The notes under the pieces are model-generated. The model saw only the letters and a list, made by a program, of their open reading frames with translations, was not told where the DNA came from and searched no databases. Of a DNA stretch of 64,000 bases, positions 1 to 64,000 are shown in pieces. Location: contig NZ_BSPP01000010.1 of assembly GCF_030161095.1 (NCBI RefSeq), forward strand, positions 248,001 through 312,000. The letters run 5' to 3'. The position numbers and the translations under genes were made by a program. This DNA comes from Cypionkella aquatica (GTDB taxonomy: Bacteria > Pseudomonadota > Alphaproteobacteria > Rhodobacterales > Rhodobacteraceae). The first letter of the stretch is position 1. Each line of letters opens with the position of its first letter.

Positions 1-1
1 G

Positions 2-1615
2 CGCAGCCCCAATATCGGCATCATCACCGCCTATAACGATATGCTGTCGGCGCATCAGCCCTATGAGGATTACCCCAAGCTGATCCGTGACACCGCGCGC
101 CGCGCCGGGGCCACGGCTCAGGTCGCGGGTGGGGTGCCTGCGATGTGTGACGGTGTCACCCAAGGTCAGGCGGGGATGGAGCTGTCGTTGTTCTCTCGCG
201 ATGTGATTGCTTTGGCCGCTGGGGTTGGGCTGTCGCACAATACGTTTGATGCGGCGGTGTTCCTTGGGGTGTGCGACAAGATCGTGCCGGGTCTGGTGAT
301 GGCGGCGGCGGCGTTTGGCCATATCCCGGCGGTGTTCGTGCCTGCGGGGCCGATGACCAGCGGGTTGCCGAATGACGAGAAAGCCCGCGTCCGCAATGCT
401 TTTGCCACCGGCGAAGTTGGCCGCGAAGAATTGATGGCAGCCGAGATGGCCAGCTACCACGGCCCCGGCACCTGCACGTTTTATGGCACCGCCAACACCA
501 ACCAGATGCTGATGGAGTTTATGGGCCTGCACCTGCCCGGTGCCTCGTTCGTCAATCCCAACACCCCCCTGCGTGAGGCTTTGACCACCCATGCTATCGA
601 GCGTGCCGTGGCGATCACCGCTTTGGGCAACGACTTCCGCCCGGCGGGTGAGATTCTGGATGAACGCGCCTATGTCAACGGCCTTGTCGGTCTTATGGCG
701 ACGGGGGGCTCCACCAACCTTGTGCTGCACCTGCCTGCGATGGCGCGGGCTTCGGGCGTTTTGCTGGATCTGGCGGATTTCGACGAGATCAGCCAAGCGG
801 TGCCGTTGATGGCCAAGGTCTATCCCAATGGTCTGGCCGATGTGAACCATTTCCATGCCGCAGGTGGGCTTGGTTATATGATCGGGCAGTTGCTGGATCA
901 CGGCCTGCTGCATGGCGATGCCAAGACCGTGGCGGGCGACGGCTTGCGGCACTACCGCTCAGAGCCGACCTTGCGCGACGGCAAGCTGACGTGGGCGGCT
1001 GGGGCCAACCACACGCTGAACGACAAGATCCTGCGCCCGGCCTCTGATCCGTTCCAGCCGACTGGGGGCTTGCGGCAGTTGTCGGGCAACCTGGGGCGCG
1101 GCGTGATCAAAGTGTCGGCGGTGGCGCCCGAGCGGCATATCATCGAGGCGCCTTGCCGGATTTTCCACGATCAGCACGACGTGAAAGCCGCATTCAAGGC
1201 GGGGGAGTTCACCTCTGACACCATCGTCGTGGTGCGTTTCCAAGGGCCGCAAGCCAATGGCATGCCGGAATTGCACAGCCTGACGCCGATGTTGTCGGTG
1301 TGTCAGGATCGCGGGCTGAAAATGGCGCTTGTCACCGATGGCCGGATGTCAGGCGCATCGGGCAAAGTGCCAGCGGCGATCCATGTCTCACCCGAGGCTG
1401 CCAAGGGTGGCCCGCTTGCCCGGCTGCGCGATGGCGATATCGTGCGGCTGGATGCGGTGGCGGGCACGTTGTCGGTGCTGTCCGATGATTTCGAGACCCG
1501 CGAGCCCGTCACAGCCGATCTGTCCGCCAACCGCTTTGGCATGGGCCGCGAATTGTTTGAGGCGTTCCGCCAGTCGGTCGGCACCTCTGAAACCGGCGCG
1601 GCTGTGGTAATCTGA
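2..1615 (+). CDS. edd: 6-phosphogluconate dehydratase (Entner-Doudoroff), 5' end missing
   Basis: Dehydrates 6-phosphogluconate to 2-keto-3-deoxy-6-phosphogluconate in the cytoplasm, the first committed Entner-Doudoroff step. The reading frame is open from base 2 (it begins [20 protein letters not shown]), so the true start lies upstream and the first in-window ATG at 41 is internal. The fragment has about 537 codons against about 600 for the family, so some 60-70 residues are missing. The IlvD/Edd signature [15 protein letters not shown] and the cysteine in [12 protein letters not shown], which are Fe-S ligand regions in this family, are present, as is the [11 protein letters not shown] segment. 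eda follows 130 bp downstream, which supports Edd over the paralogue IlvD. Confidence 0.96.
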
Positions 1616-1620
1616 TTTTG

Positions 1621-1701
1621 CCTCCGGCGGGGATATTTAGACAGAGAGGATGACCAGAAGCCTTCGGTTTATCCTCTCTGTCTAAATATCCCCGCCGGAG
1701 G
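1621..1701. repeat. Perfect 31-bp inverted repeat between edd and eda
   Basis: Bases 1621-1651 are the exact reverse complement of 1671-1701, with a 19-base spacer. Each arm has the form CCTCCGGCGGGGATATTTA followed by gac-AGAGAGGAT. In RNA this forms one very long hairpin just after the edd stop codon. The same arm sequence recurs, singly or as inverted pairs, near 14983, 32998 and 53948, with diverged versions at 10985, 45353 and 51728, so this is a dispersed intergenic element and not a simple terminator. It could still stop or stabilise the edd transcript. Confidence 0.9.
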
Positions 1702-1745
1702 CTTCGACCTTTCAAACTGCCCCGCGATCGGGGATGGAGATACAA

Positions 1746-2384
1746 ATGACCCCCACCGAACAATCCCGCTTGGCTTCCGAAATCTGCCGCCTTGCCCCGG
1801 TCGTCCCCGTCTTGGTGCTGGACGATCTGGCACATGCCAAGCCTTTGGCCGAGGCTTTGGTCAAGGGCGGCTTGCCTGCTTTGGAAGTCACCTTGCGCAC
1901 CGCTTGCGCGCTGGATGCGATCCGCGCCATGGCGGAGGTGCCGGGGGGTATGGTTGGGGCTGGCACGTTGTTGACGCCTGCGGATGTGAAGGCGGCCAAG
2001 GCGGCGGGGGCGAAGTTTGGCGTCTCGCCGGGGGCGACCGAGCGGTTGCTGGACGCTTGTGCCGAATATGAATTGCCGCTGTTGCCGGGGGCTGCCACCG
2101 CATCCGAGATCATGGCGCTGCTGGAAAAGGGCTATACCGTGCAGAAGTTCTTTCCGGCAGAGCAGGCGGGCGGTGCGCCTTATCTGAAATCCATCGGCTC
2201 GCCTATTCCGCAAGTGTCGTTTTGCCCGACGGGTGGCATCAGCCTGAAGAACGCGCGGGATTATCTGGGGCTGAAGAATATCCTGTGCGTTGGCGGGTCT
2301 TGGGTCGCGCCGAAAGACGCGATGGCCAAGGGCGATTGGGCGGCGATCACCGCTTTGGCTGCCGAGGCCGCCGCACTGCGCTAA
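1746..2384 (+). CDS. eda: KDPG aldolase (2-dehydro-3-deoxy-phosphogluconate aldolase)
   Basis: Cleaves KDPG to pyruvate and glyceraldehyde-3-phosphate, the second step specific to the Entner-Doudoroff pathway. At 212 residues it has the usual family length. The Schiff-base lysine lies in the VQKFFPAE motif, the catalytic glutamate in LPALEVTLRT, and phosphate-binding glycines in SFCPTGGIS and VGGSWVAP. I prefer the ATG at 1746 because GGAGA at 1736-1740 sits 5 bases upstream; the in-frame ATG at 1734 overlaps that ribosome site. It lies 130 bp after edd across the large inverted repeat and is probably co-transcribed, perhaps at a different level. Confidence 0.96.
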   Translation: MTPTEQSRLASEICRLAPVVPVLVLDDLAHAKPLAEALVKGGLPALEVTLRTACALDAIRAMAEVPGGMVGAGTLLTPADVKAAKAAGAKFGVSPGATERLLDACAEYELPLLPGAATASEIMALLEKGYTVQKFFPAEQAGGAPYLKSIGSPIPQVSFCPTGGISLKNARDYLGLKNILCVGGSWVAPKDAMAKGDWAAITALAAEAAALR

Positions 2385-2475
2385 GGCGCGATTTTCGCGG
2401 GCGCGTTGCGGATAAAGCCAGAGGCGCTTTGGGTCGGCTTGCAACCGGGTGTTGCTGCGGGGGAAAGTGGTGATT

Positions 2476-2627
2476 TGTCCCCGCGGGGACAGATCACTTG
2501 CCCCACCCACTGGCCCCGTCGTTGGCCGCGTTACTGTCCCCGCGGGGACAAATTGCGACAAGATCGCGGGCTGCGTCTCTGTCCCCGCGGGGACAGAATG
2601 TTAGAAATCACTGTCCCCGCTGGGACA
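2476..2627. repeat. Cluster of four TGTCCCCGCGGGGACA palindromes
   Basis: The 16-bp perfect palindrome TGTCCCCGCGGGGACA occurs at 2476-2491, 2535-2550 and 2580-2595, with a one-base variant (CGCT for CGCG) at 2612-2627. Spacing between starts is 59, 45 and 32 bp. A fifth copy lies at 8778-8793, and a related palindrome (TGTCCACGCGTGGACA) at 32889-32904. The 390-bp stretch between eda and the next gene (2385-2774) holds nothing else I can support; open frames through it are made by the repeats. It could be a REP/BIME-like element or a multi-site operator. Confidence 0.88.
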
Positions 2628-2774
2628 AATCTCTTTAGCTTGCGGTTTTTGGACTTGTCACCGCATCATGTTGATGCGCGCGGCATAGAGCCTGCTACGG
2701 CCTGAAGAGGTTGTTAACCAGTTTCGTCAGCGGCTGTTTTCCGCAAAGGCCGGTTTCCTCAGGGGCCGGTTTGT

Positions 2775-3065
2775 TCAGGGGCGGTCGGCAAACCGGGCGG
2801 CGCGACCACCACGGCGTTTGGGCTCGGTGGGGGCGGTCAGCGCCTCGGTCAGCACGCGGCTCATGGGGTGATTGGGGTTTGGCAGCGCGTAATGCACGAT
2901 CAGGGCGCGGATATAGTCGGGCGTGTCGACCACTGCGGGCAGGCTGAGCACCCAATCAATGAAGATCTGGCCACATTCGCCGTAGCTGATGCCCTCGATG
3001 TTGTAGCTTTCGCGCACCAGCCCTTTCGGGTCTGCCTGAGATAAATCCACTGCGCGTCTCCCCAT
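2775..3065 (-). CDS. Conserved hypothetical protein, 96 aa, downstream of glnE
   Basis: I do not recognise a named domain. The product is a small soluble protein with no signal peptide or membrane segment. It has a mixed N-terminal body (about residues 1-70, including YGECGQIFIDWVLSLP) and a basic, probably disordered tail containing KRRGGRAARF. Its start codon lies 3 bp after the glnE stop on the same strand, so the two are translated from one transcript and a role linked to nitrogen control or housekeeping is possible. Codon usage resembles that of its neighbours. Real as a gene, function unknown. Confidence 0.75.
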   Translation of the reverse strand: MGRRAVDLSQADPKGLVRESYNIEGISYGECGQIFIDWVLSLPAVVDTPDYIRALIVHYALPNPNHPMSRVLTEALTAPTEPKRRGGRAARFADRP

Positions 3066-3068
3066 AGA

Positions 3069-5870
3069 TCACCCGTTCAGATGGGCCAGAATGGCCCGTT
3101 CCGCAAGGGCCGCCGCCTGCGCCAGCCGATCTGTCAACGTCTGGGTGCTGGCTTCGGTTTCCGCAGCCCCAACCTCGCGCAGCAAGAACGCCTGACCGCC
3201 CAGCCCCACAGTCGCAGGGTCGAGCGGTTTATCGGACAGCAGCTTGCTTGCCGCCTGCATTTGCCAGCATAACCTGTAGGCATCCAGCAGCGCCGTCTGA
3301 TCCGAATACGACAGTTTAGCCTTGGTTTCACCGCTGATCTGGCTGCCTGCCGCGATCTGGCGTTCAACGCTGCGCGCGGGGCTTGCGGCTTGCAGGGCAA
3401 GGGTTTGCGCCAGCAGTTCAATATCCATCAGCCGACCGGGGCCGAATTTCGCATCCCAGCCGCCTGTCCCCGGTTTGGCTTCGGCCAAGCGCGCGCGCAT
3501 ATCGGCCACGTCTTTAAGCACCGAGGCACCCTGCCCCTTTTCGGCGATGATGGCGCGGCGAAAGGCTTCGACCTCGGCGGCAAGCGTCGGCTCGCCTGCC
3601 AGCACGCGGGCGCGGGTCAGGGCAAGGTGTTCCCATGTCCATGCCTCGGAGCTTTGGTAGTTGCGGAACGAGTCGATCGAGGTGGCAACCGGGCCTTGCC
3701 GCCCCGAGGGACGCAGGCGGACATCGACTTCGTAAAGGCGGCCCTCGGCCATTTGCGCCGACAGCGCTGTGACCATGGCTTGGGTCAGGCGGGCGTAATA
3801 GGGGCGCGCGGCCAGCGGGCGGTTGCCGTCAGAGCTTTCCACCCCGGCGGCGTCGTAGATCATGATCAGATCAAGGTCTGATCCGGCGTTCAAGCGCCCA
3901 GCGCCCATGCTGCCCATGCCCAGCACGATGGCACCGCGCCCCGGAGCCGCGCCGTGTTTGGCGGCGAAATCGGTGCAGACCACAGGCCACAGGGCGGCGA
4001 TCACGGCCTCGGCCAGATCGGCGTATTGCTTGCCAGCCTCAAAGCCATCAATCAGACCGCGCAAATGATGCACGCCGATGCGAAAGTGCCATTCCTTCAT
4101 CCAGCGGCGGGCGGCGTCGAGTTTACGCTCGTAATCGGGGATGTCGTTCAGACGTTTGCTCAGCTCGGCGGTCAGGGCCGGGGTGCCGGGCCAAGCGTCA
4201 AAGAACGACCCGCCGATCACCGCATCCAGCACCGAGGCATTGCGCGAAAGGTAGCGGGCAAGGTTTGGCGAAGTGGCGGCGATGTCGATGATCAGATCGA
4301 CCAGTTGCGGATTGGCCTCGAACAGCGAGAAGATCTGCACGCCCGAGGGCAGGCCAGCCAGGAAGCCATCAAGGGCCACAAGCGCCTCGTCGGGGTTGGC
4401 AGCACGGGTCAGGCGTTTCAAGAGCACCGGGCGCAGGCGTTGGAAGATCGCAGCCGCGCGGTCCGAGCGCAGGGCGGGATAATTGGCCCAGCCTTTGACG
4501 ATTTGCGCCGCGTGATCGGACAGCTCGGGCCCGGATTCCACCGCCGTTGGGGCAAAGAAGCCTTCGGTGAGGCGGTCGGTGCGGGCGATGCGGTCAAGCA
4601 GATCTGTGCGGAAAGCGGCCTCGGTCTGACCGCAGAGAGCCGCGATGCGGGCGATGCCTTCGGGCGTGGTCGGCAGGGTATGGGTCTGCTCGTCGTTCAC
4701 CATCTGGATGCGGTGTTCAAGGTCGCGGTGCTGGGTGTACAGGCTTGAGAGGTCAGCGGCGACTTCGGACGGCAGCCAGTCCTTTGCCGCAAGCGCGCGC
4801 AGGCCGCCCAAGGTGGTGCGGTCGCGCAGGGTCACATCACGACCCCCGGCGATCAGCTGCCGGGTCTGGGTGAAGAATTCGATCTCGCGGATGCCGCCCT
4901 GACCGAGTTTCATATTGTGGCCTTCGACAGTGACGGCGCCATTCAGGCCGCGATGCTCGCGGATGCGCAGGCGCATGTCATGGGCATCTTGGATGGCGGC
5001 GAAATCGAGGTGTTTGCGCCAGACAAACGGCGTCAGCGCTTTCAGAAAGCGCTCCCCCGCCGCGATGTCGCCTGCGCAGGGACGGGCTTTGATATAGGCG
5101 GCGCGTTCCCATGTGCGGCCATGCGCCTCGTAATAGGCTTCCGCGGCGGCCATCGACAGGCACACTGGCGTCACCGAGGCATCGGGGCGCAGGCGCAGAT
5201 CGGTGCGAAACACATAGCCTTCGGCGGTGTTATCCGACAGCATCGCGGCCATTTTGCGGGTGACACGGATGAAAGCGGCGCGGGCGTCTTGCCAATCGGT
5301 GCCGTAGCGATCCTGATCGAACAAGCAGATCAGGTCGATGTCAGAGGAGTAATTCAACTCTGCGGCGCCCATCTTGCCCATCGCAAGGCTGACCATGCCG
5401 CCCGCTGTGGCCGCATCATCGGCGGTGGCACCGGGCAGTTTGCCGCGGCGGATTTCATCGGCAACCAAGCGCTGCATCGCAAGGTCAACGGCGCGGTCGG
5501 CAAGATCGGTCAAGGCACCCGTCACCTGCATCAAGGACCACACTCCCCCCAGATCGGCCAAAGCCGTCAGCAAGGCCGCGCGGCGTTTGGCTTGGCGCAG
5601 CGCATTGGGTAGCTGATCAAGGGGGATTTCATTCAGCGCCACCATCACCGCGTTAAAGGCAGTTTCGGGCGACAGGGTCAGGGCGACGCGCAGCCAATCG
5701 GCCTCTCGCCGCATCAGCGCTTTCAGATAGGGGCTACAGCCTGCCGTATTGGCCAGCAGGCCGCGCAGGTCGGGGGCGAGATCGGCGAAATGGCTCGCAA
5801 TATCGCTGGCCTGATCGCGGTCATAGGCGATGGGTTGTCGGGTGAGGCGGGCTGCAAAATTCTGGCTCAT
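3069..5870 (-). CDS. glnE: Bifunctional glutamine synthetase adenylyltransferase/deadenylase
   Basis: Adds AMP to glutamine synthetase and removes it, switching the enzyme off and on with nitrogen status under PII control. At 933 residues it is close to the usual 940-950. Two nucleotidyltransferase modules are visible: the N-terminal deadenylase core around residues 164-185 (MGKMGAAELNYSSDIDL) and the C-terminal adenylylase core around 646-673 (GMGSMGAGRLNAGSDLDL). Each carries the G-S/S-D-x-D metal-binding signature. The DVRLRPSGRQG segment after the second core is typical. A 96-residue unknown gene follows in the same operon. Confidence 0.97.
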   Translation of the reverse strand: MSQNFAARLTRQPIAYDRDQASDIASHFADLAPDLRGLLANTAGCSPYLKALMRREADWLRVALTLSPETAFNAVMVALNEIPLDQLPNALRQAKRRAALLTALADLGGVWSLMQVTGALTDLADRAVDLAMQRLVADEIRRGKLPGATADDAATAGGMVSLAMGKMGAAELNYSSDIDLICLFDQDRYGTDWQDARAAFIRVTRKMAAMLSDNTAEGYVFRTDLRLRPDASVTPVCLSMAAAEAYYEAHGRTWERAAYIKARPCAGDIAAGERFLKALTPFVWRKHLDFAAIQDAHDMRLRIREHRGLNGAVTVEGHNMKLGQGGIREIEFFTQTRQLIAGGRDVTLRDRTTLGGLRALAAKDWLPSEVAADLSSLYTQHRDLEHRIQMVNDEQTHTLPTTPEGIARIAALCGQTEAAFRTDLLDRIARTDRLTEGFFAPTAVESGPELSDHAAQIVKGWANYPALRSDRAAAIFQRLRPVLLKRLTRAANPDEALVALDGFLAGLPSGVQIFSLFEANPQLVDLIIDIAATSPNLARYLSRNASVLDAVIGGSFFDAWPGTPALTAELSKRLNDIPDYERKLDAARRWMKEWHFRIGVHHLRGLIDGFEAGKQYADLAEAVIAALWPVVCTDFAAKHGAAPGRGAIVLGMGSMGAGRLNAGSDLDLIMIYDAAGVESSDGNRPLAARPYYARLTQAMVTALSAQMAEGRLYEVDVRLRPSGRQGPVATSIDSFRNYQSSEAWTWEHLALTRARVLAGEPTLAAEVEAFRRAIIAEKGQGASVLKDVADMRARLAEAKPGTGGWDAKFGPGRLMDIELLAQTLALQAASPARSVERQIAAGSQISGETKAKLSYSDQTALLDAYRLCWQMQAASKLLSDKPLDPATVGLGGQAFLLREVGAAETEASTQTLTDRLAQAAALAERAILAHLNG

Positions 5871-5964
5871 CCTTGCAATTTGCGCAGGCTTGCGGGCGCG
5901 GTCAATCCGGCAGACTTGTCGAGGGGCTTAGGTTTGTCGATAAAGCGATGAAGCGGAGGATAGG

Positions 5965-6429
5965 ATGAGCAAAAGTCTGGCGCGGGTGCTGGCGGCCATG
6001 CAGGCGCATGGCGTGGCGGGGGTGCCGCTGGAGATGCCGGGTGAGACACGGACGGCGGTGCAGGCGGCGGATGCGGCGGGGTGCGTGTTGGATCAGATCG
6101 TGAAGTCGATCATTTTTGGCGGCGCAAGTGGCATGTATCTGTTTCTGACGGCGGGCGGCAATCAGGTCGATCCGGCCCGCGCCAGCGCTTTGGCAGGCGA
6201 GACTTTGGGCCGCGCCGATGCCACCCAAGTGCGGGCCGTGACCGGGTTTGCGATTGGCGGCGTGTCGCCTTTGGGGCATCTGAACCCTCTGCCCTTGTGG
6301 ATCGACCCTACCCTGCTGCGCTACGAGGTGGTCTGGGCGGCGGCGGGCACCCCGCGCCATATCTTTGCGATCCCGCCCTTGCAGTTGCAGCAGATCACCG
6401 GGGCGGTGGTGGCGGATTTCACCGCGTGA
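5965..6429 (+). CDS. YbaK/EbsC-family aminoacyl-tRNA deacylase
   Basis: Member of the YbaK/ProX superfamily, which hydrolyses mischarged aminoacyl-tRNAs (for example Cys-tRNA-Pro or Ala-tRNA-Pro) in trans. At 154 residues it is a stand-alone single domain. The conserved lysine of the family is at about residue 47 in DQIVKSIIFG, and the GGVSPLGH loop near residue 97 is diagnostic. It is transcribed divergently from glnE with 94 bp between starts, so the two share a promoter region. Substrate specificity cannot be read from sequence. Confidence 0.88.
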   Translation: MSKSLARVLAAMQAHGVAGVPLEMPGETRTAVQAADAAGCVLDQIVKSIIFGGASGMYLFLTAGGNQVDPARASALAGETLGRADATQVRAVTGFAIGGVSPLGHLNPLPLWIDPTLLRYEVVWAAAGTPRHIFAIPPLQLQQITGAVVADFTA

Positions 6430-6519
6430 TGGCACTGGCGCGGCTGTGCTGCCACTTGAGCAAGGTGCCCCGGAGTTGATCTCGCGGACTTGATCTTGGG
6501 CCTTTGGGGATGAGGCGAG

Positions 6520-6540
6520 GCCCCGGATCAGGTCCGGGGC
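6520..6540. repeat. CCCCGGAT...CCGGGG dispersed palindrome, copy 1
   Basis: A 21-base imperfect palindrome with arms GCCCCGGA and TCCGGGGC around a short CAGG-type centre. Two further copies occur near the other end of the window at 63675-63695 and 63714-63734 in opposite orientations. All three are intergenic and follow a gene end, here the ybaK-like gene, as expected for a REP-like 3' element. Confidence 0.75.
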
Positions 6541-6572
6541 GGCGCGGCGTGGGGATGGGGCGGCGCAAGGAG

Positions 6573-6647
6573 GGGATGGCGCGGCGCGGGATGGCGCGGT
6601 GCGGGATGGCGCGGCGCGGGATGGCGCGGTGCGGGATGGCGCGGCGC
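6573..6647. repeat. 15-bp minisatellite, five units
   Basis: Five head-to-tail 15-bp units alternate strictly between GGGATGGCGCGGCGC and GGGATGGCGCGGTGC, which gives a 30-bp higher-order period. The units are exact apart from the alternating C/T. Translation would give a GMARRGMARC-type repeat on the plus strand, but no ribosome site or family resemblance supports a gene. With the adjoining palindrome it fills the first half of the 396-bp gap 6430-6825. Confidence 0.92.
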
Positions 6648-6712
6648 GGGGATTGGGGCAGTTTGGCGATTAGGCGGGTTTTCGCTTGGGGTTTGGCTTC
6701 AGAGCGGCTCAG

Positions 6713-6731
6713 ATGTAAATATCTTTTACAT
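6713..6731. promoter_or_regulatory. Operator-like palindrome ATGTAAA-N5-TTTACAT (site 1)
   Basis: A perfect 7+5+7 palindrome 95 bp upstream of the DUF2852 start codon. It shares the pattern ATGTRAA-N5-TTYACAT with a second 19-bp site at 6771-6789, 58 bp away centre to centre. Two sites of identical architecture before one gene suggest a dimeric repressor or activator. The spacing does not fit CRP (TGTGA-N6-TCACA) or PpsR (TGT-N12-ACA) exactly, so I do not name the regulator. Confidence 0.7.
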
Positions 6732-6735
6732 AGCC

Positions 6736-6765
6736 CTTGAAAGCGAGGGCAAGGCAGCGCATCTT
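6736..6765 (+). promoter_or_regulatory. Candidate promoter between the twin operators (RpoH-like)
   Basis: CTTGAAA at 6736-6742 followed by CGCATCTT at 6758-6765 resembles an alphaproteobacterial heat-shock (RpoH) promoter, CTTG with a C-x-x-AT element about 18 bases on. It sits exactly between the two ATGTRAA-N5-TTYACAT palindromes and points towards the DUF2852 gene. The match is partial, so this is an inference. Confidence 0.35.
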
Positions 6766-6770
6766 GGCTC

Positions 6771-6789
6771 ATGTGAAAGACATTCACAT
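6771..6789. promoter_or_regulatory. Operator-like palindrome ATGTGAA-N5-TTCACAT (site 2)
   Basis: Second perfect 7+5+7 palindrome, 36 bp before the DUF2852 start codon and therefore downstream of the candidate promoter, a position typical of a repressor site. It differs from site 1 by the same compensated base change in both arms (A/T to G/C at the fifth base), which argues for selection on symmetry. Confidence 0.7.
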
Positions 6790-6825
6790 ACGATCAAACC
6801 TGTAGTTTCAACCGGGAGTCCGCCG

Positions 6826-7314
6826 ATGCCTATGAATTCGACCACCGCCCCTGCCTCCGGCGGAGTCTTCTCTTTTCTGCGCCGTGCCGAGGCCTGGCTT
6901 GACGATCGTGGCAGAACTGCCTGGATCGCGGCCATGGTGCTTGGGTTCATCTTCGTCTGGCCCGTGGGCCTGGGCCTGCTGGCCTATATGATCTGGAGCA
7001 AACGTATGTTCAGCCGTTCTTCCTGCGCCGACCGCCGCGCGCGTCACTTTGAAAAATGGGCTCACAAGTCGCAGCACTGGGGTGCTTCCGCGATGCGGCC
7101 TTCGGGCAATGCGGCGTTTGACGCCTATAAATCTGACATGCTGCGCCGCCTTGAGGACGAGCAGACCGCTTTCGAGTCGTTCTTGCAGCGTCTGCGCGAA
7201 GCCAAGGACAAGTCAGAGTTCGACAATTTCATGGAAGAGCGGGCGCGGGCAGCCTCGGCACCGCCAGCGACCACGCCGTCCAGCGCTGATGTGGCGCGCC
7301 CCGGCGAATACTGA
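6826..7314 (+). CDS. DUF2852-type membrane protein
   Basis: A 162-residue protein matching the DUF2852 pattern of alphaproteobacteria. A short polar N-terminus is followed by one strong transmembrane segment at about residues 36-58 (AAMVLGFIFVWPVGLGLLAY) and a charged cytoplasmic region of about 80 residues. That region contains NAAFDAYKSDMLRRLEDE and a helical EQTAFESFLQRLREAKDKSEFDNFMEE-type stretch, given here in part. GGGAG lies just before the ATG. A strong terminator follows, so the gene is monocistronic. The promoter region carries two matching palindromic operators. Function is unknown. Confidence 0.85.
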   Translation: MPMNSTTAPASGGVFSFLRRAEAWLDDRGRTAWIAAMVLGFIFVWPVGLGLLAYMIWSKRMFSRSSCADRRARHFEKWAHKSQHWGASAMRPSGNAAFDAYKSDMLRRLEDEQTAFESFLQRLREAKDKSEFDNFMEERARAASAPPATTPSSADVARPGEY

Positions 7315-7371
7315 CTTTGCGGTAAGCGGCTGCCAGCGTGACGGATACCAGTCGCTGACCTGTTGACATTG

Positions 7372-7402
7372 AAAGCCCCCGGTTTCGCGCCGGGGGCTTT
7401 TT
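7372..7402 (+). terminator. Rho-independent terminator after the DUF2852 gene
   Basis: GC-rich stem AAGCCCCCGG / CCGGGGGCTT with a short loop (TTTCGCG), followed by five T residues at 7398-7402. It lies 58 bp after the stop codon and ends the monocistronic unit before bpt. Confidence 0.92.
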
Positions 7403-7524
7403 GCTGTGGTGGGTTGCTGCGGGAAGTTGCGGGCGGGGCCGCGCAAAGGCAGTTGGCGATTGCTCTTGGCGAGGGGGCTTGGCCTTGCTAGGGTAGCGCA
7501 TCCCGAACTTTGCAGCCCGAGATG

Positions 7525-8364
7525 ATGCGCCACACCCTTCCGATTGCGCCCCAGTTTTATGTGACGGCTCCGCAGCCCTGCCCCTATCTTGAGGGCCGGA
7601 TGGAGCGCAAATTGTTCACGGCCTTGCAGGGCGATCAGGCGCAGCGCTTGAACGACTCGCTGTCGAAACAGGGATTCCGGCGCAGCCAGAACGTGCTTTA
7701 TCGGCCGTCTTGTGCGGAATGTTCGGCCTGTTTGTCGGCCCGCATCCGGGTTGCGGATTTCAAACCAAGCCGCACCCAGCGCCGGATCATGAAGAACGCG
7801 GCGCATCTGCGGCGCAACGCCACCAGCCCTTGGGCGACCGAAGATCAGTTCGGGCTGTTCCGCCGTTATCTGGATGCGCGGCATGCCGATGGCGGCATGG
7901 CGGATATGGATGTGTTTGAATTCGCGGCGATGATCGAGGAAACCCCGATCAAAAGCCGGGTGATCGAATATACCCGCGCGGCAGGGCCGGGGGAACGCGG
8001 GCGGCCCTTGGCTTGCGTTGCGCTGACGGACGTTTTCGACGACGGGTTGTCGATGGTTTACAGCTTTTATGACCCCGACATGATTGATCTGTCTTTGGGC
8101 ACCTTTGCCATTCTGGATCATATCGACATCGCGCAGGAAGCCGGGCTGCCTTACGTCTATCTGGGCTATTGGGTGCCGGGCAGCCGCAAGATGGGCTACA
8201 AGGCCGGGTTCAATGCGCTGGAGATTTTCAAGCATGGCGCGTGGCAGGATATTGGCGACCCTGCCGACCACCGGGCCGAGTTGCATCCGCTATCGGTCGA
8301 TCCGATTGCCGAGCAGGTGGCGCGGATTTCGCTGCCCGAGGCGCGGTCTGTGCCGCGCGAATGA
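7525..8364 (+). CDS. bpt: Aspartate/glutamate leucyltransferase (Bpt)
   Basis: Transfers leucine from Leu-tRNA to proteins with N-terminal Asp or Glu, feeding them to the ClpS/ClpAP N-degron pathway. The 279-residue product begins [16 protein letters not shown], and the N-terminal segment with CPYLEGR plus the CSACLSARI cysteine pair is typical of the Bpt/ATE1 family. The C-terminal half shows the GNAT-like fold region including [18 protein letters not shown]. In-frame starts also exist at 7522 (ATG) and 7510 (TTG); no clear ribosome site decides, and I chose the start that best fits the family N-terminus. Confidence 0.92.
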
Positions 8365-8377
8365 AAGCGGTCGATAA

Positions 8378-8752
8378 ATGATCGGAGCATTTGCGCTGGT
8401 GGTGCCGGATTATGACAGCGCGATCCGGTTTTTCTGTGACGGTTTGGGCTTTCGGCTGACGGCAGACCTGGATCAAGGCAACAAGCGCTGGGTGACGGTG
8501 CAGCCTGCGGGCGGCGGGGTGCAGATCGTGCTGGCGCAGGCAGTGGGGGCGCGGCAACAGGCGGCGGTCGGGGATCAGGCGGGCGGGCGGGTCTGGCTGT
8601 TCTTGCACTCGGACGATTTTGCCCGCGATGCCGCACGGATCACGGCGGCGGGCGGGGTGTTCGAGGAAGCGCCCCGACATGAGGATTACGGCATCGTCGC
8701 AGTTTGGCGCGACCCTTGGGGCAACCGCTGGGATTTGCTGCAACCCATTTGA
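8378..8752 (+). CDS. VOC-family (glyoxalase/bleomycin-resistance fold) protein
   Basis: A 124-residue single-module VOC protein with paired beta-alpha-beta-beta-beta units. It begins IGAFALVVPDYDSAIRFFCDGLGF, the usual first unit containing DY-D-AI-F-Y/F, and ends with IVAVWRDPWGNRWDLLQ, where the terminal D/E-PxGN motif is standard. It starts 13 bp after bpt and is probably co-transcribed. A metal-dependent lyase, dioxygenase or binding role is possible and the substrate cannot be inferred. Confidence 0.85.
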   Translation: MIGAFALVVPDYDSAIRFFCDGLGFRLTADLDQGNKRWVTVQPAGGGVQIVLAQAVGARQQAAVGDQAGGRVWLFLHSDDFARDAARITAAGGVFEEAPRHEDYGIVAVWRDPWGNRWDLLQPI

Positions 8753-8777
8753 GCGCGCAAGCTGCGGTCTGACGGTT

Positions 8778-8793
8778 TGTCCCCGCGGGGACG
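8778..8793. repeat. TGTCCCCGCGGGGACR palindrome, fifth copy
   Basis: Single copy of the 16-bp palindrome clustered at 2476-2627, differing only in the last base. It lies 26 bp after the VOC gene stop, consistent with a dispersed element in 3' intergenic positions. The rest of 8794-9022 shows no gene; AT content rises towards the ilv promoter. Confidence 0.8.
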
Positions 8794-9022
8794 GACTTGT
8801 GGCAGGCATCGCAAATTTTACAACATATGGTGGGTGACGAGATCCACGCGCGCAGGTGGTTTTACGGCGGCAGCGCGGATCGCTGGTGCAGTTGGAGATC
8901 GAATCAGCCTTGTGCGCGGCTCTATCCCGCAAATAATTGCTAAAATTACTTATGGATGGCCAATTTCGTAATTTAAGTTCAAAAAATCACCGCCCAGCGA
9001 CACTTTCCGTGTCGATTTGCTG

Positions 9023-9051
9023 TTGACGCCCCTGCCCTGCCGCCATAGTTT
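9023..9051 (+). promoter_or_regulatory. Promoter of the ilvBN operon
   Basis: TTGACG (9023-9028) and TAGTTT (9046-9051) are separated by 17 bp, a good sigma-70 arrangement. Transcription would begin near 9058, about 20 bases before the leader peptide start codon and 160 bases before ilvB. Confidence 0.75.
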
Positions 9052-9077
9052 CCCCCTCGAAGCAAATGGAGGTAGGG

Positions 9078-9125
9078 ATGCGCCGCATTCTAGTCGTCGT
9101 AAGGAAGAAGCGCATGGGCCGGTAA
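9078..9125 (+). CDS. ilv leader peptide MRRILVVVRKKRMGR
   Basis: A 15-codon open frame with an excellent ribosome site (GGAGG at 9068-9072, 5 bases before ATG). It contains the consecutive run Ile-Leu-Val-Val-Val, the three end products of the pathway governed by the downstream acetolactate synthase. The run uses codons that are rare in GC-rich genomes (CTA, GTA, followed by AGG), as expected for a ribosome-stalling sensor of charged branched-chain tRNAs. It overlaps the first arm of the pause hairpin at 9110-9118. It is too short for routine gene finders. Confidence 0.9.
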   Translation: MRRILVVVRKKRMGR

Positions 9126-9179
9126 CGGTTTGACCATAAGGTTTCCCATGCGCCCCCGAGTAACCTCCGGGGGCTTTTT
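9110..9179 (+). terminator. Transcription attenuator of ilvBN
   Basis: Two RNA structures follow the leader peptide. GCGCATGGG (9110-9118) pairs perfectly with CCCATGCGC (9145-9153), forming the pause/anti-antiterminator stem whose 5' arm lies in the leader codons. GCCCCC (9152-9157) pairs with GGGGGC (9169-9174) and is followed by T5 (9175-9179), a rho-independent terminator. AGGTT (9139-9143) can alternatively pair with AACCT (9162-9166), a possible antiterminator base. Stalling at the Ile-Leu-Val codons would favour read-through into ilvB. Confidence 0.88.
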
Positions 9180-9218
9180 GTTGAACAAAGGCCAGTGGGC
9201 CGAACTTAGGATAAGATC

Positions 9219-10973
9219 ATGACGCGTCAGATGACCGGAGCACGAATGGTGGTTCAAGCCCTGAAGGATCAGGGTGTTGAAGTTGTCTTTGGCTATCCGG
9301 GTGGCGCGGTGCTACCGATCTATGACGAGATTTTCCAGCAAAACGACATTCGGCACATTCTGGTGCGCCACGAACAGGGCGCGATCCATATGGCCGAAGG
9401 CTATGCGCGATCAACAGGCAAGGTCGGCGTGGCTTTGGTGACATCGGGTCCGGGGGCGACCAATGCCGTGACCGGGTTGACCGATGCGCTGCTGGACAGC
9501 ATCCCGATTGTGGTGCTTTCGGGTCAGGTGCCGACCTTCATGATCGGCACGGATGCGTTCCAAGAGGCCGATACCATTGGCATCACCCGGCCCTGCACCA
9601 AGCACAATTGGCTGGTGAAGGACACCGACAAGCTGGCGGAAACCATCCATCAGGCGTTTCATGTGGCGTCGCATGGCCGCCCCGGCCCGGTGCTGATTGA
9701 TATTCCGAAAGATGTGCAGTTTGCGACTGGCACCTATATGGAGCCTGCCACCGCCCGGGTGTCGCATTATCAGCCGCGCATGAAAGGCGACCCCGAGGCC
9801 ATCGCGGCCATGGTCGAGATGATGGAAACCGCCGAGCGCCCGGTGTTCTACACCGGCGGCGGCGTGATCAACTCAGGTCTCAAGGCCAGTGCGTTGCTGC
9901 GTGAATTTGTGGCGGCGACGGGCTTTCCGATCACCTCGACCCTGATGGGTCTGGGGGCTTATCCGGCATCGGGCAAGAACTGGCTGGGCATGTTGGGGAT
10001 GCATGGTCTTTATGAGGCCAATCTGGCCATGCATGGCTGCGATCTGATGATCAACATCGGCGCGCGGTTTGATGACCGGATCACCGGGCGCATCCCGGAT
10101 TTCTCGCCGAAGTCGAAGAAGGTGCATGTCGATATTGACCCGTCCTCGATCAACAAGGTGATCCGGGTGGATGTGGGGATCGTGGGCGATATTGCGCATG
10201 TGCTGGAAGAGGCTTTGGCCCTGTGGAAATCGCGCGGCAGTAAGGTCAACAAGGACGGCCTTGCGAAGTGGTGGAAGCAGATTGCCGAATGGCAGGCTGT
10301 GAAGTGCTTGGGCTACAAAGGCTCGGCCAAGGTGATCAAGCCGCAATATGCGCTCGAGCGGCTGGAAGCGCTGACCAAGGGCATGGATCGCTATATCACC
10401 ACCGAGGTCGGCCAGCATCAGATGTGGGCGGCGCAATATCTGGGCTTTGAAGACCCGAACCGTTGGATGACGAGCGGCGGTTTGGGGACGATGGGCTATG
10501 GTTTGCCTGCGAGCATTGGCGTGCAGGTGGCGCATCCTGACAGTCTGGTGATCAACGTGGCTGGTGAGGCGTCGTGGCTGATGAACATGCAGGAAATGGG
10601 CACGGCGATGCAGTTCCGCGCGCCCGTCAAGCAATTCATCCTGAACAACGAGCGTTTGGGTATGGTGCGGCAGTGGCAGGAATTGCTGCACGGCCAGCGC
10701 TATTCGCAAAGCTGGTCGGAAAGCCTGCCTGATTTCGTGAAATTGGCAGAAGCCTTTGGGTGCAAGGGGATACAGGTGACCGACCCCGCCGATCTGGATG
10801 ATGCGATCATGGAGATGATCCGCTATGACGGGCCGTTCATCTTTGATTGCCGGGTGGAGAAGCACGAAAACTGCTTCCCGATGATCCCGTCGGGCAAGCC
10901 GCATAACGAGATGCTGTTGGGCGATGCGGACACGCAGGGCGTGATCGGTGCCAAGGGCGCGGTTTTGGTTTGA
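9219..10973 (+). CDS. ilvB: Acetolactate synthase large (catalytic) subunit
   Basis: ThDP-dependent condensation of pyruvate with pyruvate or 2-ketobutyrate, the first common step of valine, leucine and isoleucine synthesis. The 584 residues show the N-terminal FGYPGGAVLPIYDE with the ThDP-activating glutamate in ILVRHEQGA, the central FAD-binding region, and the C-terminal ThDP/Mg region. There the usual GDGS/GDAS reads GEAS (E450), a conservative Asp-to-Glu change at a metal-ligand position that I believe is shared by related Rhodobacterales enzymes. The downstream NNERLGMVRQWQ is intact. Expressed behind the attenuator, with ilvN following. Confidence 0.97.
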   Translation: MTRQMTGARMVVQALKDQGVEVVFGYPGGAVLPIYDEIFQQNDIRHILVRHEQGAIHMAEGYARSTGKVGVALVTSGPGATNAVTGLTDALLDSIPIVVLSGQVPTFMIGTDAFQEADTIGITRPCTKHNWLVKDTDKLAETIHQAFHVASHGRPGPVLIDIPKDVQFATGTYMEPATARVSHYQPRMKGDPEAIAAMVEMMETAERPVFYTGGGVINSGLKASALLREFVAATGFPITSTLMGLGAYPASGKNWLGMLGMHGLYEANLAMHGCDLMINIGARFDDRITGRIPDFSPKSKKVHVDIDPSSINKVIRVDVGIVGDIAHVLEEALALWKSRGSKVNKDGLAKWWKQIAEWQAVKCLGYKGSAKVIKPQYALERLEALTKGMDRYITTEVGQHQMWAAQYLGFEDPNRWMTSGGLGTMGYGLPASIGVQVAHPDSLVINVAGEASWLMNMQEMGTAMQFRAPVKQFILNNERLGMVRQWQELLHGQRYSQSWSESLPDFVKLAEAFGCKGIQVTDPADLDDAIMEMIRYDGPFIFDCRVEKHENCFPMIPSGKPHNEMLLGDADTQGVIGAKGAVLV

Positions 10974-10984
10974 TCTGTTGAGTC

Positions 10985-11036
10985 GGGGGGGCTCGCCCCC
11001 CCGGACCCCCGAGGATATTTATACAGAGAGGATGAC
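10985..11036. repeat. GGATATTTA/AGAGAGGATGACC element with G/C hairpin
   Basis: A near-perfect G7-C7 hairpin (10985-11002) is followed by GGACCCCCGAGGATATTTATA and CAGAGAGGATGACC. This is a diverged copy of the element between edd and eda and closely related to 51728-51779. Here the AGAGAGGATGACC end supplies the Shine-Dalgarno region for ilvN, whose ATG is at 11042, so the repeat has been co-opted as part of a translation start. Confidence 0.8.
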
Positions 11037-11041
11037 CAAAG

Positions 11042-11602
11042 ATGTCTCCGCTAAACATCAAGAAATCGGCTTCCAGCCATTCGGCTTATGAGTTGCGCGA
11101 CCCCAACGCCCCGGTGATTGAGACGCATACTCTGGCGGTGATCGTCGAGAACGAGCCGGGGGTTCTGGCCCGGGTGATCGGGCTGTTTACGGCGCGCGGC
11201 TATAACATCGACAGTCTGACGGTGGCCGAGGTGGATCATTCCAGCCATCGCAGCCGGATCACTGTGGTCACAACAGGCACGCCTGAGGTGATCGTGCAGA
11301 TCAAGGCGCAACTGGCGCGGATGGTGCCGGTTTACGAGGTGCATGATCTGACCGTTGAGGGGCCTTCGGTGCAGCGCGAACTTGCGTTGATGAAGGTGGC
11401 GGGTCGCGGTGAGGCGCGGATCGAGGCTTTGCGTTTGGCCGAGATTTTCCGCGCGCATGTGGTTGATTCTACGCTGGAATCTTTCGTGTTCGAGATGACC
11501 GGGACGCCCGAGAAGATCGACAGCTTTGCCGAGTTGATGCGGCCTTTGGGCCTGCGTGAGATGGCGCGCACCGGTGTGGCGGCGCTGTCGCGCGGGCTGT
11601 GA
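11042..11602 (+). CDS. ilvN: Acetolactate synthase small (regulatory) subunit
   Basis: Regulatory subunit that activates IlvB and confers valine feedback inhibition. The 186 residues include an N-terminal ACT domain from about residue 30 (TLAVIVENEPGVLARVIGLF, then ARGYNIDSL) and the C-terminal ALS_ss_C domain with the DSTLESFVFEMTG motif. The length is typical of the long form (IlvH-like). It lies 68 bp after ilvB in the same operon, separated by a palindromic element that also carries its ribosome-binding site. Confidence 0.96.
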   Translation: MSPLNIKKSASSHSAYELRDPNAPVIETHTLAVIVENEPGVLARVIGLFTARGYNIDSLTVAEVDHSSHRSRITVVTTGTPEVIVQIKAQLARMVPVYEVHDLTVEGPSVQRELALMKVAGRGEARIEALRLAEIFRAHVVDSTLESFVFEMTGTPEKIDSFAELMRPLGLREMARTGVAALSRGL

Positions 11603-11686
11603 GGGTAACGGCTGCGCGACATGGACGCGCAGCCCATTTCCGCGCCTTGGGTTGTCGTCTATACAGGGGATAATCGGGAGGCCGCG

Positions 11687-13660
11687 ATGATCATTGAATT
11701 TGGACATTTCTGCTTGGTGCTGGCCTTTGTGGTGGCCGTGGTGCAGACGAGCTTGCCGCTGTGGGGGGCGCATCGTGGTGATGCGCGGCTGATGGCGGTG
11801 GGTGATCCGGCGGCGGTGATCCAGTTTTTGCTGATCGCCGCCAGCTTTGCGGCGCTGACCTATGGCTTTGTCACCTCGGATTTCTCGCTGAAACTGGTGG
11901 TGGAAAACTCGCATACCGACAAGCCGATGCTGTATAAGGTGGCGGGCGTCTGGGGCAACCATGAGGGCAGTTTGCTGCTGTGGGTGCTGATCTTGGCCGG
12001 GTTCGGTGCTTGTGCCACTTGGTTTGGCGGCAATTTGCCAGCGCGGTTGAAGGCGCGGGTTTTGGCGGTGCAGGGTTCGATCGGCGTGGCCTTTATGGCG
12101 TTCATGCTGTGGACATCGAACCCGTTCCTGCGGCTGGAAAACCCGCCGATGAATGGCCATGATCTGAACCCGCTGCTGCAAGACCCCGGTTTGGCGTTTC
12201 ATCCGCCGTTTCTGTATCTGGGCTATGTCGGGCTTTCGATGAGCTTTTCCTTCGCCATCGCGGCGCTGCTGGAGGGGCGCGTTGATGCGGCATGGGGGCG
12301 CTGGGTGCGGCCCTGGACGCTGGCTGCGTGGATTTTTCTGACCATCGGCATCGCGATGGGGTCGTGGTGGGCGTATTACGAGCTCGGCTGGGGCGGGTTC
12401 TGGTTCTGGGACCCGGTCGAGAACGCAAGCTTCATGCCGTGGCTTATCTCGGCGGCCCTGCTGCACTCGGCCATCGTGGTGGAAAAGCGCGAGAGTTTGA
12501 AGGCATGGACGATCCTGCTGGCCATCCTCGCGTTTGGCTTTTCGCTGACGGGGACGTTCATTGTGCGGTCCGGGGTGATCACATCGGTGCATGCCTTTGC
12601 CAATGATCCGGCGCGGGGCGTGGTGATACTGGGGATTCTGGGCGTGTTCATGGGTGGCGCGCTGACGCTGTTTGCGTTTCGCGCCAGTGTGTTAGAGGCC
12701 AAGGGCGTGTTTGCGGTGATCAGCCGGGAAACCGCATTGGTCGCCAATAACCTGCTGCTGGCAGTCGCGGCGTTTGTGGTCTTTACCGGCACAATCTGGC
12801 CGCTGATCGCGGAATTGGTGTTCGCGCGCAAACTGTCGGTCGGCCCGCCGTTCTTTGATGCGGCCTTTACGCCCTTTATGGTGGGGCTGGCGGTGATCCT
12901 GCCGGTGGGCGCGATGCTGCCGTGGAAACGCGCCGAGATTGGCCGGGCGATGCGGCCGTTGCGCGGGGCTTTGGTGCTGGCTTTGGCGGTGGGTTTGCTG
13001 GTCTATGCGGTGCAAACCGGGCGCAGTGCTTTGGGTCCAGTGGGGGCGGCTTTGGGCGCTTGGGTGGTCAGCGGAGCGCTGGTTGATCTGTGGCAACGGT
13101 TGGGGCGCGGTGCGATCTCGGCCCGTTTGGGGCGTCTGACCCGCCTGCCCCGCGCCGATCTGGGCAAGATGCTGGCACATTCCGGCATGGGTGTGACGAT
13201 TTTCGCGGTGGCCGCGATGACGGCTTGGGTGACGGAAGACATCCGCACCGTGAAGATTGGCGAAAGCTTTGCCTTGGGCCGTTATGATGTGACGCTGCTG
13301 GCGGTCAACTCTGTGCAGGGGCCGAATTACAGCTCGGTGATGGCGGATATGCGGGTCAGTGCGGGCGGCGCGCAAGTGGCGCTGCTGCATCCTGAAAAGC
13401 GGATTTATCCGGTGGCGGGGATGCCGACGACCGAAGCTGCGATTGATCTGGGGGTGTTTCGGGATCTGTATCTGGTGATCGGCGATGCGCAGGACGATGG
13501 CGGCTTTGCGGTGCGCAGCTATATCAAGCCGTTTGCGAACTGGATCTGGGGCGGGGCTTTGCTGATGGCTTTGGGCGGCTTGGTCAGCCTGTCGGATCGC
13601 CGGTTTCGGGTGGCAGCGGGGGCGCGCAAAGCCGCCGCTTTGCCGTTGGCTGCGGAATGA
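11687..13660 (+). CDS. ccmF: Cytochrome c maturation heme lyase subunit CcmF
   Basis: Large polytopic membrane protein of the system I cytochrome c maturation complex that ligates heme from holo-CcmE to apocytochrome c. The 657 residues contain many transmembrane helices and the tryptophan-rich WGGFWFWDPVENASFMPWL-type motif around residue 235. The start at 11687 (MIIEFGHFCLVLA) follows GGGAG and matches the family N-terminus; an upstream in-frame ATG at 11621 would add 22 atypical residues. ccmH overlaps its stop. Other ccm genes are not in this window. Confidence 0.95.
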   Translation: MIIEFGHFCLVLAFVVAVVQTSLPLWGAHRGDARLMAVGDPAAVIQFLLIAASFAALTYGFVTSDFSLKLVVENSHTDKPMLYKVAGVWGNHEGSLLLWVLILAGFGACATWFGGNLPARLKARVLAVQGSIGVAFMAFMLWTSNPFLRLENPPMNGHDLNPLLQDPGLAFHPPFLYLGYVGLSMSFSFAIAALLEGRVDAAWGRWVRPWTLAAWIFLTIGIAMGSWWAYYELGWGGFWFWDPVENASFMPWLISAALLHSAIVVEKRESLKAWTILLAILAFGFSLTGTFIVRSGVITSVHAFANDPARGVVILGILGVFMGGALTLFAFRASVLEAKGVFAVISRETALVANNLLLAVAAFVVFTGTIWPLIAELVFARKLSVGPPFFDAAFTPFMVGLAVILPVGAMLPWKRAEIGRAMRPLRGALVLALAVGLLVYAVQTGRSALGPVGAALGAWVVSGALVDLWQRLGRGAISARLGRLTRLPRADLGKMLAHSGMGVTIFAVAAMTAWVTEDIRTVKIGESFALGRYDVTLLAVNSVQGPNYSSVMADMRVSAGGAQVALLHPEKRIYPVAGMPTTEAAIDLGVFRDLYLVIGDAQDDGGFAVRSYIKPFANWIWGGALLMALGGLVSLSDRRFRVAAGARKAAALPLAAE

Positions 13661-14106
13661 TGCGCGGGGCTTTGCTGGCGCTGCTGCTGTCAGCCTCGCC
13701 TGCCTTTGCGGTGCAACCGGATGAGATTTTGTCCGATCCGGGGCTAGAGGCGCGGGCGCGGGCGATTTCGCAAAACCTGCGCTGCCCGGTGTGTCAGGGC
13801 GAGGATATTGACGATTCCAACGCGCCGATCAGCCGGGATTTGCGGCTGGCGGTGCGGGCGCGGCTGGTCGCGGGCGACAGCGATGCACAGGTGGTGGATT
13901 ACGTCGTGGCACGCTATGGCGAATTTGTGCTGTTCAAGCCGCGGGTTGACGGATCGAGCCTGATCCTGTGGCTGGCCGGACCTGCGATGCTGCTGGCGGG
14001 GGCCGCGATTGCCCTCGCGATGACACGCAGACGGGCTGGGGCTGCCGAGGCGGAAAGCCTGAGCGCTGCCGACAAGGCGCGGCTAGAGGCCCTGATGAAA
14101 AAGTGA
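13657..14106 (+). CDS. ccmH: Cytochrome c maturation thioredoxin-like protein CcmH
   Basis: Periplasmic, membrane-anchored thiol protein that works with CcmF and CcmG in reducing the apocytochrome c heme-binding cysteines. The 149 residues comprise a signal peptide (ALLALLLSASPAFA), the LRCPVCQ redox motif near residue 41, and a C-terminal membrane anchor at about residues 104-124. The start overlaps the ccmF stop as ATGA; a second ATG at 13660 is possible. It lacks the C-terminal TPR (CcmI-like) extension of E. coli CcmH. Confidence 0.94.
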   Translation: MMRGALLALLLSASPAFAVQPDEILSDPGLEARARAISQNLRCPVCQGEDIDDSNAPISRDLRLAVRARLVAGDSDAQVVDYVVARYGEFVLFKPRVDGSSLILWLAGPAMLLAGAAIALAMTRRRAGAAEAESLSAADKARLEALMKK

Positions 14107-14168
14107 CGCGGGGTTTCGCTGGCCCAAGCCCCCTGCCCTGATAATCTGGCCGCAATCGGGGGGCTTTG

Positions 14169-14948
14169 ATGTATCAGACAATTTCCTATCAACTTGCGGA
14201 TGGCGTGGCGGTGATCACCTTGAACCGCCCCGAGGTGATGAACGCCCTCTCGCGGGCGTTGCGGGCCGAGATGCTGGCGGCGGTGCTGCGCGCGGGCTCA
14301 GAGGCGCGGGTGTTGGTGATCACCGGGGCGGGTCGGGCGTTCTGCTCGGGTCAGGATCTGGGTGATGCGTCTGGCAAATCGGGGGCGCCGCTTGATCTCG
14401 AAAAGGTGCTGAACGAAGAATATGTGCCGCTGCTAAAGGCGATCACGGATTGCCCGATCCCGACGCTTGCCGCCGTGCAGGGCGCAGCCGCCGGGGCTGG
14501 TGCGAATTTGGCGCTGGCGGCGGATGTGGTGATCGCTGCAGAGAGCGCCAGTTTTATTCAGGCCTTCACCCGGATTGGCTTGGTGCCAGATGCGGGCGGC
14601 AGCTACTGGCTGCCGCGCCAGATCGGCCTGGCCCGCGCGATGGGCTCGGTTTTATTCGCCGACAAGATCACCGCACGGCAGGCGGCTGAGTGGGGCATGA
14701 TCTATGAAGCGGTCGCAGATCAGGGCTTTGACGCCCATTGGCAGGCGCGGGCCTTGTCGCTGGCCCATGGGCCGACGCTGGCCTATCGCGGCGTGAAAAC
14801 CGCGCTTCGGGCGTCATTTGGCAATGATCTTGACCAACAATTGGCGTTGGAGGCGCGCTTGCAGGGCGCTTGTGGCGCGACGATGGATTTCCGCGAAGGG
14901 GTTGCGGCCTTTCTGGAAAAGCGCGCTGCAAAGTTTCGCGGCGCTTGA
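14169..14948 (+). CDS. Enoyl-CoA hydratase/isomerase, PaaG-like
   Basis: Crotonase-fold enzyme of 259 residues. The oxyanion-hole segments are GAGRAFCSGQDLGD and VQGAAAGAGANLALAAD. FIQAFTRIGLVPDAGGSYWLPR follows, a run very close to PaaG, the 1,2-epoxyphenylacetyl-CoA isomerase of aerobic phenylacetate degradation. No other paa genes are nearby, so it may act in general beta-oxidation or as an orphan PaaG. The ATG at 14169 is preceded by GGGGGG (14158-14163), and a TTG at 14166 is less likely. Confidence 0.88.
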   Translation: MYQTISYQLADGVAVITLNRPEVMNALSRALRAEMLAAVLRAGSEARVLVITGAGRAFCSGQDLGDASGKSGAPLDLEKVLNEEYVPLLKAITDCPIPTLAAVQGAAAGAGANLALAADVVIAAESASFIQAFTRIGLVPDAGGSYWLPRQIGLARAMGSVLFADKITARQAAEWGMIYEAVADQGFDAHWQARALSLAHGPTLAYRGVKTALRASFGNDLDQQLALEARLQGACGATMDFREGVAAFLEKRAAKFRGA

Positions 14949-14982
14949 AAGCCTAAGAATTGCGTGCCGTTTCAGCCGTTCT

Positions 14983-15042
14983 TAAATATCCCCGCCGGAG
15001 GCTTCCGACATTGGCCGCAGAAGCCTCCGGCGGGAATATTTA
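14983..15042. repeat. Inverted pair of TAAATATyCCCGCCGGAGGCTTC elements
   Basis: Arms at 14983-15005 and 15020-15042 are inverted copies of the CCTCCGGCGGGGATATTTA repeat with a 14-base loop and one mismatch. Here they are tail-to-tail, so the palindromic stem ends in AATATTTA, resembling a transcription terminator. It lies 35 bp after the PaaG-like gene and faces the convergent lrp-type gene, and could serve both. Confidence 0.82.
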
Positions 15043-15146
15043 GACCAGTATGAAATCCCTTGCCGCGGCCAAGATCCGCAGGAGCGAGGCCGCGGGGGCG
15101 GGACGCAAATTTTAGTCTTATTTGAATTAACCAGCGGTTTGATCCG

Positions 15147-15581
15147 TTAGCGCCGGCCCGCCTTGCGGGTGGACAGCAGCAGGTTGGTTTCCGAGGTCAG
15201 CACGCCGTCGATGTTGCGGATGCGGTTGATCACCTCATCCAACTCGATCAGGGTCTGGGTGGCAATCTCGGCAATCACGCTCCATTTGCCATTCGTCGAA
15301 TGCACCGCCATCACTGCAGGGATACCGGCCAAACGCGCCATGATTTTCTCGCCGCCCTTGCCTTCGATGATAATCATCATCAGACCGCGCACCGGGGCTT
15401 CGGCGACATCAGAGCGGGTCAGCACTGTAAAGCCCGCGATCTCGCCCTTGGCGGTCAGACGCTCCATCCGGGCGCGGACCGTGGCGCGTGACAGGCCAAG
15501 GCGCTCGGACAGATCGGACAAAGCCGCACGGCCATCACGGCGCAATTCGGCAATCAAGCGGGTGTCGGTTTCGTCCAACAT
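15147..15581 (-). CDS. Lrp/AsnC-family transcriptional regulator
   Basis: A 144-residue feast/famine regulator with an N-terminal winged helix (LDETDTRLIAELRRDGRAAL, with recognition helix SRATVRARMERL) and a C-terminal ligand-binding RAM domain from about residue 65. It is divergent from the arginase-ornithine cyclodeaminase pair with 104 bp between starts, and very likely activates that operon in response to arginine or ornithine, as known for similar alphaproteobacterial loci. The start at 15581 follows AGGAAA on the minus strand; an in-frame upstream ATG would extend it by 26 untypical residues. Confidence 0.92.
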   Translation of the reverse strand: MLDETDTRLIAELRRDGRAALSDLSERLGLSRATVRARMERLTAKGEIAGFTVLTRSDVAEAPVRGLMMIIIEGKGGEKIMARLAGIPAVMAVHSTNGKWSVIAEIATQTLIELDEVINRIRNIDGVLTSETNLLLSTRKAGRR

Positions 15582-15685
15582 GGGCAAATTTCCTGCCGTT
15601 ATGAGAAAGCTCTTGTACGAAGCGTCGTAAATATCTGTATGATTCGGCGCAAGATGCAAAGAGTATCACGCAAAAGGAGATGACC

Positions 15686-16609
15686 ATGCCCAACACTGTT
15701 CTGATCGGCGCGCCGATTGATGAAGGCCAACGTCGACCCGGATGCGTGATGGGGCCGACAGCGTATCGCGTGGCGGGTTTGGCGCAGGCGATTGGCGACT
15801 TGGGCCATGGCGTCGAGGATTGGGGCGATATGGTGCTGCCCGCCGTGCAGGCGGTCAGTTGCCCGAACCCGGCGGTGCATCATTTGGCAGAGCTGTTGGC
15901 TTGGACAGAGATTCTGGCCGATAAGGTCGATGACGCGCTGAGCCAAGGCGGTTTGCCGATTGTTTTGGGCGGCGATCATGCGTTGGCTTTGGGCTCGGTT
16001 TCGGGGGCTGCGCGGTTTGCGGCGCGGCAGGATCGGCCGTTGTTCCTGCTGTGGCTGGATGCTCATTCTGATTTCCACACTCCGCTGACCACGCAAAGCG
16101 GCAATCTGCATGGCACACCTGTGGCTTATATCGCCGGGCGCGCCGGGTTTGAGGCGTTTCCGCCCTTTCCCAAACCGATCCCGGCAGAGCGGATTTGCTT
16201 GTATGGCATCCGCTCGGTCGATCCGGCTGAACATGCAGCCTTGCTGAAACATGACATTGCGATCAATGACATGCGGGTGCTGGATGAGCGCGGCATCGTG
16301 GCCCCCCTGCGCGAGTTTCTGGATATGGTGCGCGCGGCGGGCGGCATGTTGCATGTGTCGCTTGACGTCGATTTCCTCGACCCGTCGATTGCCCCCGCCG
16401 TCGGCACCACCGTTCCGGGCGGCACCACTTTCCGTGAGGCGCATCTGGTGATGGAATTGCTGCACGAATCCGCGCTGGTGACCTCGCTCGATCTGGTCGA
16501 GTTGAATCCGTTTCTGGACGAACGCGGCCGCACCGCCAAGCTGATGGTCGAACTGGTGGGCAGCCTGATGGGCCGCAAAGTGTTCGACCGCCCCACCCGT
16601 AGTTTTTAA
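15686..16609 (+). CDS. rocF: Arginase
   Basis: Mn-dependent hydrolysis of arginine to ornithine and urea. The 307 residues carry the ureohydrolase metal motifs GGDHALA, WLDAHSDFHT and SLDVDFLDPS, and the GIRSVDPAE loop. The ATG at 15686 is favoured because AAAGGAG (15673-15679) lies 6 bases upstream; the ATG at 15680 abuts it. Ornithine cyclodeaminase follows 9 bp later, so ornithine passes directly to proline. A divergent Lrp-type gene probably senses the substrate. Confidence 0.95.
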   Translation: MPNTVLIGAPIDEGQRRPGCVMGPTAYRVAGLAQAIGDLGHGVEDWGDMVLPAVQAVSCPNPAVHHLAELLAWTEILADKVDDALSQGGLPIVLGGDHALALGSVSGAARFAARQDRPLFLLWLDAHSDFHTPLTTQSGNLHGTPVAYIAGRAGFEAFPPFPKPIPAERICLYGIRSVDPAEHAALLKHDIAINDMRVLDERGIVAPLREFLDMVRAAGGMLHVSLDVDFLDPSIAPAVGTTVPGGTTFREAHLVMELLHESALVTSLDLVELNPFLDERGRTAKLMVELVGSLMGRKVFDRPTRSF

Positions 16610-16618
16610 GGAAACCCG

Positions 16619-17662
16619 ATGAACACGCCGTCGCATCAGGCCTATGTGCCCTTCGTCTCGGTCGACAATATGCTGAAACTGGTGCTGCATCTGGGGGTGG
16701 AGCGGGTTTTGGCCGATCTTGCCGCTGAGATCGAGGCTGATTTCAAGCGCTGGCCGCTGTTTGACAAGACCCCGCGCGTCGCCAGCCATTCGGATGTGGG
16801 TGTGATCGAGTTGATGCCGACCTCTGACGGGGAAACCTATGGTTTCAAATACGTTAACGGCCACCCGTCCAACATGAAGCAGGGATTGCAGACCGTAACG
16901 GCGTTTGGGCTGTTGGCCGAAGTGGCGACGGGCTACCCGGTTTTGTTGTCGGAAATGACCATCCTGACCGCATTGCGCACGGCGGCAACCAGCGCCATGG
17001 CGGCAAAGTGGCTGGCACCTGCGGGATCCACCACGATGGCGCTGATCGGCAATGGCGCGCAGTCAGAGTTTCAGGCGCTTGGCTTCAAGGCGATCTGCGG
17101 GATCTCCGAGGTGCGCTTGTATGACATTGACCCTGCCGCCACCGCGAAATGCGCAGCTAATCTGGCAGGGCGTGGGCTGAAGGTGGTGTCCTGTGCTACG
17201 CCCGAGGATGCGATTTTGGGCGCGCAGATCATCACAACGGTGACGGCAGACAAGCAATATGCCACGATCCTGACCGATAACATGGTGGGCGCGGGCGTGC
17301 ATATCAACGCGGTCGGCGGCGATTGCCCCGGCAAGACCGAGCTGCACAAGGATATTCTGCTGCGTTCCTCGATCTTTGTCGAATACCCCGAGCAGACCCG
17401 GATCGAGGGAGAGATTCAGCAACTTGCGCCGGATCATCCGGTGATCGAGTTGTGGCAGGTGATCAATGGGCAGGCGACCGGGCGGAGTGATGCGCGCGAG
17501 ATCACCTTGTTTGATTCTGTCGGCTTTGCGGTCGAGGATTTCAGTGCGCTGCGCTATGTGCGCAGCAAGCTGGACGAAACCGGGTTGTTCACCCAGCTTG
17601 ACATGATCGCCGACCCTGATGATCCGCGCGATTTGTTCGGGATGATCTTGCGCGCTTCCTAG
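16619..17662 (+). CDS. Ornithine cyclodeaminase
   Basis: Converts ornithine to proline and ammonia with catalytic NAD. The 347 residues match the long ornithine-cyclodeaminase form of the OCD/mu-crystallin family, with the N-terminal substrate lobe (KTPRVASHSDVGVIELMP) and a Rossmann NAD-binding segment LIGNGAQSEFQALGF. It sits 9 bp after arginase in one operon, forming arginine to ornithine to proline. Its stop codon overlaps by 3 bp the stop of a convergent radical SAM gene. Confidence 0.94.
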   Translation: MNTPSHQAYVPFVSVDNMLKLVLHLGVERVLADLAAEIEADFKRWPLFDKTPRVASHSDVGVIELMPTSDGETYGFKYVNGHPSNMKQGLQTVTAFGLLAEVATGYPVLLSEMTILTALRTAATSAMAAKWLAPAGSTTMALIGNGAQSEFQALGFKAICGISEVRLYDIDPAATAKCAANLAGRGLKVVSCATPEDAILGAQIITTVTADKQYATILTDNMVGAGVHINAVGGDCPGKTELHKDILLRSSIFVEYPEQTRIEGEIQQLAPDHPVIELWQVINGQATGRSDAREITLFDSVGFAVEDFSALRYVRSKLDETGLFTQLDMIADPDDPRDLFGMILRAS

Positions 17663-18690
17663 GCGGGGTCGCGGTAAGCGTGGCGCCTGCCCTGCCAATC
17701 GGTGATTGTGTAGGCGTCGCCTTCGGCGTCGACATAGCCCGGACCGATGGGGACTTTGCCAAAGCCGCCCGGGATATCAAGCACATAGGTTGGCAGGCCA
17801 ATGCCCGAAAGCCGCCCGCGCAGCTGCGCCATGATCGCTTGGCCCGCGGCAATCGTGGTGCGGAAATGGCTGGTGCCGCGCGCCAGATCACAGTGATGCA
17901 GGTAATAGGGTGTCACGCGATTGCGCAGCAATGTGCGGAACAGGGTTTCCAGCGTCTCGGCCTTGTCGTTGATGCCGCGCAGCAGCACGGTTTGCGACAG
18001 CAGCGGAATCCCGGCATCGGCGAGCGTGGCCAAAGCGATCTGCGCAGCAGGGGTGATTTCCTGCGCGTGGTTGGTGTGCAGCACCAGGTAAGTGGTGGGC
18101 CGGGCCTTCAGCGCCTTGATCAAGGCAGGCGTGATCCGCGTCGGGTTCACAGCGGGAACGCGGGTGTGAAAGCGGATGATCTCGACATGCGGGATCGCTG
18201 ACAGCCGCTGCATCAGCGCGGTCAGGCGGCGCGGGGACAGCACCAGAGGGTCGCCACCGGTCAGGATCACCTCCCATATCTGCGGGTTTGCGGCGATATA
18301 GGTGAGGGCGGCGTCCAAATCGGCCTCGGGCAGAGCACCCTCTTCACCGACCGCCTCGCGCCGGAAGCAAAAGCGGCAATAGACCTCGCAGGTATGGGTG
18401 GCGGCAAGGATCACCCGGTCGGGGTAGCGATGGGTCAGGCCGGGGGTCGGGCTGTAGGTGGTATCGCCGATCGGGTCGTGAAGTTCCTCGGGGCGGATGG
18501 TCAGCTCGGCGGTGTCGGGCAGGAATTGGCGGGCGATGGGATCATCACTATCGGTCAGGGCACCGTGCATCTCGGGCGACAGGCGGATGCGGAAGGCTTC
18601 GGCCACCGGGGCCAAGGCGCGGGCCTGCGCCGCGGGCACTAGGCCCGCGGCGACAAGCTCGGGTATCTGGGTCAGCGCGTTTTTCATCAT
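17659..18690 (-). CDS. Lysine 2,3-aminomutase-like radical SAM protein (KamA/EpmB family)
   Basis: PLP and radical-SAM enzyme of 343 residues. The [4Fe-4S] motif is C101-x3-C105-x2-C108 (CEVYCRFC), preceded by VILAATHT and followed by VILTGGDPLVL, and a C-terminal ILDIPGGFGKVP region fits the family. This short form, without the long KamA C-terminal extension, resembles EpmB, which makes (R)-beta-lysine for elongation factor P. No efp or epmA lies here. A catabolic lysine aminomutase beside arginine catabolism is the alternative. Convergent with ornithine cyclodeaminase. Confidence 0.88.
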   Translation of the reverse strand: MMKNALTQIPELVAAGLVPAAQARALAPVAEAFRIRLSPEMHGALTDSDDPIARQFLPDTAELTIRPEELHDPIGDTTYSPTPGLTHRYPDRVILAATHTCEVYCRFCFRREAVGEEGALPEADLDAALTYIAANPQIWEVILTGGDPLVLSPRRLTALMQRLSAIPHVEIIRFHTRVPAVNPTRITPALIKALKARPTTYLVLHTNHAQEITPAAQIALATLADAGIPLLSQTVLLRGINDKAETLETLFRTLLRNRVTPYYLHHCDLARGTSHFRTTIAAGQAIMAQLRGRLSGIGLPTYVLDIPGGFGKVPIGPGYVDAEGDAYTITDWQGRRHAYRDPA

Positions 18691-18844
18691 CGTCCAAGGC
18701 TGCGGCGGGCTGGCTTATCTGCCGAAGGCGCGCAAAGCACAAGCGCGATTGGTGCGGTTTTGCCCCATCGTCTTGCACACCACGGCTAGAATGGTGTAGA
18801 GTTGCGGCAGCAATATATAGACCTCGGCAGCAAGGCGGCTTTAC

Positions 18845-21562
18845 GTGAACGATACCCCGGAAACCCCTGAAAACGCAGACGAAAAGCCGACACGCATGGC
18901 CCATGATGGCCCGCAGATCGACATCGCCGCCGAGATGAAGACCGCCTATCTCGATTACGCGATGAGCGTGATCGTCAGCCGCGCGATTCCTGACCTGCGC
19001 GACGGGCTGAAACCTGTGCATCGGCGCATCCTGTTTGCCATGCACGAGACCAACAACGCGCATGACAAACCCTACCGCAAATCGGCCCGCCCGGTCGGCG
19101 ATACGATGGGGAAATACCACCCGCATGGCGACAGCGCGATCTATGATGCGCTGGTGCGGATGGCGCAGCCGTTCTCGATGAGCCTGCCTTTGCTGGATGG
19201 GCAGGGCAATTTCGGCTCGATGGATGGCGATACAGCTGCGGCGATGCGCTATACCGAAGTGCGGATGGACAAGCCTGCGGCGTTTTTGCTGGCCGATATC
19301 GACAAAGAAACCGTTGATTTCCAAGACAATTATGACGGAAAAGACCGCGAGCCTACTGTGTTGCCCGCGCGTTTCCCGAACATGCTGGTCAATGGCGCGG
19401 GCGGTATTGCTGTGGGCATGGCCACCAACATTCCGCCGCATAACCTTGGCGAAGTGATTGACGGCACTTTGGCGATGATCGAAAATCCCGACATCAGCAT
19501 TGAACAGCTGATGGAGATTATCCCTGCCCCGGATTTCCCCACCGGGGCGACGATTCTGGGCCGGGCTGGCGCGCGCAAGGCTTATCTTGAAGGGCGCGGC
19601 TCGGTCATTATCCGCGCCAAAACCCGGATTGAGGAAATCCGCGCGGGCCGTTGGGCCATTATCATCGACGAGGTGCCGTATCAGGTCAACAAGGCCCGGA
19701 TGATCGAGATTATCGCCGAACAAGTGCGCGAAAAGAAGATCGAAGGCATCGCCCATGTGCAGGACGAATCCGACCGGATCGGCGTGCGCGTGGTGATCGA
19801 GTTGAAGCGCGACGCGACGGCGGATGTGGTGTTGAACCAATTGTATCGCTTTACCCCGATGCAAACCTCGTTCGGCTGCAACATGCTGGCACTGAATGGC
19901 GGGCGGCCGGAACAACTGACCTTGGCCGATTTCCTGAGACATTTCATCACCTTCCGCGAGGAAGTTGTGGCGCGCCGCACCGCCTATGAATTACGCCGCG
20001 CCCGCGAGCGCAGCCATATCCTGTGCGGTCTGGCGGTTGCGGTATCGAATGTCGATGAGGTGGTGGCCACCATCCGGTCGTCAGCCGATCCTGCCGAGGC
20101 GCGCGAACGGTTGATGACGCGGCGCTGGCCTGCGGGGGAAATCATCCCCTATATCAAGCTGATTGATGACCCAAGCCACCCGATCAACGACGATGGCACC
20201 TATAATCTGTCGGAAATTCAGGCCCGCGCGATCCTTGATCTGCGTCTGCAACGCCTGACCGCGATGGGCGTCAAAGAGATCACCGACGAGTTGCAAGAGC
20301 TGGCTGGCAAGATCAAGGATTACCTTGAAATTCTGGGCTCTCGTGAGCGGATCATGGCGATCATTTCCAGCGAATTGAGCGAAGTGAAGCAGATGTTCGC
20401 GGTGCCGCGCCGCACCGAAATCGTCGATTGGGCCGGCGATATGGAAGACGAAGACCTGATCGAGCGCGAGGATATGGTCGTCACCATCACCTCTGGCGGC
20501 TATATCAAACGCACGCCGCTGATCGAATTCCGTTCGCAAAACCGTGGCGGCAAGGGTCTGGCCTCGATGGCGACCAAGGAAGACGATGTCGTCACCACGC
20601 TTTTCGTCGCCAATACCCACACAAACCTTTTGTTTTTCACCACCGATGGCATGGTCTACAAGCTGAAAACCTGGCGCCTGCCCTTGGCGGGGCGGACGGC
20701 GAAGGGCAAGGCGATGGTGAATATTTTGCCGATTGCACAAGGGGTTAGCATCGCGGCCTTGATGCCGGTGGACGCACCCGAGGCCGAATGGCAAGACCTG
20801 CAAATCGTGTTTGCCACCAGCGACGGCGACGTGCGCCAAAACGATCTGTCGGATTTCACCAATGTGATGCGCAACGGCAAGATCGCGATGAAACTGCCGG
20901 ACGGCGTGTTCTTGGTGAACGCTGCGATTGCCGATGAGAATGACGATATCATGCTGGTGACGGCGGGCGGGCGGGCGATCCGGTTCTCGACCCAGGAAAT
21001 TCGCGTGTTCAAATCGCGCGGCTCGACTGGCGTTCGGGGCGTGCGGCTGGGCAAGGATGACAAAGTGGTGTCGATGTCGATCATCCGGCATTTTGAGGCC
21101 GAGCCTGACGAGCGTGCCGCCTATCTGAAACAGCGTCGCCTGATGGCAGGCGCGGTTGAAGATGAAGCGGAAGCCGATGACGATGAAGAAGCCGTCAATG
21201 CGGGCCAGCTTTCGACCGAACGCTATGCAGAGATGTCGGCCGCCGAGGATCTGATCCTGACGATTACCACCTCGGGTTCGGGTAAGCTGAGTTCCAGCCA
21301 TGATTATCCGGTGCGTGGCCGTGGCGGCATGGGCGTCAAGGCGATGGATGGCGCGATGCGTGGCGGGCCGCTGGTGGCATCCTTCCCGGTGGAACTGTCA
21401 GATCAAATCATGCTTGCGACCTCTACAGGGCAGTCCATTCGGGTGCCGGTTGACCAAATTTCGTTCCGTTCGCGCTCGGCTGGTGGCGTGAAAGTATTCA
21501 ACACCGGAAAAGGTGAAGAAGTCGTTAGCGTCGCCCGCGTGGCTGAACAGGGCGATGAATGA
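18845..21562 (+). CDS. gyrA: DNA gyrase subunit A
   Basis: Breakage-reunion subunit of gyrase, 905 residues. The catalytic tyrosine is Y136 in AAMRYTE. The quinolone-resistance region reads [18 protein letters not shown] with wild-type S97 and D101 (E. coli S83/D87). The C-terminal pinwheel begins after about residue 540 and includes the GyrA box QNRGGKGL. An acidic insert near residues 770-785 ([10 protein letters not shown]) interrupts the last blades. The start is GTG at 18845, with AAGG 9-10 bases upstream. Confidence 0.97.
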
Positions 21563-21878
21563 GCTTGAGGCGCGGCTGGCAACGCTGGCCGCGCAACAGC
21601 AGACCACGACCTATGGGGCATTGGTGCGCGATTTGGCGATCCCCGGCCCCGGCGCGATCGCCAAGCTGACGGCGGCGCTAGAGCTGCTGATGGAGCACGA
21701 CGCCGCGCATGGCCTGCCGCTGCGCGCGGTATTATGCGCGGGGCGGCTGGCGCAAGGGATGCCCGCACAGGGGTTTTTCGACAAGGCGCGGGCGTTGGGG
21801 CGGTTTGAAAGCGTTGATGCGCAGGGCTTCGTTACGACAGAACGGCAACGGCTTTTCGCGCTATTTGCTGCCAGCTAA
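21555..21878 (+). CDS. Conserved hypothetical protein overlapping the gyrA end
   Basis: A 107-residue soluble protein, rich in Ala and Leu, without a signal peptide. Its ATG overlaps the last 8 bp of gyrA in another frame, suggesting translational coupling. The body has the pattern [18 protein letters not shown] followed by [22 protein letters not shown] and ARALGRF, which looks like a compact conserved fold and faintly recalls the winged-helix part of alkyltransferase-like proteins. I do not assign a function. Coding character is good to the stop. Confidence 0.7.
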
Positions 21879-22014
21879 ATGGTCGTCCTGCGTATTTTCG
21901 CACAGTCACCGCGCCGCTGCAGGTATTTTCTGCAAATTCTGTCTGGGCTATGCCTAACTGACGCAAGATCGCAAAGACGGTCTGGCGCAGGGAAACGGAT
22001 GGACAGGTTAAATC

Positions 22015-22392
22015 ATGGATAAACTTACGCAATACGCGCCGCTGATCGCGCGCATCATCATCGGCGGCTTTTTCCTTCTGGCCGGCATCGGCAAGTTGGG
22101 CGACGTGGCTGGCACTGCGGGCTATATGCAAATGGTGGGTCTGCCGGGCTTTCTGGTCTGGCCCGCGATCATTTTTGAAATCGTGCTTGGGCTGTGCATG
22201 ATCGTGGGTTTCAAAACCCGGATCGTCGCACTGGCTGGGGCCGCTTTTTGCGTGGTGACAGCAGTGCTGTTCCACAACAACTTTGCCGATCAGACCCAAA
22301 TGATCATGTTTCTCAAGAACTTCTCGATCGCTGGTGGCTTCCTGATGTTCTTTGCCCATGGCGCGGGTGCCGTGGCTTTGGACAAAGCCTGA
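22015..22392 (+). CDS. DoxX-family membrane protein
   Basis: A 125-residue four-helix membrane protein of the DoxX/YphA type. The first helix is LIARIIIGGFFLLAGIGKL, followed by GFLVWPAIIFEIVLGLCMIV, a third helix around VALAGAAFCVVTAVLF, and a last one after the FLKNFSIAGG motif that is diagnostic of the family. Members are linked to thiol and redox stress and to quinone chemistry. It stands alone between the gyrA-associated gene and a small DUF6614-like gene. Confidence 0.9.
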   Translation: MDKLTQYAPLIARIIIGGFFLLAGIGKLGDVAGTAGYMQMVGLPGFLVWPAIIFEIVLGLCMIVGFKTRIVALAGAAFCVVTAVLFHNNFADQTQMIMFLKNFSIAGGFLMFFAHGAGAVALDKA

Positions 22393-22462
22393 CGCATTTT
22401 TCCTTGCCAAGTTAAGCGCTTGGCAAGGAATTTCTGCTGTTCTGTGTGAAACAGGAGGCAGC

Positions 22463-22813
22463 ATGAACATCTACCATTGCATGATCGAATTGCGCGATGG
22501 CGCGCGGGCCTTGGCCTTTGCCGCCGCGGTCGAAGCTTGGATGAGCTATCTGAAAGCCCAGGGCCTTATCCTGGATTGGCGGCTGATGCGGCGGAAATTT
22601 CGCCTTGCCTCGGGCCCGCATACCGATTTCCTGCTGGAAATTGATGTCGGCGGGCTTGCCGATCTTGATGCGGCCTTTGCCGCACTTTCCACCCCTGATG
22701 AAGCCGCCGAGCGACGATATGATCACATGCACCAGATGATCGCCGAGATCGAGGTTGGCTTGTATCGCCCCTTCCCCGACCCGGCCCAACGCGAACGCAT
22801 CGCCTTGATCTAG
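22463..22813 (+). CDS. Small conserved protein, DUF6614-like
   Basis: A 116-residue soluble protein starting [20 protein letters not shown], which I recall as the DUF6614 pattern of Rhodobacterales, though I cannot verify this. It has an alternating alpha/beta ferredoxin-like layout, with strands around YHCMIEL and [10 protein letters not shown] and helices between. AGGAGG lies 6 bases before the ATG. An in-frame upstream start at 22352 would run through the DoxX 3' end and is not credible. trmFO follows 26 bp later. Confidence 0.75.
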
Positions 22814-22839
22814 CGGCCGCGCAGGGCTACATCGGCGGC

Positions 22840-24168
22840 ATGACACAAGAATTGCACATCATCGGCGGCGGCATGGCCGGATCAGAAGCGGCTTGGCAAG
22901 CGGCAGAACAAGGCGTGCGCGTGGTGATCCACGAAATGCGCCCCCAAGTCGCAACCTTCGCGCATCGTACCGGCAATTTTGCCGAAATGGTGTGTTCGAA
23001 CTCTTTCCGCTCGGATGACGATGAACGCAACGCGGTGGGTCTGCTGCATTGGGAAATGCGCGCCGCGAATGGGCTGATCATGCAGATGGCCGAGGCGCAT
23101 CGTTTGCCCGCTGGTGGGGCGCTGGCGGTGGACCGTGACCCGTTCGCCGAGGCTGTCACCGCGCGGCTGAACGCGCATCCGCTGATTTCGTCGTCGTTCG
23201 AGGAAGTGACAGAGCTGCCAGACCAAGGCCATTGGATCGTGGCCACAGGGCCGTTGACCTCGGGGGCGCTGGCGGAAAGCATACGCGCAGCCACAGGCGC
23301 CGATGCTTTGGCGTTTTTTGACGCCATCGCCCCGATTGTCTATGCAGAATCGGTGGATATGTCGAAAGCATGGATGCAAAGCCGCTACGACAAGGGCGAG
23401 ACGGTCGAAGAACAGACCGCCTATATGAACTGCCCGATGACGAAAGACGAATACTACGCCTTCATCGACGCTCTGCTGGCCGCTGACAAAACCGAGTTCC
23501 ATGAAGGTGAAACCGCTGGCTATTTCGACGGCTGCCTGCCGATCGAAGTGATGGCAGAGCGCGGCCGCGAGACGTTGCGCTTTGGTCCGATGAAACCGGT
23601 GGGCCTGACAAATCCGCATGAAACCATCAAACCCTATGCCGTGGTGCAACTGCGCCGCGACAACAAACTGGGCACGCTCTATAATATCGTAGGCTTTCAG
23701 ACCAAGATGAAGTACGGCGCGCAAACTGCTGTTTTCAAGATGATTCCAGCGTTGCACGATGCCAGCTTCGCGCGGCTTGGCGGCATCCACCGCAATACAT
23801 TCATCAACTCTCCGACCTTGCTGGACGATCAGATGCGGCTGAAATCGCGGCCCAATATCCGCTTTGCGGGCCAGATCACTGGGGTGGAAGGCTATGTCGA
23901 ATCTTCGGCGATGGGCCTGCTTGCGGGCCGGATGGCAGCCGCCGAGTTGCAGGGGCGCGTCTTGCCGCCACCGCCCGCCGATACTGCAATGGGCGCGTTG
24001 ATCACGCATATCACCGGCGGCGCCGAGGCGAAAACGTTCCAGCCGATGAACGTCAATTTCGGTCTGTTCCCGCCCATTGACGCGCGCGGTGGCCGCAAAG
24101 GGCGCAAGGATCGCTATAAGGCCTATACGGACCGGGCGAAGGAATCGTTCACGGCATGGCTTTCGTAA
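22840..24168 (+). CDS. trmFO: Folate-dependent tRNA (uracil-54-C5) methyltransferase TrmFO
   Basis: FAD protein that makes ribothymidine at tRNA position 54 using methylenetetrahydrofolate. The 442 residues begin with the FAD motif [14 protein letters not shown] and continue with [22 protein letters not shown], and [13 protein letters not shown] containing the cysteine region, as in the family. The C-terminal [10 protein letters not shown] motif is intact. This is the folate type typical of alphaproteobacteria and Gram-positives, in place of SAM-dependent TrmA. The 3' end overlaps gluQ by 13 bp. Confidence 0.96.
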
Positions 24169-24980
24169 CGCGCTTTGCGCCGTCGCCCACCGGCCCTTTG
24201 CATCTGGGCCATGCCTATTCTGCGCTGCTGGCGCATGACATGGCGCGGGCTGCGGGCGGCGTGTGTTTGCTGCGGATCGAAGATATCGACCAAAGCCGCT
24301 GCCGCCCTCAATGGGAAGCTCAGATTTATGATGATCTGCAATGGCTTGGGCTAAACTGGCCCGAGCCTGTTCTGCGGCAATCCGACAATCTTGCAGCCTA
24401 TGATCGGGCATTGTCCAAACTGGACCAATTTTGCTACCCCTGTCGTTGCAATCGCGCTGATATCCGCGCCGCGCTGTCTGCGCCGCAGGAGGGCGTGTTG
24501 CACGCCGGCCCGGATGGCCTGATTTATCCCGGCACATGTCGGCATCGGTCGCTGGCCGAGACAACTGAGGCTGATGCAATCCGGCTGGATATCACCAAGG
24601 CGATGCAAGATCAGAGTGTAAGCTATTGCGAAGGCAGCACAATTATTCAGGCTGATCGTGCTGCAATGCTGCATTCTGTCGGCGATATCATCCTGTCTCG
24701 GCGCGATATTTCCACCTCTTACCATCTTTCAGTCGTGGTCGATGATGCGGCGCAGGGCGTCACGGATGTGGTCAGGGGCATGGATTTGCAAGAGGCGACC
24801 AAGATCCATGCGCTGTTGCAACGCGCGCTTTGTCTCCCCACACCCATCTATCACCATCACCGCCTGATCCGCGACGAGCAGGGCAAGCGGTTGGCGAAAC
24901 GTGATGATGCGCGCGCCTTGTCGAAATACCGGGCCGAGGGCGCGACACCTGCCGATATTCGCCGCATGGTCGGGTTATAG
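24156..24980 (+). CDS. gluQ: Glutamyl-Q tRNA(Asp) synthetase
   Basis: Truncated glutamyl-tRNA synthetase paralogue that attaches glutamate to queuosine 34 of tRNA-Asp. At 274 residues it has the catalytic domain but no anticodon-binding domain. The class I signatures are [21 protein letters not shown] (given in part as the HIGH region) and [10 protein letters not shown] (KMSKS region). Zinc-type cysteines occur in [11 protein letters not shown] and the later TCRHR. Overlapping trmFO, it forms a small tRNA-modification operon. Its stop abuts that of the convergent hisI. Confidence 0.95.
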
Positions 24981-25331
24981 CGGGTCGGAAATCACCACTT
25001 CGACGCCATCGCGCAGCGCCGTATAGAAACAGCTGCGCCGATTGGTGTGGCAGGCAGGCCCCTCTTGCGTGACCAAAGCCAGCAGGCAATCGCGGTCGCA
25101 ATCCAGCCGCAACTCGACCAATCGCTGCACATGACCCGAGGTTTCGCCTTTGGCCCAAAAACTGCGACGCGACCGCGACCAATAGGTCATCGCACCTGTT
25201 TCCAGCGTGCGCGCAAGCGATGCGGCGTTCATCCATGCCATCATCAGCACCTCACCCGACACATGATCCTGCGCGATGCAGGGGATCAGGCCATTGGCAT
25301 CAAAACTCAGCGTGGTTGGATCAAATTGCAT
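24975..25331 (-). CDS. hisI: Phosphoribosyl-AMP cyclohydrolase
   Basis: Third step of histidine synthesis, opening the purine ring of PR-AMP. The 118 residues show the HisI hallmarks EVLMMAWMNAASLARTLETG, YWSRSRRSFWAKGETSG, LDCDRDCLL with metal-binding aspartates and cysteine, and the C-terminal ACHTNRRSCFY. It is a stand-alone HisI without a fused HisE. The start at 25331 is preceded by GGAG on the minus strand; the longer frame to 25415 would add 28 unrelated residues. The other his genes are elsewhere. Confidence 0.95.
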   Translation of the reverse strand: MQFDPTTLSFDANGLIPCIAQDHVSGEVLMMAWMNAASLARTLETGAMTYWSRSRRSFWAKGETSGHVQRLVELRLDCDRDCLLALVTQEGPACHTNRRSCFYTALRDGVEVVISDPL

Positions 25332-25392
25332 CGGCTTCTCCTTGGCGAAGGCGTGGCTTGGGCTTATCTTGCGGAATAGAAAAGGGGAAGCC

Positions 25393-25821
25393 ATGAGCGA
25401 CAGCGATCTTGTCAAACTCTACTCGGGCCGGATTTTGGCGCTGGCGGCGGATATTCCGCATCTGGGGCGGCTTTCCGCACCGGGTGGCACGTCGCGCAAA
25501 CGTGCGCCGCTGTGTGGTTCGACGGTGACCGTGGATCTGGTGCTGAAAGACGGCCGGATTGCCGAATTTGCGCAGGATGTGAAGGCCTGCGCCTTGGGGC
25601 AAGCCTCGGCTGCGCTGATGGGGCAGGTGATTCTGGGGCGCAATCAAGCCGAACTGACCGCCGCGCGGGAAGCGTTGCGCGCCATGTTGCAAGACAACGG
25701 CCCTGCCCCCGCCGCGCCCTTTGACGGCTACGAAGTGCTGATCCCGGCGCGCGACTATAGAAATCGCCATGCCTCTATCTTGCTGGCGCTGGATGCTGCG
25801 ATTGAGGCGGCTTCGGTATAA
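25393..25821 (+). CDS. IscU/NifU N-terminal-like Fe-S scaffold protein
   Basis: A 142-residue protein of the SufU/IscU/NifU_N fold. Two of the three cluster-ligand cysteines are recognisable, in APLCGSTVTVD and VKACALGQASAAL. The third, normally in an R-x-x-C-xx-L segment near the C-terminus, appears replaced in RNRHASILLAL, where His or Ala stands in its place. It may therefore be a divergent scaffold or a paralogue with a different role. Divergent from hisI with a 61-bp gap, and followed immediately by a hairpin terminator for the opposite strand. Confidence 0.85.
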   Translation: MSDSDLVKLYSGRILALAADIPHLGRLSAPGGTSRKRAPLCGSTVTVDLVLKDGRIAEFAQDVKACALGQASAALMGQVILGRNQAELTAAREALRAMLQDNGPAPAAPFDGYEVLIPARDYRNRHASILLALDAAIEAASV

Positions 25822-25855
25822 AAAAACCGCCGCACATCCAAAGGGATGGCGGCGG
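25821..25855 (-). terminator. Minus-strand rho-independent terminator
   Basis: A long stem CCGCCGC-A-CATCC / GGATG-GCGGCGG with an AAAG loop. Reading the minus strand, the hairpin is followed by TTTTTT (complement of 25821-25826), so it terminates leftward transcription coming from the LexA-boxed small gene at 25988-26110. The A-run overlaps the stop codon of the convergent Fe-S scaffold gene. Confidence 0.85.
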
Positions 25856-25987
25856 AAAGTGGCGTTCTTGAACCAAAGCGTGTGGCCGGGCAGCCACGAG
25901 GCGCATCACTTGGGGACAGATGCGCGGCAAGGTTCATCAAGACCGCAGGCAGAAACTTAAATCAGGCAGGATTTGGCCAATCAGACC

Positions 25988-26110
25988 CTAAAGGGTTCCA
26001 GACATGCCCAATCCGGCAAAAAGCAAAGCGAACAACGACACAACACCGATTGCCTCGGGCAGAAGGCTGGTTTTGGACCGTTTCAGGATTTCGGTAATCT
26101 CGGTGAGCAT
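25988..26110 (-). CDS. Small membrane protein (40 aa), putative SOS-induced
   Basis: A 40-codon gene too short for routine prediction. On the minus strand GGAGG lies 6 bases before ATG. The product begins MLTEITEILKRSKTSLLPEA and continues into a hydrophobic segment at about residues 21-36 (IGVVSLFALLFAGLGM), giving a short basic amphipathic head plus one transmembrane helix. A LexA-type box (GAAC-N7-GAAC) lies 55 bp upstream against the candidate -35, and a terminator follows at 25821. This layout matches SOS-controlled small membrane effectors such as Caulobacter SidA (29 aa, division inhibitor) or E. coli TisB. Function is inference only. Confidence 0.72.
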   Translation of the reverse strand: MLTEITEILKRSKTSLLPEAIGVVSLFALLFAGLGMSGTL

Positions 26111-26134
26111 GTCGACCTCCGTTGTTGTTGCTGT

Positions 26135-26199
26135 ATTGTTCTCATATTCTCAACGCTCTGTAAAGAACTTTATGAGAACATTTGCGAACCGATGAGAAC
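26135..26199 (-). promoter_or_regulatory. SOS-type promoter: LexA box and phased GAAC repeats
   Basis: GAAC-N7-GAAC at 26165-26179 (GTTC-N7-GTTC on the minus strand) is the alphaproteobacterial LexA consensus. Two more GAAC half-sites at 26186 and 26196 continue the array at 10-11 bp steps, on one face of the helix. On the minus strand TTTACA (26164-26159) and AACAAT (26140-26135), with an 18-bp spacer, form a candidate promoter. The box directly abuts its -35, and another GTTCTCAT element (26138-26145) covers the -10. Transcription runs into the 40-aa membrane protein gene. Confidence 0.72.
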
Positions 26200-26254
26200 A
26201 TAACCCAGCAGGGCCCAATAGGTTCCCCGCCGCAGCACACAAGATTGTGAGGTT

Positions 26255-30522
<4,268 letters not shown>

Positions 30523-31236
30523 TCAAGCGCTGGCGGCGAGGCGCGGCGTCGCCAAAACCGGGCCCGGATCGCGCAACACATAGCCGCGCCCCCAGACGGT
30601 TTCGATGTAATTCTGCCCGCCGGTTGCCTCTGCCAGCTTTTTGCGCAGCTTGCAGATGAACACGTCGATAATTTTCAACTCTGGCTCGTCCATGCCGCCG
30701 TAAAGATGGTTCAGAAACATCTCTTTCGTCAAAGTGGTGCCCTTGCGCAGAGAAAGCAGTTCCAGCATCTGATATTCTTTGCCAGTCAGATGCACCGTGC
30801 CCCCGCCGACATCAACGGTCTTGGCGTCAAGGTTCACATTGACGCTGCCCGTCTTGATCACCGACTGGCTGTGCCCCTTGGAGCGGCGGATGATGGCATG
30901 GATGCGGGCGACCAGTTCTTCGCGGTGGAACGGTTTGGTCAGGTAGTCATCCGCACCAAAGCCAAAGCCCTTGATCTTGTTTTCGGTGTCGTCCGAGCCG
31001 GAAAGAATCAGAATCGGTGTTTCAATCCGCGCGAGTCGCAGTTGCCGCAGCACCTCGTGCCCCGACATATCTGGCAGATTGAGATCCAAAAGAATCAAAT
31101 CGTAATCATAAAGCTTTGCCAAATCGATGCCGTCTTCACCCAGATCGGTGCAATAGACATTCAAATTCGCGTGGGTCAGCATCAGTTCTATACTACGGGA
31201 TGTGGTGGGATCGTCTTCAACCAGCAAGATTCTCAT
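30523..31236 (-). CDS. ctrA: Cell-cycle response regulator CtrA
   Basis: OmpR-type master regulator, 237 residues. The receiver domain carries the acidic pair D8/D9, phosphoacceptor D51 in [10 protein letters not shown], and K at the YLTKPF site. The C-terminal winged helix has the strongly conserved CtrA stretch [17 protein letters not shown] with [24 protein letters not shown]. In Rhodobacterales CtrA governs motility, gene-transfer agent and c-di-GMP related genes. The usual degradation tail is replaced by a short ATPRLAASA-type end. A sciP-type gene lies directly upstream, co-directional. Confidence 0.97.
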
Positions 31237-31331
31237 TCTGAGGGCTCCGTCACAGGTTCTTGTTCGTTAATGACTTTGGCGGGCAATGGTTAACCACACG
31301 TTACTGTGACGAAATGAATCTGACAAACAAC
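31237..31331 (-). promoter_or_regulatory. ctrA upstream region with CtrA half-site and GANTC site
   Basis: The 95-bp gap between sciP and ctrA contains TTAACCAT on the minus strand (31293-31286, inside the palindrome GGTTAACC 31288-31295), a second TTAA at 31267-31270, and a GAATC site at 31316-31320 recognised by CcrM-type methylases. These are the ingredients of the autoregulated, methylation-sensitive ctrA promoters known in Caulobacter. The TTAA spacing is not the canonical N7, so direct CtrA binding is uncertain. Confidence 0.5.
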
Positions 31332-31610
31332 TTAAAGTTGTCGGTATTTTTGAATTGTGGTCACCCGCAAAGCCTTTTCGCCATGCGTTTCAACCGCTTG
31401 CCGCCAAAGAATGAACTCTTCCTCGGATAAAGCGTAGCGTTCCAAGGCCTCTGCCTCGGAAATCAGGCCGTAAATCACCGCCTTGACCACCACGGCCTTG
31501 CGGCTGGCCACCCAACGGTCGGTTTCAACCGGGGGCAAATCGGCGCGCGACAGGGTGCTGCCATCGGGTAAAGTGACCTGCCTTGGGCCATCAACTTTCT
31601 TGAGATACAT
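31332..31610 (-). CDS. sciP: SciP-like DUF1153 CtrA inhibitor
   Basis: A 92-residue helix-turn-helix protein of the DUF1153 family. Caulobacter SciP, the best-known member, binds DNA and CtrA and blocks CtrA-driven transcription. The sequence has the family order LPDGSTLSRADLPPVETDRWV, ASRKAVVVKAVIYGLIS, AEALERYALSEEEFILWR and VTTIQKYR. The start at 31610 follows GAGGAAA on the minus strand; a longer frame to 31661 lacks support. It sits just upstream of ctrA in the same direction, a physical pairing of regulator and antagonist. Confidence 0.88.
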   Translation of the reverse strand: MYLKKVDGPRQVTLPDGSTLSRADLPPVETDRWVASRKAVVVKAVIYGLISEAEALERYALSEEEFILWRQAVETHGEKALRVTTIQKYRQL

Positions 31611-31749
31611 GGTGATTTCCTCGCTTGCATCCCGGCAGCTTGGGCGAACGGGCTTAAACAACCGTAAAGCCGGGGGTTGAGACTATGTGGCATTTTCTTA
31701 TATTGTGATGCATTGGCCATAATGTTGCCCCCATCCCCCGGAACATAAG

Positions 31750-32883
31750 ATGTTTGATCACCCGCTGAATTCGCTTGGTTTTGCCAAGCCCCCCTCCGAG
31801 ACCCGCGTGGTCGTTGCCATGTCGGGCGGCGTTGACAGCTCGGTTGTGGCGGCACAGCTGGCCGAAGAAGGCTATGACGTGGTGGGCGTCACCCTGCAGC
31901 TGTACGATCATGGTGCTGCGCTGGCGAAAAAGGGCGCGTGCTGTGCGGGGCGCGATATTCACGATGCGGCGCGGGTGGCCGAGGTGATGGGCTTTCCGCA
32001 TTATGTGCTGGATTACGAGAACACCTTCCGCGAGGCGGTGATCGAGGAATTTGCCGACGCTTATCTGGCGGGGGCGACGCCGGTGCCCTGTATTCGCTGC
32101 AATGAGCGGGTGAAGTTCAAGGATCTGCTGGCCACCGCCCGCGATCTGAACGCCGATTGCATGGCGACGGGGCATTATATTCAGCGCAAGGTCGGCGATG
32201 GGCCAGAGCTGCACATGGCGACGGATGCGAACCGAGATCAAAGCTATTTCCTGTTCTCGACCACGCCTGAGCAGTTGGCTTATCTGCGGTTTCCTTTGGG
32301 GCATTTGGCATCAAAGGCGGAAACGCGGGCTTTGGCGGCTAAATATGGGCTGTCGGTGGCGGATAAGCCGGACAGTCAGGATATTTGCTTCGTCCCGAAC
32401 GGCAATTATGCGGCGGTGATTGAGAAATTGCGGCCAGGGTCTGCGGATCCGGGCGATATCGTTGATCAGTCGGGGCGCGTGCTGGGGCAGCACCGCGGCG
32501 TCATTCACTACACGATCGGGCAGCGCAAGGGGCTGGGGATCGGCGGGCTTGGCGATCCTTTGTATGTGGTCAAGCTGGACCCGGCGTTGCGGCAAGTGAT
32601 TGTCGGGCCGAAGGAGGCGCTTTCAACCAGAGTGATCCCGCTGCGTGAGATCAATTGGCTGGGCGAGGCTCCGTTTGAAAGCCGCGAAGAGTGGCATTTG
32701 AATGTGAAGGTCCGCTCGACCCGGCCGCCACGGACAGCGGTGGTGCGTCCTATATCGGCGACCGAGGCTACGGTAGAACTGCTTGATCCTGAAGATGGCA
32801 TCTCGCCGGGGCAGGCTTGCGTGTTTTACGCGCCCGAAGGCAGCCGGGTGTTTGGCGGCGGCTGGATCTGGCGCGGGCGGTGA
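31750..32883 (+). CDS. mnmA: tRNA-specific 2-thiouridylase MnmA
   Basis: Makes 2-thiouridine at the wobble position of tRNA for Lys, Glu and Gln. The 377 residues begin with the PP-loop [15 protein letters not shown]. Catalytic cysteine C117 is in CIRCN and its disulfide partner C213 in [11 protein letters not shown], and [10 protein letters not shown] and the C-terminal beta-barrel domain follow. Divergent from sciP with a 139-bp gap. A 16-bp palindrome and an inverted repeat pair lie downstream. Confidence 0.96.
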
Positions 32884-32888
32884 GTGTG

Positions 32889-32904
32889 TGTCCACGCGTG
32901 GACA
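32889..32904. repeat. TGTCCACGCGTGGACA palindrome after mnmA
   Basis: A perfect 16-bp palindrome 5 bp after the mnmA stop codon. It is related to TGTCCCCGCGGGGACA (2476-2627 and 8778) by compensated changes at two symmetric positions, suggesting one family whose symmetry is maintained while the sequence drifts. Confidence 0.7.
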
Positions 32905-32997
32905 GCTTTGGCGTTTGTGTGAATTCAAAGGGTTAGAAGGGCTGCTTCACTCTTTGTAAACCTTTGCACTCCTGCAATCTGCCGTTTCATCTGTTCA

Positions 32998-33057
32998 TAA
33001 ATATCCCCGCCGGAGGCTTCTGTGGTTGATGCAGGAAGCCTCCGGCGGGAATATTTA
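32998..33057. repeat. Inverted pair of TAAATATyCCCGCCGGAGGCTTC elements
   Basis: Arms 32998-33020 and 33035-33057 are inverted copies with a 14-base loop and one mismatch, the same layout as at 14983-15042. It lies between convergent mnmA and lpxB and could terminate both transcripts. Confidence 0.82.
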
Positions 33058-33088
33058 AGCCAGTCTGAACGTAAATTTTAGCTAAATT

Positions 33089-34237
33089 TTAGCGGGATTT
33101 GAGCGCGGACAGGACGGATTTTGCCGCCCGCAGGCCGGGGGCTTCGCCGCCTTGGCCAAGGCGTTGCATGGTCAGCTGCATCGCGGCATCCTGGGCGTGA
33201 GGATGCGCCAGCAGGTTCAGCAAAGCCGGGGCGATCAGGGTGGGCTTGCAGCTTTCGCCGATGAATTCGGGAACCACCCGGGTTTCCGAGACGAGGTTGA
33301 CCAAAGTAGCCGTATCAACAAGGGCGGCGCGGCGCATCAGCCAGAGCGTCAGCTTGTGCATGTCATAGGCGATCAGCATCGGGCAGTTATTGGCGGCAAG
33401 TTCCAGCGAGACGGTGCCAGAGGCGGCGATAGCTGCATCGGCAGCGGCAAAGGCTGCGCGCTTAAGCGCGGGGTCGGTGATGATCTGCGGTTTAATCGGC
33501 CATGTGGCGGTAAGCTCGCGCACAAGCGCCTCTACCCCGCGCACGGTTGGCAGCACGACGCGGGCTTGGGGGTATTCGACCTTGATCAGCGCGAGGGTTT
33601 CACCGATCACCGGGGCAAGACGGCTGACTTCGCCTTTGCGCGATCCGGGCAGGGTCAGGATCAGCGGGCCGCACTCGGCGCCTTGCGGGGCATTGAGCAG
33701 GGCGATCTCGGCGGCGGTGGCGAGGGGTTCTGCCACCACCGGATGGCCGACGAAATCGCAGCTCATGCCGGCCGCTTGCATCAAGGGCGGCTCGAACGGC
33801 AGCAGGGCCAAGACATGGTCGATCACGCCGGCCATTTTGGCGGCGCGGCCGGGGCGCCATGCCCAGACCGACGGCGCGACGTAGTGGATGGTGCGCAGGT
33901 TTGGCGCTGCGGCTTTGACGATTTTCGCCACGCGCAGACAGAAATCGGGGCTGTCGATGCTGATCAGGGCGGCCGGATGGGCGGCCAGTGCTGCGGCAGC
34001 GGTTTCGCGGATGCGGCGTTTCAGATGCAGGTATTTCGGCAGCACCTCGACCAGCCCCATGATCGACAGTTCTTCCATTGGGAACAGGCTGTTAAGCCCC
34101 TCGGCCTGCATCAATGGGCCGCCTACGCCTTGGAATGTCACCTCTGGCTGCAGGAGCTTCAGGCCCGCCATCAAAGCCGCGCCCAGACGATCACCAGAGG
34201 GTTCCCCGGCGATCAGGAACAGCGTTAGCGCGCCCAT
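33089..34237 (-). CDS. lpxB: Lipid-A-disaccharide synthase
   Basis: GT19 glycosyltransferase that joins lipid X and UDP-2,3-diacylglucosamine to make the lipid A disaccharide at the inner membrane. The 382 residues carry the N-terminal LFLIAGEPSGDRLGA signature, QGVGGPLMQAEGL, the FCLRVAKIVK region, YVAPSVWAWRPGR, and LTLPGSRKGEVSRL. Last gene of the large envelope cluster; its start overlaps lpxI by 13 bp. Confidence 0.96.
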   Translation of the reverse strand: MGALTLFLIAGEPSGDRLGAALMAGLKLLQPEVTFQGVGGPLMQAEGLNSLFPMEELSIMGLVEVLPKYLHLKRRIRETAAAALAAHPAALISIDSPDFCLRVAKIVKAAAPNLRTIHYVAPSVWAWRPGRAAKMAGVIDHVLALLPFEPPLMQAAGMSCDFVGHPVVAEPLATAAEIALLNAPQGAECGPLILTLPGSRKGEVSRLAPVIGETLALIKVEYPQARVVLPTVRGVEALVRELTATWPIKPQIITDPALKRAAFAAADAAIAASGTVSLELAANNCPMLIAYDMHKLTLWLMRRAALVDTATLVNLVSETRVVPEFIGESCKPTLIAPALLNLLAHPHAQDAAMQLTMQRLGQGGEAPGLRAAKSVLSALKSR

Positions 34238-35019
34238 AGCAGCAAATTCTGCGCTTGGGCGAAGGCGGTCATCGCGGGCAGATCGAGGCAGATCACCGAT
34301 CCGGCCTGAAATGCCACGCCCGACAGGCCAGCCTCAGCGACAAGGCGCAGCGTCTCAAGGCCCATGGTGGGCAGATCAATGCGGCGGTCTTGGTCGGGTT
34401 TGGCGGCCTTGTAGTAAAGCCCACCTTTCGGGCGCAGGTTCGGCGCGATTTGGCCAAGGCTTTTCAGCATGGCATCGGTGCCGGGAAGCGCTTCGACCGC
34501 GAGGCACAGGCCCTGCGCGACAACACAGCCCTGACCGACATCGACGGCACCGAGGGCTTGGGTGATCAAGGCGGCGCGGGTGGCGTCGGATTCGTCGCGC
34601 GGGGTGATTTCGCCTGCCAGAACAGCGGCTTGCGGCAACAGAGCTGGGGCGATGGCTTCAACCCCGACCACCTCGAACCCGGCTTCTTCAAAGATCGCAA
34701 TGACTGCGCGCAGGGTAGCATCATCGCCCTGCCCCATCGCGGACAACAGGCGCGGCACCATTTGCGCGGTTTGCGGATCGAACAGGGACGGATCAAGCCG
34801 GGGGCGTTGCACAGCACCCGCAAAGGCGATCTGGCTGATGCCTTGATCTTCCAGATGGCGCAGGAACAAGGCCAGACGCTCAATCCGAAAAATTTGATCC
34901 ACTTTCAGGTTTTCCGGGGTGAACCCATCCAAAGCGCAGATCATCGGCGGGGTGGCACAGGCGGCGGCCAAGGCGGCGGGCAGGCCACCCTGCCCCGCGA
35001 TGATGGCAAGGCGGCTCAT
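34225..35019 (-). CDS. lpxI: UDP-2,3-diacylglucosamine pyrophosphatase LpxI
   Basis: Hydrolyses UDP-2,3-diacylglucosamine to lipid X, the step done by LpxH in E. coli. The 264 residues match the LpxI (formerly DUF1009) family, with LAIIAGQGGLPAALA at the N-terminus, a central GDDATLRAVIAIFEEAGFEVVG, and DRRIDLPTMGLETLRLVAEAG towards the C-terminus. Its place between lpxA and lpxB is typical of alphaproteobacteria that use LpxI. It overlaps both neighbours, indicating tight coupling. Confidence 0.94.
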   Translation of the reverse strand: MSRLAIIAGQGGLPAALAAACATPPMICALDGFTPENLKVDQIFRIERLALFLRHLEDQGISQIAFAGAVQRPRLDPSLFDPQTAQMVPRLLSAMGQGDDATLRAVIAIFEEAGFEVVGVEAIAPALLPQAAVLAGEITPRDESDATRAALITQALGAVDVGQGCVVAQGLCLAVEALPGTDAMLKSLGQIAPNLRPKGGLYYKAAKPDQDRRIDLPTMGLETLRLVAEAGLSGVAFQAGSVICLDLPAMTAFAQAQNLLLWAR

Positions 35020-35813
35020 TTTGGCGTCAGGAAAGAGCGGTCACTGGCCGAGAGGATGAAGTCGGTCATCTCTCGCACATATTGGCTTTCGGTCTGCTCG
35101 GCCAAACTGCGGGCGCGGTCAAGAAAGCTGCCCTCGCCCTGCGACAGAGCCTGAAAGGCGGCGCGCATGGCGGAAATGTCGCTGCGATCAACGCCTTTGC
35201 GTTTCAGGCCGACGAGGTTCAGGCCATCCAAGACGCCGCGCGGGCCCTGCACAAGGCCATAGGGGAGAACGTCATTCGTCACCATCGTCACCGCGCCGAT
35301 GATCGCCCCACGGCCAATGCGCACCCACTGGTGGATGCCGGACAGACCGCCAATGATCACATCATCGCCGATCTGGCAGTGGCCAGCGATGGCGACCTGA
35401 TTGGCCAGCACGATGCGATTGCCCAAGGTGGCATCATGGCCGATATGCGCGCCGGTCATCAGCAGGCAATCGTCGCCAATGCGGGTGATGCCGCCGCCGC
35501 CCGCTGTGCCGGTGTTCAGGGTCGCACCTTCGCGGATTTTGCAGCGTGCGCCCACGATCAGGCGGGTGCGTTCGCCGTTGAATTTCAGATCTTGCGGCAC
35601 TTCCCCGACGCAGGCGAAGGGGAAAATCGTGGTGTCGTCGCCGATCTCGGTCCAGCCTGTCACCACGGCATGCGATTTCACCGTGACGCCTTTGTGCAGC
35701 GTGACTTCGGCCCCGATCAGCGCGAAGGGGCCGATGAAGCAATCGGGGCCAATCGTGGCGCCTTCCTCGACAAAGGCCGAGGGGTGGACTAGGGCTGTGC
35801 CGTGAATAGCCAT
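35016..35813 (-). CDS. lpxA: UDP-N-acetylglucosamine O-acyltransferase
   Basis: First step of lipid A synthesis, adding a 3-hydroxyacyl chain from ACP. The 265 residues are built of left-handed beta-helix hexapeptides from residue 5 (IGPDCFIGPFALIGAEVTLH). The catalytic histidine region GAHIGHDATLGNRIVLAN and the C-terminal helical domain are present. The start at 35813 lies 2 bp from the fabZ stop; a longer frame to 35864 would run into fabZ. Part of fabZ-lpxA-lpxI-lpxB. Confidence 0.96.
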   Translation of the reverse strand: MAIHGTALVHPSAFVEEGATIGPDCFIGPFALIGAEVTLHKGVTVKSHAVVTGWTEIGDDTTIFPFACVGEVPQDLKFNGERTRLIVGARCKIREGATLNTGTAGGGGITRIGDDCLLMTGAHIGHDATLGNRIVLANQVAIAGHCQIGDDVIIGGLSGIHQWVRIGRGAIIGAVTMVTNDVLPYGLVQGPRGVLDGLNLVGLKRKGVDRSDISAMRAAFQALSQGEGSFLDRARSLAEQTESQYVREMTDFILSASDRSFLTPK

Positions 35814-35815
35814 GC

Positions 35816-36298
35816 TCAGGCCTTTTTCGGGACGTCGAACATCGCCATGAATTCGGCCTCGCACGCGAGTTCGCCATCGACCATGGCGCGACCGGCGAAT
35901 TTCCAGACCCGACCGCCGCCGCGCAATGCCGTGACATGAAGTTCCAGCACATCACCCGGCACGACTTTGCGGCGGAATTTCACGCCATCGACGCCCATGA
36001 AAAACACGGTGGCGTTTTTATCGACCAGATCCATCGACAGGCCAACAAGGATGCCAGACGTTTGCGCCATAGCTTCGATGATCATCACGCCCGGAAAGAT
36101 CGGCATGCCGGGGAAATGGCCCTGAAACTGCGGCTCGTTGAAGGTGACGTTCTTGATGCCGACACAGGATTTGTTGATGTAGATGTCGCGGACTTTATCG
36201 ACCAGCAGGAATGGGTAGCGGTGCGGGATGATGCGTTGGATCAGCGCGAGATCGGCTGACAGCGGGGCGTCTGCGGGTGCGGCGGTCTGGTCGGTCAT
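35816..36298 (-). CDS. fabZ: 3-hydroxyacyl-ACP dehydratase FabZ
   Basis: Dehydrates 3-hydroxyacyl-ACP in fatty acid elongation and competes with LpxA for 3-hydroxyacyl-ACP. The hot-dog fold of 160 residues has [18 protein letters not shown], the catalytic histidine in [14 protein letters not shown], and the glutamate in [11 protein letters not shown]. The N-terminus is about 15 residues longer and acidic/Ala-rich. In E. coli lpxD lies before fabZ; here skp is the nearest upstream gene and lpxD is absent. Confidence 0.96.
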
Positions 36299-36409
36299 GC
36301 GGGATCTCCGAGGGTGCAGCCCTCTTGCCGGGGCGTGGTATTTGACTAGCGAAAAGCGCCGGGTGAAACAAGAGACTGGCCGGATTTGTCCAGAAATCAG
36401 CGCGGGGCT

Positions 36410-37006
36410 TTAGGGTGTGGGGGTGGGCTGAGGTTGGGGCTGCAGTGGCGGATCTGTGGGTTTGCTGCCATCACCCAAACGCGCGTCGATGCGGGCGACC
36501 ACTTCGGCGGTGATGTCTATGGCGCCGAGGCTGACCACGATGGCGGATTTATCAAGGATGGCGACGGCACCGCGCTCGACCATGTAATCACCCAACAAGG
36601 GGGCTACGGCCTGAAAAAACCTCTGGCGGTCTTCATCGCGGCGTTTGGCAAGATCTCGGGCCTTGACCTCTTGCGTGCTGCGCAGGCCGTTGGCCTTCAG
36701 ATCAAACGCCTCGGCGAGCGGGCGGAAGTCCTGCGCGGTCATCACGGCACGTTTGTCGGTCAAAGCCCGCTCTTCTGTTTCAAGCTCGGCGTCGATTTTG
36801 CGGTTCTCGGCAAGAAGTGCGGCGGAAGACGTTTCAAACTCCGCCTGCAACGCCTTGCCGTATTGGGTGGCGAGGAACAATTGTTCCTGATCCAGCGTCA
36901 CAACCACCGACTTCTGCACCACACTGGGGGCCACAGTCTGCGCCTGCCCGATCAGAGGAAGCATAGGCAGCAGCGCCGCAATCAGCCCTGCTGCCGCCCG
37001 GTTCAT
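36410..37006 (-). CDS. Periplasmic chaperone, OmpH/Skp family
   Basis: A 198-residue secreted protein. The signal peptide ends near residue 23 (LIGQAQTV), then comes a long charged coiled-coil tentacle region (about residues 55-130, including LLAENRKIDAELETEER and AKRRDEDRQRF), then a beta segment (GAVAILDKSAIVV) that forms the trimer body. The proline-rich C-terminus (PPLQPQPQPTPTP) is an extra tail. Its start overlaps the bamA stop by one base. Expected to hold outer-membrane proteins for the Bam complex. Confidence 0.9.
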   Translation of the reverse strand: MNRAAAGLIAALLPMLPLIGQAQTVAPSVVQKSVVVTLDQEQLFLATQYGKALQAEFETSSAALLAENRKIDAELETEERALTDKRAVMTAQDFRPLAEAFDLKANGLRSTQEVKARDLAKRRDEDRQRFFQAVAPLLGDYMVERGAVAILDKSAIVVSLGAIDITAEVVARIDARLGDGSKPTDPPLQPQPQPTPTP

Positions 37007-39330
37007 CAGAACTTGGTCGCGATCGTCAGATCGAAGCTTTGCTCTTCGTCATAGCTTTCTTTCTTGATCGCATTCGAGAAGTTGAAGCGCAGCGGGCCAA
37101 TCGGCGTGGTCCACAGCACCGAAACCCCGATGGCAGAGCGCAGATGTGCGCCGGAATCGACACCATCCGGGTTCGCATCCAAGCCCCAGACCGAGCCCAT
37201 GTCATAGAACACGCCGCCTGTGATGCCATATTCTTCTGGCAGACCAAGCGGAAACTCGGCCTCAAGCTTGACGGTCGCGTAGAAATTGCCGCCCAAGGCA
37301 TCGCCATCCGCTGTGCGCGGGCCGATGCCGTTGGTGTCAAAGCCACGCATCTTGCCATTGCCAAAGTAACGGTCGGTGACGCGGGTATCATAGCCGCCAA
37401 AACTTTTGACAGCCCCGCCTTCAAACACCGCGCGCAGGGTCACGTCTTCGTTGAACACCTTGGTTTCAGCCACCGCCAAAGCCGTGGTTTCAAAGAACTT
37501 CGCATCGCCACCCAGACCGATGTAGTCTTGGCCAAAGCGGAACAGCAGACTGCTTTTCGGGTTCAGGCCGGTGACGCGGTTGTCGAATGTATAGATATAG
37601 CCGATACCCGAGCCAAATTCCGAGCCACGGTCGCCTTCATCAAGCAACAGCAGCGAGGTCGAGGTGACATCTTTGACTGTATCCTGGAAAGCTTTGTAAC
37701 GCAGTTCCAGCCGCGACTGTTCGGCAATCGGGAATTCCAACCCGGTGCTGAAGGCAATTTTGCGGGTGTCGTAAAGCGCGTTGGCGTTGTTGGCCTCATC
37801 ATAAGACAGGCCAAGTTTCAGCTTGAGATCACGGCCCAGAAGGGCTGGTTCAACAAAGGAAATCCCGCTGCTTTTGGTATCAGAAGCAGAGCCGATATTC
37901 ACCGCGAACGACTGACCACGGCCAAGGAAATTGGTTTCCGAGAAGCCAAGGTTCAGACCCAGACCCGACGCCGTGCCAAAGCTGGCACCAAAGCTGATCG
38001 AGCCGGTGGGCTGTTCTTCGACATCGACGTTAACGACCACGCCATCGGCGCTGCTGCCGGGTTTGGCATCGACTTTGGCATCGGTGAAGAAGCCCAAGGC
38101 GCGGATGCGTTCAGCGGCCTGACGGATTTCGCGCGGGTTGAAGGGGTCGCCTTCCACCGTGCGGAACTGGCGGCGCACCACCTGATCCAGGGTCGTGGTA
38201 TTGCCTTCAATATCAATGCGTTCGACGAAGACCTTATCACCGCGCTTTATGACATATTCGACATCCAGCACCTGCCCGCGATCATTGCGGACCAGACGCG
38301 GTTCGATGCGCACAAAGTTCAAACCCTTGCGCAGCGCCAGATTTTCCATCCGGGCGATGTTGTTTTCAATGATCGACGGCGAATAGGTGACGCCCGAGCG
38401 CATCTTCTGCACGGCGGCAAATTCTGCGGCATCGACGCCTTCAACTTCGGAGACGGTGTTGACGCGGCCGATCTTCCAGCTTTGACCTTCCTTGACGGTG
38501 TAGGTCACGAAGGTCGCATCACGCTCGCGCGACAATTGGCCAGTGGCATCAACCACTTGCACGTCAATATACCCACGCGACAGATAGAAGTCGCGCAACA
38601 TCTGCTTGTCGACCTCAAGCCGTTCCGGCACGAAAGTATCGGATTTGATCAGCTGGCGCAGGAAGCCCGCCTGTTTGGTTTGCAGCACTTGCTTCAGGCG
38701 ACGGTCGCTGAAATGGCGGTTGCCGACAAAGGAAATACCTTCGTTTTCAACTACTTTGCCTTCGGTGATCTCAAACACCAGATCCACCCGATCATCCGAG
38801 CGACGGATGATCTTGGGATCAACCGTGGCGGCCAGACGGCTCTGCACGCGGTAGACTTCTGCGATCTGGGCGGCATCGGCTTCGGCCTGCGCCGGATTAT
38901 AGACCAGACGCGATCTGGATTTCACCAGCTCTGTCAGTTTTTCGTCTTTGACCAGTTTGTTACCTTGGAAATCGACAACATTCAGCGTCGGCAATTCTTT
39001 GACCCGGATCACCAATGTGCCGCCCTGCGGCACCAGATCAACGGTTTCAAACAAGCCAGAGGCAAAAATGCGCTGATACGCGTCGTTCAGCTGGCCAGCG
39101 GCCAAGGATTGACCGCGCGCGATTCCCGCATAGCTTAGAATGGTTTTCGCATCGACGCGTTTGTTGCCTTCAACCGTCACGCTGTTGAAGCTGAAAGTTT
39201 GTGCAATTGCTTGCGTCAGGAACGGTTCGGAAACCATTGCACTGGAAAGCAGAATTGCGATCAGGCTTGGTCGCAGGGCGCGTCGGAACACACCCTTGCG
39301 CGTGGTGTTTGCGCGTGCTGTTTCCCGCAT
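37006..39330 (-). CDS. bamA: Outer membrane protein assembly factor BamA
   Basis: Essential Omp85 insertase of 774 residues. A signal peptide ends near QAIAQTF. Five POTRA repeats span about residues 50-430 (first SFNSVTVEGNKRVDAKTIL), then a 16-strand barrel ending in the usual terminal aromatic (TIATKF). The start at 39330 is supported by AGGAG 6 bases upstream; the ATG 18 bases earlier is not. It stands between rseP with a small membrane gene and skp in the classical envelope order. Confidence 0.97.
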   Translation of the reverse strand: MRETARANTTRKGVFRRALRPSLIAILLSSAMVSEPFLTQAIAQTFSFNSVTVEGNKRVDAKTILSYAGIARGQSLAAGQLNDAYQRIFASGLFETVDLVPQGGTLVIRVKELPTLNVVDFQGNKLVKDEKLTELVKSRSRLVYNPAQAEADAAQIAEVYRVQSRLAATVDPKIIRRSDDRVDLVFEITEGKVVENEGISFVGNRHFSDRRLKQVLQTKQAGFLRQLIKSDTFVPERLEVDKQMLRDFYLSRGYIDVQVVDATGQLSRERDATFVTYTVKEGQSWKIGRVNTVSEVEGVDAAEFAAVQKMRSGVTYSPSIIENNIARMENLALRKGLNFVRIEPRLVRNDRGQVLDVEYVIKRGDKVFVERIDIEGNTTTLDQVVRRQFRTVEGDPFNPREIRQAAERIRALGFFTDAKVDAKPGSSADGVVVNVDVEEQPTGSISFGASFGTASGLGLNLGFSETNFLGRGQSFAVNIGSASDTKSSGISFVEPALLGRDLKLKLGLSYDEANNANALYDTRKIAFSTGLEFPIAEQSRLELRYKAFQDTVKDVTSTSLLLLDEGDRGSEFGSGIGYIYTFDNRVTGLNPKSSLLFRFGQDYIGLGGDAKFFETTALAVAETKVFNEDVTLRAVFEGGAVKSFGGYDTRVTDRYFGNGKMRGFDTNGIGPRTADGDALGGNFYATVKLEAEFPLGLPEEYGITGGVFYDMGSVWGLDANPDGVDSGAHLRSAIGVSVLWTTPIGPLRFNFSNAIKKESYDEEQSFDLTIATKF

Positions 39331-39467
39331 GGCTGCTCCTGAATACACTAAATCCTGTGCATCTGACTACCTGCAACCGCAAGCAATGTCAAAAGGATGG
39401 CCGAAAAAATCGTAAACAATATGGTGGAATTATGCAGCCTGTGTCGGGCTGCAACACGGGGTTTCGA

Positions 39468-39605
39468 TCAGGGAGCGATCAGCGCCGTGCCAAGGAAGGC
39501 CCCGGCCAACAGCCCGACCACCACGGTGCCTGCGGTGAACAGGCGATCCCAGTTCAGCCACACCAAAAGCGACAGGCTTTTGTAGCTTTTCATGACAGCT
39601 TGCAT
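39468..39605 (-). CDS. Small membrane protein (45 aa) between rseP and bamA
   Basis: A short gene usually missed. It encodes 45 residues beginning MQAVMKSYKSLSLLVWLNWD and ending with a hydrophobic helix (AGTVVVGLLAGAFLGTALIA). The pattern is a basic head, an amphipathic SLLVWLNWDRLF region and one transmembrane segment. AAGG lies 8 bases before the ATG; a second in-frame ATG at 39593 is possible. It sits in the 341-bp gap between rseP and bamA, same strand. No terminator-like hairpin was seen beside it, so it may ride on the rseP transcript. No known function. Confidence 0.68.
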   Translation of the reverse strand: MQAVMKSYKSLSLLVWLNWDRLFTAGTVVVGLLAGAFLGTALIAP

Positions 39606-39671
39606 GGTGGCACCTTTCCCGCATCGGACGATACTTCGCCATACGCGGGGATTGTGGCAGCAGTATGGCCG

Positions 39672-41009
39672 TTATTTACAAGTGAAATCATTGCCCAAGG
39701 CGAAGAACATAAAGCTGAGCACGCAGCCAAGCCCGATCAGCATAAGGACATTCAGAACCGCCGGATTGGGCGGGCGGCGGAACACCGCCTCATAGGCAAA
39801 GAACACCAGATGGCCGCCATCCAGCACCGGGATCGGGAACAGGTTCAACAGGCCGATGCCCAAGGACAACATGCCAAGATAGCCAAGAAATTCCTGCAGC
39901 CCCTGCCGGGCCGCATCGCCCATCACCTGCGCCATGCCGACCGGGCCAGACAGATTGCAGCTGCTGATCTGGCCAGTGACGACATGCCACAGCCCGGAAA
40001 GCGAAGATTTGGCGGTGAAATAGGCCTGATCAACCGCAAGAGTCACGGTTTCCCAAGCGCCGGGCTGACGGGTTTGCGGCTCGAACAGCATGCCGCCTGA
40101 CAGACCGAGCATCCAGCGGGTCTCAAAACTGCCATCGGCTTTCGGCAGATCGCGGCGGTTGGGCGACAGGGTCAGGTCTATGATGCTGCCATCGCGCCAG
40201 ATTTTCAGCGCAATCGGCTGGCCGTTGCTGGCCTCGACAATGGCGGGAAGCTGGCTGAAGGCGGTGACATCCTGACCTGCGGCTTGCACGATGACATCGC
40301 CGGTCTGGATGCCGGCATCGACGCCCGCGTTGCGCGGCATCACCGCCCCGACCAAGGGCAGGAAAGGCAGCGGGCCTTGCACGTCAAGCGATTGGCCATT
40401 GCGATCAACGGTGTAGGTGACGGCGGCGGCGGGTGGCAGATCAACGGCGACTTTCACGAAATCGATCATATCGGCGGTTGCGGTGCCGTTCAGCGCCAGA
40501 ATCTGATCGCCCGGTTGCAGGGTTTGACCGGTAAACGGCGTCGGATTGACCCGGCCCACAACCGGAGTATCGGTGGCCACGCCCGTGTAAAGGATCATGC
40601 CGATGAACACGGCCAGCGCGAGGATAAAGTTGAAGATCGGCCCTGCCGCCACGGTGGCCGCCCGCGCCCACAACGGGGCACCCAGCATGGTGTGGCGCCG
40701 CTCTGCTGCCGAAAGCCCGCTGACTGCGGTGTGATCCGGGCTGGAGGCCGCATCCTTGTCGCCCATGAATTTCACAAAGCCACCAATCGGCAGCGCCGCA
40801 AGCTGCCATTTGGTGCCGCGCTTATCCACCCGCGAATAGACCACAGGGCCGAAGCCAAGTGAAAACACCTCGGCATGGATGCCAGACCAGCGACCGACGA
40901 TGTAATGGCCGTATTCATGCACAGCAACGATGATGGCGATGGCCACAATAAAGAACAGTGCCGACCAAACCGTGCCGCCGACCGATGCCAATACGCTGCT
41001 GAAATCCAC
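39672..41009 (-). CDS. rseP: Site-2 metalloprotease RseP
   Basis: Intramembrane zinc protease that cleaves anti-sigma factors and signal-peptide remnants. The 445 residues have the HEYGHY zinc motif in the first transmembrane helix (VAVHEYGHYIVGRWSGIHAE region), two PDZ-like segments (around RVNPTPFTG and DVIVQAAGQDV), and the C-terminal second zinc-site motif NLFPIPVLDGGHLVFF. It follows dxr by 1 bp, as in E. coli. Confidence 0.96.
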   Translation of the reverse strand: MDFSSVLASVGGTVWSALFFIVAIAIIVAVHEYGHYIVGRWSGIHAEVFSLGFGPVVYSRVDKRGTKWQLAALPIGGFVKFMGDKDAASSPDHTAVSGLSAAERRHTMLGAPLWARAATVAAGPIFNFILALAVFIGMILYTGVATDTPVVGRVNPTPFTGQTLQPGDQILALNGTATADMIDFVKVAVDLPPAAAVTYTVDRNGQSLDVQGPLPFLPLVGAVMPRNAGVDAGIQTGDVIVQAAGQDVTAFSQLPAIVEASNGQPIALKIWRDGSIIDLTLSPNRRDLPKADGSFETRWMLGLSGGMLFEPQTRQPGAWETVTLAVDQAYFTAKSSLSGLWHVVTGQISSCNLSGPVGMAQVMGDAARQGLQEFLGYLGMLSLGIGLLNLFPIPVLDGGHLVFFAYEAVFRRPPNPAVLNVLMLIGLGCVLSFMFFALGNDFTCK

Positions 41010-41010
41010 G

Positions 41011-42192
41011 CTACCTGCCCTTTACCATTGTCACCGCTTCGGCGGCTTTGATCCGTGCCAGATGATCCATTTGCAGCACATCCTCAAGGGTCAGCACGGC
41101 ATTTCCAAGGCTGCAATCGGACGAAACACGGTTAAGTGTAGCCTCAACCACAGCAGCCATCTGCATGAAGCCAAGCTCGCCCGCGATGAAATGATCCAAG
41201 GCCACCTCTTTGGCAGCGTTGAAGGCAGCGCCTGCAAGGCCGCGCACAGCCATCACCTCACGCGCAAGGCGCAGGGCGGGAAAGCGGATCTCATCCGGGG
41301 CGCGAAAGCTCAGGCCGCCCAAGGCTGCAAGGTCCAGTCGGGCGACAGGCAGGGTTTGGCGTTTCGGCCAATTCAGCGCATAGCCGATCGGATGGCGCAT
41401 ATCGGGCGCACCCAGATGCGCCATCACCGCGCCATCGCGGAAACCAACCAGCGAGTGGATGATGGATTCGGGGTGAATGATCACCTCGATCTGCGCGGGG
41501 TCAACGCCGAAAAACTCGCGGGTTTCAATGACTTCCAAGGCTTTGTTAAACATCGAGGCCGAGTCGATGGTGATGCGGGCGCCCATAGACCAGTTCGGAT
41601 GCGCCAGCGCTTCGGCGACGGTGGCGCTTGCCAACCGCTCTAACGGCCAATCGCGCAAGGCACCGCCAGACGCGGTCAGGATGATACGCTCGACCGCCGC
41701 GATATCTTCGCCGACCAAGGCCTGAAAGATCGCGGAATGTTCAGAGTCCACCGGCAGAACTGTGGCCTCGTTCGCCGCCGCCGTGGCCATCAGCAACTGG
41801 CCTGCGGTCACCAAGCTTTCCTTGTTGGCCAAGGCGAGCTTGCCGCCGTGCCGCAGAGCGCGCATCCCCGGCACAAGGCCAGCTGCGCCGACAATCGCGC
41901 TCATCACCCAATCGGCGGGGCGGTCGGCGGCGTCATGCACGGCTGCGCTGCCTGCGGCAACTTCGATGTCGGTGCCTGCCAGCGCGTCGCGCAGCGCGGG
42001 CAGGCAATCGTCAAACGCCGTCACCGCGATTTCGGCGCGCAGAGCACGGGCCATCTCGGCCAGCCGCGCCACATTGCGCCCGCCCGTCAACGCCACGGTG
42101 CGATAGGCGGATGCCCCACCTTCGCGCATCAAAAGATCGAATGTGTTTTCCCCAACCGATCCGGTGGCCCCAAAAACCGAAACCGAGCGCAT
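41011..42192 (-). CDS. dxr: 1-deoxy-D-xylulose 5-phosphate reductoisomerase
   Basis: NADPH-dependent conversion of DXP to MEP, the committed step of the non-mevalonate isoprenoid pathway and the fosmidomycin target. The 393 residues start with the NADPH motif VFGATGSVGENTFDLL. Metal and substrate residues are seen in VDSEHSAIFQALVG and ILTASGGALRDW, and the flexible loop in HPNWSMGARITIDSASMFNKALE. Contiguous with cdsA and rseP. Confidence 0.97.
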   Translation of the reverse strand: MRSVSVFGATGSVGENTFDLLMREGGASAYRTVALTGGRNVARLAEMARALRAEIAVTAFDDCLPALRDALAGTDIEVAAGSAAVHDAADRPADWVMSAIVGAAGLVPGMRALRHGGKLALANKESLVTAGQLLMATAAANEATVLPVDSEHSAIFQALVGEDIAAVERIILTASGGALRDWPLERLASATVAEALAHPNWSMGARITIDSASMFNKALEVIETREFFGVDPAQIEVIIHPESIIHSLVGFRDGAVMAHLGAPDMRHPIGYALNWPKRQTLPVARLDLAALGGLSFRAPDEIRFPALRLAREVMAVRGLAGAAFNAAKEVALDHFIAGELGFMQMAAVVEATLNRVSSDCSLGNAVLTLEDVLQMDHLARIKAAEAVTMVKGR

Positions 42193-42984
42193 CTAGCCCC
42201 CAATCGGCAAGGGGAAAAACCGGGTCAGCACCATCACCAAAACCATCGCGCCGACCAAAGCATCAAAGCGGTCCAGCACGCCACCATGGCCGGGGATCAG
42301 GTTAGAGCTGTCTTTCGCCTGCAACTTGCGCTTCAGCCAGCTTTCGCCGATGTCACCCATCTGCCCGGCAAAGGCCACCAAAGGCGACAGCGGGATCAGC
42401 CAAAAGCTGCCGTGCCCGGCGGCGACAAAGCAGGCCCCCAGCACAGCGGCACCAATCCAGCCCGCAATCGTTCCGGACCAAGTTTTCTTCGGGCTGATCG
42501 CGGGCCAGAATTTTGGCCCCCCCAAAGTGCGCCCGGCAAAATAGCCCATCACATCCGAGACGATGACCACGCCCAGCAGCCACAGAAAGGCGATGGTGCC
42601 CTGCTCGTCGCGCAGCACGAACAACCCGTGCCCGGCAATGAGAATAGCCACCGAAATCGCCGCAACTGCGCTTTGCTGTTTGCGCGGCGTGGCCATGAAG
42701 GCCAAAGGCACCAGCGGGAACACAATCCACGCGGAAAGCGATGGCCAGCCTTCATCTGCAATCAGGCACAGCGCAGCAAGGCCTGCAATCGTCAGCGCCT
42801 GCCGGGGGGCAAGGCGCTGCGACAGTTGCGCAAGTTCCCATATCATCACGGCGGTCAGAAGCGTGATCAGGATTAAAAACCACCAGCCGCCCAGCCAGAT
42901 CTCTACCGCGCCAACCGCCAGCATCACCGCAGCCGAGAGAACGCGCGGTTTCAGATCGCTCCATTGTTGCGAGGGCGCGGTCAT
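42193..42984 (-). CDS. cdsA: Phosphatidate cytidylyltransferase
   Basis: Makes CDP-diacylglycerol, the precursor of all bacterial phospholipids. The 263-residue polytopic membrane protein has about seven hydrophobic segments and the C-terminal CDP-alcohol signature region SWLKRKLQAKDSSNLIPGHGG with DRFDALVGA. The start at 42984 overlaps the uppS stop; the longer frame to 43071 would be embedded in uppS. Confidence 0.95.
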   Translation of the reverse strand: MTAPSQQWSDLKPRVLSAAVMLAVGAVEIWLGGWWFLILITLLTAVMIWELAQLSQRLAPRQALTIAGLAALCLIADEGWPSLSAWIVFPLVPLAFMATPRKQQSAVAAISVAILIAGHGLFVLRDEQGTIAFLWLLGVVIVSDVMGYFAGRTLGGPKFWPAISPKKTWSGTIAGWIGAAVLGACFVAAGHGSFWLIPLSPLVAFAGQMGDIGESWLKRKLQAKDSSNLIPGHGGVLDRFDALVGAMVLVMVLTRFFPLPIGG

Positions 42985-43721
42985 GCTGTGGCCACGCCGC
43001 CGAAACGGCGGTCCCGGTGGCCAAAGCGGCCAAGGATTTCGCTTAGCTCGTCGATGGTGAAATCGGGCCACAGCGTCGGGGTGAATTCATATTCGGCATA
43101 GGCCGCCTGCCACGGCAGAAAGTTCGAGGTGCGGGTTTCGCCAGAGGTGCGGATCACCAGATCAGGGTCTGGGATGCCAGCACTATCAAGGTGTTGGCTG
43201 ATCATTGCATCATTGATCTGGGCGGGGTCAATGCGGCCAACTGCAGCTTCAGAGGCCAGATGGCGGATGGTGCGGGTGATTTCATCGCGGCCACCGTAGT
43301 TGATCGCGACGGTCAGGTTCAGCCGGGTGAGGCCCGCCGTGCGCGTCTCAATCCCCACCATCAGGCGCTGCAACTTGGCGTCAAGCTTGGAGCGGTCGCC
43401 GATGAAGCGCATCCGCACACCGTCGGCGGCAAGACGGTCGGCCTCGCGTTCGATGTAGCGGGCGAAAATCGACATAAGCCCGAGGACTTCTTCGGTGGAG
43501 CGTTTCCAGTTTTCGGTCGAAAACGCGTAGATCGTCAGCCACTGGATGCCGATTTCGGGGGCCGCGCGGACGATCTGTTTGACACGCTCGGCCCCTTTGC
43601 GGTGGCCGACCAGCCGGGGCCAGCCGCGGTTGGTCGCCCAGCGGCCATTGCCATCCATGATGATGGCAACATGCGAAGCCTCGCGCGGCGCTTTTGCGTC
43701 AGATTTATCGCCCAAGGCCAC
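42981..43721 (-). CDS. uppS: Isoprenyl transferase (undecaprenyl diphosphate synthase)
   Basis: Cis-prenyltransferase that makes undecaprenyl diphosphate, the carrier for peptidoglycan and surface polysaccharides. The 246 residues contain the signature HVAIIMDGNGRWATNRGWPR, GHRKGAERVKQI, YAFSTENWKRS and the C-terminal DLVIRTSGETRTSNFLPWQ. Overlaps cdsA by 4 bp. frr lies upstream across a terminator. Confidence 0.96.
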   Translation of the reverse strand: MALGDKSDAKAPREASHVAIIMDGNGRWATNRGWPRLVGHRKGAERVKQIVRAAPEIGIQWLTIYAFSTENWKRSTEEVLGLMSIFARYIEREADRLAADGVRMRFIGDRSKLDAKLQRLMVGIETRTAGLTRLNLTVAINYGGRDEITRTIRHLASEAAVGRIDPAQINDAMISQHLDSAGIPDPDLVIRTSGETRTSNFLPWQAAYAEYEFTPTLWPDFTIDELSEILGRFGHRDRRFGGVATA

Positions 43722-43780
43722 GCCCTACCCGGTTAAATTGCCCGTCATGTCTGGGCAGGGGAAAAATTCGCGAAAATGAC

Positions 43781-43807
43781 TGGCGCGCGACAGCAGGCCG
43801 CGCGCCA
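43781..43807 (-). terminator. Terminator-like hairpin after frr
   Basis: TGGCGCGCG (43781-43789) pairs perfectly with CGCGCGCCA (43799-43807). On the minus strand the hairpin begins 5 bases after the frr stop and is followed by a short T-run (GTCATTTTCG). It probably reduces read-through into uppS and does not fully separate the units. Confidence 0.7.
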
Positions 43808-43812
43808 AGATC

Positions 43813-44376
43813 TTAGACCTGCATGATCTCGGCTTGTTTGGCTTCCAGCGCGCGATCAACGGCGGCGATGGCTTTGTCGGTCAGGTCTTGCACCTCATCC
43901 GACCACATCTTTTGATCATCTTCGCCCATGCCTGCGGCCTTGGCCTTCTTGATTTGATCCATCCCGTCACGGCGCACGTTGCGGATCGCGACCTTTGAAT
44001 TCTCGGCATAGCCAGCCGCCACTTTGGTCAGCTGCTTGCGGCGTTCTTCGTTCAACTCGGGGATCGGCAGGCGGATCAAGGGGCCATCGGAAATCGGGTT
44101 GATGCCGATACCGCTTTCGCGGATGGCCTTTTCGACCTTGGCGATCATCGCCTTGTCCCAGACGTTGATCACCACCATGCGGGGTTCCGGCACGTTGACG
44201 GTGCCCAACTGGTTGATCGGCGTCATCTGGCCGTAAGCATCGACCATGATCGGCTCGACAATCGAGGCCGAAGCGCGGCCGGTGCGCAGCGAGGCGAATT
44301 CCACCTTGAGCGCATTCATCGCGCCGTCCATCCGGCGCTGGATCGCGTCGAGGTCAATTTCGAGATCGTCGGACAT
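43813..44376 (-). CDS. frr: Ribosome recycling factor
   Basis: Splits post-termination ribosomes together with EF-G. The 187 residues show the standard three-helix bundle and head domain, with [72 protein letters not shown] (in part) and the final helix [16 protein letters not shown]. It lies between pyrH and uppS as in most Proteobacteria. Confidence 0.97.
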
Positions 44377-44515
44377 CGGGTCTTCCTTCGTGTCTTCTTG
44401 CCCAAAACGCGAGGGGCTTTCGGCGTTCTATAGCAGCAAGTGGTTTGGCAGGTATAGGGGTTAGGCTTTGGTGCGGTGGGTTTGACCCAGCCTGCACCAT
44501 TGAGACAGCATTCTG

Positions 44516-45247
44516 TCAGCCGTGCACGCGGGTATAGGTGCCTTGGCCTGCAAGGATGGTTTTGAAGCCGCCGGGTTCGTCCAGCGAAAACACAATGATC
44601 GGAAGATCGTTATCGCGCGCCAAGGCGATGGCCGAGGCATCCATCACGCCGAGGTGTTTTTGCAGCACTTCGTCGTAGCTTACATTTTCGTAGCGCTTGG
44701 CGTCAGCATGCTTTTTCGGGTCTTTGTCATAGACGCCGTCAACTTTGGTGCCTTTGAAAATCGCCTCGCAGGCCATTTCATTGGCGCGCAGGGTGGCGGC
44801 GGTGTCGGTGGTGAAATAGGGGTTGCCGGTGCCTGCGGCAAAGATGCAGACGCGCTTTTTCTCAAGATGGCGGACGGCGCGGCGGCGGATATAGGGCTCG
44901 CAGACCTGATCCATCGGGATGGCGGAAATCACACGGGTGAAGACGCCGATGGATTCGAGCGCCGATTGCATCGCAAGCGCGTTCATCACCGTGGCGAGCA
45001 TGCCCATGTAATCGGCAGTGGTCCGTTCCATCCCTTGGGCAGAGCCGGCAAGGCCGCGGAAGATATTGCCGCCGCCGATCACCATGCAGATTTCAACCCC
45101 CAGATCGCGGACAGATTTCACCTCTTCTGCGATGCGCTGCACGGTCGGCGGGTGCAGGCCAAAACCTTGGTCGCCCATCAGCGCCTCACCCGATATTTTC
45201 AGCATGACCCGGTTGTAGGTCACTTTTGGCTCGCCGGGGTGAGACAT
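44516..45247 (-). CDS. pyrH: UMP kinase
   Basis: Hexameric amino-acid-kinase-fold enzyme that phosphorylates UMP to UDP. The 243 residues start with [15 protein letters not shown] and contain [10 protein letters not shown], the [20 protein letters not shown] segment, [15 protein letters not shown], and [16 protein letters not shown]. First gene of the leftward envelope cluster; tsf and rpsB, which usually precede it, are not in the window. Confidence 0.97.
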
Positions 45248-45352
45248 GGGGTATCCTTAGGTTTATGGCTTGGATTGACTGCGGCGTAAAATGTCGCAAA
45301 ACGGGGGCGGGTTCAACGGGGGAAGCGACATGCGGCGTCGGTTTGCCGTGAA

Positions 45353-45402
45353 ATCAGCGGGGGCCAGCCCCCACACCCCCGGGATATTTGAGAACAGATG
45401 AA
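45353..45402. repeat. Diverged GGGATATTT element before miaA
   Basis: AGCGGGGGCCAGCCCCC forms a hairpin, followed by ACACCCCCGGGATATTTGAGAACAGATGAA. This is a diverged copy of the hairpin-plus-GGATATTTA element at 10985 and 51728. As at ilvN, it lies directly before a start codon (miaA GTG at 45412). Confidence 0.65.
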
Positions 45403-45411
45403 AGGGCAGAC

Positions 45412-46284
45412 GTGGCGTTTGATTTGAAGCCGATCTCGCGCGAGGCTCCGGTGTTGCTGGCGGGGCCTACGGCGAGTGGCAAATCGGCTTTGGCGTTGGA
45501 ACTCGCGGCGCGGGATGGGCGGGTGGTCGTCAATGCCGATGCGTTGCAGGTTTATGGCTGTTGGCGGGTGTTGTCGGCGCGGCCATCTGAGGCGGATGAG
45601 GCGCAGGCGACGCATCTGCTTTATGGCCATGTGGCGCGCGATCAGACCTATTCGGTGGGACATTGGCTGCGCGAGGTGCGGGCGGTGCTGGACCGCCCTG
45701 TCGTGATTGTCGGCGGCACCGGGCTTTATTTCTCGGCCCTGACCGAGGGGTTGAGCGAGATTCCGGCGACCTCGGCTGAAGTGCGGGCAGTGGCGGATCA
45801 GCGGATGGCGTCCGAGGGGATTGCGGCACTGCTGGCAGAGTTGGACACCGCGACTTTGGCGCGGATTGACCCGTTGAACCCGGCGCGCGTGCAAAGGGCT
45901 TGGGAGGTGCACGCGACAACCGGGCGCGGTTTGGCCAGTTGGCAGGATGCGACTGGGCCCGCGGTTCTGCCACGCGCGGGTGTCGAGGCCATGGTGATGC
46001 GGCCCGATGTGGCGTGGCTGGATGCGCGAATCGCGCGGCGGTTTGCAGCGATGCTGCGCGAGGGTGCTTTGGACGAGGTGCGCGCCGCCCTGCCACATTG
46101 GCAGCCCAACCAGCCTTGGGCGAAAGCCATCGGTGCGCCGGAATTGGTGGCGCATCTGCGCGGGGAAATCGGGCTGGATGCGGCCAGCGCGGCCGCGACC
46201 TTGGCCAGCCGCCAATATGCCAAGCGACAGCGCACTTGGTTCAGATCGCGGATGAAAGACTGGCGGGAGATCACGCTGCCGTAA
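45412..46284 (+). CDS. miaA: tRNA dimethylallyltransferase
   Basis: Adds the dimethylallyl group to A37 of tRNAs that read UNN codons. The 290 residues carry the P-loop [25 protein letters not shown], the [12 protein letters not shown] segment, and [11 protein letters not shown]. The GTG at 45412 has AAGGG upstream; a TTG at 45388 lies inside the repeat element and is unlikely. Divergent from pyrH. Confidence 0.94.
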
Positions 46285-46295
46285 GCTTCCACAGG

Positions 46296-46330
46296 GTTGT
46301 CCACAGCTTTCCGCTGCTTCTGTGGACAAC
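46296..46330. terminator. Hairpin after miaA built from two DnaA-box-like arms
   Basis: GTTGTCCACAG (46296-46306) and CTGTGGACAAC (46320-46330) form a perfect 11-bp stem 11 bp after the miaA stop. The T-run is lacking, so a rho-independent role is doubtful. Each arm contains TTGTCCACA, one base from the DnaA box TTATCCACA, in inverted orientation. Confidence 0.55.
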
Positions 46331-46414
46331 TCCACGCCACTGCCATTATTTCGCTTGGGTTGTGCCGCATGCCTCGTTTACATGTTGGAAAAATACAAAA
46401 GCAGGCAGAGCATC

Positions 46415-47227
46415 ATGAAGACTTCAGCGCCCAAATCCGGCCCCGATACCGATCAAATGCGGCTTGTCGCCATCCCGCGTCTGGCCGCAGGTGGCCGTTG
46501 GCGGGTTGAGGCGATGCGCTCGCTTTCAGAGGGCTGCTTTTTGTGGTTCACCAAGGGCCAAGGCCGCATCACTGTGGCAGGGCAAACCCGTGGCTATACC
46601 GCCAACAACGCGATCTACATTCCGCCCGGCGTAATGCATGGCTTTGAGGTCGGCCCGCAAGTGTTTGGCACAGCGGTGTTTTTCGGAAAATCGTCCACCG
46701 TGACCTTGCCTGCCGAACCCTTGCATCTGCGCATCCGCGAAGTCCACGCGCAGCAAGAGGTCAACGTGACGCTGGATATGATTCAGCGCGAGATGGACAG
46801 CGATACCCCGGCGCATGACCGCGCCACCCGGCATTATCTGGGGCTGCTTGGGGTCTGGCTGGAGCGTCAGGCCAGCAAAGCCAGCGCCGACGCGCCGCGC
46901 CCGGATGCGGCCAAGCGGTTGGTGGCGCGATTCACCGACCTTCTGGAGAAAGAATTCCGGCGCGGCAAAGGTGTGGGTGAATTGGCCTGCGATCTGGGCG
47001 TGACCGCCACGCATCTGACGCGCTGCTGCCGCGAGACTTGCGGGCGCTCGGCGATTGATTTGCTGCAGGACCGGCGGATATTTGAGGCGCGCAAGCTGCT
47101 GCTGGAAACCAACACGCCGGTCGGGCAGATCGGGTCGAGCCTTGGCTTTGCCTCGGCTGCCTATTTCACCCGCGCCTTTCAGCATCTGACCGGGGTTTCG
47201 CCGACAGCGTTCCGCCGCACGATCTGA
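46415..47227 (+). CDS. AraC-family transcriptional regulator
   Basis: A 270-residue regulator with an N-terminal cupin-like sensor domain (GCFLWFTKGQGRITVAGQTR, AIYIPPGVMHGFEV) and a C-terminal double helix-turn-helix. The second half has the typical VGQIGSSLGFASAAYFTRAFQHLTGVSPTAFRR-type motif, given here in part. The start at 46415 is chosen for the family-like N-terminus (MKTSAPKSG); ATGs at 46382 and 46322 are in frame. It stands before the first peptide ABC operon, its most likely target. Confidence 0.85.
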   Translation: MKTSAPKSGPDTDQMRLVAIPRLAAGGRWRVEAMRSLSEGCFLWFTKGQGRITVAGQTRGYTANNAIYIPPGVMHGFEVGPQVFGTAVFFGKSSTVTLPAEPLHLRIREVHAQQEVNVTLDMIQREMDSDTPAHDRATRHYLGLLGVWLERQASKASADAPRPDAAKRLVARFTDLLEKEFRRGKGVGELACDLGVTATHLTRCCRETCGRSAIDLLQDRRIFEARKLLLETNTPVGQIGSSLGFASAAYFTRAFQHLTGVSPTAFRRTI

Positions 47228-47633
47228 GACCTTTGCGTCGGGATTGCCGCAGGTTTGCAGCCGGCAAATTTAGCTAACATTTGATCGAATCGTCAATCCA
47301 TTGGCAGGACGTGCGATTCGTCCGCGATTTCGGATGATCTTCCGTGTCTGGCGGAATTATTCGCACACCACGGTATGCCGAAATTTGCAGCGGTTTGAGC
47401 ATGGAATCCGTCACCCCAATGTCGCTAACGTGTCATGCAAGGGCGAATCCAGCCGTTGACGGATCGGCGGAAAAGGTGCCGAATAGACGCGTGAGACGCA
47501 TCACTGCCGCTGCGGCATTTACGCGAACCCTTCGTGGGGACGGGGACGTAGAAATCCGCATCGGTTCAAGCGCATCGCCAGATTAGAAACGGCCAAAAAA
47601 ACGTCAAGGCTTCAGCCTTACAGGGAGATACCG
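47228..47633. other. 406-bp intergenic region upstream of the first ABC operon
   Basis: No credible gene. It contains four GANTC sites (47287, 47312, 47404 and 47445) and TTGACG at 47456, a possible -35 with no convincing -10 at standard spacing. GGGAG precedes the SBP start at 47634. AraC-type binding repeats could not be identified by eye. Confidence 0.55.
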
Positions 47634-49328
47634 ATGACCGATACCCGCACCACCGAGCGCGATCTGCACCCGGCTGCTTACATGCATGCGCAAGAAGTTC
47701 AGGATGGCAAACTCAGCCGTCGTGAGTTTTTGTCGCGCACCACCGCTTTGGGCGTTTCTGCCGTGGCGGCCTATGGTCTGCTGGGGCTGTCTGCTCCTGC
47801 GAAAGCGCAAGACGCCAAGGTTGGCGGGATCTTGCGCTGTGCGATGGAAGTCAAAGCGCAAAAAGACCCGCGCACCGCTGACTGGCCGCAGATCGCCAAC
47901 ATCTATCGTGGCTGGCTGGAATATCTGATCCAGTACAACGCCGATGGCACCTTTGAAGGCCGCCTGCTGGAAAGCTGGGAAGCCAATGCGGACGCCACAG
48001 AATACACGCTGAAAGTCCGTCAGGGCGTGACCTGGAACAACGGCGATGCCTTCACCGCCGACGACGTGGTGCGGATGTTCACCCGTTGGACCGATGGTTC
48101 GGTCGACGGCAACGCAATGGCTTCGCGCTTTGCCGGTCTGGTCGAGTCGGTTGCCGCGAAAAACGCCGATGGCACCGACAAGATGGATGAAGCCGGCGCT
48201 GCCGTGATGGTCAACAAGCTGCGCGATGGCGCGGTGACCAAGGTCGATGAAGCCACCGTCAAGCTGGCGATGTCGCAATCGGATATCGCCGTTGTGGCCA
48301 ACCTTGCCGACTACCCGGCTGCGGTTGTGCACAGCTCTTACGTTGACGGCAGCGATCCTGCGACCAACGCCATCGGCACCGGGCCTTACATCCCGCAAGA
48401 AGTCTCGGTCGGCCAAAAGGTCGTGCTGGTGCGCGCACCGAACCACACTTGGTGGGGCGGCACCGCACCGCTGGACGAAGTGCACTACATCGACTTCGGC
48501 ACCGACCCGTCTGCCATGGTGCAGCTGGCCGGTTCGGATGAGATCGACACCAACTACGAGACCACCGGCGATTTCATCGAGCAGATGGATGGTCTGGGCT
48601 GGAAGAAGATCGAAGCGGTCACTGCCTCGACCATCGTGATGCGGATGAACTCGGCCAACGGCGATCTCTACAAGGATAAAGCCGTCCGTCAGGCGATCCA
48701 GAAAGCGGTTGACCCGAAAGTTGTGCTGGAACTGGGCTATAACGGCCTTGGCACCACCGCAGAAAACCACCACGCCTGCCCGATTCACCCGGAATATGCC
48801 AAGATCGCACCGCAAGTGATTGATCCGGCTGGCCTGATGCCTGCGCTGAAAGCGGCTGGTCTGGATACCACTGAATTCGAGATCATCTCGCTGGACGACG
48901 GCTTTGAAGCCGCCACCACCGACGCCGTTGCAGCGCAGCTGCGCGACGCAGGGGCGACTGTGAAGCGCACCGTGATGCCGGGTTCGACCTTCTGGAACGA
49001 TTGGCAGAAATACCCGTTCTCTTCGACCACCTGGAACCACCGACCGCTGGCCGTGCAGAACATGTCGCTGGCCTATACCTCGACCGGGTCGTGGAACGAG
49101 ACCGGCATGGCGAACGCTGATTTCGACGCCGCGATGACCAAAGCCTTGGCCTTGGACAACGCCGATGCCCGCCGTGAAGTCATGGTGACGCTGGAGACGA
49201 TCCTGCAAGACGAAGGCTACATCATCCAGCCTTACTGGCGCTCGCTGTTCCGGCACGCCAAGGAAGGTGTCAACGTCGAGATGCACCCGTCGTTCGAGCA
49301 TCACCACTACAAATGGTCGCTGTCCTAA
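47634..49328 (+). CDS. ABC transporter peptide-type substrate-binding protein, Tat-exported
   Basis: Family 5 (DppA/OppA-like) extracellular solute-binding protein, 564 residues. The N-terminus is unusually long (about 25 residues) before a twin-arginine signal [19 protein letters not shown] with cleavage near AKAQD, so it is probably folded before export. Family signatures include [22 protein letters not shown] and GTGPYIPQ. The predicted substrate is a peptide or other amino compound, not determinable here. It is followed by a strong hairpin and then two permeases and a fused ATPase. Confidence 0.9.
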
Positions 49329-49338
49329 GCTGATCATC

Positions 49339-49366
49339 GGTCCGGGCGCGGCAGCGTGCCCGGACC
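49339..49366 (+). terminator. Hairpin between the substrate-binding protein and permease genes
   Basis: GGTCCGGGC (49339-49347) pairs perfectly with GCCCGGACC (49358-49366) and is followed by ATTTC. It starts 11 bp after the stop codon. Such 3' hairpins commonly stabilise the binding-protein message and reduce expression of the permease genes. Confidence 0.8.
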
Positions 49367-49456
49367 ATTTCAATTGCCTCCCGAACCAAAAATGACTGAA
49401 CGCAGGCAACAACGCACAGTCCGCCGCCGAGTGTTTGGCGCATAGGGGAACCATTC

Positions 49457-50542
49457 ATGTTGAATTTCGTGGCAAGGCGCTTGGGCGTCATGGTCTTGAC
49501 TGCGCTGGCGCTGACCTTCGTGGTGTTTTACCTGACCAATTTGCCCCCGAACCTTGAGAAACTGGCGCGCACCGAAGGCTCGGTCCGTATGACGGATCAG
49601 GCGGTTGCGTCTTGGATCGAAAACAACGGCCATGGTGGTTCGGTGTTTGGTCGCTATGCGCAATGGCTGGGGATTGCCCCCGGTTGGGTGCTGACGGATG
49701 CCAAGGGGGTGACGCGCGGGCGCTGTATCCAAGGCAATGCCGATGCTGCCACCGCCGCCACCTATTGCGGCGTGCTGCAAGGAGAATGGGGCTTTTCCAC
49801 CGTTTTCAAAAAGCCGGTGCTGGATTCGGTGCTGCAAAAGCTCGGATCGACCGGTTGGCTGATGATGTGGGTGATGATCGTGATGGTGCCCTGCTCGTTG
49901 ATCATGGGGGTGTTGTCGGGGATGCGCGAAGGCTCGCGTCTGGACCGCAGCCTGTCGATCGTGGCCATCGCCACCACGGCGACCCCGGAATATGTCTCGG
50001 GGGTTATTCTGGTGGCGATCTTTGCCTCGGCCACCGCTGGCATCTCGCCGATTTTGAATGAATGGGGCTGGATCAGTAGCAAGACGCTGTTTCTGGGCAC
50101 CGCAACCAGCGCTATGGACAAGATCACTTTCTGGAACTTCGCGCTGCCGGTGATGACCATTGCGCTGTACGGCATCGGCTATATCGCCCGGATGACCCGC
50201 GCGAGCATGACCGAAGTGATGACCCAGCAATATATCCGCACTGCCCGGCTGAAAGGCGTGCGGTTCCGCGATGTGGTGATGAAACATGCTTTGCGCAACG
50301 CTTTGATCGCGCCCTTTACCGTGATCATGCTGCAATTTCCCTGGCTGCTGAATGGCGTCGTGATCACCGAAGCTTTGTTCAACTACAAAGGCTTTGGCTG
50401 GACGCTGGTGCAAGCCGCTGGCAACAATGACATCGACCTGCTTTTGGGCTGTTCGGTGGTCGCGGTCCTCGTCGTTCTGGTCACGCAACTGATCTCCGAC
50501 ATCGGCTATGTGTTCCTGAACCCCCGTATCCGGCTGGCATGA
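49457..50542 (+). CDS. ABC transporter permease (DppB/OppB type)
   Basis: A 361-residue inner-membrane permease. A first transmembrane helix (VMVLTALALTFVVFYLTN) is followed by a periplasmic loop of about 110 residues, longer than in typical DppB, then five more helices. The EAA loop is in VRTARLKGVRFRDVVMKHALRNAL-like form (here YIRTARLKGVRFRDVVMKHA). Pairs with the downstream permease. Confidence 0.9.
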   Translation: MLNFVARRLGVMVLTALALTFVVFYLTNLPPNLEKLARTEGSVRMTDQAVASWIENNGHGGSVFGRYAQWLGIAPGWVLTDAKGVTRGRCIQGNADAATAATYCGVLQGEWGFSTVFKKPVLDSVLQKLGSTGWLMMWVMIVMVPCSLIMGVLSGMREGSRLDRSLSIVAIATTATPEYVSGVILVAIFASATAGISPILNEWGWISSKTLFLGTATSAMDKITFWNFALPVMTIALYGIGYIARMTRASMTEVMTQQYIRTARLKGVRFRDVVMKHALRNALIAPFTVIMLQFPWLLNGVVITEALFNYKGFGWTLVQAAGNNDIDLLLGCSVVAVLVVLVTQLISDIGYVFLNPRIRLA

Positions 50543-50549
50543 GGCAATA

Positions 50550-51722
50550 ATGGACGAAACAACCCTTCTTTCATGGGGCCAGATCATTGCCCGCATCGCC
50601 ACGCAGTTCCTGCCGGTGTGGATCGCGCTGATTTTGACCTTCGCCATCTCAATCCGCTACAAACGCCGCCTCGGGCTATACGGCAAGCTGTTTGACAGCC
50701 CGGTGGGCATGGTCGGCTTTTTGCTGGTGATGTTCTGGGTCTACACCGCGATCTTCGCCGATATGATCATCACCATGGACCCGATCGCACAATTTGGCCG
50801 GGTGAAGAACCCGCCGCCCGGCACGCCGTTGAAAGACGTGGTCGAGGGTCAATATGCCTATTTCCTGCTTGGCGCCGATCACCTCGCCCGCGATGTGTTC
50901 AGCCGGGTGGTGATGGGCGCGCGCCGGGTGCTGACGATTGCACCTGCGGCAACCACTTTCGCCTTTATCATGGGGGTGACGCTCGGGCTGCCTGCAGGCT
51001 ATTTCGGCGGCAAGCTGGATACGGTGCTGTCGTTCCTTGCGAACCTCGTGCTGGCCTTCCCGGTGATCTTGCTGTTCTACCTGCTGGTCACCCCGGAAAT
51101 CCGCAACACAGGCATCCCGGTGGTGCTGGCCGCCGTGCTGTTCATCTTCCCGGTGATCTTCTTCTGCACGCTGTTCAACGCGCGGTTCTTCACCAACCCG
51201 CCCAAGCGCAACCTCTATGTCGGCATCACTTTGGCGATCGGGCTTTGGGCCTATGCCGGGCTTGCGTTCAACGCCGATCCTTTGGGCGTGTGGTCGATGG
51301 ACCCGAACCTTTTGAACGTGTTCGTGTCGGTGGTGTTTGTGAACTCGCCCACCGTGTTCCGCATCGTGCGCGGCATCGTGCTGGATCTGAAAGCCCGCGA
51401 TTACGTCGCAGCCGGTCAGACTCGGGGCGAAGGCCCCTGGTACATCATGCTGTGGGAGATTTTGCCCAACGCGCGCGGCCCGCTGATCGTCGATTTCTGC
51501 CTGCGCATCGGCTATACCACGATCCTGCTTGGCACCTTGGGCTTCTTTGGCTTGGGCGTCAGCCCGGAATCCCCGGATTGGGGGTCCACCATCGACGATG
51601 GCCGCAAACTCTTGTCGCTTTACCTGCACCCGGCGATCACCCCTGCCCTTGCGCTGATGAGCCTTGTGCTGGGTCTGAACCTGCTGGCCGATGGTCTGCG
51701 CGAAGAAAGCCTGAAGGACTGA
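50550..51722 (+). CDS. ABC transporter permease (DppC/OppC type), enlarged
   Basis: A 390-residue permease, some 90 residues longer than usual DppC. The extra length is a segment at about residues 180-260 with two additional hydrophobic stretches (VVLAAVLFIFPVIFFCTLF and LYVGITLAIGLWAYAGLAF) between the standard helices. The EAA loop reads YVAAGQTRGEGPWYIMLWEI and the C-terminus GFFGLGVSPESPDWG is standard. Starts 7 bp after the DppB-like gene. Confidence 0.9.
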   Translation: MDETTLLSWGQIIARIATQFLPVWIALILTFAISIRYKRRLGLYGKLFDSPVGMVGFLLVMFWVYTAIFADMIITMDPIAQFGRVKNPPPGTPLKDVVEGQYAYFLLGADHLARDVFSRVVMGARRVLTIAPAATTFAFIMGVTLGLPAGYFGGKLDTVLSFLANLVLAFPVILLFYLLVTPEIRNTGIPVVLAAVLFIFPVIFFCTLFNARFFTNPPKRNLYVGITLAIGLWAYAGLAFNADPLGVWSMDPNLLNVFVSVVFVNSPTVFRIVRGIVLDLKARDYVAAGQTRGEGPWYIMLWEILPNARGPLIVDFCLRIGYTTILLGTLGFFGLGVSPESPDWGSTIDDGRKLLSLYLHPAITPALALMSLVLGLNLLADGLREESLKD

Positions 51723-51727
51723 CCGTT

Positions 51728-51779
51728 TTGGTCATCCTCTCTGCCTAAATATCCTGGGGGTCCGGGGGCTAGCCCCCGG
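51728..51779. repeat. Hairpin plus TAAATATCC element after the permease
   Basis: The 18-bp palindrome CCGGGGGCTAGCCCCCGG (51762-51779) is preceded by GTCATCCTCTCTGCCTAAATATCC, the reverse orientation of the AGAGAGGATGAC element seen at 1621 and 10985. It separates the permease and ATPase genes. Confidence 0.78.
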
Positions 51780-51810
51780 TCCTGCCCCTTCCGACAAAGC
51801 GAGGCGAGCC

Positions 51811-53898
51811 ATGTCTGACACCACCTGGGATCCATCCAAACCCATCCTCGAAATCGAGAACCTGTCGATCAGCTTCTTCACCCGGATGCGCGAAATTCCT
51901 GCCGTGATGGATTTCTCCTGCTCGGTGATGGCAGGAGAATCCATGGGGCTCGTGGGCGAGTCCGGTTGCGGCAAATCGACCGTCGCCTTGGCGGTGATGC
52001 GCGATCTGGGCAAGAACGGGCGGATTGTGGGCGGCAGCATCAAGTTCAAGGGCCGCGATCTGACCCATATGACCGAAGAAGAGCTGCGCCACATTCGCGG
52101 TTCGGAAATCGCGATGATCTATCAGGAACCGATGGCCTCGCTGAACCCGGCGATGAAGATCGGCGCGCAGTTGGCCGAAGTGCCAATGATCCACCAAGGC
52201 ATGGCCAAGGAACAGGCGTGGGCGCTTGCACGTCAAATCGTGGCCGACGTGCGCCTGCCCGACCCCGACCGCATGCTGCAAAGCTATCCACACCAGCTGT
52301 CGGGCGGCCAACAACAGCGCATCGTCATCGCTATGGCCCTCATGTCGAAACCCGCGCTGCTGATCCTGGATGAGCCGACCACCGCTTTGGATGTGACGGT
52401 TGAGGCTGGGATCGTCGATCTGGTCAAAGCTTTGGGTGAGAAATACGGCACGTCCATGCTGTTCATCAGCCACAACCTTGGCCTGATTCTGGATGTCTGC
52501 GACCGCCTTTGCGTGATGTATTCCGGCGAAGCGGTGGAAACCGGCAATGTCGTCGAAGTGTTCGACAAGATGCGCCATCCCTACACGCAGGCCCTGTTCC
52601 GCTCGATCCCGCTGCCCGGGGCTGACAAGAACTCGCATCCGCTGGTGGCGATCCCCGGCAACTTCCCCTTGCCGCATGAGAGGCCCAAGGGCTGCAATTT
52701 CGGGCCGCGCTGCGATTACTTTCAGGATGGCCGCTGCAACGCCGCAGATGTGCCGATGTTCACGGTGCCGGGCGACGACCGCCATGCCTCGCGCTGCATC
52801 AAATGGACCGAGATCGACTGGAACGCGCCGATGGCTGTGCGTGCCAGCAAGCCGAAAACCCCGATCGGCGAGGTGGTTTTGAAGATGGAGGATCTGCGCA
52901 AGTATTACTCCGTCTCTTCTGGCGCCTTCGGTGGCGGCACTGCCAAAGTGGTGAAGGCCAATGAAACCCTCAGCTTTGAGGCGCGCGAAGGCGAAACTTT
53001 GGCCATCGTCGGCGAAAGCGGTTGTGGTAAATCCACCTTCGCCAAGGTGCTGATGGGGCTGGAAACCGCGACCTCTGGCAGCATCCTGCTGTTTGATGAA
53101 AACGTGCAATCGACGCCGATCCAGCAACGCAACACCGATACGGTATCCTCGGTGCAAATGGTGTTCCAGAACCCGTTTGACACGTTGAACCCGTCGATGA
53201 ACGTCGGGCGCCAAATCATCCGTGCGCTTGAGATTTTCAAGCAGGGCAAGTCGGATGAAGAGCGGCAGGCCCGCATGCTGGAACTCTTGGACCTAGTAAA
53301 GCTGCCGCGCGCCTTCGCCGAACGCATGCCGCGCCAGCTGTCAGGCGGGCAAAAGCAGCGTGTGGGTATTGCGCGGGCTTTTGCGGGCGGTGCCAAGGTT
53401 GTGGTCGCCGATGAACCGGTCAGCGCTTTGGATGTGTCGGTGCAGGCGGCGGTGACTGACCTGTTGATGGACATTCAGCGCGAGAACAAAACCACGCTTT
53501 TGTTCATCAGCCACGATCTTTCCATCGTCCGCTACCTGTCTGACCGGGTGATGGTGATGTATCTGGGCCATGTGGTGGAAATGGGCACCACCGATCAGGT
53601 GTTCCAGCCGCCCTACCACCCGTACACCGAGGCTTTGCTGTCCGCCGTGCCGATTGCCGACACCAAGGTGATCCGCAAACGCATCGTGCTGGACGGCGAC
53701 ATTCCCTCGGCGATGAACCCGCCCCCGGGCTGCCCGTTCCAGACCCGCTGCCGCTGGAAGTCTCAGGTGCCGGGCGGCTTGTGCGACCGCGAAATGCCGC
53801 CGGTGCAGATGCTGGAGGACGGCCATCAGGTGAAATGCCACTTGTCGGCAGATGTGCTGGCCTCGATGGAGCCAGTGATCAAGATAGCGGCGGAGTAA
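51811..53898 (+). CDS. Fused double ABC ATPase (DppD-DppF type)
   Basis: A single 695-residue polypeptide with two peptide-importer ATPase modules. Module 1 has Walker [10 protein letters not shown] at residues 49-57 and signature LSGGQQQR near 164; module 2 has Walker A near 401 and LSGGQKQR near 510. Each ends with the oligopeptide-type cysteine-rich tail (CNFGPRCDYFQDGRC and CPFQTRCRWKSQ), which probably binds an Fe-S cluster. The fusion enforces a 1:1 heterodimer. It belongs to the upstream permeases and binding protein. Confidence 0.92.
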   Translation: MSDTTWDPSKPILEIENLSISFFTRMREIPAVMDFSCSVMAGESMGLVGESGCGKSTVALAVMRDLGKNGRIVGGSIKFKGRDLTHMTEEELRHIRGSEIAMIYQEPMASLNPAMKIGAQLAEVPMIHQGMAKEQAWALARQIVADVRLPDPDRMLQSYPHQLSGGQQQRIVIAMALMSKPALLILDEPTTALDVTVEAGIVDLVKALGEKYGTSMLFISHNLGLILDVCDRLCVMYSGEAVETGNVVEVFDKMRHPYTQALFRSIPLPGADKNSHPLVAIPGNFPLPHERPKGCNFGPRCDYFQDGRCNAADVPMFTVPGDDRHASRCIKWTEIDWNAPMAVRASKPKTPIGEVVLKMEDLRKYYSVSSGAFGGGTAKVVKANETLSFEAREGETLAIVGESGCGKSTFAKVLMGLETATSGSILLFDENVQSTPIQQRNTDTVSSVQMVFQNPFDTLNPSMNVGRQIIRALEIFKQGKSDEERQARMLELLDLVKLPRAFAERMPRQLSGGQKQRVGIARAFAGGAKVVVADEPVSALDVSVQAAVTDLLMDIQRENKTTLLFISHDLSIVRYLSDRVMVMYLGHVVEMGTTDQVFQPPYHPYTEALLSAVPIADTKVIRKRIVLDGDIPSAMNPPPGCPFQTRCRWKSQVPGGLCDREMPPVQMLEDGHQVKCHLSADVLASMEPVIKIAAE

Positions 53899-53947
53899 TT
53901 TTCGGTGAGGGTGCGTGAGATCACGCTGCCTTGCCCTTGTCAGATGT

Positions 53948-53988
53948 CGAAGCCTCCGGCGGGGATATTTAAGCAGAGAGGATGACCT
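53948..53988. repeat. Single CCTCCGGCGGGGATATTTA...AGAGAGGATGACC element
   Basis: GAAGCCTCCGGCGGGGATATTTAA and CAGAGAGGATGACC in one orientation, without its inverted partner. It lies 50 bp after the fused ATPase gene. A decayed partial copy (GAAATACTCCCCGCGGAG) follows at about 54007-54024. Confidence 0.8.
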
Positions 53989-54051
53989 TAAGTCATTGCT
54001 CTTTCTGAAATACTCCCCGCGGAGCGTGCGACGCCTCAGCCCTTGCCGACC

Positions 54052-55395
54052 CTACAAACTTGGCCCCGGTGCGATCCTGCTGCCATCGCTAAAGCGTGAC
54101 AGCCGGAAGCGGGTCAGATCATGGGTTTCGGTATTGCCCGCGACCAGATCGGCCACCACCCGCCCCATGCCGGGGCCGATGCCAAAGCCGTGGCCGCTCA
54201 TGCCCGTCGCAATCACAAGGCCGGGGATGGCCGCAACGCGGTCTATCACCGGCACCACATCGGGCATTGTGTCGATCATGCCCGCCCAAGCGGCTTTCAG
54301 TTTGGGACGGCCTAGTTCCGGCAGGGCATTGGCGAAACTGTCCTGCACATCCGACAAGGCCTTCATATTCGGGCTTGGGTTCAGCACGCGGATTTGCTCG
54401 AAGGGCGAGACTAGATCGGCCTGCCATTTGCGCGGCGTACCCCAAGCGTCGGGATAATGTTTCGGCGCGGCAGGGCGGAACACTGTTGATCTGAAATCTT
54501 TTTTCAGCACAGGAATGTAGCTGAGCATATGGCGGAACGCATCGGGGCCGATGAAGAAATCATGGCTTGCCCCGGGCGCGATGGTGTAGCCGCCATCCAG
54601 ACGGCGGCGGAAGGCGAAGCGGTCATCGGCGGCATTGCCTGCATAGACCTCTGGCAGACTTTCGGTGGCAGCCACCGATGCCAGCACCGCCAGTTGCGGG
54701 ATCACCACGCCCTCGGCGCGCAGGAACAACGACGACCACGCGCCGCCTGCCACCACCACCTGATCGCAGGCAATGCGGCCTTTTTCGGTATAGACCCCGG
54801 TGATGCGCCCGCCTGCCCGGTCAAGGCGACGCACGGCGCAATCTTCGATCAGGGTAGCACCGCGGGCGACGGCACCCTCCGCCAACATCGGCACGGCAGA
54901 CCATGGCTCGGCCCGCGCATCTGATGGCGTCAACAGACCGCCGATCCACGGCGCTTCCGCCCCCGTGATGGTGGCCTTCACCTGCCCCGGCGATTGCATC
55001 ACCGTATCAAGGCCATGCGCGCGTGCATGCACCAGCCAATCGGCAAAGCCCTGCATTTCTGCGTCGGTGCGGGCGAGATACATCACGCCTTCCTGACGAA
55101 ACCCCAGGCCTGCGCCAAATTCCTGCGCCAAAGATTTCCAGATCCGCAAACTCTCGACCATAATCGGCAATTCGTCCAGATCGCGGCCTTGCTGGCGGAT
55201 CCAGCCCCAGTTGCGACTGCTTTGCTCGCCCGCGATACGGCCCTTTTCGCAGAGCACCACTTTCATGCCACGCTCGGCCAGATGCCAAGCAGTCATCACA
55301 CCAATCACCCCGCCACCCAGCACCACCACATCGCATGCGGCTGGCAAGGCAGAGGTAAATCGCGGTTTAGAGGCTTCCGAGATCGGGAATTGCAT
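54052..55395 (-). CDS. FAD-dependent amine/amino-acid oxidoreductase (DadA/DAO family)
   Basis: A 447-residue flavoprotein of the D-amino acid dehydrogenase/sarcosine oxidase family. The N-terminal dinucleotide motif is VVVLGGGVIGVMTAWHLAERG, and the C-terminal part has VIATGMSGHGFGIGPGMGRVV, with the G-x-G-H-G-F pattern of the family. The start at 55395 overlaps the last base of the ArgE-like stop, so deacylase and oxidase are made together. Between two peptide importers it probably oxidises a released (perhaps D- or N-methyl) amino acid. Confidence 0.88.
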   Translation of the reverse strand: MQFPISEASKPRFTSALPAACDVVVLGGGVIGVMTAWHLAERGMKVVLCEKGRIAGEQSSRNWGWIRQQGRDLDELPIMVESLRIWKSLAQEFGAGLGFRQEGVMYLARTDAEMQGFADWLVHARAHGLDTVMQSPGQVKATITGAEAPWIGGLLTPSDARAEPWSAVPMLAEGAVARGATLIEDCAVRRLDRAGGRITGVYTEKGRIACDQVVVAGGAWSSLFLRAEGVVIPQLAVLASVAATESLPEVYAGNAADDRFAFRRRLDGGYTIAPGASHDFFIGPDAFRHMLSYIPVLKKDFRSTVFRPAAPKHYPDAWGTPRKWQADLVSPFEQIRVLNPSPNMKALSDVQDSFANALPELGRPKLKAAWAGMIDTMPDVVPVIDRVAAIPGLVIATGMSGHGFGIGPGMGRVVADLVAGNTETHDLTRFRLSRFSDGSRIAPGPSL

Positions 55396-56552
55396 CACCG
55401 CAGACTCTCCAGCAGATTTTCCATGAAGCGCAGGCCGGCGTTCCATTCCGACAGTTCCAGATATTCATCGACTTGATGCGCCTGCGCGATATCGCCCGGC
55501 CCGCAGACCACGGCGGAATAGCCCGCCTCTTGGAATTGGCCCGCTTCGGTGCCGTAGGACACAACGCCCGTGCTGTTATCGCCCGTCAGCTGCCGCGCGA
55601 GGTGTTCGGCTGCACCATCCACTTCGGGGCGCAGGCCGGGCACGCCGAAAAACCGCTCCAGCGTCACACCCGCCTCGGAGCGCACGGCTTTCAGCGCGGC
55701 ATCCAGACGCGCGGCCTCGGCCTCAAATTCAGCGGCCAAAGCCTCGGCATCCTCGCCCGGGACCACCCGCATTTCGACCGCGAATTTGCAATCGGCGGCA
55801 GTGATGTTATGCGCGGTGCCGCCTTGGATCATGCCCACATGCAGGGTGGTGAAGGGCGGGTAGAACGTGGCGGCGATATCCGTGATCGGGCGCGCCTGAA
55901 TCTCGGTATTCTTGGCATTGACCCAACCAATCAGCCGCGCGCCTTCCATGATCGCCGATACGCCATAGGGCAGCAGCGAGGAATGGACCTCAAAGCCCTT
56001 CACATGCACATGATAGCCGGTGCCGCCCTTGTGGCCGTGGATCAGCTTCATGCGCGAAGGCTCGCCGATCACCGCAGCCGAGGCTTGCGGCAGCACAGCT
56101 TGCATCGCTGCGATCATTGGCGGGGCGCCGGTGCAGCCCAATTCCTCATCATAGGACAAAGCCAGTTGCAGCGGGCGGGTCACCCCCTGATGCTTGGCCC
56201 GCACCAAAGCCCAGACCGCTTGCGCCACATAGCCCTTCATGTCGCAGGTGCCGCGGCCATAAAGCCGCCCGTCGCGTTCGGTCACCACCCAAGGGTCAGA
56301 GGACCACGCCTGCCCGTCCACCGGGACCACATCGGAATGGCCCGACAGCACCACGCCCCCCGCCTCCCACGGGCCGACATGCGCGAACAGGGCGGCTTTG
56401 CTGCGGTCTTCGTTCCAGTGCCGATGCGCCTCAATCCCGTGGCTGGCAAGATAGCTTTCCAGCCAATCAATCAGATCCAGATTGCTGCGGCGACTCACTG
56501 TCGGGAAGCCTACGAGGTGGTCCAGCACTTGACGCGGCGTCAGTTCGTTCAT
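55395..56552 (-). CDS. M20 deacylase, acetylornithine deacetylase (ArgE)-like
   Basis: A 385-residue zinc amidohydrolase. The motifs are VLSGHSDVVPVDGQ (first metal histidine/aspartate), YGRGTCDMKG, DEELGCTGAP (catalytic glutamates) and AVIGEPSRMKLIHGHKG. It matches ArgE in length and layout. Its setting, coupled to an FAD oxidase and between peptide importers and not with arg genes, suggests N-acyl-amino-acid deacylation in catabolism. The start at 56552 gives MNELTPRQVLDHLVGFPTVS; earlier in-frame ATGs are unlikely. Divergent from the second ABC operon. Confidence 0.88.
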   Translation of the reverse strand: MNELTPRQVLDHLVGFPTVSRRSNLDLIDWLESYLASHGIEAHRHWNEDRSKAALFAHVGPWEAGGVVLSGHSDVVPVDGQAWSSDPWVVTERDGRLYGRGTCDMKGYVAQAVWALVRAKHQGVTRPLQLALSYDEELGCTGAPPMIAAMQAVLPQASAAVIGEPSRMKLIHGHKGGTGYHVHVKGFEVHSSLLPYGVSAIMEGARLIGWVNAKNTEIQARPITDIAATFYPPFTTLHVGMIQGGTAHNITAADCKFAVEMRVVPGEDAEALAAEFEAEAARLDAALKAVRSEAGVTLERFFGVPGLRPEVDGAAEHLARQLTGDNSTGVVSYGTEAGQFQEAGYSAVVCGPGDIAQAHQVDEYLELSEWNAGLRFMENLLESLR

Positions 56553-56779
56553 CTTAGCCCCCATATGTTGTGGGCGAACGTGGCCCCGAGCACCGAAACT
56601 GTCAATCCCGGCGAAATGCCGCTGTTGTGCTACAGAATGTCGGAAAAACAATCTGGATCGCGGCCCAATTTCAGGATTGATAGCTACGAAGAAATGGTCA
56701 AGACTTGGGTGATACAACCGGGGCGGCAACGACCGACCTTGGATAAAACTAAAGAAAACAACGAACTGGGGAGTTCCAT

Positions 56780-57797
<1,018 letters not shown>

Positions 57798-57805
<8 letters not shown>

Positions 57806-58859
57806 CGCCAAAGCTGCCCCCTTGGTGCAGGTTGACGGTCTGAAGATGTATTTCCCGATCTATTCCGGCATCCTGCGCCGCCATACTGGCAATGTGAAAG
57901 CGGTTGATGGGGTGTCGTTCGACATTCAGGCCGGCGAAACTCTGGGCCTTGTTGGCGAATCTGGCTGTGGCAAGTCCACGGTGGGGCGGGCGCTTTTGCG
58001 GCTGTACGAGCCAACCGCAGGGGCTGTGATCATCGACGGCGAGAATATCGCCAGCCTTGCGCCCGAGGCGTTGCGCAAAAAACGTCCCACGATGCAGATG
58101 GTGTTTCAAGACCCGCAAGCCAGCCTGAACCCAAGGATGACCTTGGCGGCGATCATCTCGGAACCTTTGGTGGAACATACCAGCTGGAACGCCGAGCGCC
58201 GCTTGGAGCGGGTTTATGAATTGATGGATGCGGTGGGGCTGAACCGTCGCTTTGCCAACCGCTTTCCGCATGAGTTTTCCGGCGGCCAGCGTCAACGCAT
58301 TGGCATCGCGCGGGCTTTGGCACTGAATCCCAAGTTCATCGTCTGCGACGAGCCGATTGCGGCGCTGGATGTGTCGATTCAGGCGCAGGTGGTCAACCTG
58401 CTGGAAGATTTGCAGGAAAAGCTGGGCCTGACCTATTTATTCATCAGCCATGACCTTTCGATGGTCCGCCATATCGCCGACCGGGTCGCGGTGATGTATC
58501 TGGGCCGGATCGCGGAGCTTTCCCCCCGCGATGCGTTGTTTGAACGCCCGCTGCATCCCTATGCCGAGGCTTTGCTGTCGGCTGTCAATGAACCTGACCC
58601 GTCGCTGGCCCGCCGCCCCCGGATCATTCTGAAGGGCGATGTGCCCTCGCCTGCGCGGCCACCTAAAGGCTGCAATTTCAGCACGCGCTGCCCGAAAGCC
58701 TTCGCGCGCTGTCATGCCGAGAAACCCGAATTGCAAGAGGTAGAGCCGGGCCGTCAAGTCGCCTGCTTCCTCTACGACGCCAAACCCGGATCAACCGGGA
58801 CGACTGAGGCCCCAGCCAATCTGAGGCAAGAGCACAATCAACAAGGAGAGTATCAATGA
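57798..58859 (+). CDS. ABC transporter ATPase (DppF/OppF type)
   Basis: A 353-residue partner ATPase. Walker [17 protein letters not shown]-loop [11 protein letters not shown], signature [15 protein letters not shown], Walker [16 protein letters not shown]-loop FISHDLSMV, and the cysteine tail [19 protein letters not shown] are all intact. Here the two ATPases are separate, unlike the fused protein of the first importer. The stop overlaps the next start (ATGA). Confidence 0.94.
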
Positions 58860-60556
58860 AGCTGAAAACAGCCCTTCTCGGGGCGGCCTGCGCGCTGACC
58901 TTCGCGCCCGCCGCCTTCGCCGAGCGCGGCACGGATGGCGAGGTGAAATTCACCTTCCCACAGGCCGTCTCGATCATGAACCCGTTCCTGTCGTCTGGCA
59001 CCAAGGATGTCTATGCGGCCTCGCTGGTGTTGGAACCGCTCGCGGGTTTTGATGCCGATGGCAATATCATCCCAAAGCTGGTCACTGAAATCCCGACCAT
59101 CGAGAATGGTGGCATCTCGGCCGATCTGACCACGATCACCTGGAAGCTGCTGCCCGATCTGAAATGGTCGGATGGCTCGCCCGTCACCGCCGATGACGCG
59201 GTGTTCACCGCTGCCTATTGCATGGACCCTGCAGGCGGTTGCGCGCAGTTGTCCAAGTTTGATGGCGTGGCGAAGGTAGAGGCCGTCGATGCCTCGACCG
59301 TGAAAGTCACCTTCAGCGGGCCAAAGCCGAACCCCTATACCGCTTTTGTCGGCGCGCTGTCGCCCTTGTTGCAAAAGGCGCAGTTCACGCCTTGCCTTGG
59401 CGCCGCCGCCCCGACCTGCACCGATCCGAACAACATGCCGATCGGCACCGGTCCGTTCAAAGTCACCGGCTTTACCGTCAATGACACCGTGACTTTGGCG
59501 ATGAACGACCAATACCGCGACCCGGCGAAACCTGCGTTTGCCTCGGCTGTGATCAAAGGCGGCGGAGATGCCGAAGGTTCGGCCCGTGCTGTGATGGAGA
59601 CGGGCGAGTTCGACTATGCCTGGAACACCCAAATTCCGCCCGACAGCCAAGCCTCGATGACGGCGGCTGGCAAGGGCGAGTTCGTGGTGGCCTTCGGCAC
59701 GCTGGTAGAGCGTATCGAGATGAACATGACCGACCCCGACCCGGCGCTGCCGGAAGGTGAGCGGTCTACCGCCAAGCATCCGCATCCGGTTCTGTCGGAT
59801 ATCAAGGTGCGCACCGCTTTGTCGAAAGCTATTGATCGTCAGATTCTGTCGGATGTGGGCTATGGTGCGGGCGGCAAGCCGACGTGCAACGTGGTACCAG
59901 CCCCCGATGCTTGGGCGTCTGACAACACCGGCTGCATCGCGCAAGATATGGAAGGCGCGAAAAAATTGCTGGACGAAGCTGGCTGGGTTCCCGGCGCAGA
60001 TGGCATCCGCGAAAAAGACGGCAAGAAGCTGCACATCCTCTATCAATCCACCGTCAACCCGATCCGTCAGGATTTCCAAGCCTTGGTCAAGGATTGGTGG
60101 ACCGAGTTGGGTGTGGATGTCGAACTGAAAGCCATCGACCCGTCGGTGTTCTTCGGCGGCGATGCGGGTTCGCCCGACACGTTCCAGAAGTTCTATGCCG
60201 ATGTCGAGATGTATGCCAACAACTCGGACGGCACCGACCCGGAAACCTATCTGTCGCAATACCAATGCGTGAATGCACCTTCGCCCGACAATCAGTGGCA
60301 GGGTGAGAACATGAACCGCTACTGCGATCCGGCTTATGATGCCAAGGTCAAGGTTCTGTCGGGCACGGTCGATGTGGCCGAGCGTCAGAAAATCGCCAAG
60401 GAACTCAATGACATGGTGACGAAAGACAGCATGACCGTGATCCCGCTGGTTCACCGCGGCACGCTGTCAGCCCATTCCAACACCTTGGGCGGCGTCCAGA
60501 TCAACGCTTGGGATTCCGAGATGTGGAACGTGGCCGATTGGTTCCGCGTGAAGTGA
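58856..60556 (+). CDS. ABC transporter peptide-type substrate-binding protein, Sec-exported
   Basis: A 566-residue family 5 binding protein. A Sec signal peptide (LLGAACALTFAPAAFA) precedes the mature start at AERGTDG. Family segments include WKLLPDLKWSDGSPVTADDAVF and IGTGPFKVTGF. Several cysteine pairs (YCMDPAGGC, CLGAAAPTC) suggest disulfides in the periplasm. Unlike the first importer's binding protein it is not a Tat substrate. A strong hairpin and a C-rich repeat follow. Confidence 0.92.
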   Translation: MKLKTALLGAACALTFAPAAFAERGTDGEVKFTFPQAVSIMNPFLSSGTKDVYAASLVLEPLAGFDADGNIIPKLVTEIPTIENGGISADLTTITWKLLPDLKWSDGSPVTADDAVFTAAYCMDPAGGCAQLSKFDGVAKVEAVDASTVKVTFSGPKPNPYTAFVGALSPLLQKAQFTPCLGAAAPTCTDPNNMPIGTGPFKVTGFTVNDTVTLAMNDQYRDPAKPAFASAVIKGGGDAEGSARAVMETGEFDYAWNTQIPPDSQASMTAAGKGEFVVAFGTLVERIEMNMTDPDPALPEGERSTAKHPHPVLSDIKVRTALSKAIDRQILSDVGYGAGGKPTCNVVPAPDAWASDNTGCIAQDMEGAKKLLDEAGWVPGADGIREKDGKKLHILYQSTVNPIRQDFQALVKDWWTELGVDVELKAIDPSVFFGGDAGSPDTFQKFYADVEMYANNSDGTDPETYLSQYQCVNAPSPDNQWQGENMNRYCDPAYDAKVKVLSGTVDVAERQKIAKELNDMVTKDSMTVIPLVHRGTLSAHSNTLGGVQINAWDSEMWNVADWFRVK

Positions 60557-60563
60557 TCTGATG

Positions 60564-60592
60564 CGGCGGGGCCAGCGATGGCCCCGCCGTTT
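60564..60592 (+). terminator. Strong hairpin after the second binding-protein gene
   Basis: CGGCGGGGCC (60564-60573) pairs perfectly with GGCCCCGCCG (60580-60589) around a 6-base loop, followed by TTT. It begins 7 bp after the stop codon. The first importer has an equivalent hairpin at the same place (49339-49366). Confidence 0.85.
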
Positions 60593-60610
60593 CCTGCCTC
60601 GCGCAGCTGC

Positions 60611-60752
60611 CCTCTCCCTACCCTCACCACTCCCCCTCTCCCGCCACCCTCACCGCATCCCCTCTCTCGCCACCCTCACCCCTTCCCCTCTCCCGCCACC
60701 CTCACCCGTCTCTCTCCCGCCACGCTGACCCGTCCCTCTCCCGCGCTCTGAC
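60611..60752 (+). repeat. C-rich degenerate tandem repeat inside the ABC operon
   Basis: About six decayed copies of a unit near 24-25 bp, built around CCCTCTCCCGCCACCCTCACC, fill most of the 212-bp gap between binding-protein and permease genes. The message strand is strongly C-rich and almost free of G and A. No gene is present. In RNA it would be unstructured, resembling a Rho-loading region. Confidence 0.85.
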
Positions 60753-60768
60753 CAAAGGCACAGCCGCC

Positions 60769-61776
60769 ATGCTAACCTTCACGCTCCGCAGGCTGTTATT
60801 GGCCATCCCGACGTTGCTGGTGATTTCGCTGGTGATTTTTTTGCTGGTTGATCTGGCCCCCGGCTCGCCAATGTCGGAAATTCCGCTGACCGTGCCGCCG
60901 GAAGTGCGCAAGAAAATGATCGAGGCTTTGGGCGCCGATCAGCCGGTTATGGTGCGGTATGTGTTGTGGCTGCGGCAGTTTTTCTGGGTCGAGCCTGCGA
61001 CCCTGATCGACGGCTGGTTTGGCACCAATTGGGCGGGCGGCGAGCAGCGCATCCTGTCGTGGCAATCGCGCGCGCCGGTGTTTACCGTGATCGGCCAGCG
61101 CATCCCGCAAACCCTGACAGTGATCGGCACCGCCTATCTGGTGGGTATCCTGATTGCCTTGCCGATCGGCATCTACTCGGCCTATCGGCAATATTCGCTG
61201 TTCGATCAGCTTGGCACATTGTTTGCGATGATCGGGTTTTCAGTGCCGACCTTCTTTTCGGGCACCCTGATCATCATCATTTTCGCGGTAACTTTGGGCT
61301 GGTTTCCAACCAAATATGACACCAATCTTTCGGTCACAGACTGGCCGTCCTTCGTCAAACAACTGCAGCAAATGGCGATGCCGGTGATGACCTTGGGGCT
61401 GGCCAATGCCGCTGTGATCAGCCGCTACATGCGGTCGTCGATGCTGGACAATATGGGCATGGATTACGTCCGCACCGCCCGCGCCAAGGGGCTGACCGAG
61501 CGTGTTGTGGTGCTGAAACATGTGCTGCGCAACTCGATGATCCCGGTGGTGACGGTGATTGCACTGGGCATCCCATCAATCTTTGGCGGGGCGATCATCA
61601 CCGAAAATCTGTTTGGGGTGAATGGCATAGGGGCGGCGCTGATCGGTGCGATCCATGCCAGCGATTTGCCGATGGTGCAGACGCTGGCTTTCATTTTCGC
61701 GGTGCTGATCGTCACCTTTAACCTGATTGCCGACGTGCTTTATGGCCTGCTTGACCCGAGGATCCGCTATGACTGA
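60769..61776 (+). CDS. ABC transporter permease (DppB/OppB type)
   Basis: A 335-residue permease with the usual first helix (LLLAIPTLLVISLVIFLLVDLAPG), a periplasmic loop, and five further helices. The EAA-type loop is YVRTARAKGLTERVVVLKHVL. Standard length and layout, without the long loop insertion seen in the first importer's DppB-like protein. Overlaps the next permease by 8 bp. Confidence 0.93.
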   Translation: MLTFTLRRLLLAIPTLLVISLVIFLLVDLAPGSPMSEIPLTVPPEVRKKMIEALGADQPVMVRYVLWLRQFFWVEPATLIDGWFGTNWAGGEQRILSWQSRAPVFTVIGQRIPQTLTVIGTAYLVGILIALPIGIYSAYRQYSLFDQLGTLFAMIGFSVPTFFSGTLIIIIFAVTLGWFPTKYDTNLSVTDWPSFVKQLQQMAMPVMTLGLANAAVISRYMRSSMLDNMGMDYVRTARAKGLTERVVVLKHVLRNSMIPVVTVIALGIPSIFGGAIITENLFGVNGIGAALIGAIHASDLPMVQTLAFIFAVLIVTFNLIADVLYGLLDPRIRYD

Positions 61777-62692
61777 GGCCCCTATCCTTCCGACAACGGC
61801 CATCGCCAAACCCGAAAGCGCGCTGAGGGCGATTTGGCAGCAATTCCGCAGCCACAAAGGCGCGGTGTTCGGCCTTGTCGTGTTGTCACTGCTGATCATC
61901 GCCGTGGTGATCGGCCCCTACCTGTGGCACCCCGAGAAGCTGACGGTGGTAGAGGCGATCAAATCCAAAAACAAAGGCCCAAGCCTGAAATTCCCTTTGG
62001 GCACCGATCAGTTGGGCCGCGACATGCTGCAACGGATGATTGCAGCGGGCAAAGTGTCCTTGGCGGTCGGCTTTGTCGCAATGATCATCGCCATCGTGTT
62101 CGGCACGCTGATCGGGGTGCTGGCGGGGTATTACCGCCGCTTGGATGGGCCGCTGATGCGGCTGACGGATATGTTTCTGGCGCTGCCGCTGATCCCGTTG
62201 CTGCTGGTGATCATGATGCTGTTCCGCGACCGCACCGCAAGCATTCTGGGCCCGGAATTGGGCGCGTTCACCCTGATCGTGTTTGCCATTGGAATCACCT
62301 CGTGGATGCAAGCGGCCCGGATTGTGCGCGGCGAAGTCTTGGCGCTGAAAGAGCGCGAATATGTCCTCGCGGCGCGCTCGATTGGCTCGGCTTCGCGCCG
62401 CATCATCACCCGGCACATTCTGCCCAACGTGGTCTCGCCCGTGATGGTGGCGGCTACCTTGGGCATTGCCGAGGCGATCATCACCGAATCCGTGCTGTCG
62501 TTCCTTGGCCTTGGCTTTCCGCCCGATTTCCCCACTTGGGGACGGCTGCTGTATGATGGGCTGTCCTATATGCAGGTCTACCCCGAGCGGGTGATCTGGC
62601 CCGGCCTTGCGATCTCGTTGACGGTGCTGTCGGTCAACTATATCGGAGACGGATTGCGCGACGCTTTGGACCCGCGCATCCGGGGGCGCTGA
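61769..62692 (+). CDS. ABC transporter permease (DppC/OppC type)
   Basis: A 307-residue permease with N-terminal helix VFGLVVLSLLIIAVVIGPYL, the LGTDQLGRDMLQRMI motif, EAA loop YVLAARSIGSASRRIITRHILPN and C-terminal SVLSFLGLGFPPDFPTWG. The start at 61769 overlaps the previous gene; a frame from 61727 would add residues encoded inside it. Last membrane component of the second importer. Confidence 0.93.
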   Translation: MTEAPILPTTAIAKPESALRAIWQQFRSHKGAVFGLVVLSLLIIAVVIGPYLWHPEKLTVVEAIKSKNKGPSLKFPLGTDQLGRDMLQRMIAAGKVSLAVGFVAMIIAIVFGTLIGVLAGYYRRLDGPLMRLTDMFLALPLIPLLLVIMMLFRDRTASILGPELGAFTLIVFAIGITSWMQAARIVRGEVLALKEREYVLAARSIGSASRRIITRHILPNVVSPVMVAATLGIAEAIITESVLSFLGLGFPPDFPTWGRLLYDGLSYMQVYPERVIWPGLAISLTVLSVNYIGDGLRDALDPRIRGR

Positions 62693-62698
62693 TATTCT

Positions 62699-63625
62699 AT
62701 GAAGCTATTGTTGATCCACACCGGCGGCACCATTGGCATGGTGGCAACCGAAGCAGGCTTTGCACCGGCCGAGGGCGTGATCGAGGCGGCCTTGGCCGAT
62801 CTGGGCGCGCGCGATGTCACCCTGCTGCCGTTGTTGCCGCTGATTGATTCCGCCCAAGCCACCCCTGCCGACTGGAACCGCATCGCGCAGGCCATCGTCG
62901 ACAATCACAACGATTACAATGGCTTCATCGTTACCCATGGCACCGATACGCTCGCCTTCACGGCCAGTGCCTTGTGCTTTGCGCTGGCGGGGCTGCAGCG
63001 CCCGGTGGTGCTGACCGGATCAATGCGACCGTTGACCGTGGCAAAGTCGGATGGCTTGCAAAACCTGTCCGACGCCCTGCACGCCGCGAAAACTGCGCCG
63101 CCCGGCGTCTGGGTGCAATTCGCGGGTCAGCTTTTGCATGGGGCGCGGGTCCGCAAGGCGCATAGCTCGGCGCTGGATGCGTTTACCGCCAGCCGCAGCG
63201 CCAAGCCGCCGTTGCAACCCGGCAAGATCGCCAGTTTCACCGCCTACAAGCCCGCTGAAATCGGCATCCTCAGCATGGCCCCCGGCCAATCCGAGGCTTA
63301 TCTCTCGCATGCGCTGTCCAGCTTGGACGCCGTGGTGCTGCGGGTTTTCGGTGCGGGCACCCTGCCAGAAACCGCCGCCCTGCGCGCGGGCCTGCTGGCG
63401 GCGCAATCCCGGCAAACCCCCGTCATCGCCATCAGCCAATCGCCCAAAGGCGGCGTGGCGCTTGGCACCTATGCCGCGGGCGATCTGATGCTGCAAGCGG
63501 GCGTGATCGACGGTCGCGACATGACGCCAGAGGCTGCCTATACCAAGCTTTACCATGTGTTGAGCCTGCCCGAAGATCAGCGCCAAACTACGCTTGCCCG
63601 CAATATCGTGGGCGAGTGCAGCTAG
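62699..63625 (+). CDS. L-asparaginase-family amidohydrolase
   Basis: A 308-residue enzyme of the bacterial asparaginase I/II fold, without a signal peptide, so cytoplasmic. The first catalytic threonine is T11 in HTGGTIGM, and the second T82-D83 in THGTDTLAF. The lysine region SMRPLTVAKSDGLQNL is present. It starts 6 bp after the second permease and is surely in that operon, releasing ammonia from imported asparagine, glutamine or a related amide. Confidence 0.9.
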   Translation: MKLLLIHTGGTIGMVATEAGFAPAEGVIEAALADLGARDVTLLPLLPLIDSAQATPADWNRIAQAIVDNHNDYNGFIVTHGTDTLAFTASALCFALAGLQRPVVLTGSMRPLTVAKSDGLQNLSDALHAAKTAPPGVWVQFAGQLLHGARVRKAHSSALDAFTASRSAKPPLQPGKIASFTAYKPAEIGILSMAPGQSEAYLSHALSSLDAVVLRVFGAGTLPETAALRAGLLAAQSRQTPVIAISQSPKGGVALGTYAAGDLMLQAGVIDGRDMTPEAAYTKLYHVLSLPEDQRQTTLARNIVGECS

Positions 63626-63674
63626 ACTGCAATCCTCGCCGCAAGGCGTGGAGCGGTGATATCCTCGCAGCGCC

Positions 63675-63734
63675 GCCCCGGACTTGATCCGGGGCCTCAC
63701 CTCACAGCAACACGCCCCGGATCAAGCCCGGGGC
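63675..63734. repeat. Inverted pair of CCCCGGAT...CCGGGG palindromes
   Basis: Two 21-base copies (63675-63695 and 63714-63734) in opposite orientation, 18 bases apart, matching the copy at 6520-6540. They lie between the asparaginase gene and a convergent DUF3422-type gene. Confidence 0.75.
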
Positions 63735-63766
63735 GGCGGCGGGAACGGGGCCAAGACCGCCAAAGG

Positions 63767-64000
63767 TCACTGCATCCCGGCCTTGATCCGTCGCAAGGCC
63801 CCCCAAACACCCAGCACCACCAAGGGCGTCAGCACCGCCATCGCCACGCCCTTAGAGACGCCAAATTCTTCGATCAGCGGATAGGCGACATAGCCCGCCA
63901 GCGAGACCGCATAATAGCTGATCGCCACCACAGACAAGCCTTCAACCGTGTGCTGCAAGCGCAGGGCAAGATCGGCGCGGCGGTCCATGCTTTCCAGCAG
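63767..64000 (-). CDS. DUF3422-like membrane protein, C-terminal fragment
   Basis: The last 78 codons of a gene that continues beyond the window. The fragment has LLESMDRRADLALRLQHTVEGLSVVAISYYAVSLAGY-type sequence (given in part) followed by a second hydrophobic segment VAMAVLTPLVVLGVW and a short basic end. This is the usual C-terminus of DUF3422 membrane-anchored proteins of Proteobacteria. The in-frame ATG near 63988 is internal. Confidence 0.75.
   Translation of the reverse strand: MLESMDRRADLALRLQHTVEGLSVVAISYYAVSLAGYVAYPLIEEFGVSKGVAMAVLTPLVVLGVWGALRRIKAGMQ

Follow-up and report, generated by a model that had tools for sequence, protein, structure and literature searches.

The window, i.e., the whole stretch of 64,000 nucleotides of the Cypionkella aquatica contig NZ_BSPP01000010.1 that was analysed, contains the genes ilvB and ilvN, encoding the large and small subunits of acetolactate synthase, and a short leader region preceding ilvB (Table 1). 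The closest counterpart of the window ilvB is the ilvB of Cypionkella psychrotolerans (96%). Direct reading of the letters bore out the components listed in the original prediction, namely a promoter, a Shine-Dalgarno (SD) sequence, a 15-codon leader with an Ile-Leu-Val-Val-Val run, a perfect 9-bp stem and a terminator with a T5 tract, all of them located before ilvB. The promoter was absent from the output of the sigma-70 scan, which allows spacers of 16–18 nt, against 15 nt here; the ilvB terminator was missing from the output of the simple terminator part of the same scan. The predicted fold of the region 9000–9200 is more stable than the folds of shuffled sequences (z-score −2.62, with 3 of the 200 shuffles equally good).

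Table 1. Features of the leader region and of the adjoining genes; positions are those of the window.
Feature	Position	Strand	Basis or remark
−35 TTGACG and −10-like CATAGT	9023–9028 and 9044–9049	+	spacer 15; read directly
Leader Shine-Dalgarno GGAGG	9068–9072	+	read directly
Leader ORF MRRILVVVRKKRMGR	9078–9125	+	ATG 9078–9080, TAA 9123–9125, 15 codons
Control codons ATT CTA GTC GTC GTA (Ile Leu Val Val Val)	9087–9101	+	codons 4–8
9-bp stem, 5′ arm GCGCATGGG	9110–9118	+	third base of codon 11, codons 12–13, first two bases of codon 14
Small hairpin CCG-GTAA-CGG, stop codon in GNRA-like loop	9119–9128	+	conservation, compensatory variants
Possible second small hairpin ACC-ATAA-GGT within the stem	9133–9142	+	fold of the window; weak
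9-bp stem, 3′ arm CCCATGCGC, non-coding	9145–9153	+	perfect match to the 5′ arm
Intrinsic terminator hairpin	9152–9174	+	9152–9153 common to stem and terminator
T5 tract	9175–9179	+	read directly
ilvB, acetolactate synthase large subunit	9219–10973	+	NCBIfam NF006581, 1127.8 bits (cut-off 974)
ilvN, acetolactate synthase small subunit	11042–11602	+	NCBIfam NF008864, 216.5 bits (cut-off 119)

Immediately 5′ of the −35 hexamer, at 8998–9014, there is a short inverted repeat, CGACACTTTCCGTGTCG; in some of the relatives, similar-looking blocks seem to lie 5′ of TTGAC, and they perhaps represent a regulator site. Rfam searches at gathering scores revealed no riboswitch or T-box at the ilvB leader. 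The sole match at gathering score in the window, that of Cis52_sRNA (57.9 bits versus a gathering score of 56), is located at 50119–50297 on the minus strand, antisense to an ORF at 49457–50542 that reads like a putative transporter permease.

Conservation and codon usage of the ilvB leader

The comparison comprised 81 ilvB loci, i.e., 80 named loci from the genome collection and the window itself. A leader with a tail of the R/C-M/V-G/D/A-R type, together with the stem and the terminator, is present at 77 of them; the loci left out are one where the leader was not found (L010), one whose leader deviates (L064), one decayed (L074) and one where the contig starts inside the element (L085). The leader codons and the terminator are conserved before ilvB in the relatives, as the original prediction had anticipated, and the compact 15-codon form, called notable in the original prediction, proved to be the rule among them (60 of 77). 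An SD purine core of at least four nucleotides precedes the leader start in 72 of the 77 leaders, a tract of four to eight T residues is found in all 77, and TTGAC accompanied by a −10-like hexamer (at least 4/6) occurs in 42, the window included, with a spacer of 15 in 34 sequences and of 17 in 8. The ilvB leaders of the two Pararhodobacter loci, L064 and L074, are diverged or decayed, with the terminator still present, and the leader of L064, MSDALVIFGVGNGMR, does not fit the common type.

The covariance model R2, trained on 54 sequences (set A2, described below) from the window's family, Rhodobacteraceae, matched 175 of the 199 Rhodobacteraceae genomes at E ≤ 0.01. Twenty further loci, drawn from exact-pattern matches and chosen partly for their unusual-looking hairpins, were read as well, and all 20 carry a leader of this type and precede ilvB. 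Over 385 genomes of the class, the exact pattern search gave a match in 34, and the reversed control pattern in 2; the exact-pattern matches outside the window's family, except that in genome G107, were judged from the letters alone to be due to chance.

The scan for such leaders across the class covered 107 ilvB upstream regions, taken from 106 of the 109 genomes with ilvB and from G189. Leaders of the RMG type were flagged in two genomes, both of the window's family, and at none of the 105 regions outside it, in what was a coarse scan with two regions shorter than 80 nt. The first leader scan flagged 9 of the 107 regions, compared with 1 on the reverse strand and 0, 0, 2, 0 and 0 in the shuffles; a scan with other criteria flagged 16, versus 13 in the control, and was hence uninformative. 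The region upstream of ilvB in G189 (L109) contains a differently built leader, MSLLIVPCAPNEGLA; read by eye, it appears to form a long stem clear of the terminator, and its stop codon is once more placed in the loop of a hairpin. In L139 and L177, both of one family (f5), ilvB is preceded by the small ORFs MNRTLVLIPWSLSEWS and MTTQLVLIRQPLSGRD, which possibly represent another type of ilvB leader; the control of the scan was high.

At each of the five control positions, 65 to 76 of the 77 leaders have I, L or V; all five codons encode I, L or V in 56 leaders and at least four in 75, with fewer in L041 and L077. The claimed use of rare control codons was confirmed by a comparison of the leaders with the ilvB genes, where GTA accounts for 60% of the Val codons in the leaders and for 3.5% in the genes, CTA and CTT account for 25% and 57% of the Leu codons versus 0.9% and 9.8%, respectively, and ATT accounts for 54% of the Ile codons versus 12%. 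This bias may serve sensitivity to tRNA, or it may merely keep the stretch unstructured. The last control codon ends 8 nt 5′ of the stem, so a ribosome stalled on these codons should, given the size of the ribosome footprint, leave the stem free.

The stem, the stop-codon hairpin and the terminator

The original prediction had foreseen compensatory changes in the paired regions, and they are present in the stop-codon hairpin and in the terminator. The main 9-bp stem is nearly invariant, with a two-sided change in L086 alone among the 77 sequences, the rest being G-U changes and a few mismatches, and for this reason covariation hardly supports it. Set A2 comprises 54 of 99 sequences (38 of the 77, both L107 and L108, and 14 of the 20 further loci) and was chosen to be diverse and to include variants; changes are therefore rarer than the covariation counts of A2 suggest. 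For a structure including the stem, the hairpin and the terminator without the two shared pairs, A2 gave six two-sided pairs versus 1.3 in shuffles, and none of 500 shuffles reached as high a count; sliding the partner by two columns gave five two-sided pairs versus six, with 48% of the cells paired versus 98%.

The three pairs of the stop-codon hairpin are kept in 74 of the 77 sequences, and its loop, GTAA or GTGA in 68 of them, can be read as a GNRA-type loop. The leaders end in TAA (53), TGA (22) or TAG (2), and the ilvB genes in TGA (48), TAA (29) or TAG (4). The outer pair of the hairpin, C-G elsewhere, is U-A in three of the 77 sequences, U-G in three and G-C in one, and it is unpaired in three more. 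In some relatives, the last leader residue is L, G, P or W, and compensating non-coding changes accompany it in the hairpins, drawn by eye, TCT-GTAA-AGA (L252, tail MGL), CGG-GTAA-CCG (L253, tail MGG), GCC-GTAAA-GGC (L254, tail MGP) and CCTC-TGACC-GAGG (L255, tail MGL); the end of the peptide thus follows the RNA pairing, and the otherwise constant RMGR tail looks like the reflection of a constraint on the RNA. The second small hairpin, ACC-ATAA-GGT, did not appear general among the relatives when the alignment was inspected by eye.

The stem and the terminator do overlap, as predicted, but by only 2 nt; the picture of two mutually exclusive stems was not supported as it stood, as the two structures have just these 2 nt in common and form together in the folds. 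The RNAalifold consensus has the stem and the terminator, 7 bp each, next to one another. Partition functions calculated for the 77 sequences with the 5′ arm free gave P 0.96 for both the stem core and the terminator core, and the probability of the two basal terminator pairs decreased from 0.96–0.97 with the arm covered to 0.74–0.81 with the arm free; in these models, the stem contests only the two basal terminator pairs at equilibrium. The small overlap and the coexistence in the folds leave a classical exclusive switch unsupported, and competition for the two basal pairs is proposed instead. At the third position of codon 11, the partner of the common base C9153, G is found in 76 of the 77 sequences, although the codon encodes at least eight amino acids; this supports a constraint acting on the overlap bases.

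Other pairings were considered too. A classical three-segment attenuator with an extended antiterminator was rejected, no other conserved complement to the terminator arms having been seen by eye, and a pairing of the SD with the terminator loop (GGAGGT/ACCTCC in the window) did not look general. A GGTT/AACC pairing of the stem with the terminator loop was seen by eye in close relatives only.

Related leaders before MFS transporter genes and the Rfam family Atu_C8

The search with R2 over the 385 class genomes found 38 genomes with a match, including 5 of the window's family, 11 that belong to 10 other families (36–76.5 bits) and 22 with weak matches. In all 11 genomes from other families, the next gene, as judged by eye from the downstream ORF, appears to encode an MFS transporter of about 400 residues, and tblastn indicated the same identity for G001 (L278), G185 (L279), G034, G197 and G148. 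Three transporter proteins were scanned; two pass the cut-off of TIGR00710 (Bcr/CflA) and one misses it by 1 bit. The transporter leaders read MHILIVVVGERRLDR, MTVTTVVVGAWRLDR, MNTGVVLVGSRRMDR and similar, the V/I runs being short or broken in L286, L287 and L303. In the window's family, the element precedes the transporter at 2 of the 20 transporter loci tested (L303 and L310), and the weak R2 matches in genomes G417 and G420 agree in score with the transporter leaders L310 and L303 of those genomes. The weak R2 matches L288–L301 (up to 30.6 bits) were rejected, since 13 of the 14 read as plain terminators and L290 is cut by the contig end.

Close relatives of the transporter (E ≤ 1e-110) are encoded in 11 of 231 class genomes, and the element precedes 6 of the 11. 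On plasmids, the element was found at three of the five loci tested, which came from nine plasmid matches; its carriers, all three typed as conjugative, are pTB1 of Roseobacter denitrificans OCh 114 (L336) and one plasmid each of Phaeobacter piscinae and Leisingera caerulea. The element is absent upstream of the transporter genes carried by A. tumefaciens pAt2 (L334) and by Robbsia p3 (L338). The loci with the element before the transporter are L277–L287, L303, L310 and L335–L337.

A further model, R3, was built from 13 transporter leaders only, with no ilvB sequence included. In 678 kb, R3 matched 78 of the 81 ilvB loci (all except L010, L064 and L074), with no second match in any ilvB locus at E 0.01. 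The match in the window spans 9075–9180 (64.2 bits, E 8.9e-17), and the attenuator element predicted there is clearly beyond chance. All 13 transporter leaders retain the outer four pairs of the stem, and the fifth to ninth pairs are present in 7, 6, 13, 11 and 4 of them, respectively. For the whole structure, no covariation above shuffles was found in these 13 leaders; the structure is therefore assigned to them by their sequence similarity to the ilvB-type leaders.

The sole Rfam match at the ilvB leader up to E 5 is Atu_C8 (RF02502), with 18.7 bits over the full length versus a gathering score of 50. Matches to Atu_C8 above the Rfam cut-off were found in one of 240 genomes (L089) and in five more genomes among the 36 searched in its family (L101–L105). 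The leaders encoded at these loci, around 1499–1622, are V-rich, e.g., MRMMQVSVVVGRRMGKAA and MNGLLTIVVVGRRMGEAA; the arms of the 9-bp stem are identical to those of the window in five of the six loci read, with one G-U pair in L102, and the stop codon is located in a hairpin followed by the terminator and then by the same kind of MFS gene, the latter being additionally supported by tblastn for L089. Both models matched the Atu_C8 members weakly (R2 six of six, R3 five of six, E 5e-5 to 5e-3), and the weak model match outside the window's family in G107 is also Atu_C8. Thus, Atu_C8 is like the ilvB leader in the arms, the V-rich leader, the stop codon in a hairpin and the terminator; unlike there, the next gene is that of an MFS transporter, and the stem, though intact, lies at a distance of about 7–8 nt from the terminator; an overlap is thus not a universal feature. 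The Atu_C8 model begins inside an ATG, and no SD was noticed before it. Judging by the sequences, Atu_C8 is probably an attenuator leader, and it is suggested that this Rfam sRNA family represents the product of an attenuator. The literature search found no publication on Atu_C8.

It seems probable that one cassette, consisting of a V/I/L-rich leader, a GNRA-type stop hairpin and a stem contesting the basal terminator pairs, serves before two unrelated genes, ilvB in Rhodobacteraceae and the gene of a Bcr/CflA-type MFS transporter, the latter in ten or more other families of Alphaproteobacteria as well as on plasmids of Rhodobacterales, Atu_C8 being the terminated leader of the second kind. 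If this is true, the substrates of the transporter would include branched-chain amino acids or compounds related to them, or else the cassette would be a general reporter of stalled translation. The cassette would link branched-chain amino acid synthesis to a transporter annotated only as multidrug efflux, and its presence before both ilvB and the transporter makes the inducer of the transporter testable. No leader attenuator joined to this transporter was found among the papers listed in the literature search, most subscription journals lying outside its scope.

Proposed mechanism, alternatives and known systems

The SD and leader ORF, the run of codons for the product amino acids and the intrinsic terminator are among the features by which a ribosome-mediated attenuator is recognised, and all three are present here; of a further one, an alternative RNA structure excluding the terminator, the sequences show a 2-nt overlap with constrained bases and, at equilibrium, coexistence of both structures. 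The leader is most plausibly a ribosome-mediated transcription attenuator of ilvBN that senses the charging of branched-chain tRNAs (a rough probability of 0.83). With Ile-, Leu- and Val-tRNA charged, the ribosome would reach the leader stop codon and cover both the 5′ arm and the stop hairpin; with the arm covered, the terminator would close to its last pairs, and RNA polymerase would stop near 9179. When branched-chain tRNAs are scarce, the ribosome would stall on codons 4–8 and the 5′ arm would be free; the stem would then form before the 3′ side of the terminator exists and would hold G9152 and C9153. These bases belong to the basal terminator pairs beside the T tract, and, when they are held, termination would fail and ilvBN would be read. 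In intrinsic termination, the basal pairs form last, at the expense of the RNA-DNA hybrid, which they are thought to invade; for this reason, it can be argued that two basal pairs are sufficient. Stalling, antitermination and the dependence on amino acids are what we infer from this arrangement. The result would be a compact and widely conserved attenuator in which switching seems to depend on two base pairs; how little suffices for antitermination thus becomes testable.

The mechanism of read-through is the point where an alternative deserves consideration, i.e., that the attenuator is the same, with a 9-bp stem that, rather than being an antiterminator, works as a pause hairpin or neutral scaffold next to the terminator, and that read-through arises otherwise, e.g., through the coupling effect of the stalled ribosome. 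The coexistence of the stem and the terminator in the folds agrees with such a role, as do the Atu_C8 group, where the stem and the terminator do not overlap, and L109, in which the stem, long as read by eye, and the terminator seem to be separate; however, the near-constant G in codon 11 points to the overlap, the outer pairs are retained in the 13 transporter leaders where the inner ones vary, and the stem lies where a ribosome that has reached the stop codon could cover it, which makes a stem of this kind rather unlikely. The signal itself might also be broader, the leader being a general sensor of slow translation that is opened by translation-inhibiting antibiotics too. Such a role would account for its position before a gene annotated as a multidrug efflux transporter, and the element does stand before Bcr/CflA-type transporters, also on the three plasmids typed as conjugative, one of which has a gene annotated as chloramphenicol phosphotransferase about 1 kb off; at ilvB, however, the branched-chain codons and the rare-codon bias fit tRNA charging, and we regard the broader sensor as unlikely.

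It is still less probable that the terminated leader or its peptide acts in trans and that the conservation of RMGR reflects this action, since L, G, P or W replaces the last residue in some relatives, accompanied in L252–L255 by compensating non-coding changes; on the other side, both arms are strongly conserved in sequence, the related Atu_C8 is listed as an sRNA in Rfam, and trans action is reported for rnTrpL and peTrpL of Sinorhizobium meliloti in PMC10117765. Finally, a spurious small ORF could have come to lie by chance beside the ordinary terminator of the upstream gene, and inverted repeats of 9-mers are by themselves common (76 in the window and 9–20 in each of ten crude shuffles), but the match of the independent transporter-leader model and the conservation at 77 of the 81 ilvB loci lead us to hold this reading refuted.

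The attenuator of ilvBN sensing tRNA charging, as preferred here, belongs to a known kind of regulation, since ilv attenuation in Alphaproteobacteria is already known. Alphaproteobacterial ilvB leader peptides were reportedly predicted by Vitreschak et al. in 2004, and the ilvBN leader of Caulobacter crescentus is said to have been treated by Tarleton, Malakooti and Ely in 1994. The text of PMC1273637 mentions the ilvB leader peptide of Alphaproteobacteria as previously described (Vitreschak et al. 2004), so the attenuator is real and yet less special than was claimed in the original prediction; in PMC2573895, the same work is cited for ilvIH of S. meliloti. The attenuation of C. crescentus ilvBN, with tandem Ile and Val codons, is described in PMC4117421 with reference to a 1994 paper, and the likeness to the window, by this description only, extends to the operon, the class, the tandem codons and attenuation as such. 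The ilvB-II motif, or ilvBNC uORF, of Corynebacterium, which in PMC11109978 is reported from Corynebacterium only, is similar in having a small ORF with I, L and V codons and a terminator before ilvB; unlike in the case of that motif, no Rfam family matches the leader of the window at gathering score. In the same order, Rhodobacterales, uORFC-8-2 before cysS is presented in PMC8632094 as a proposed ribosome-mediated attenuator, and it differs in its cysteine codons and in the gene that follows. What the leader would add to known ilv attenuation is the two-pair overlap, the stop hairpin and, foremost, the common use of the element before a transporter.
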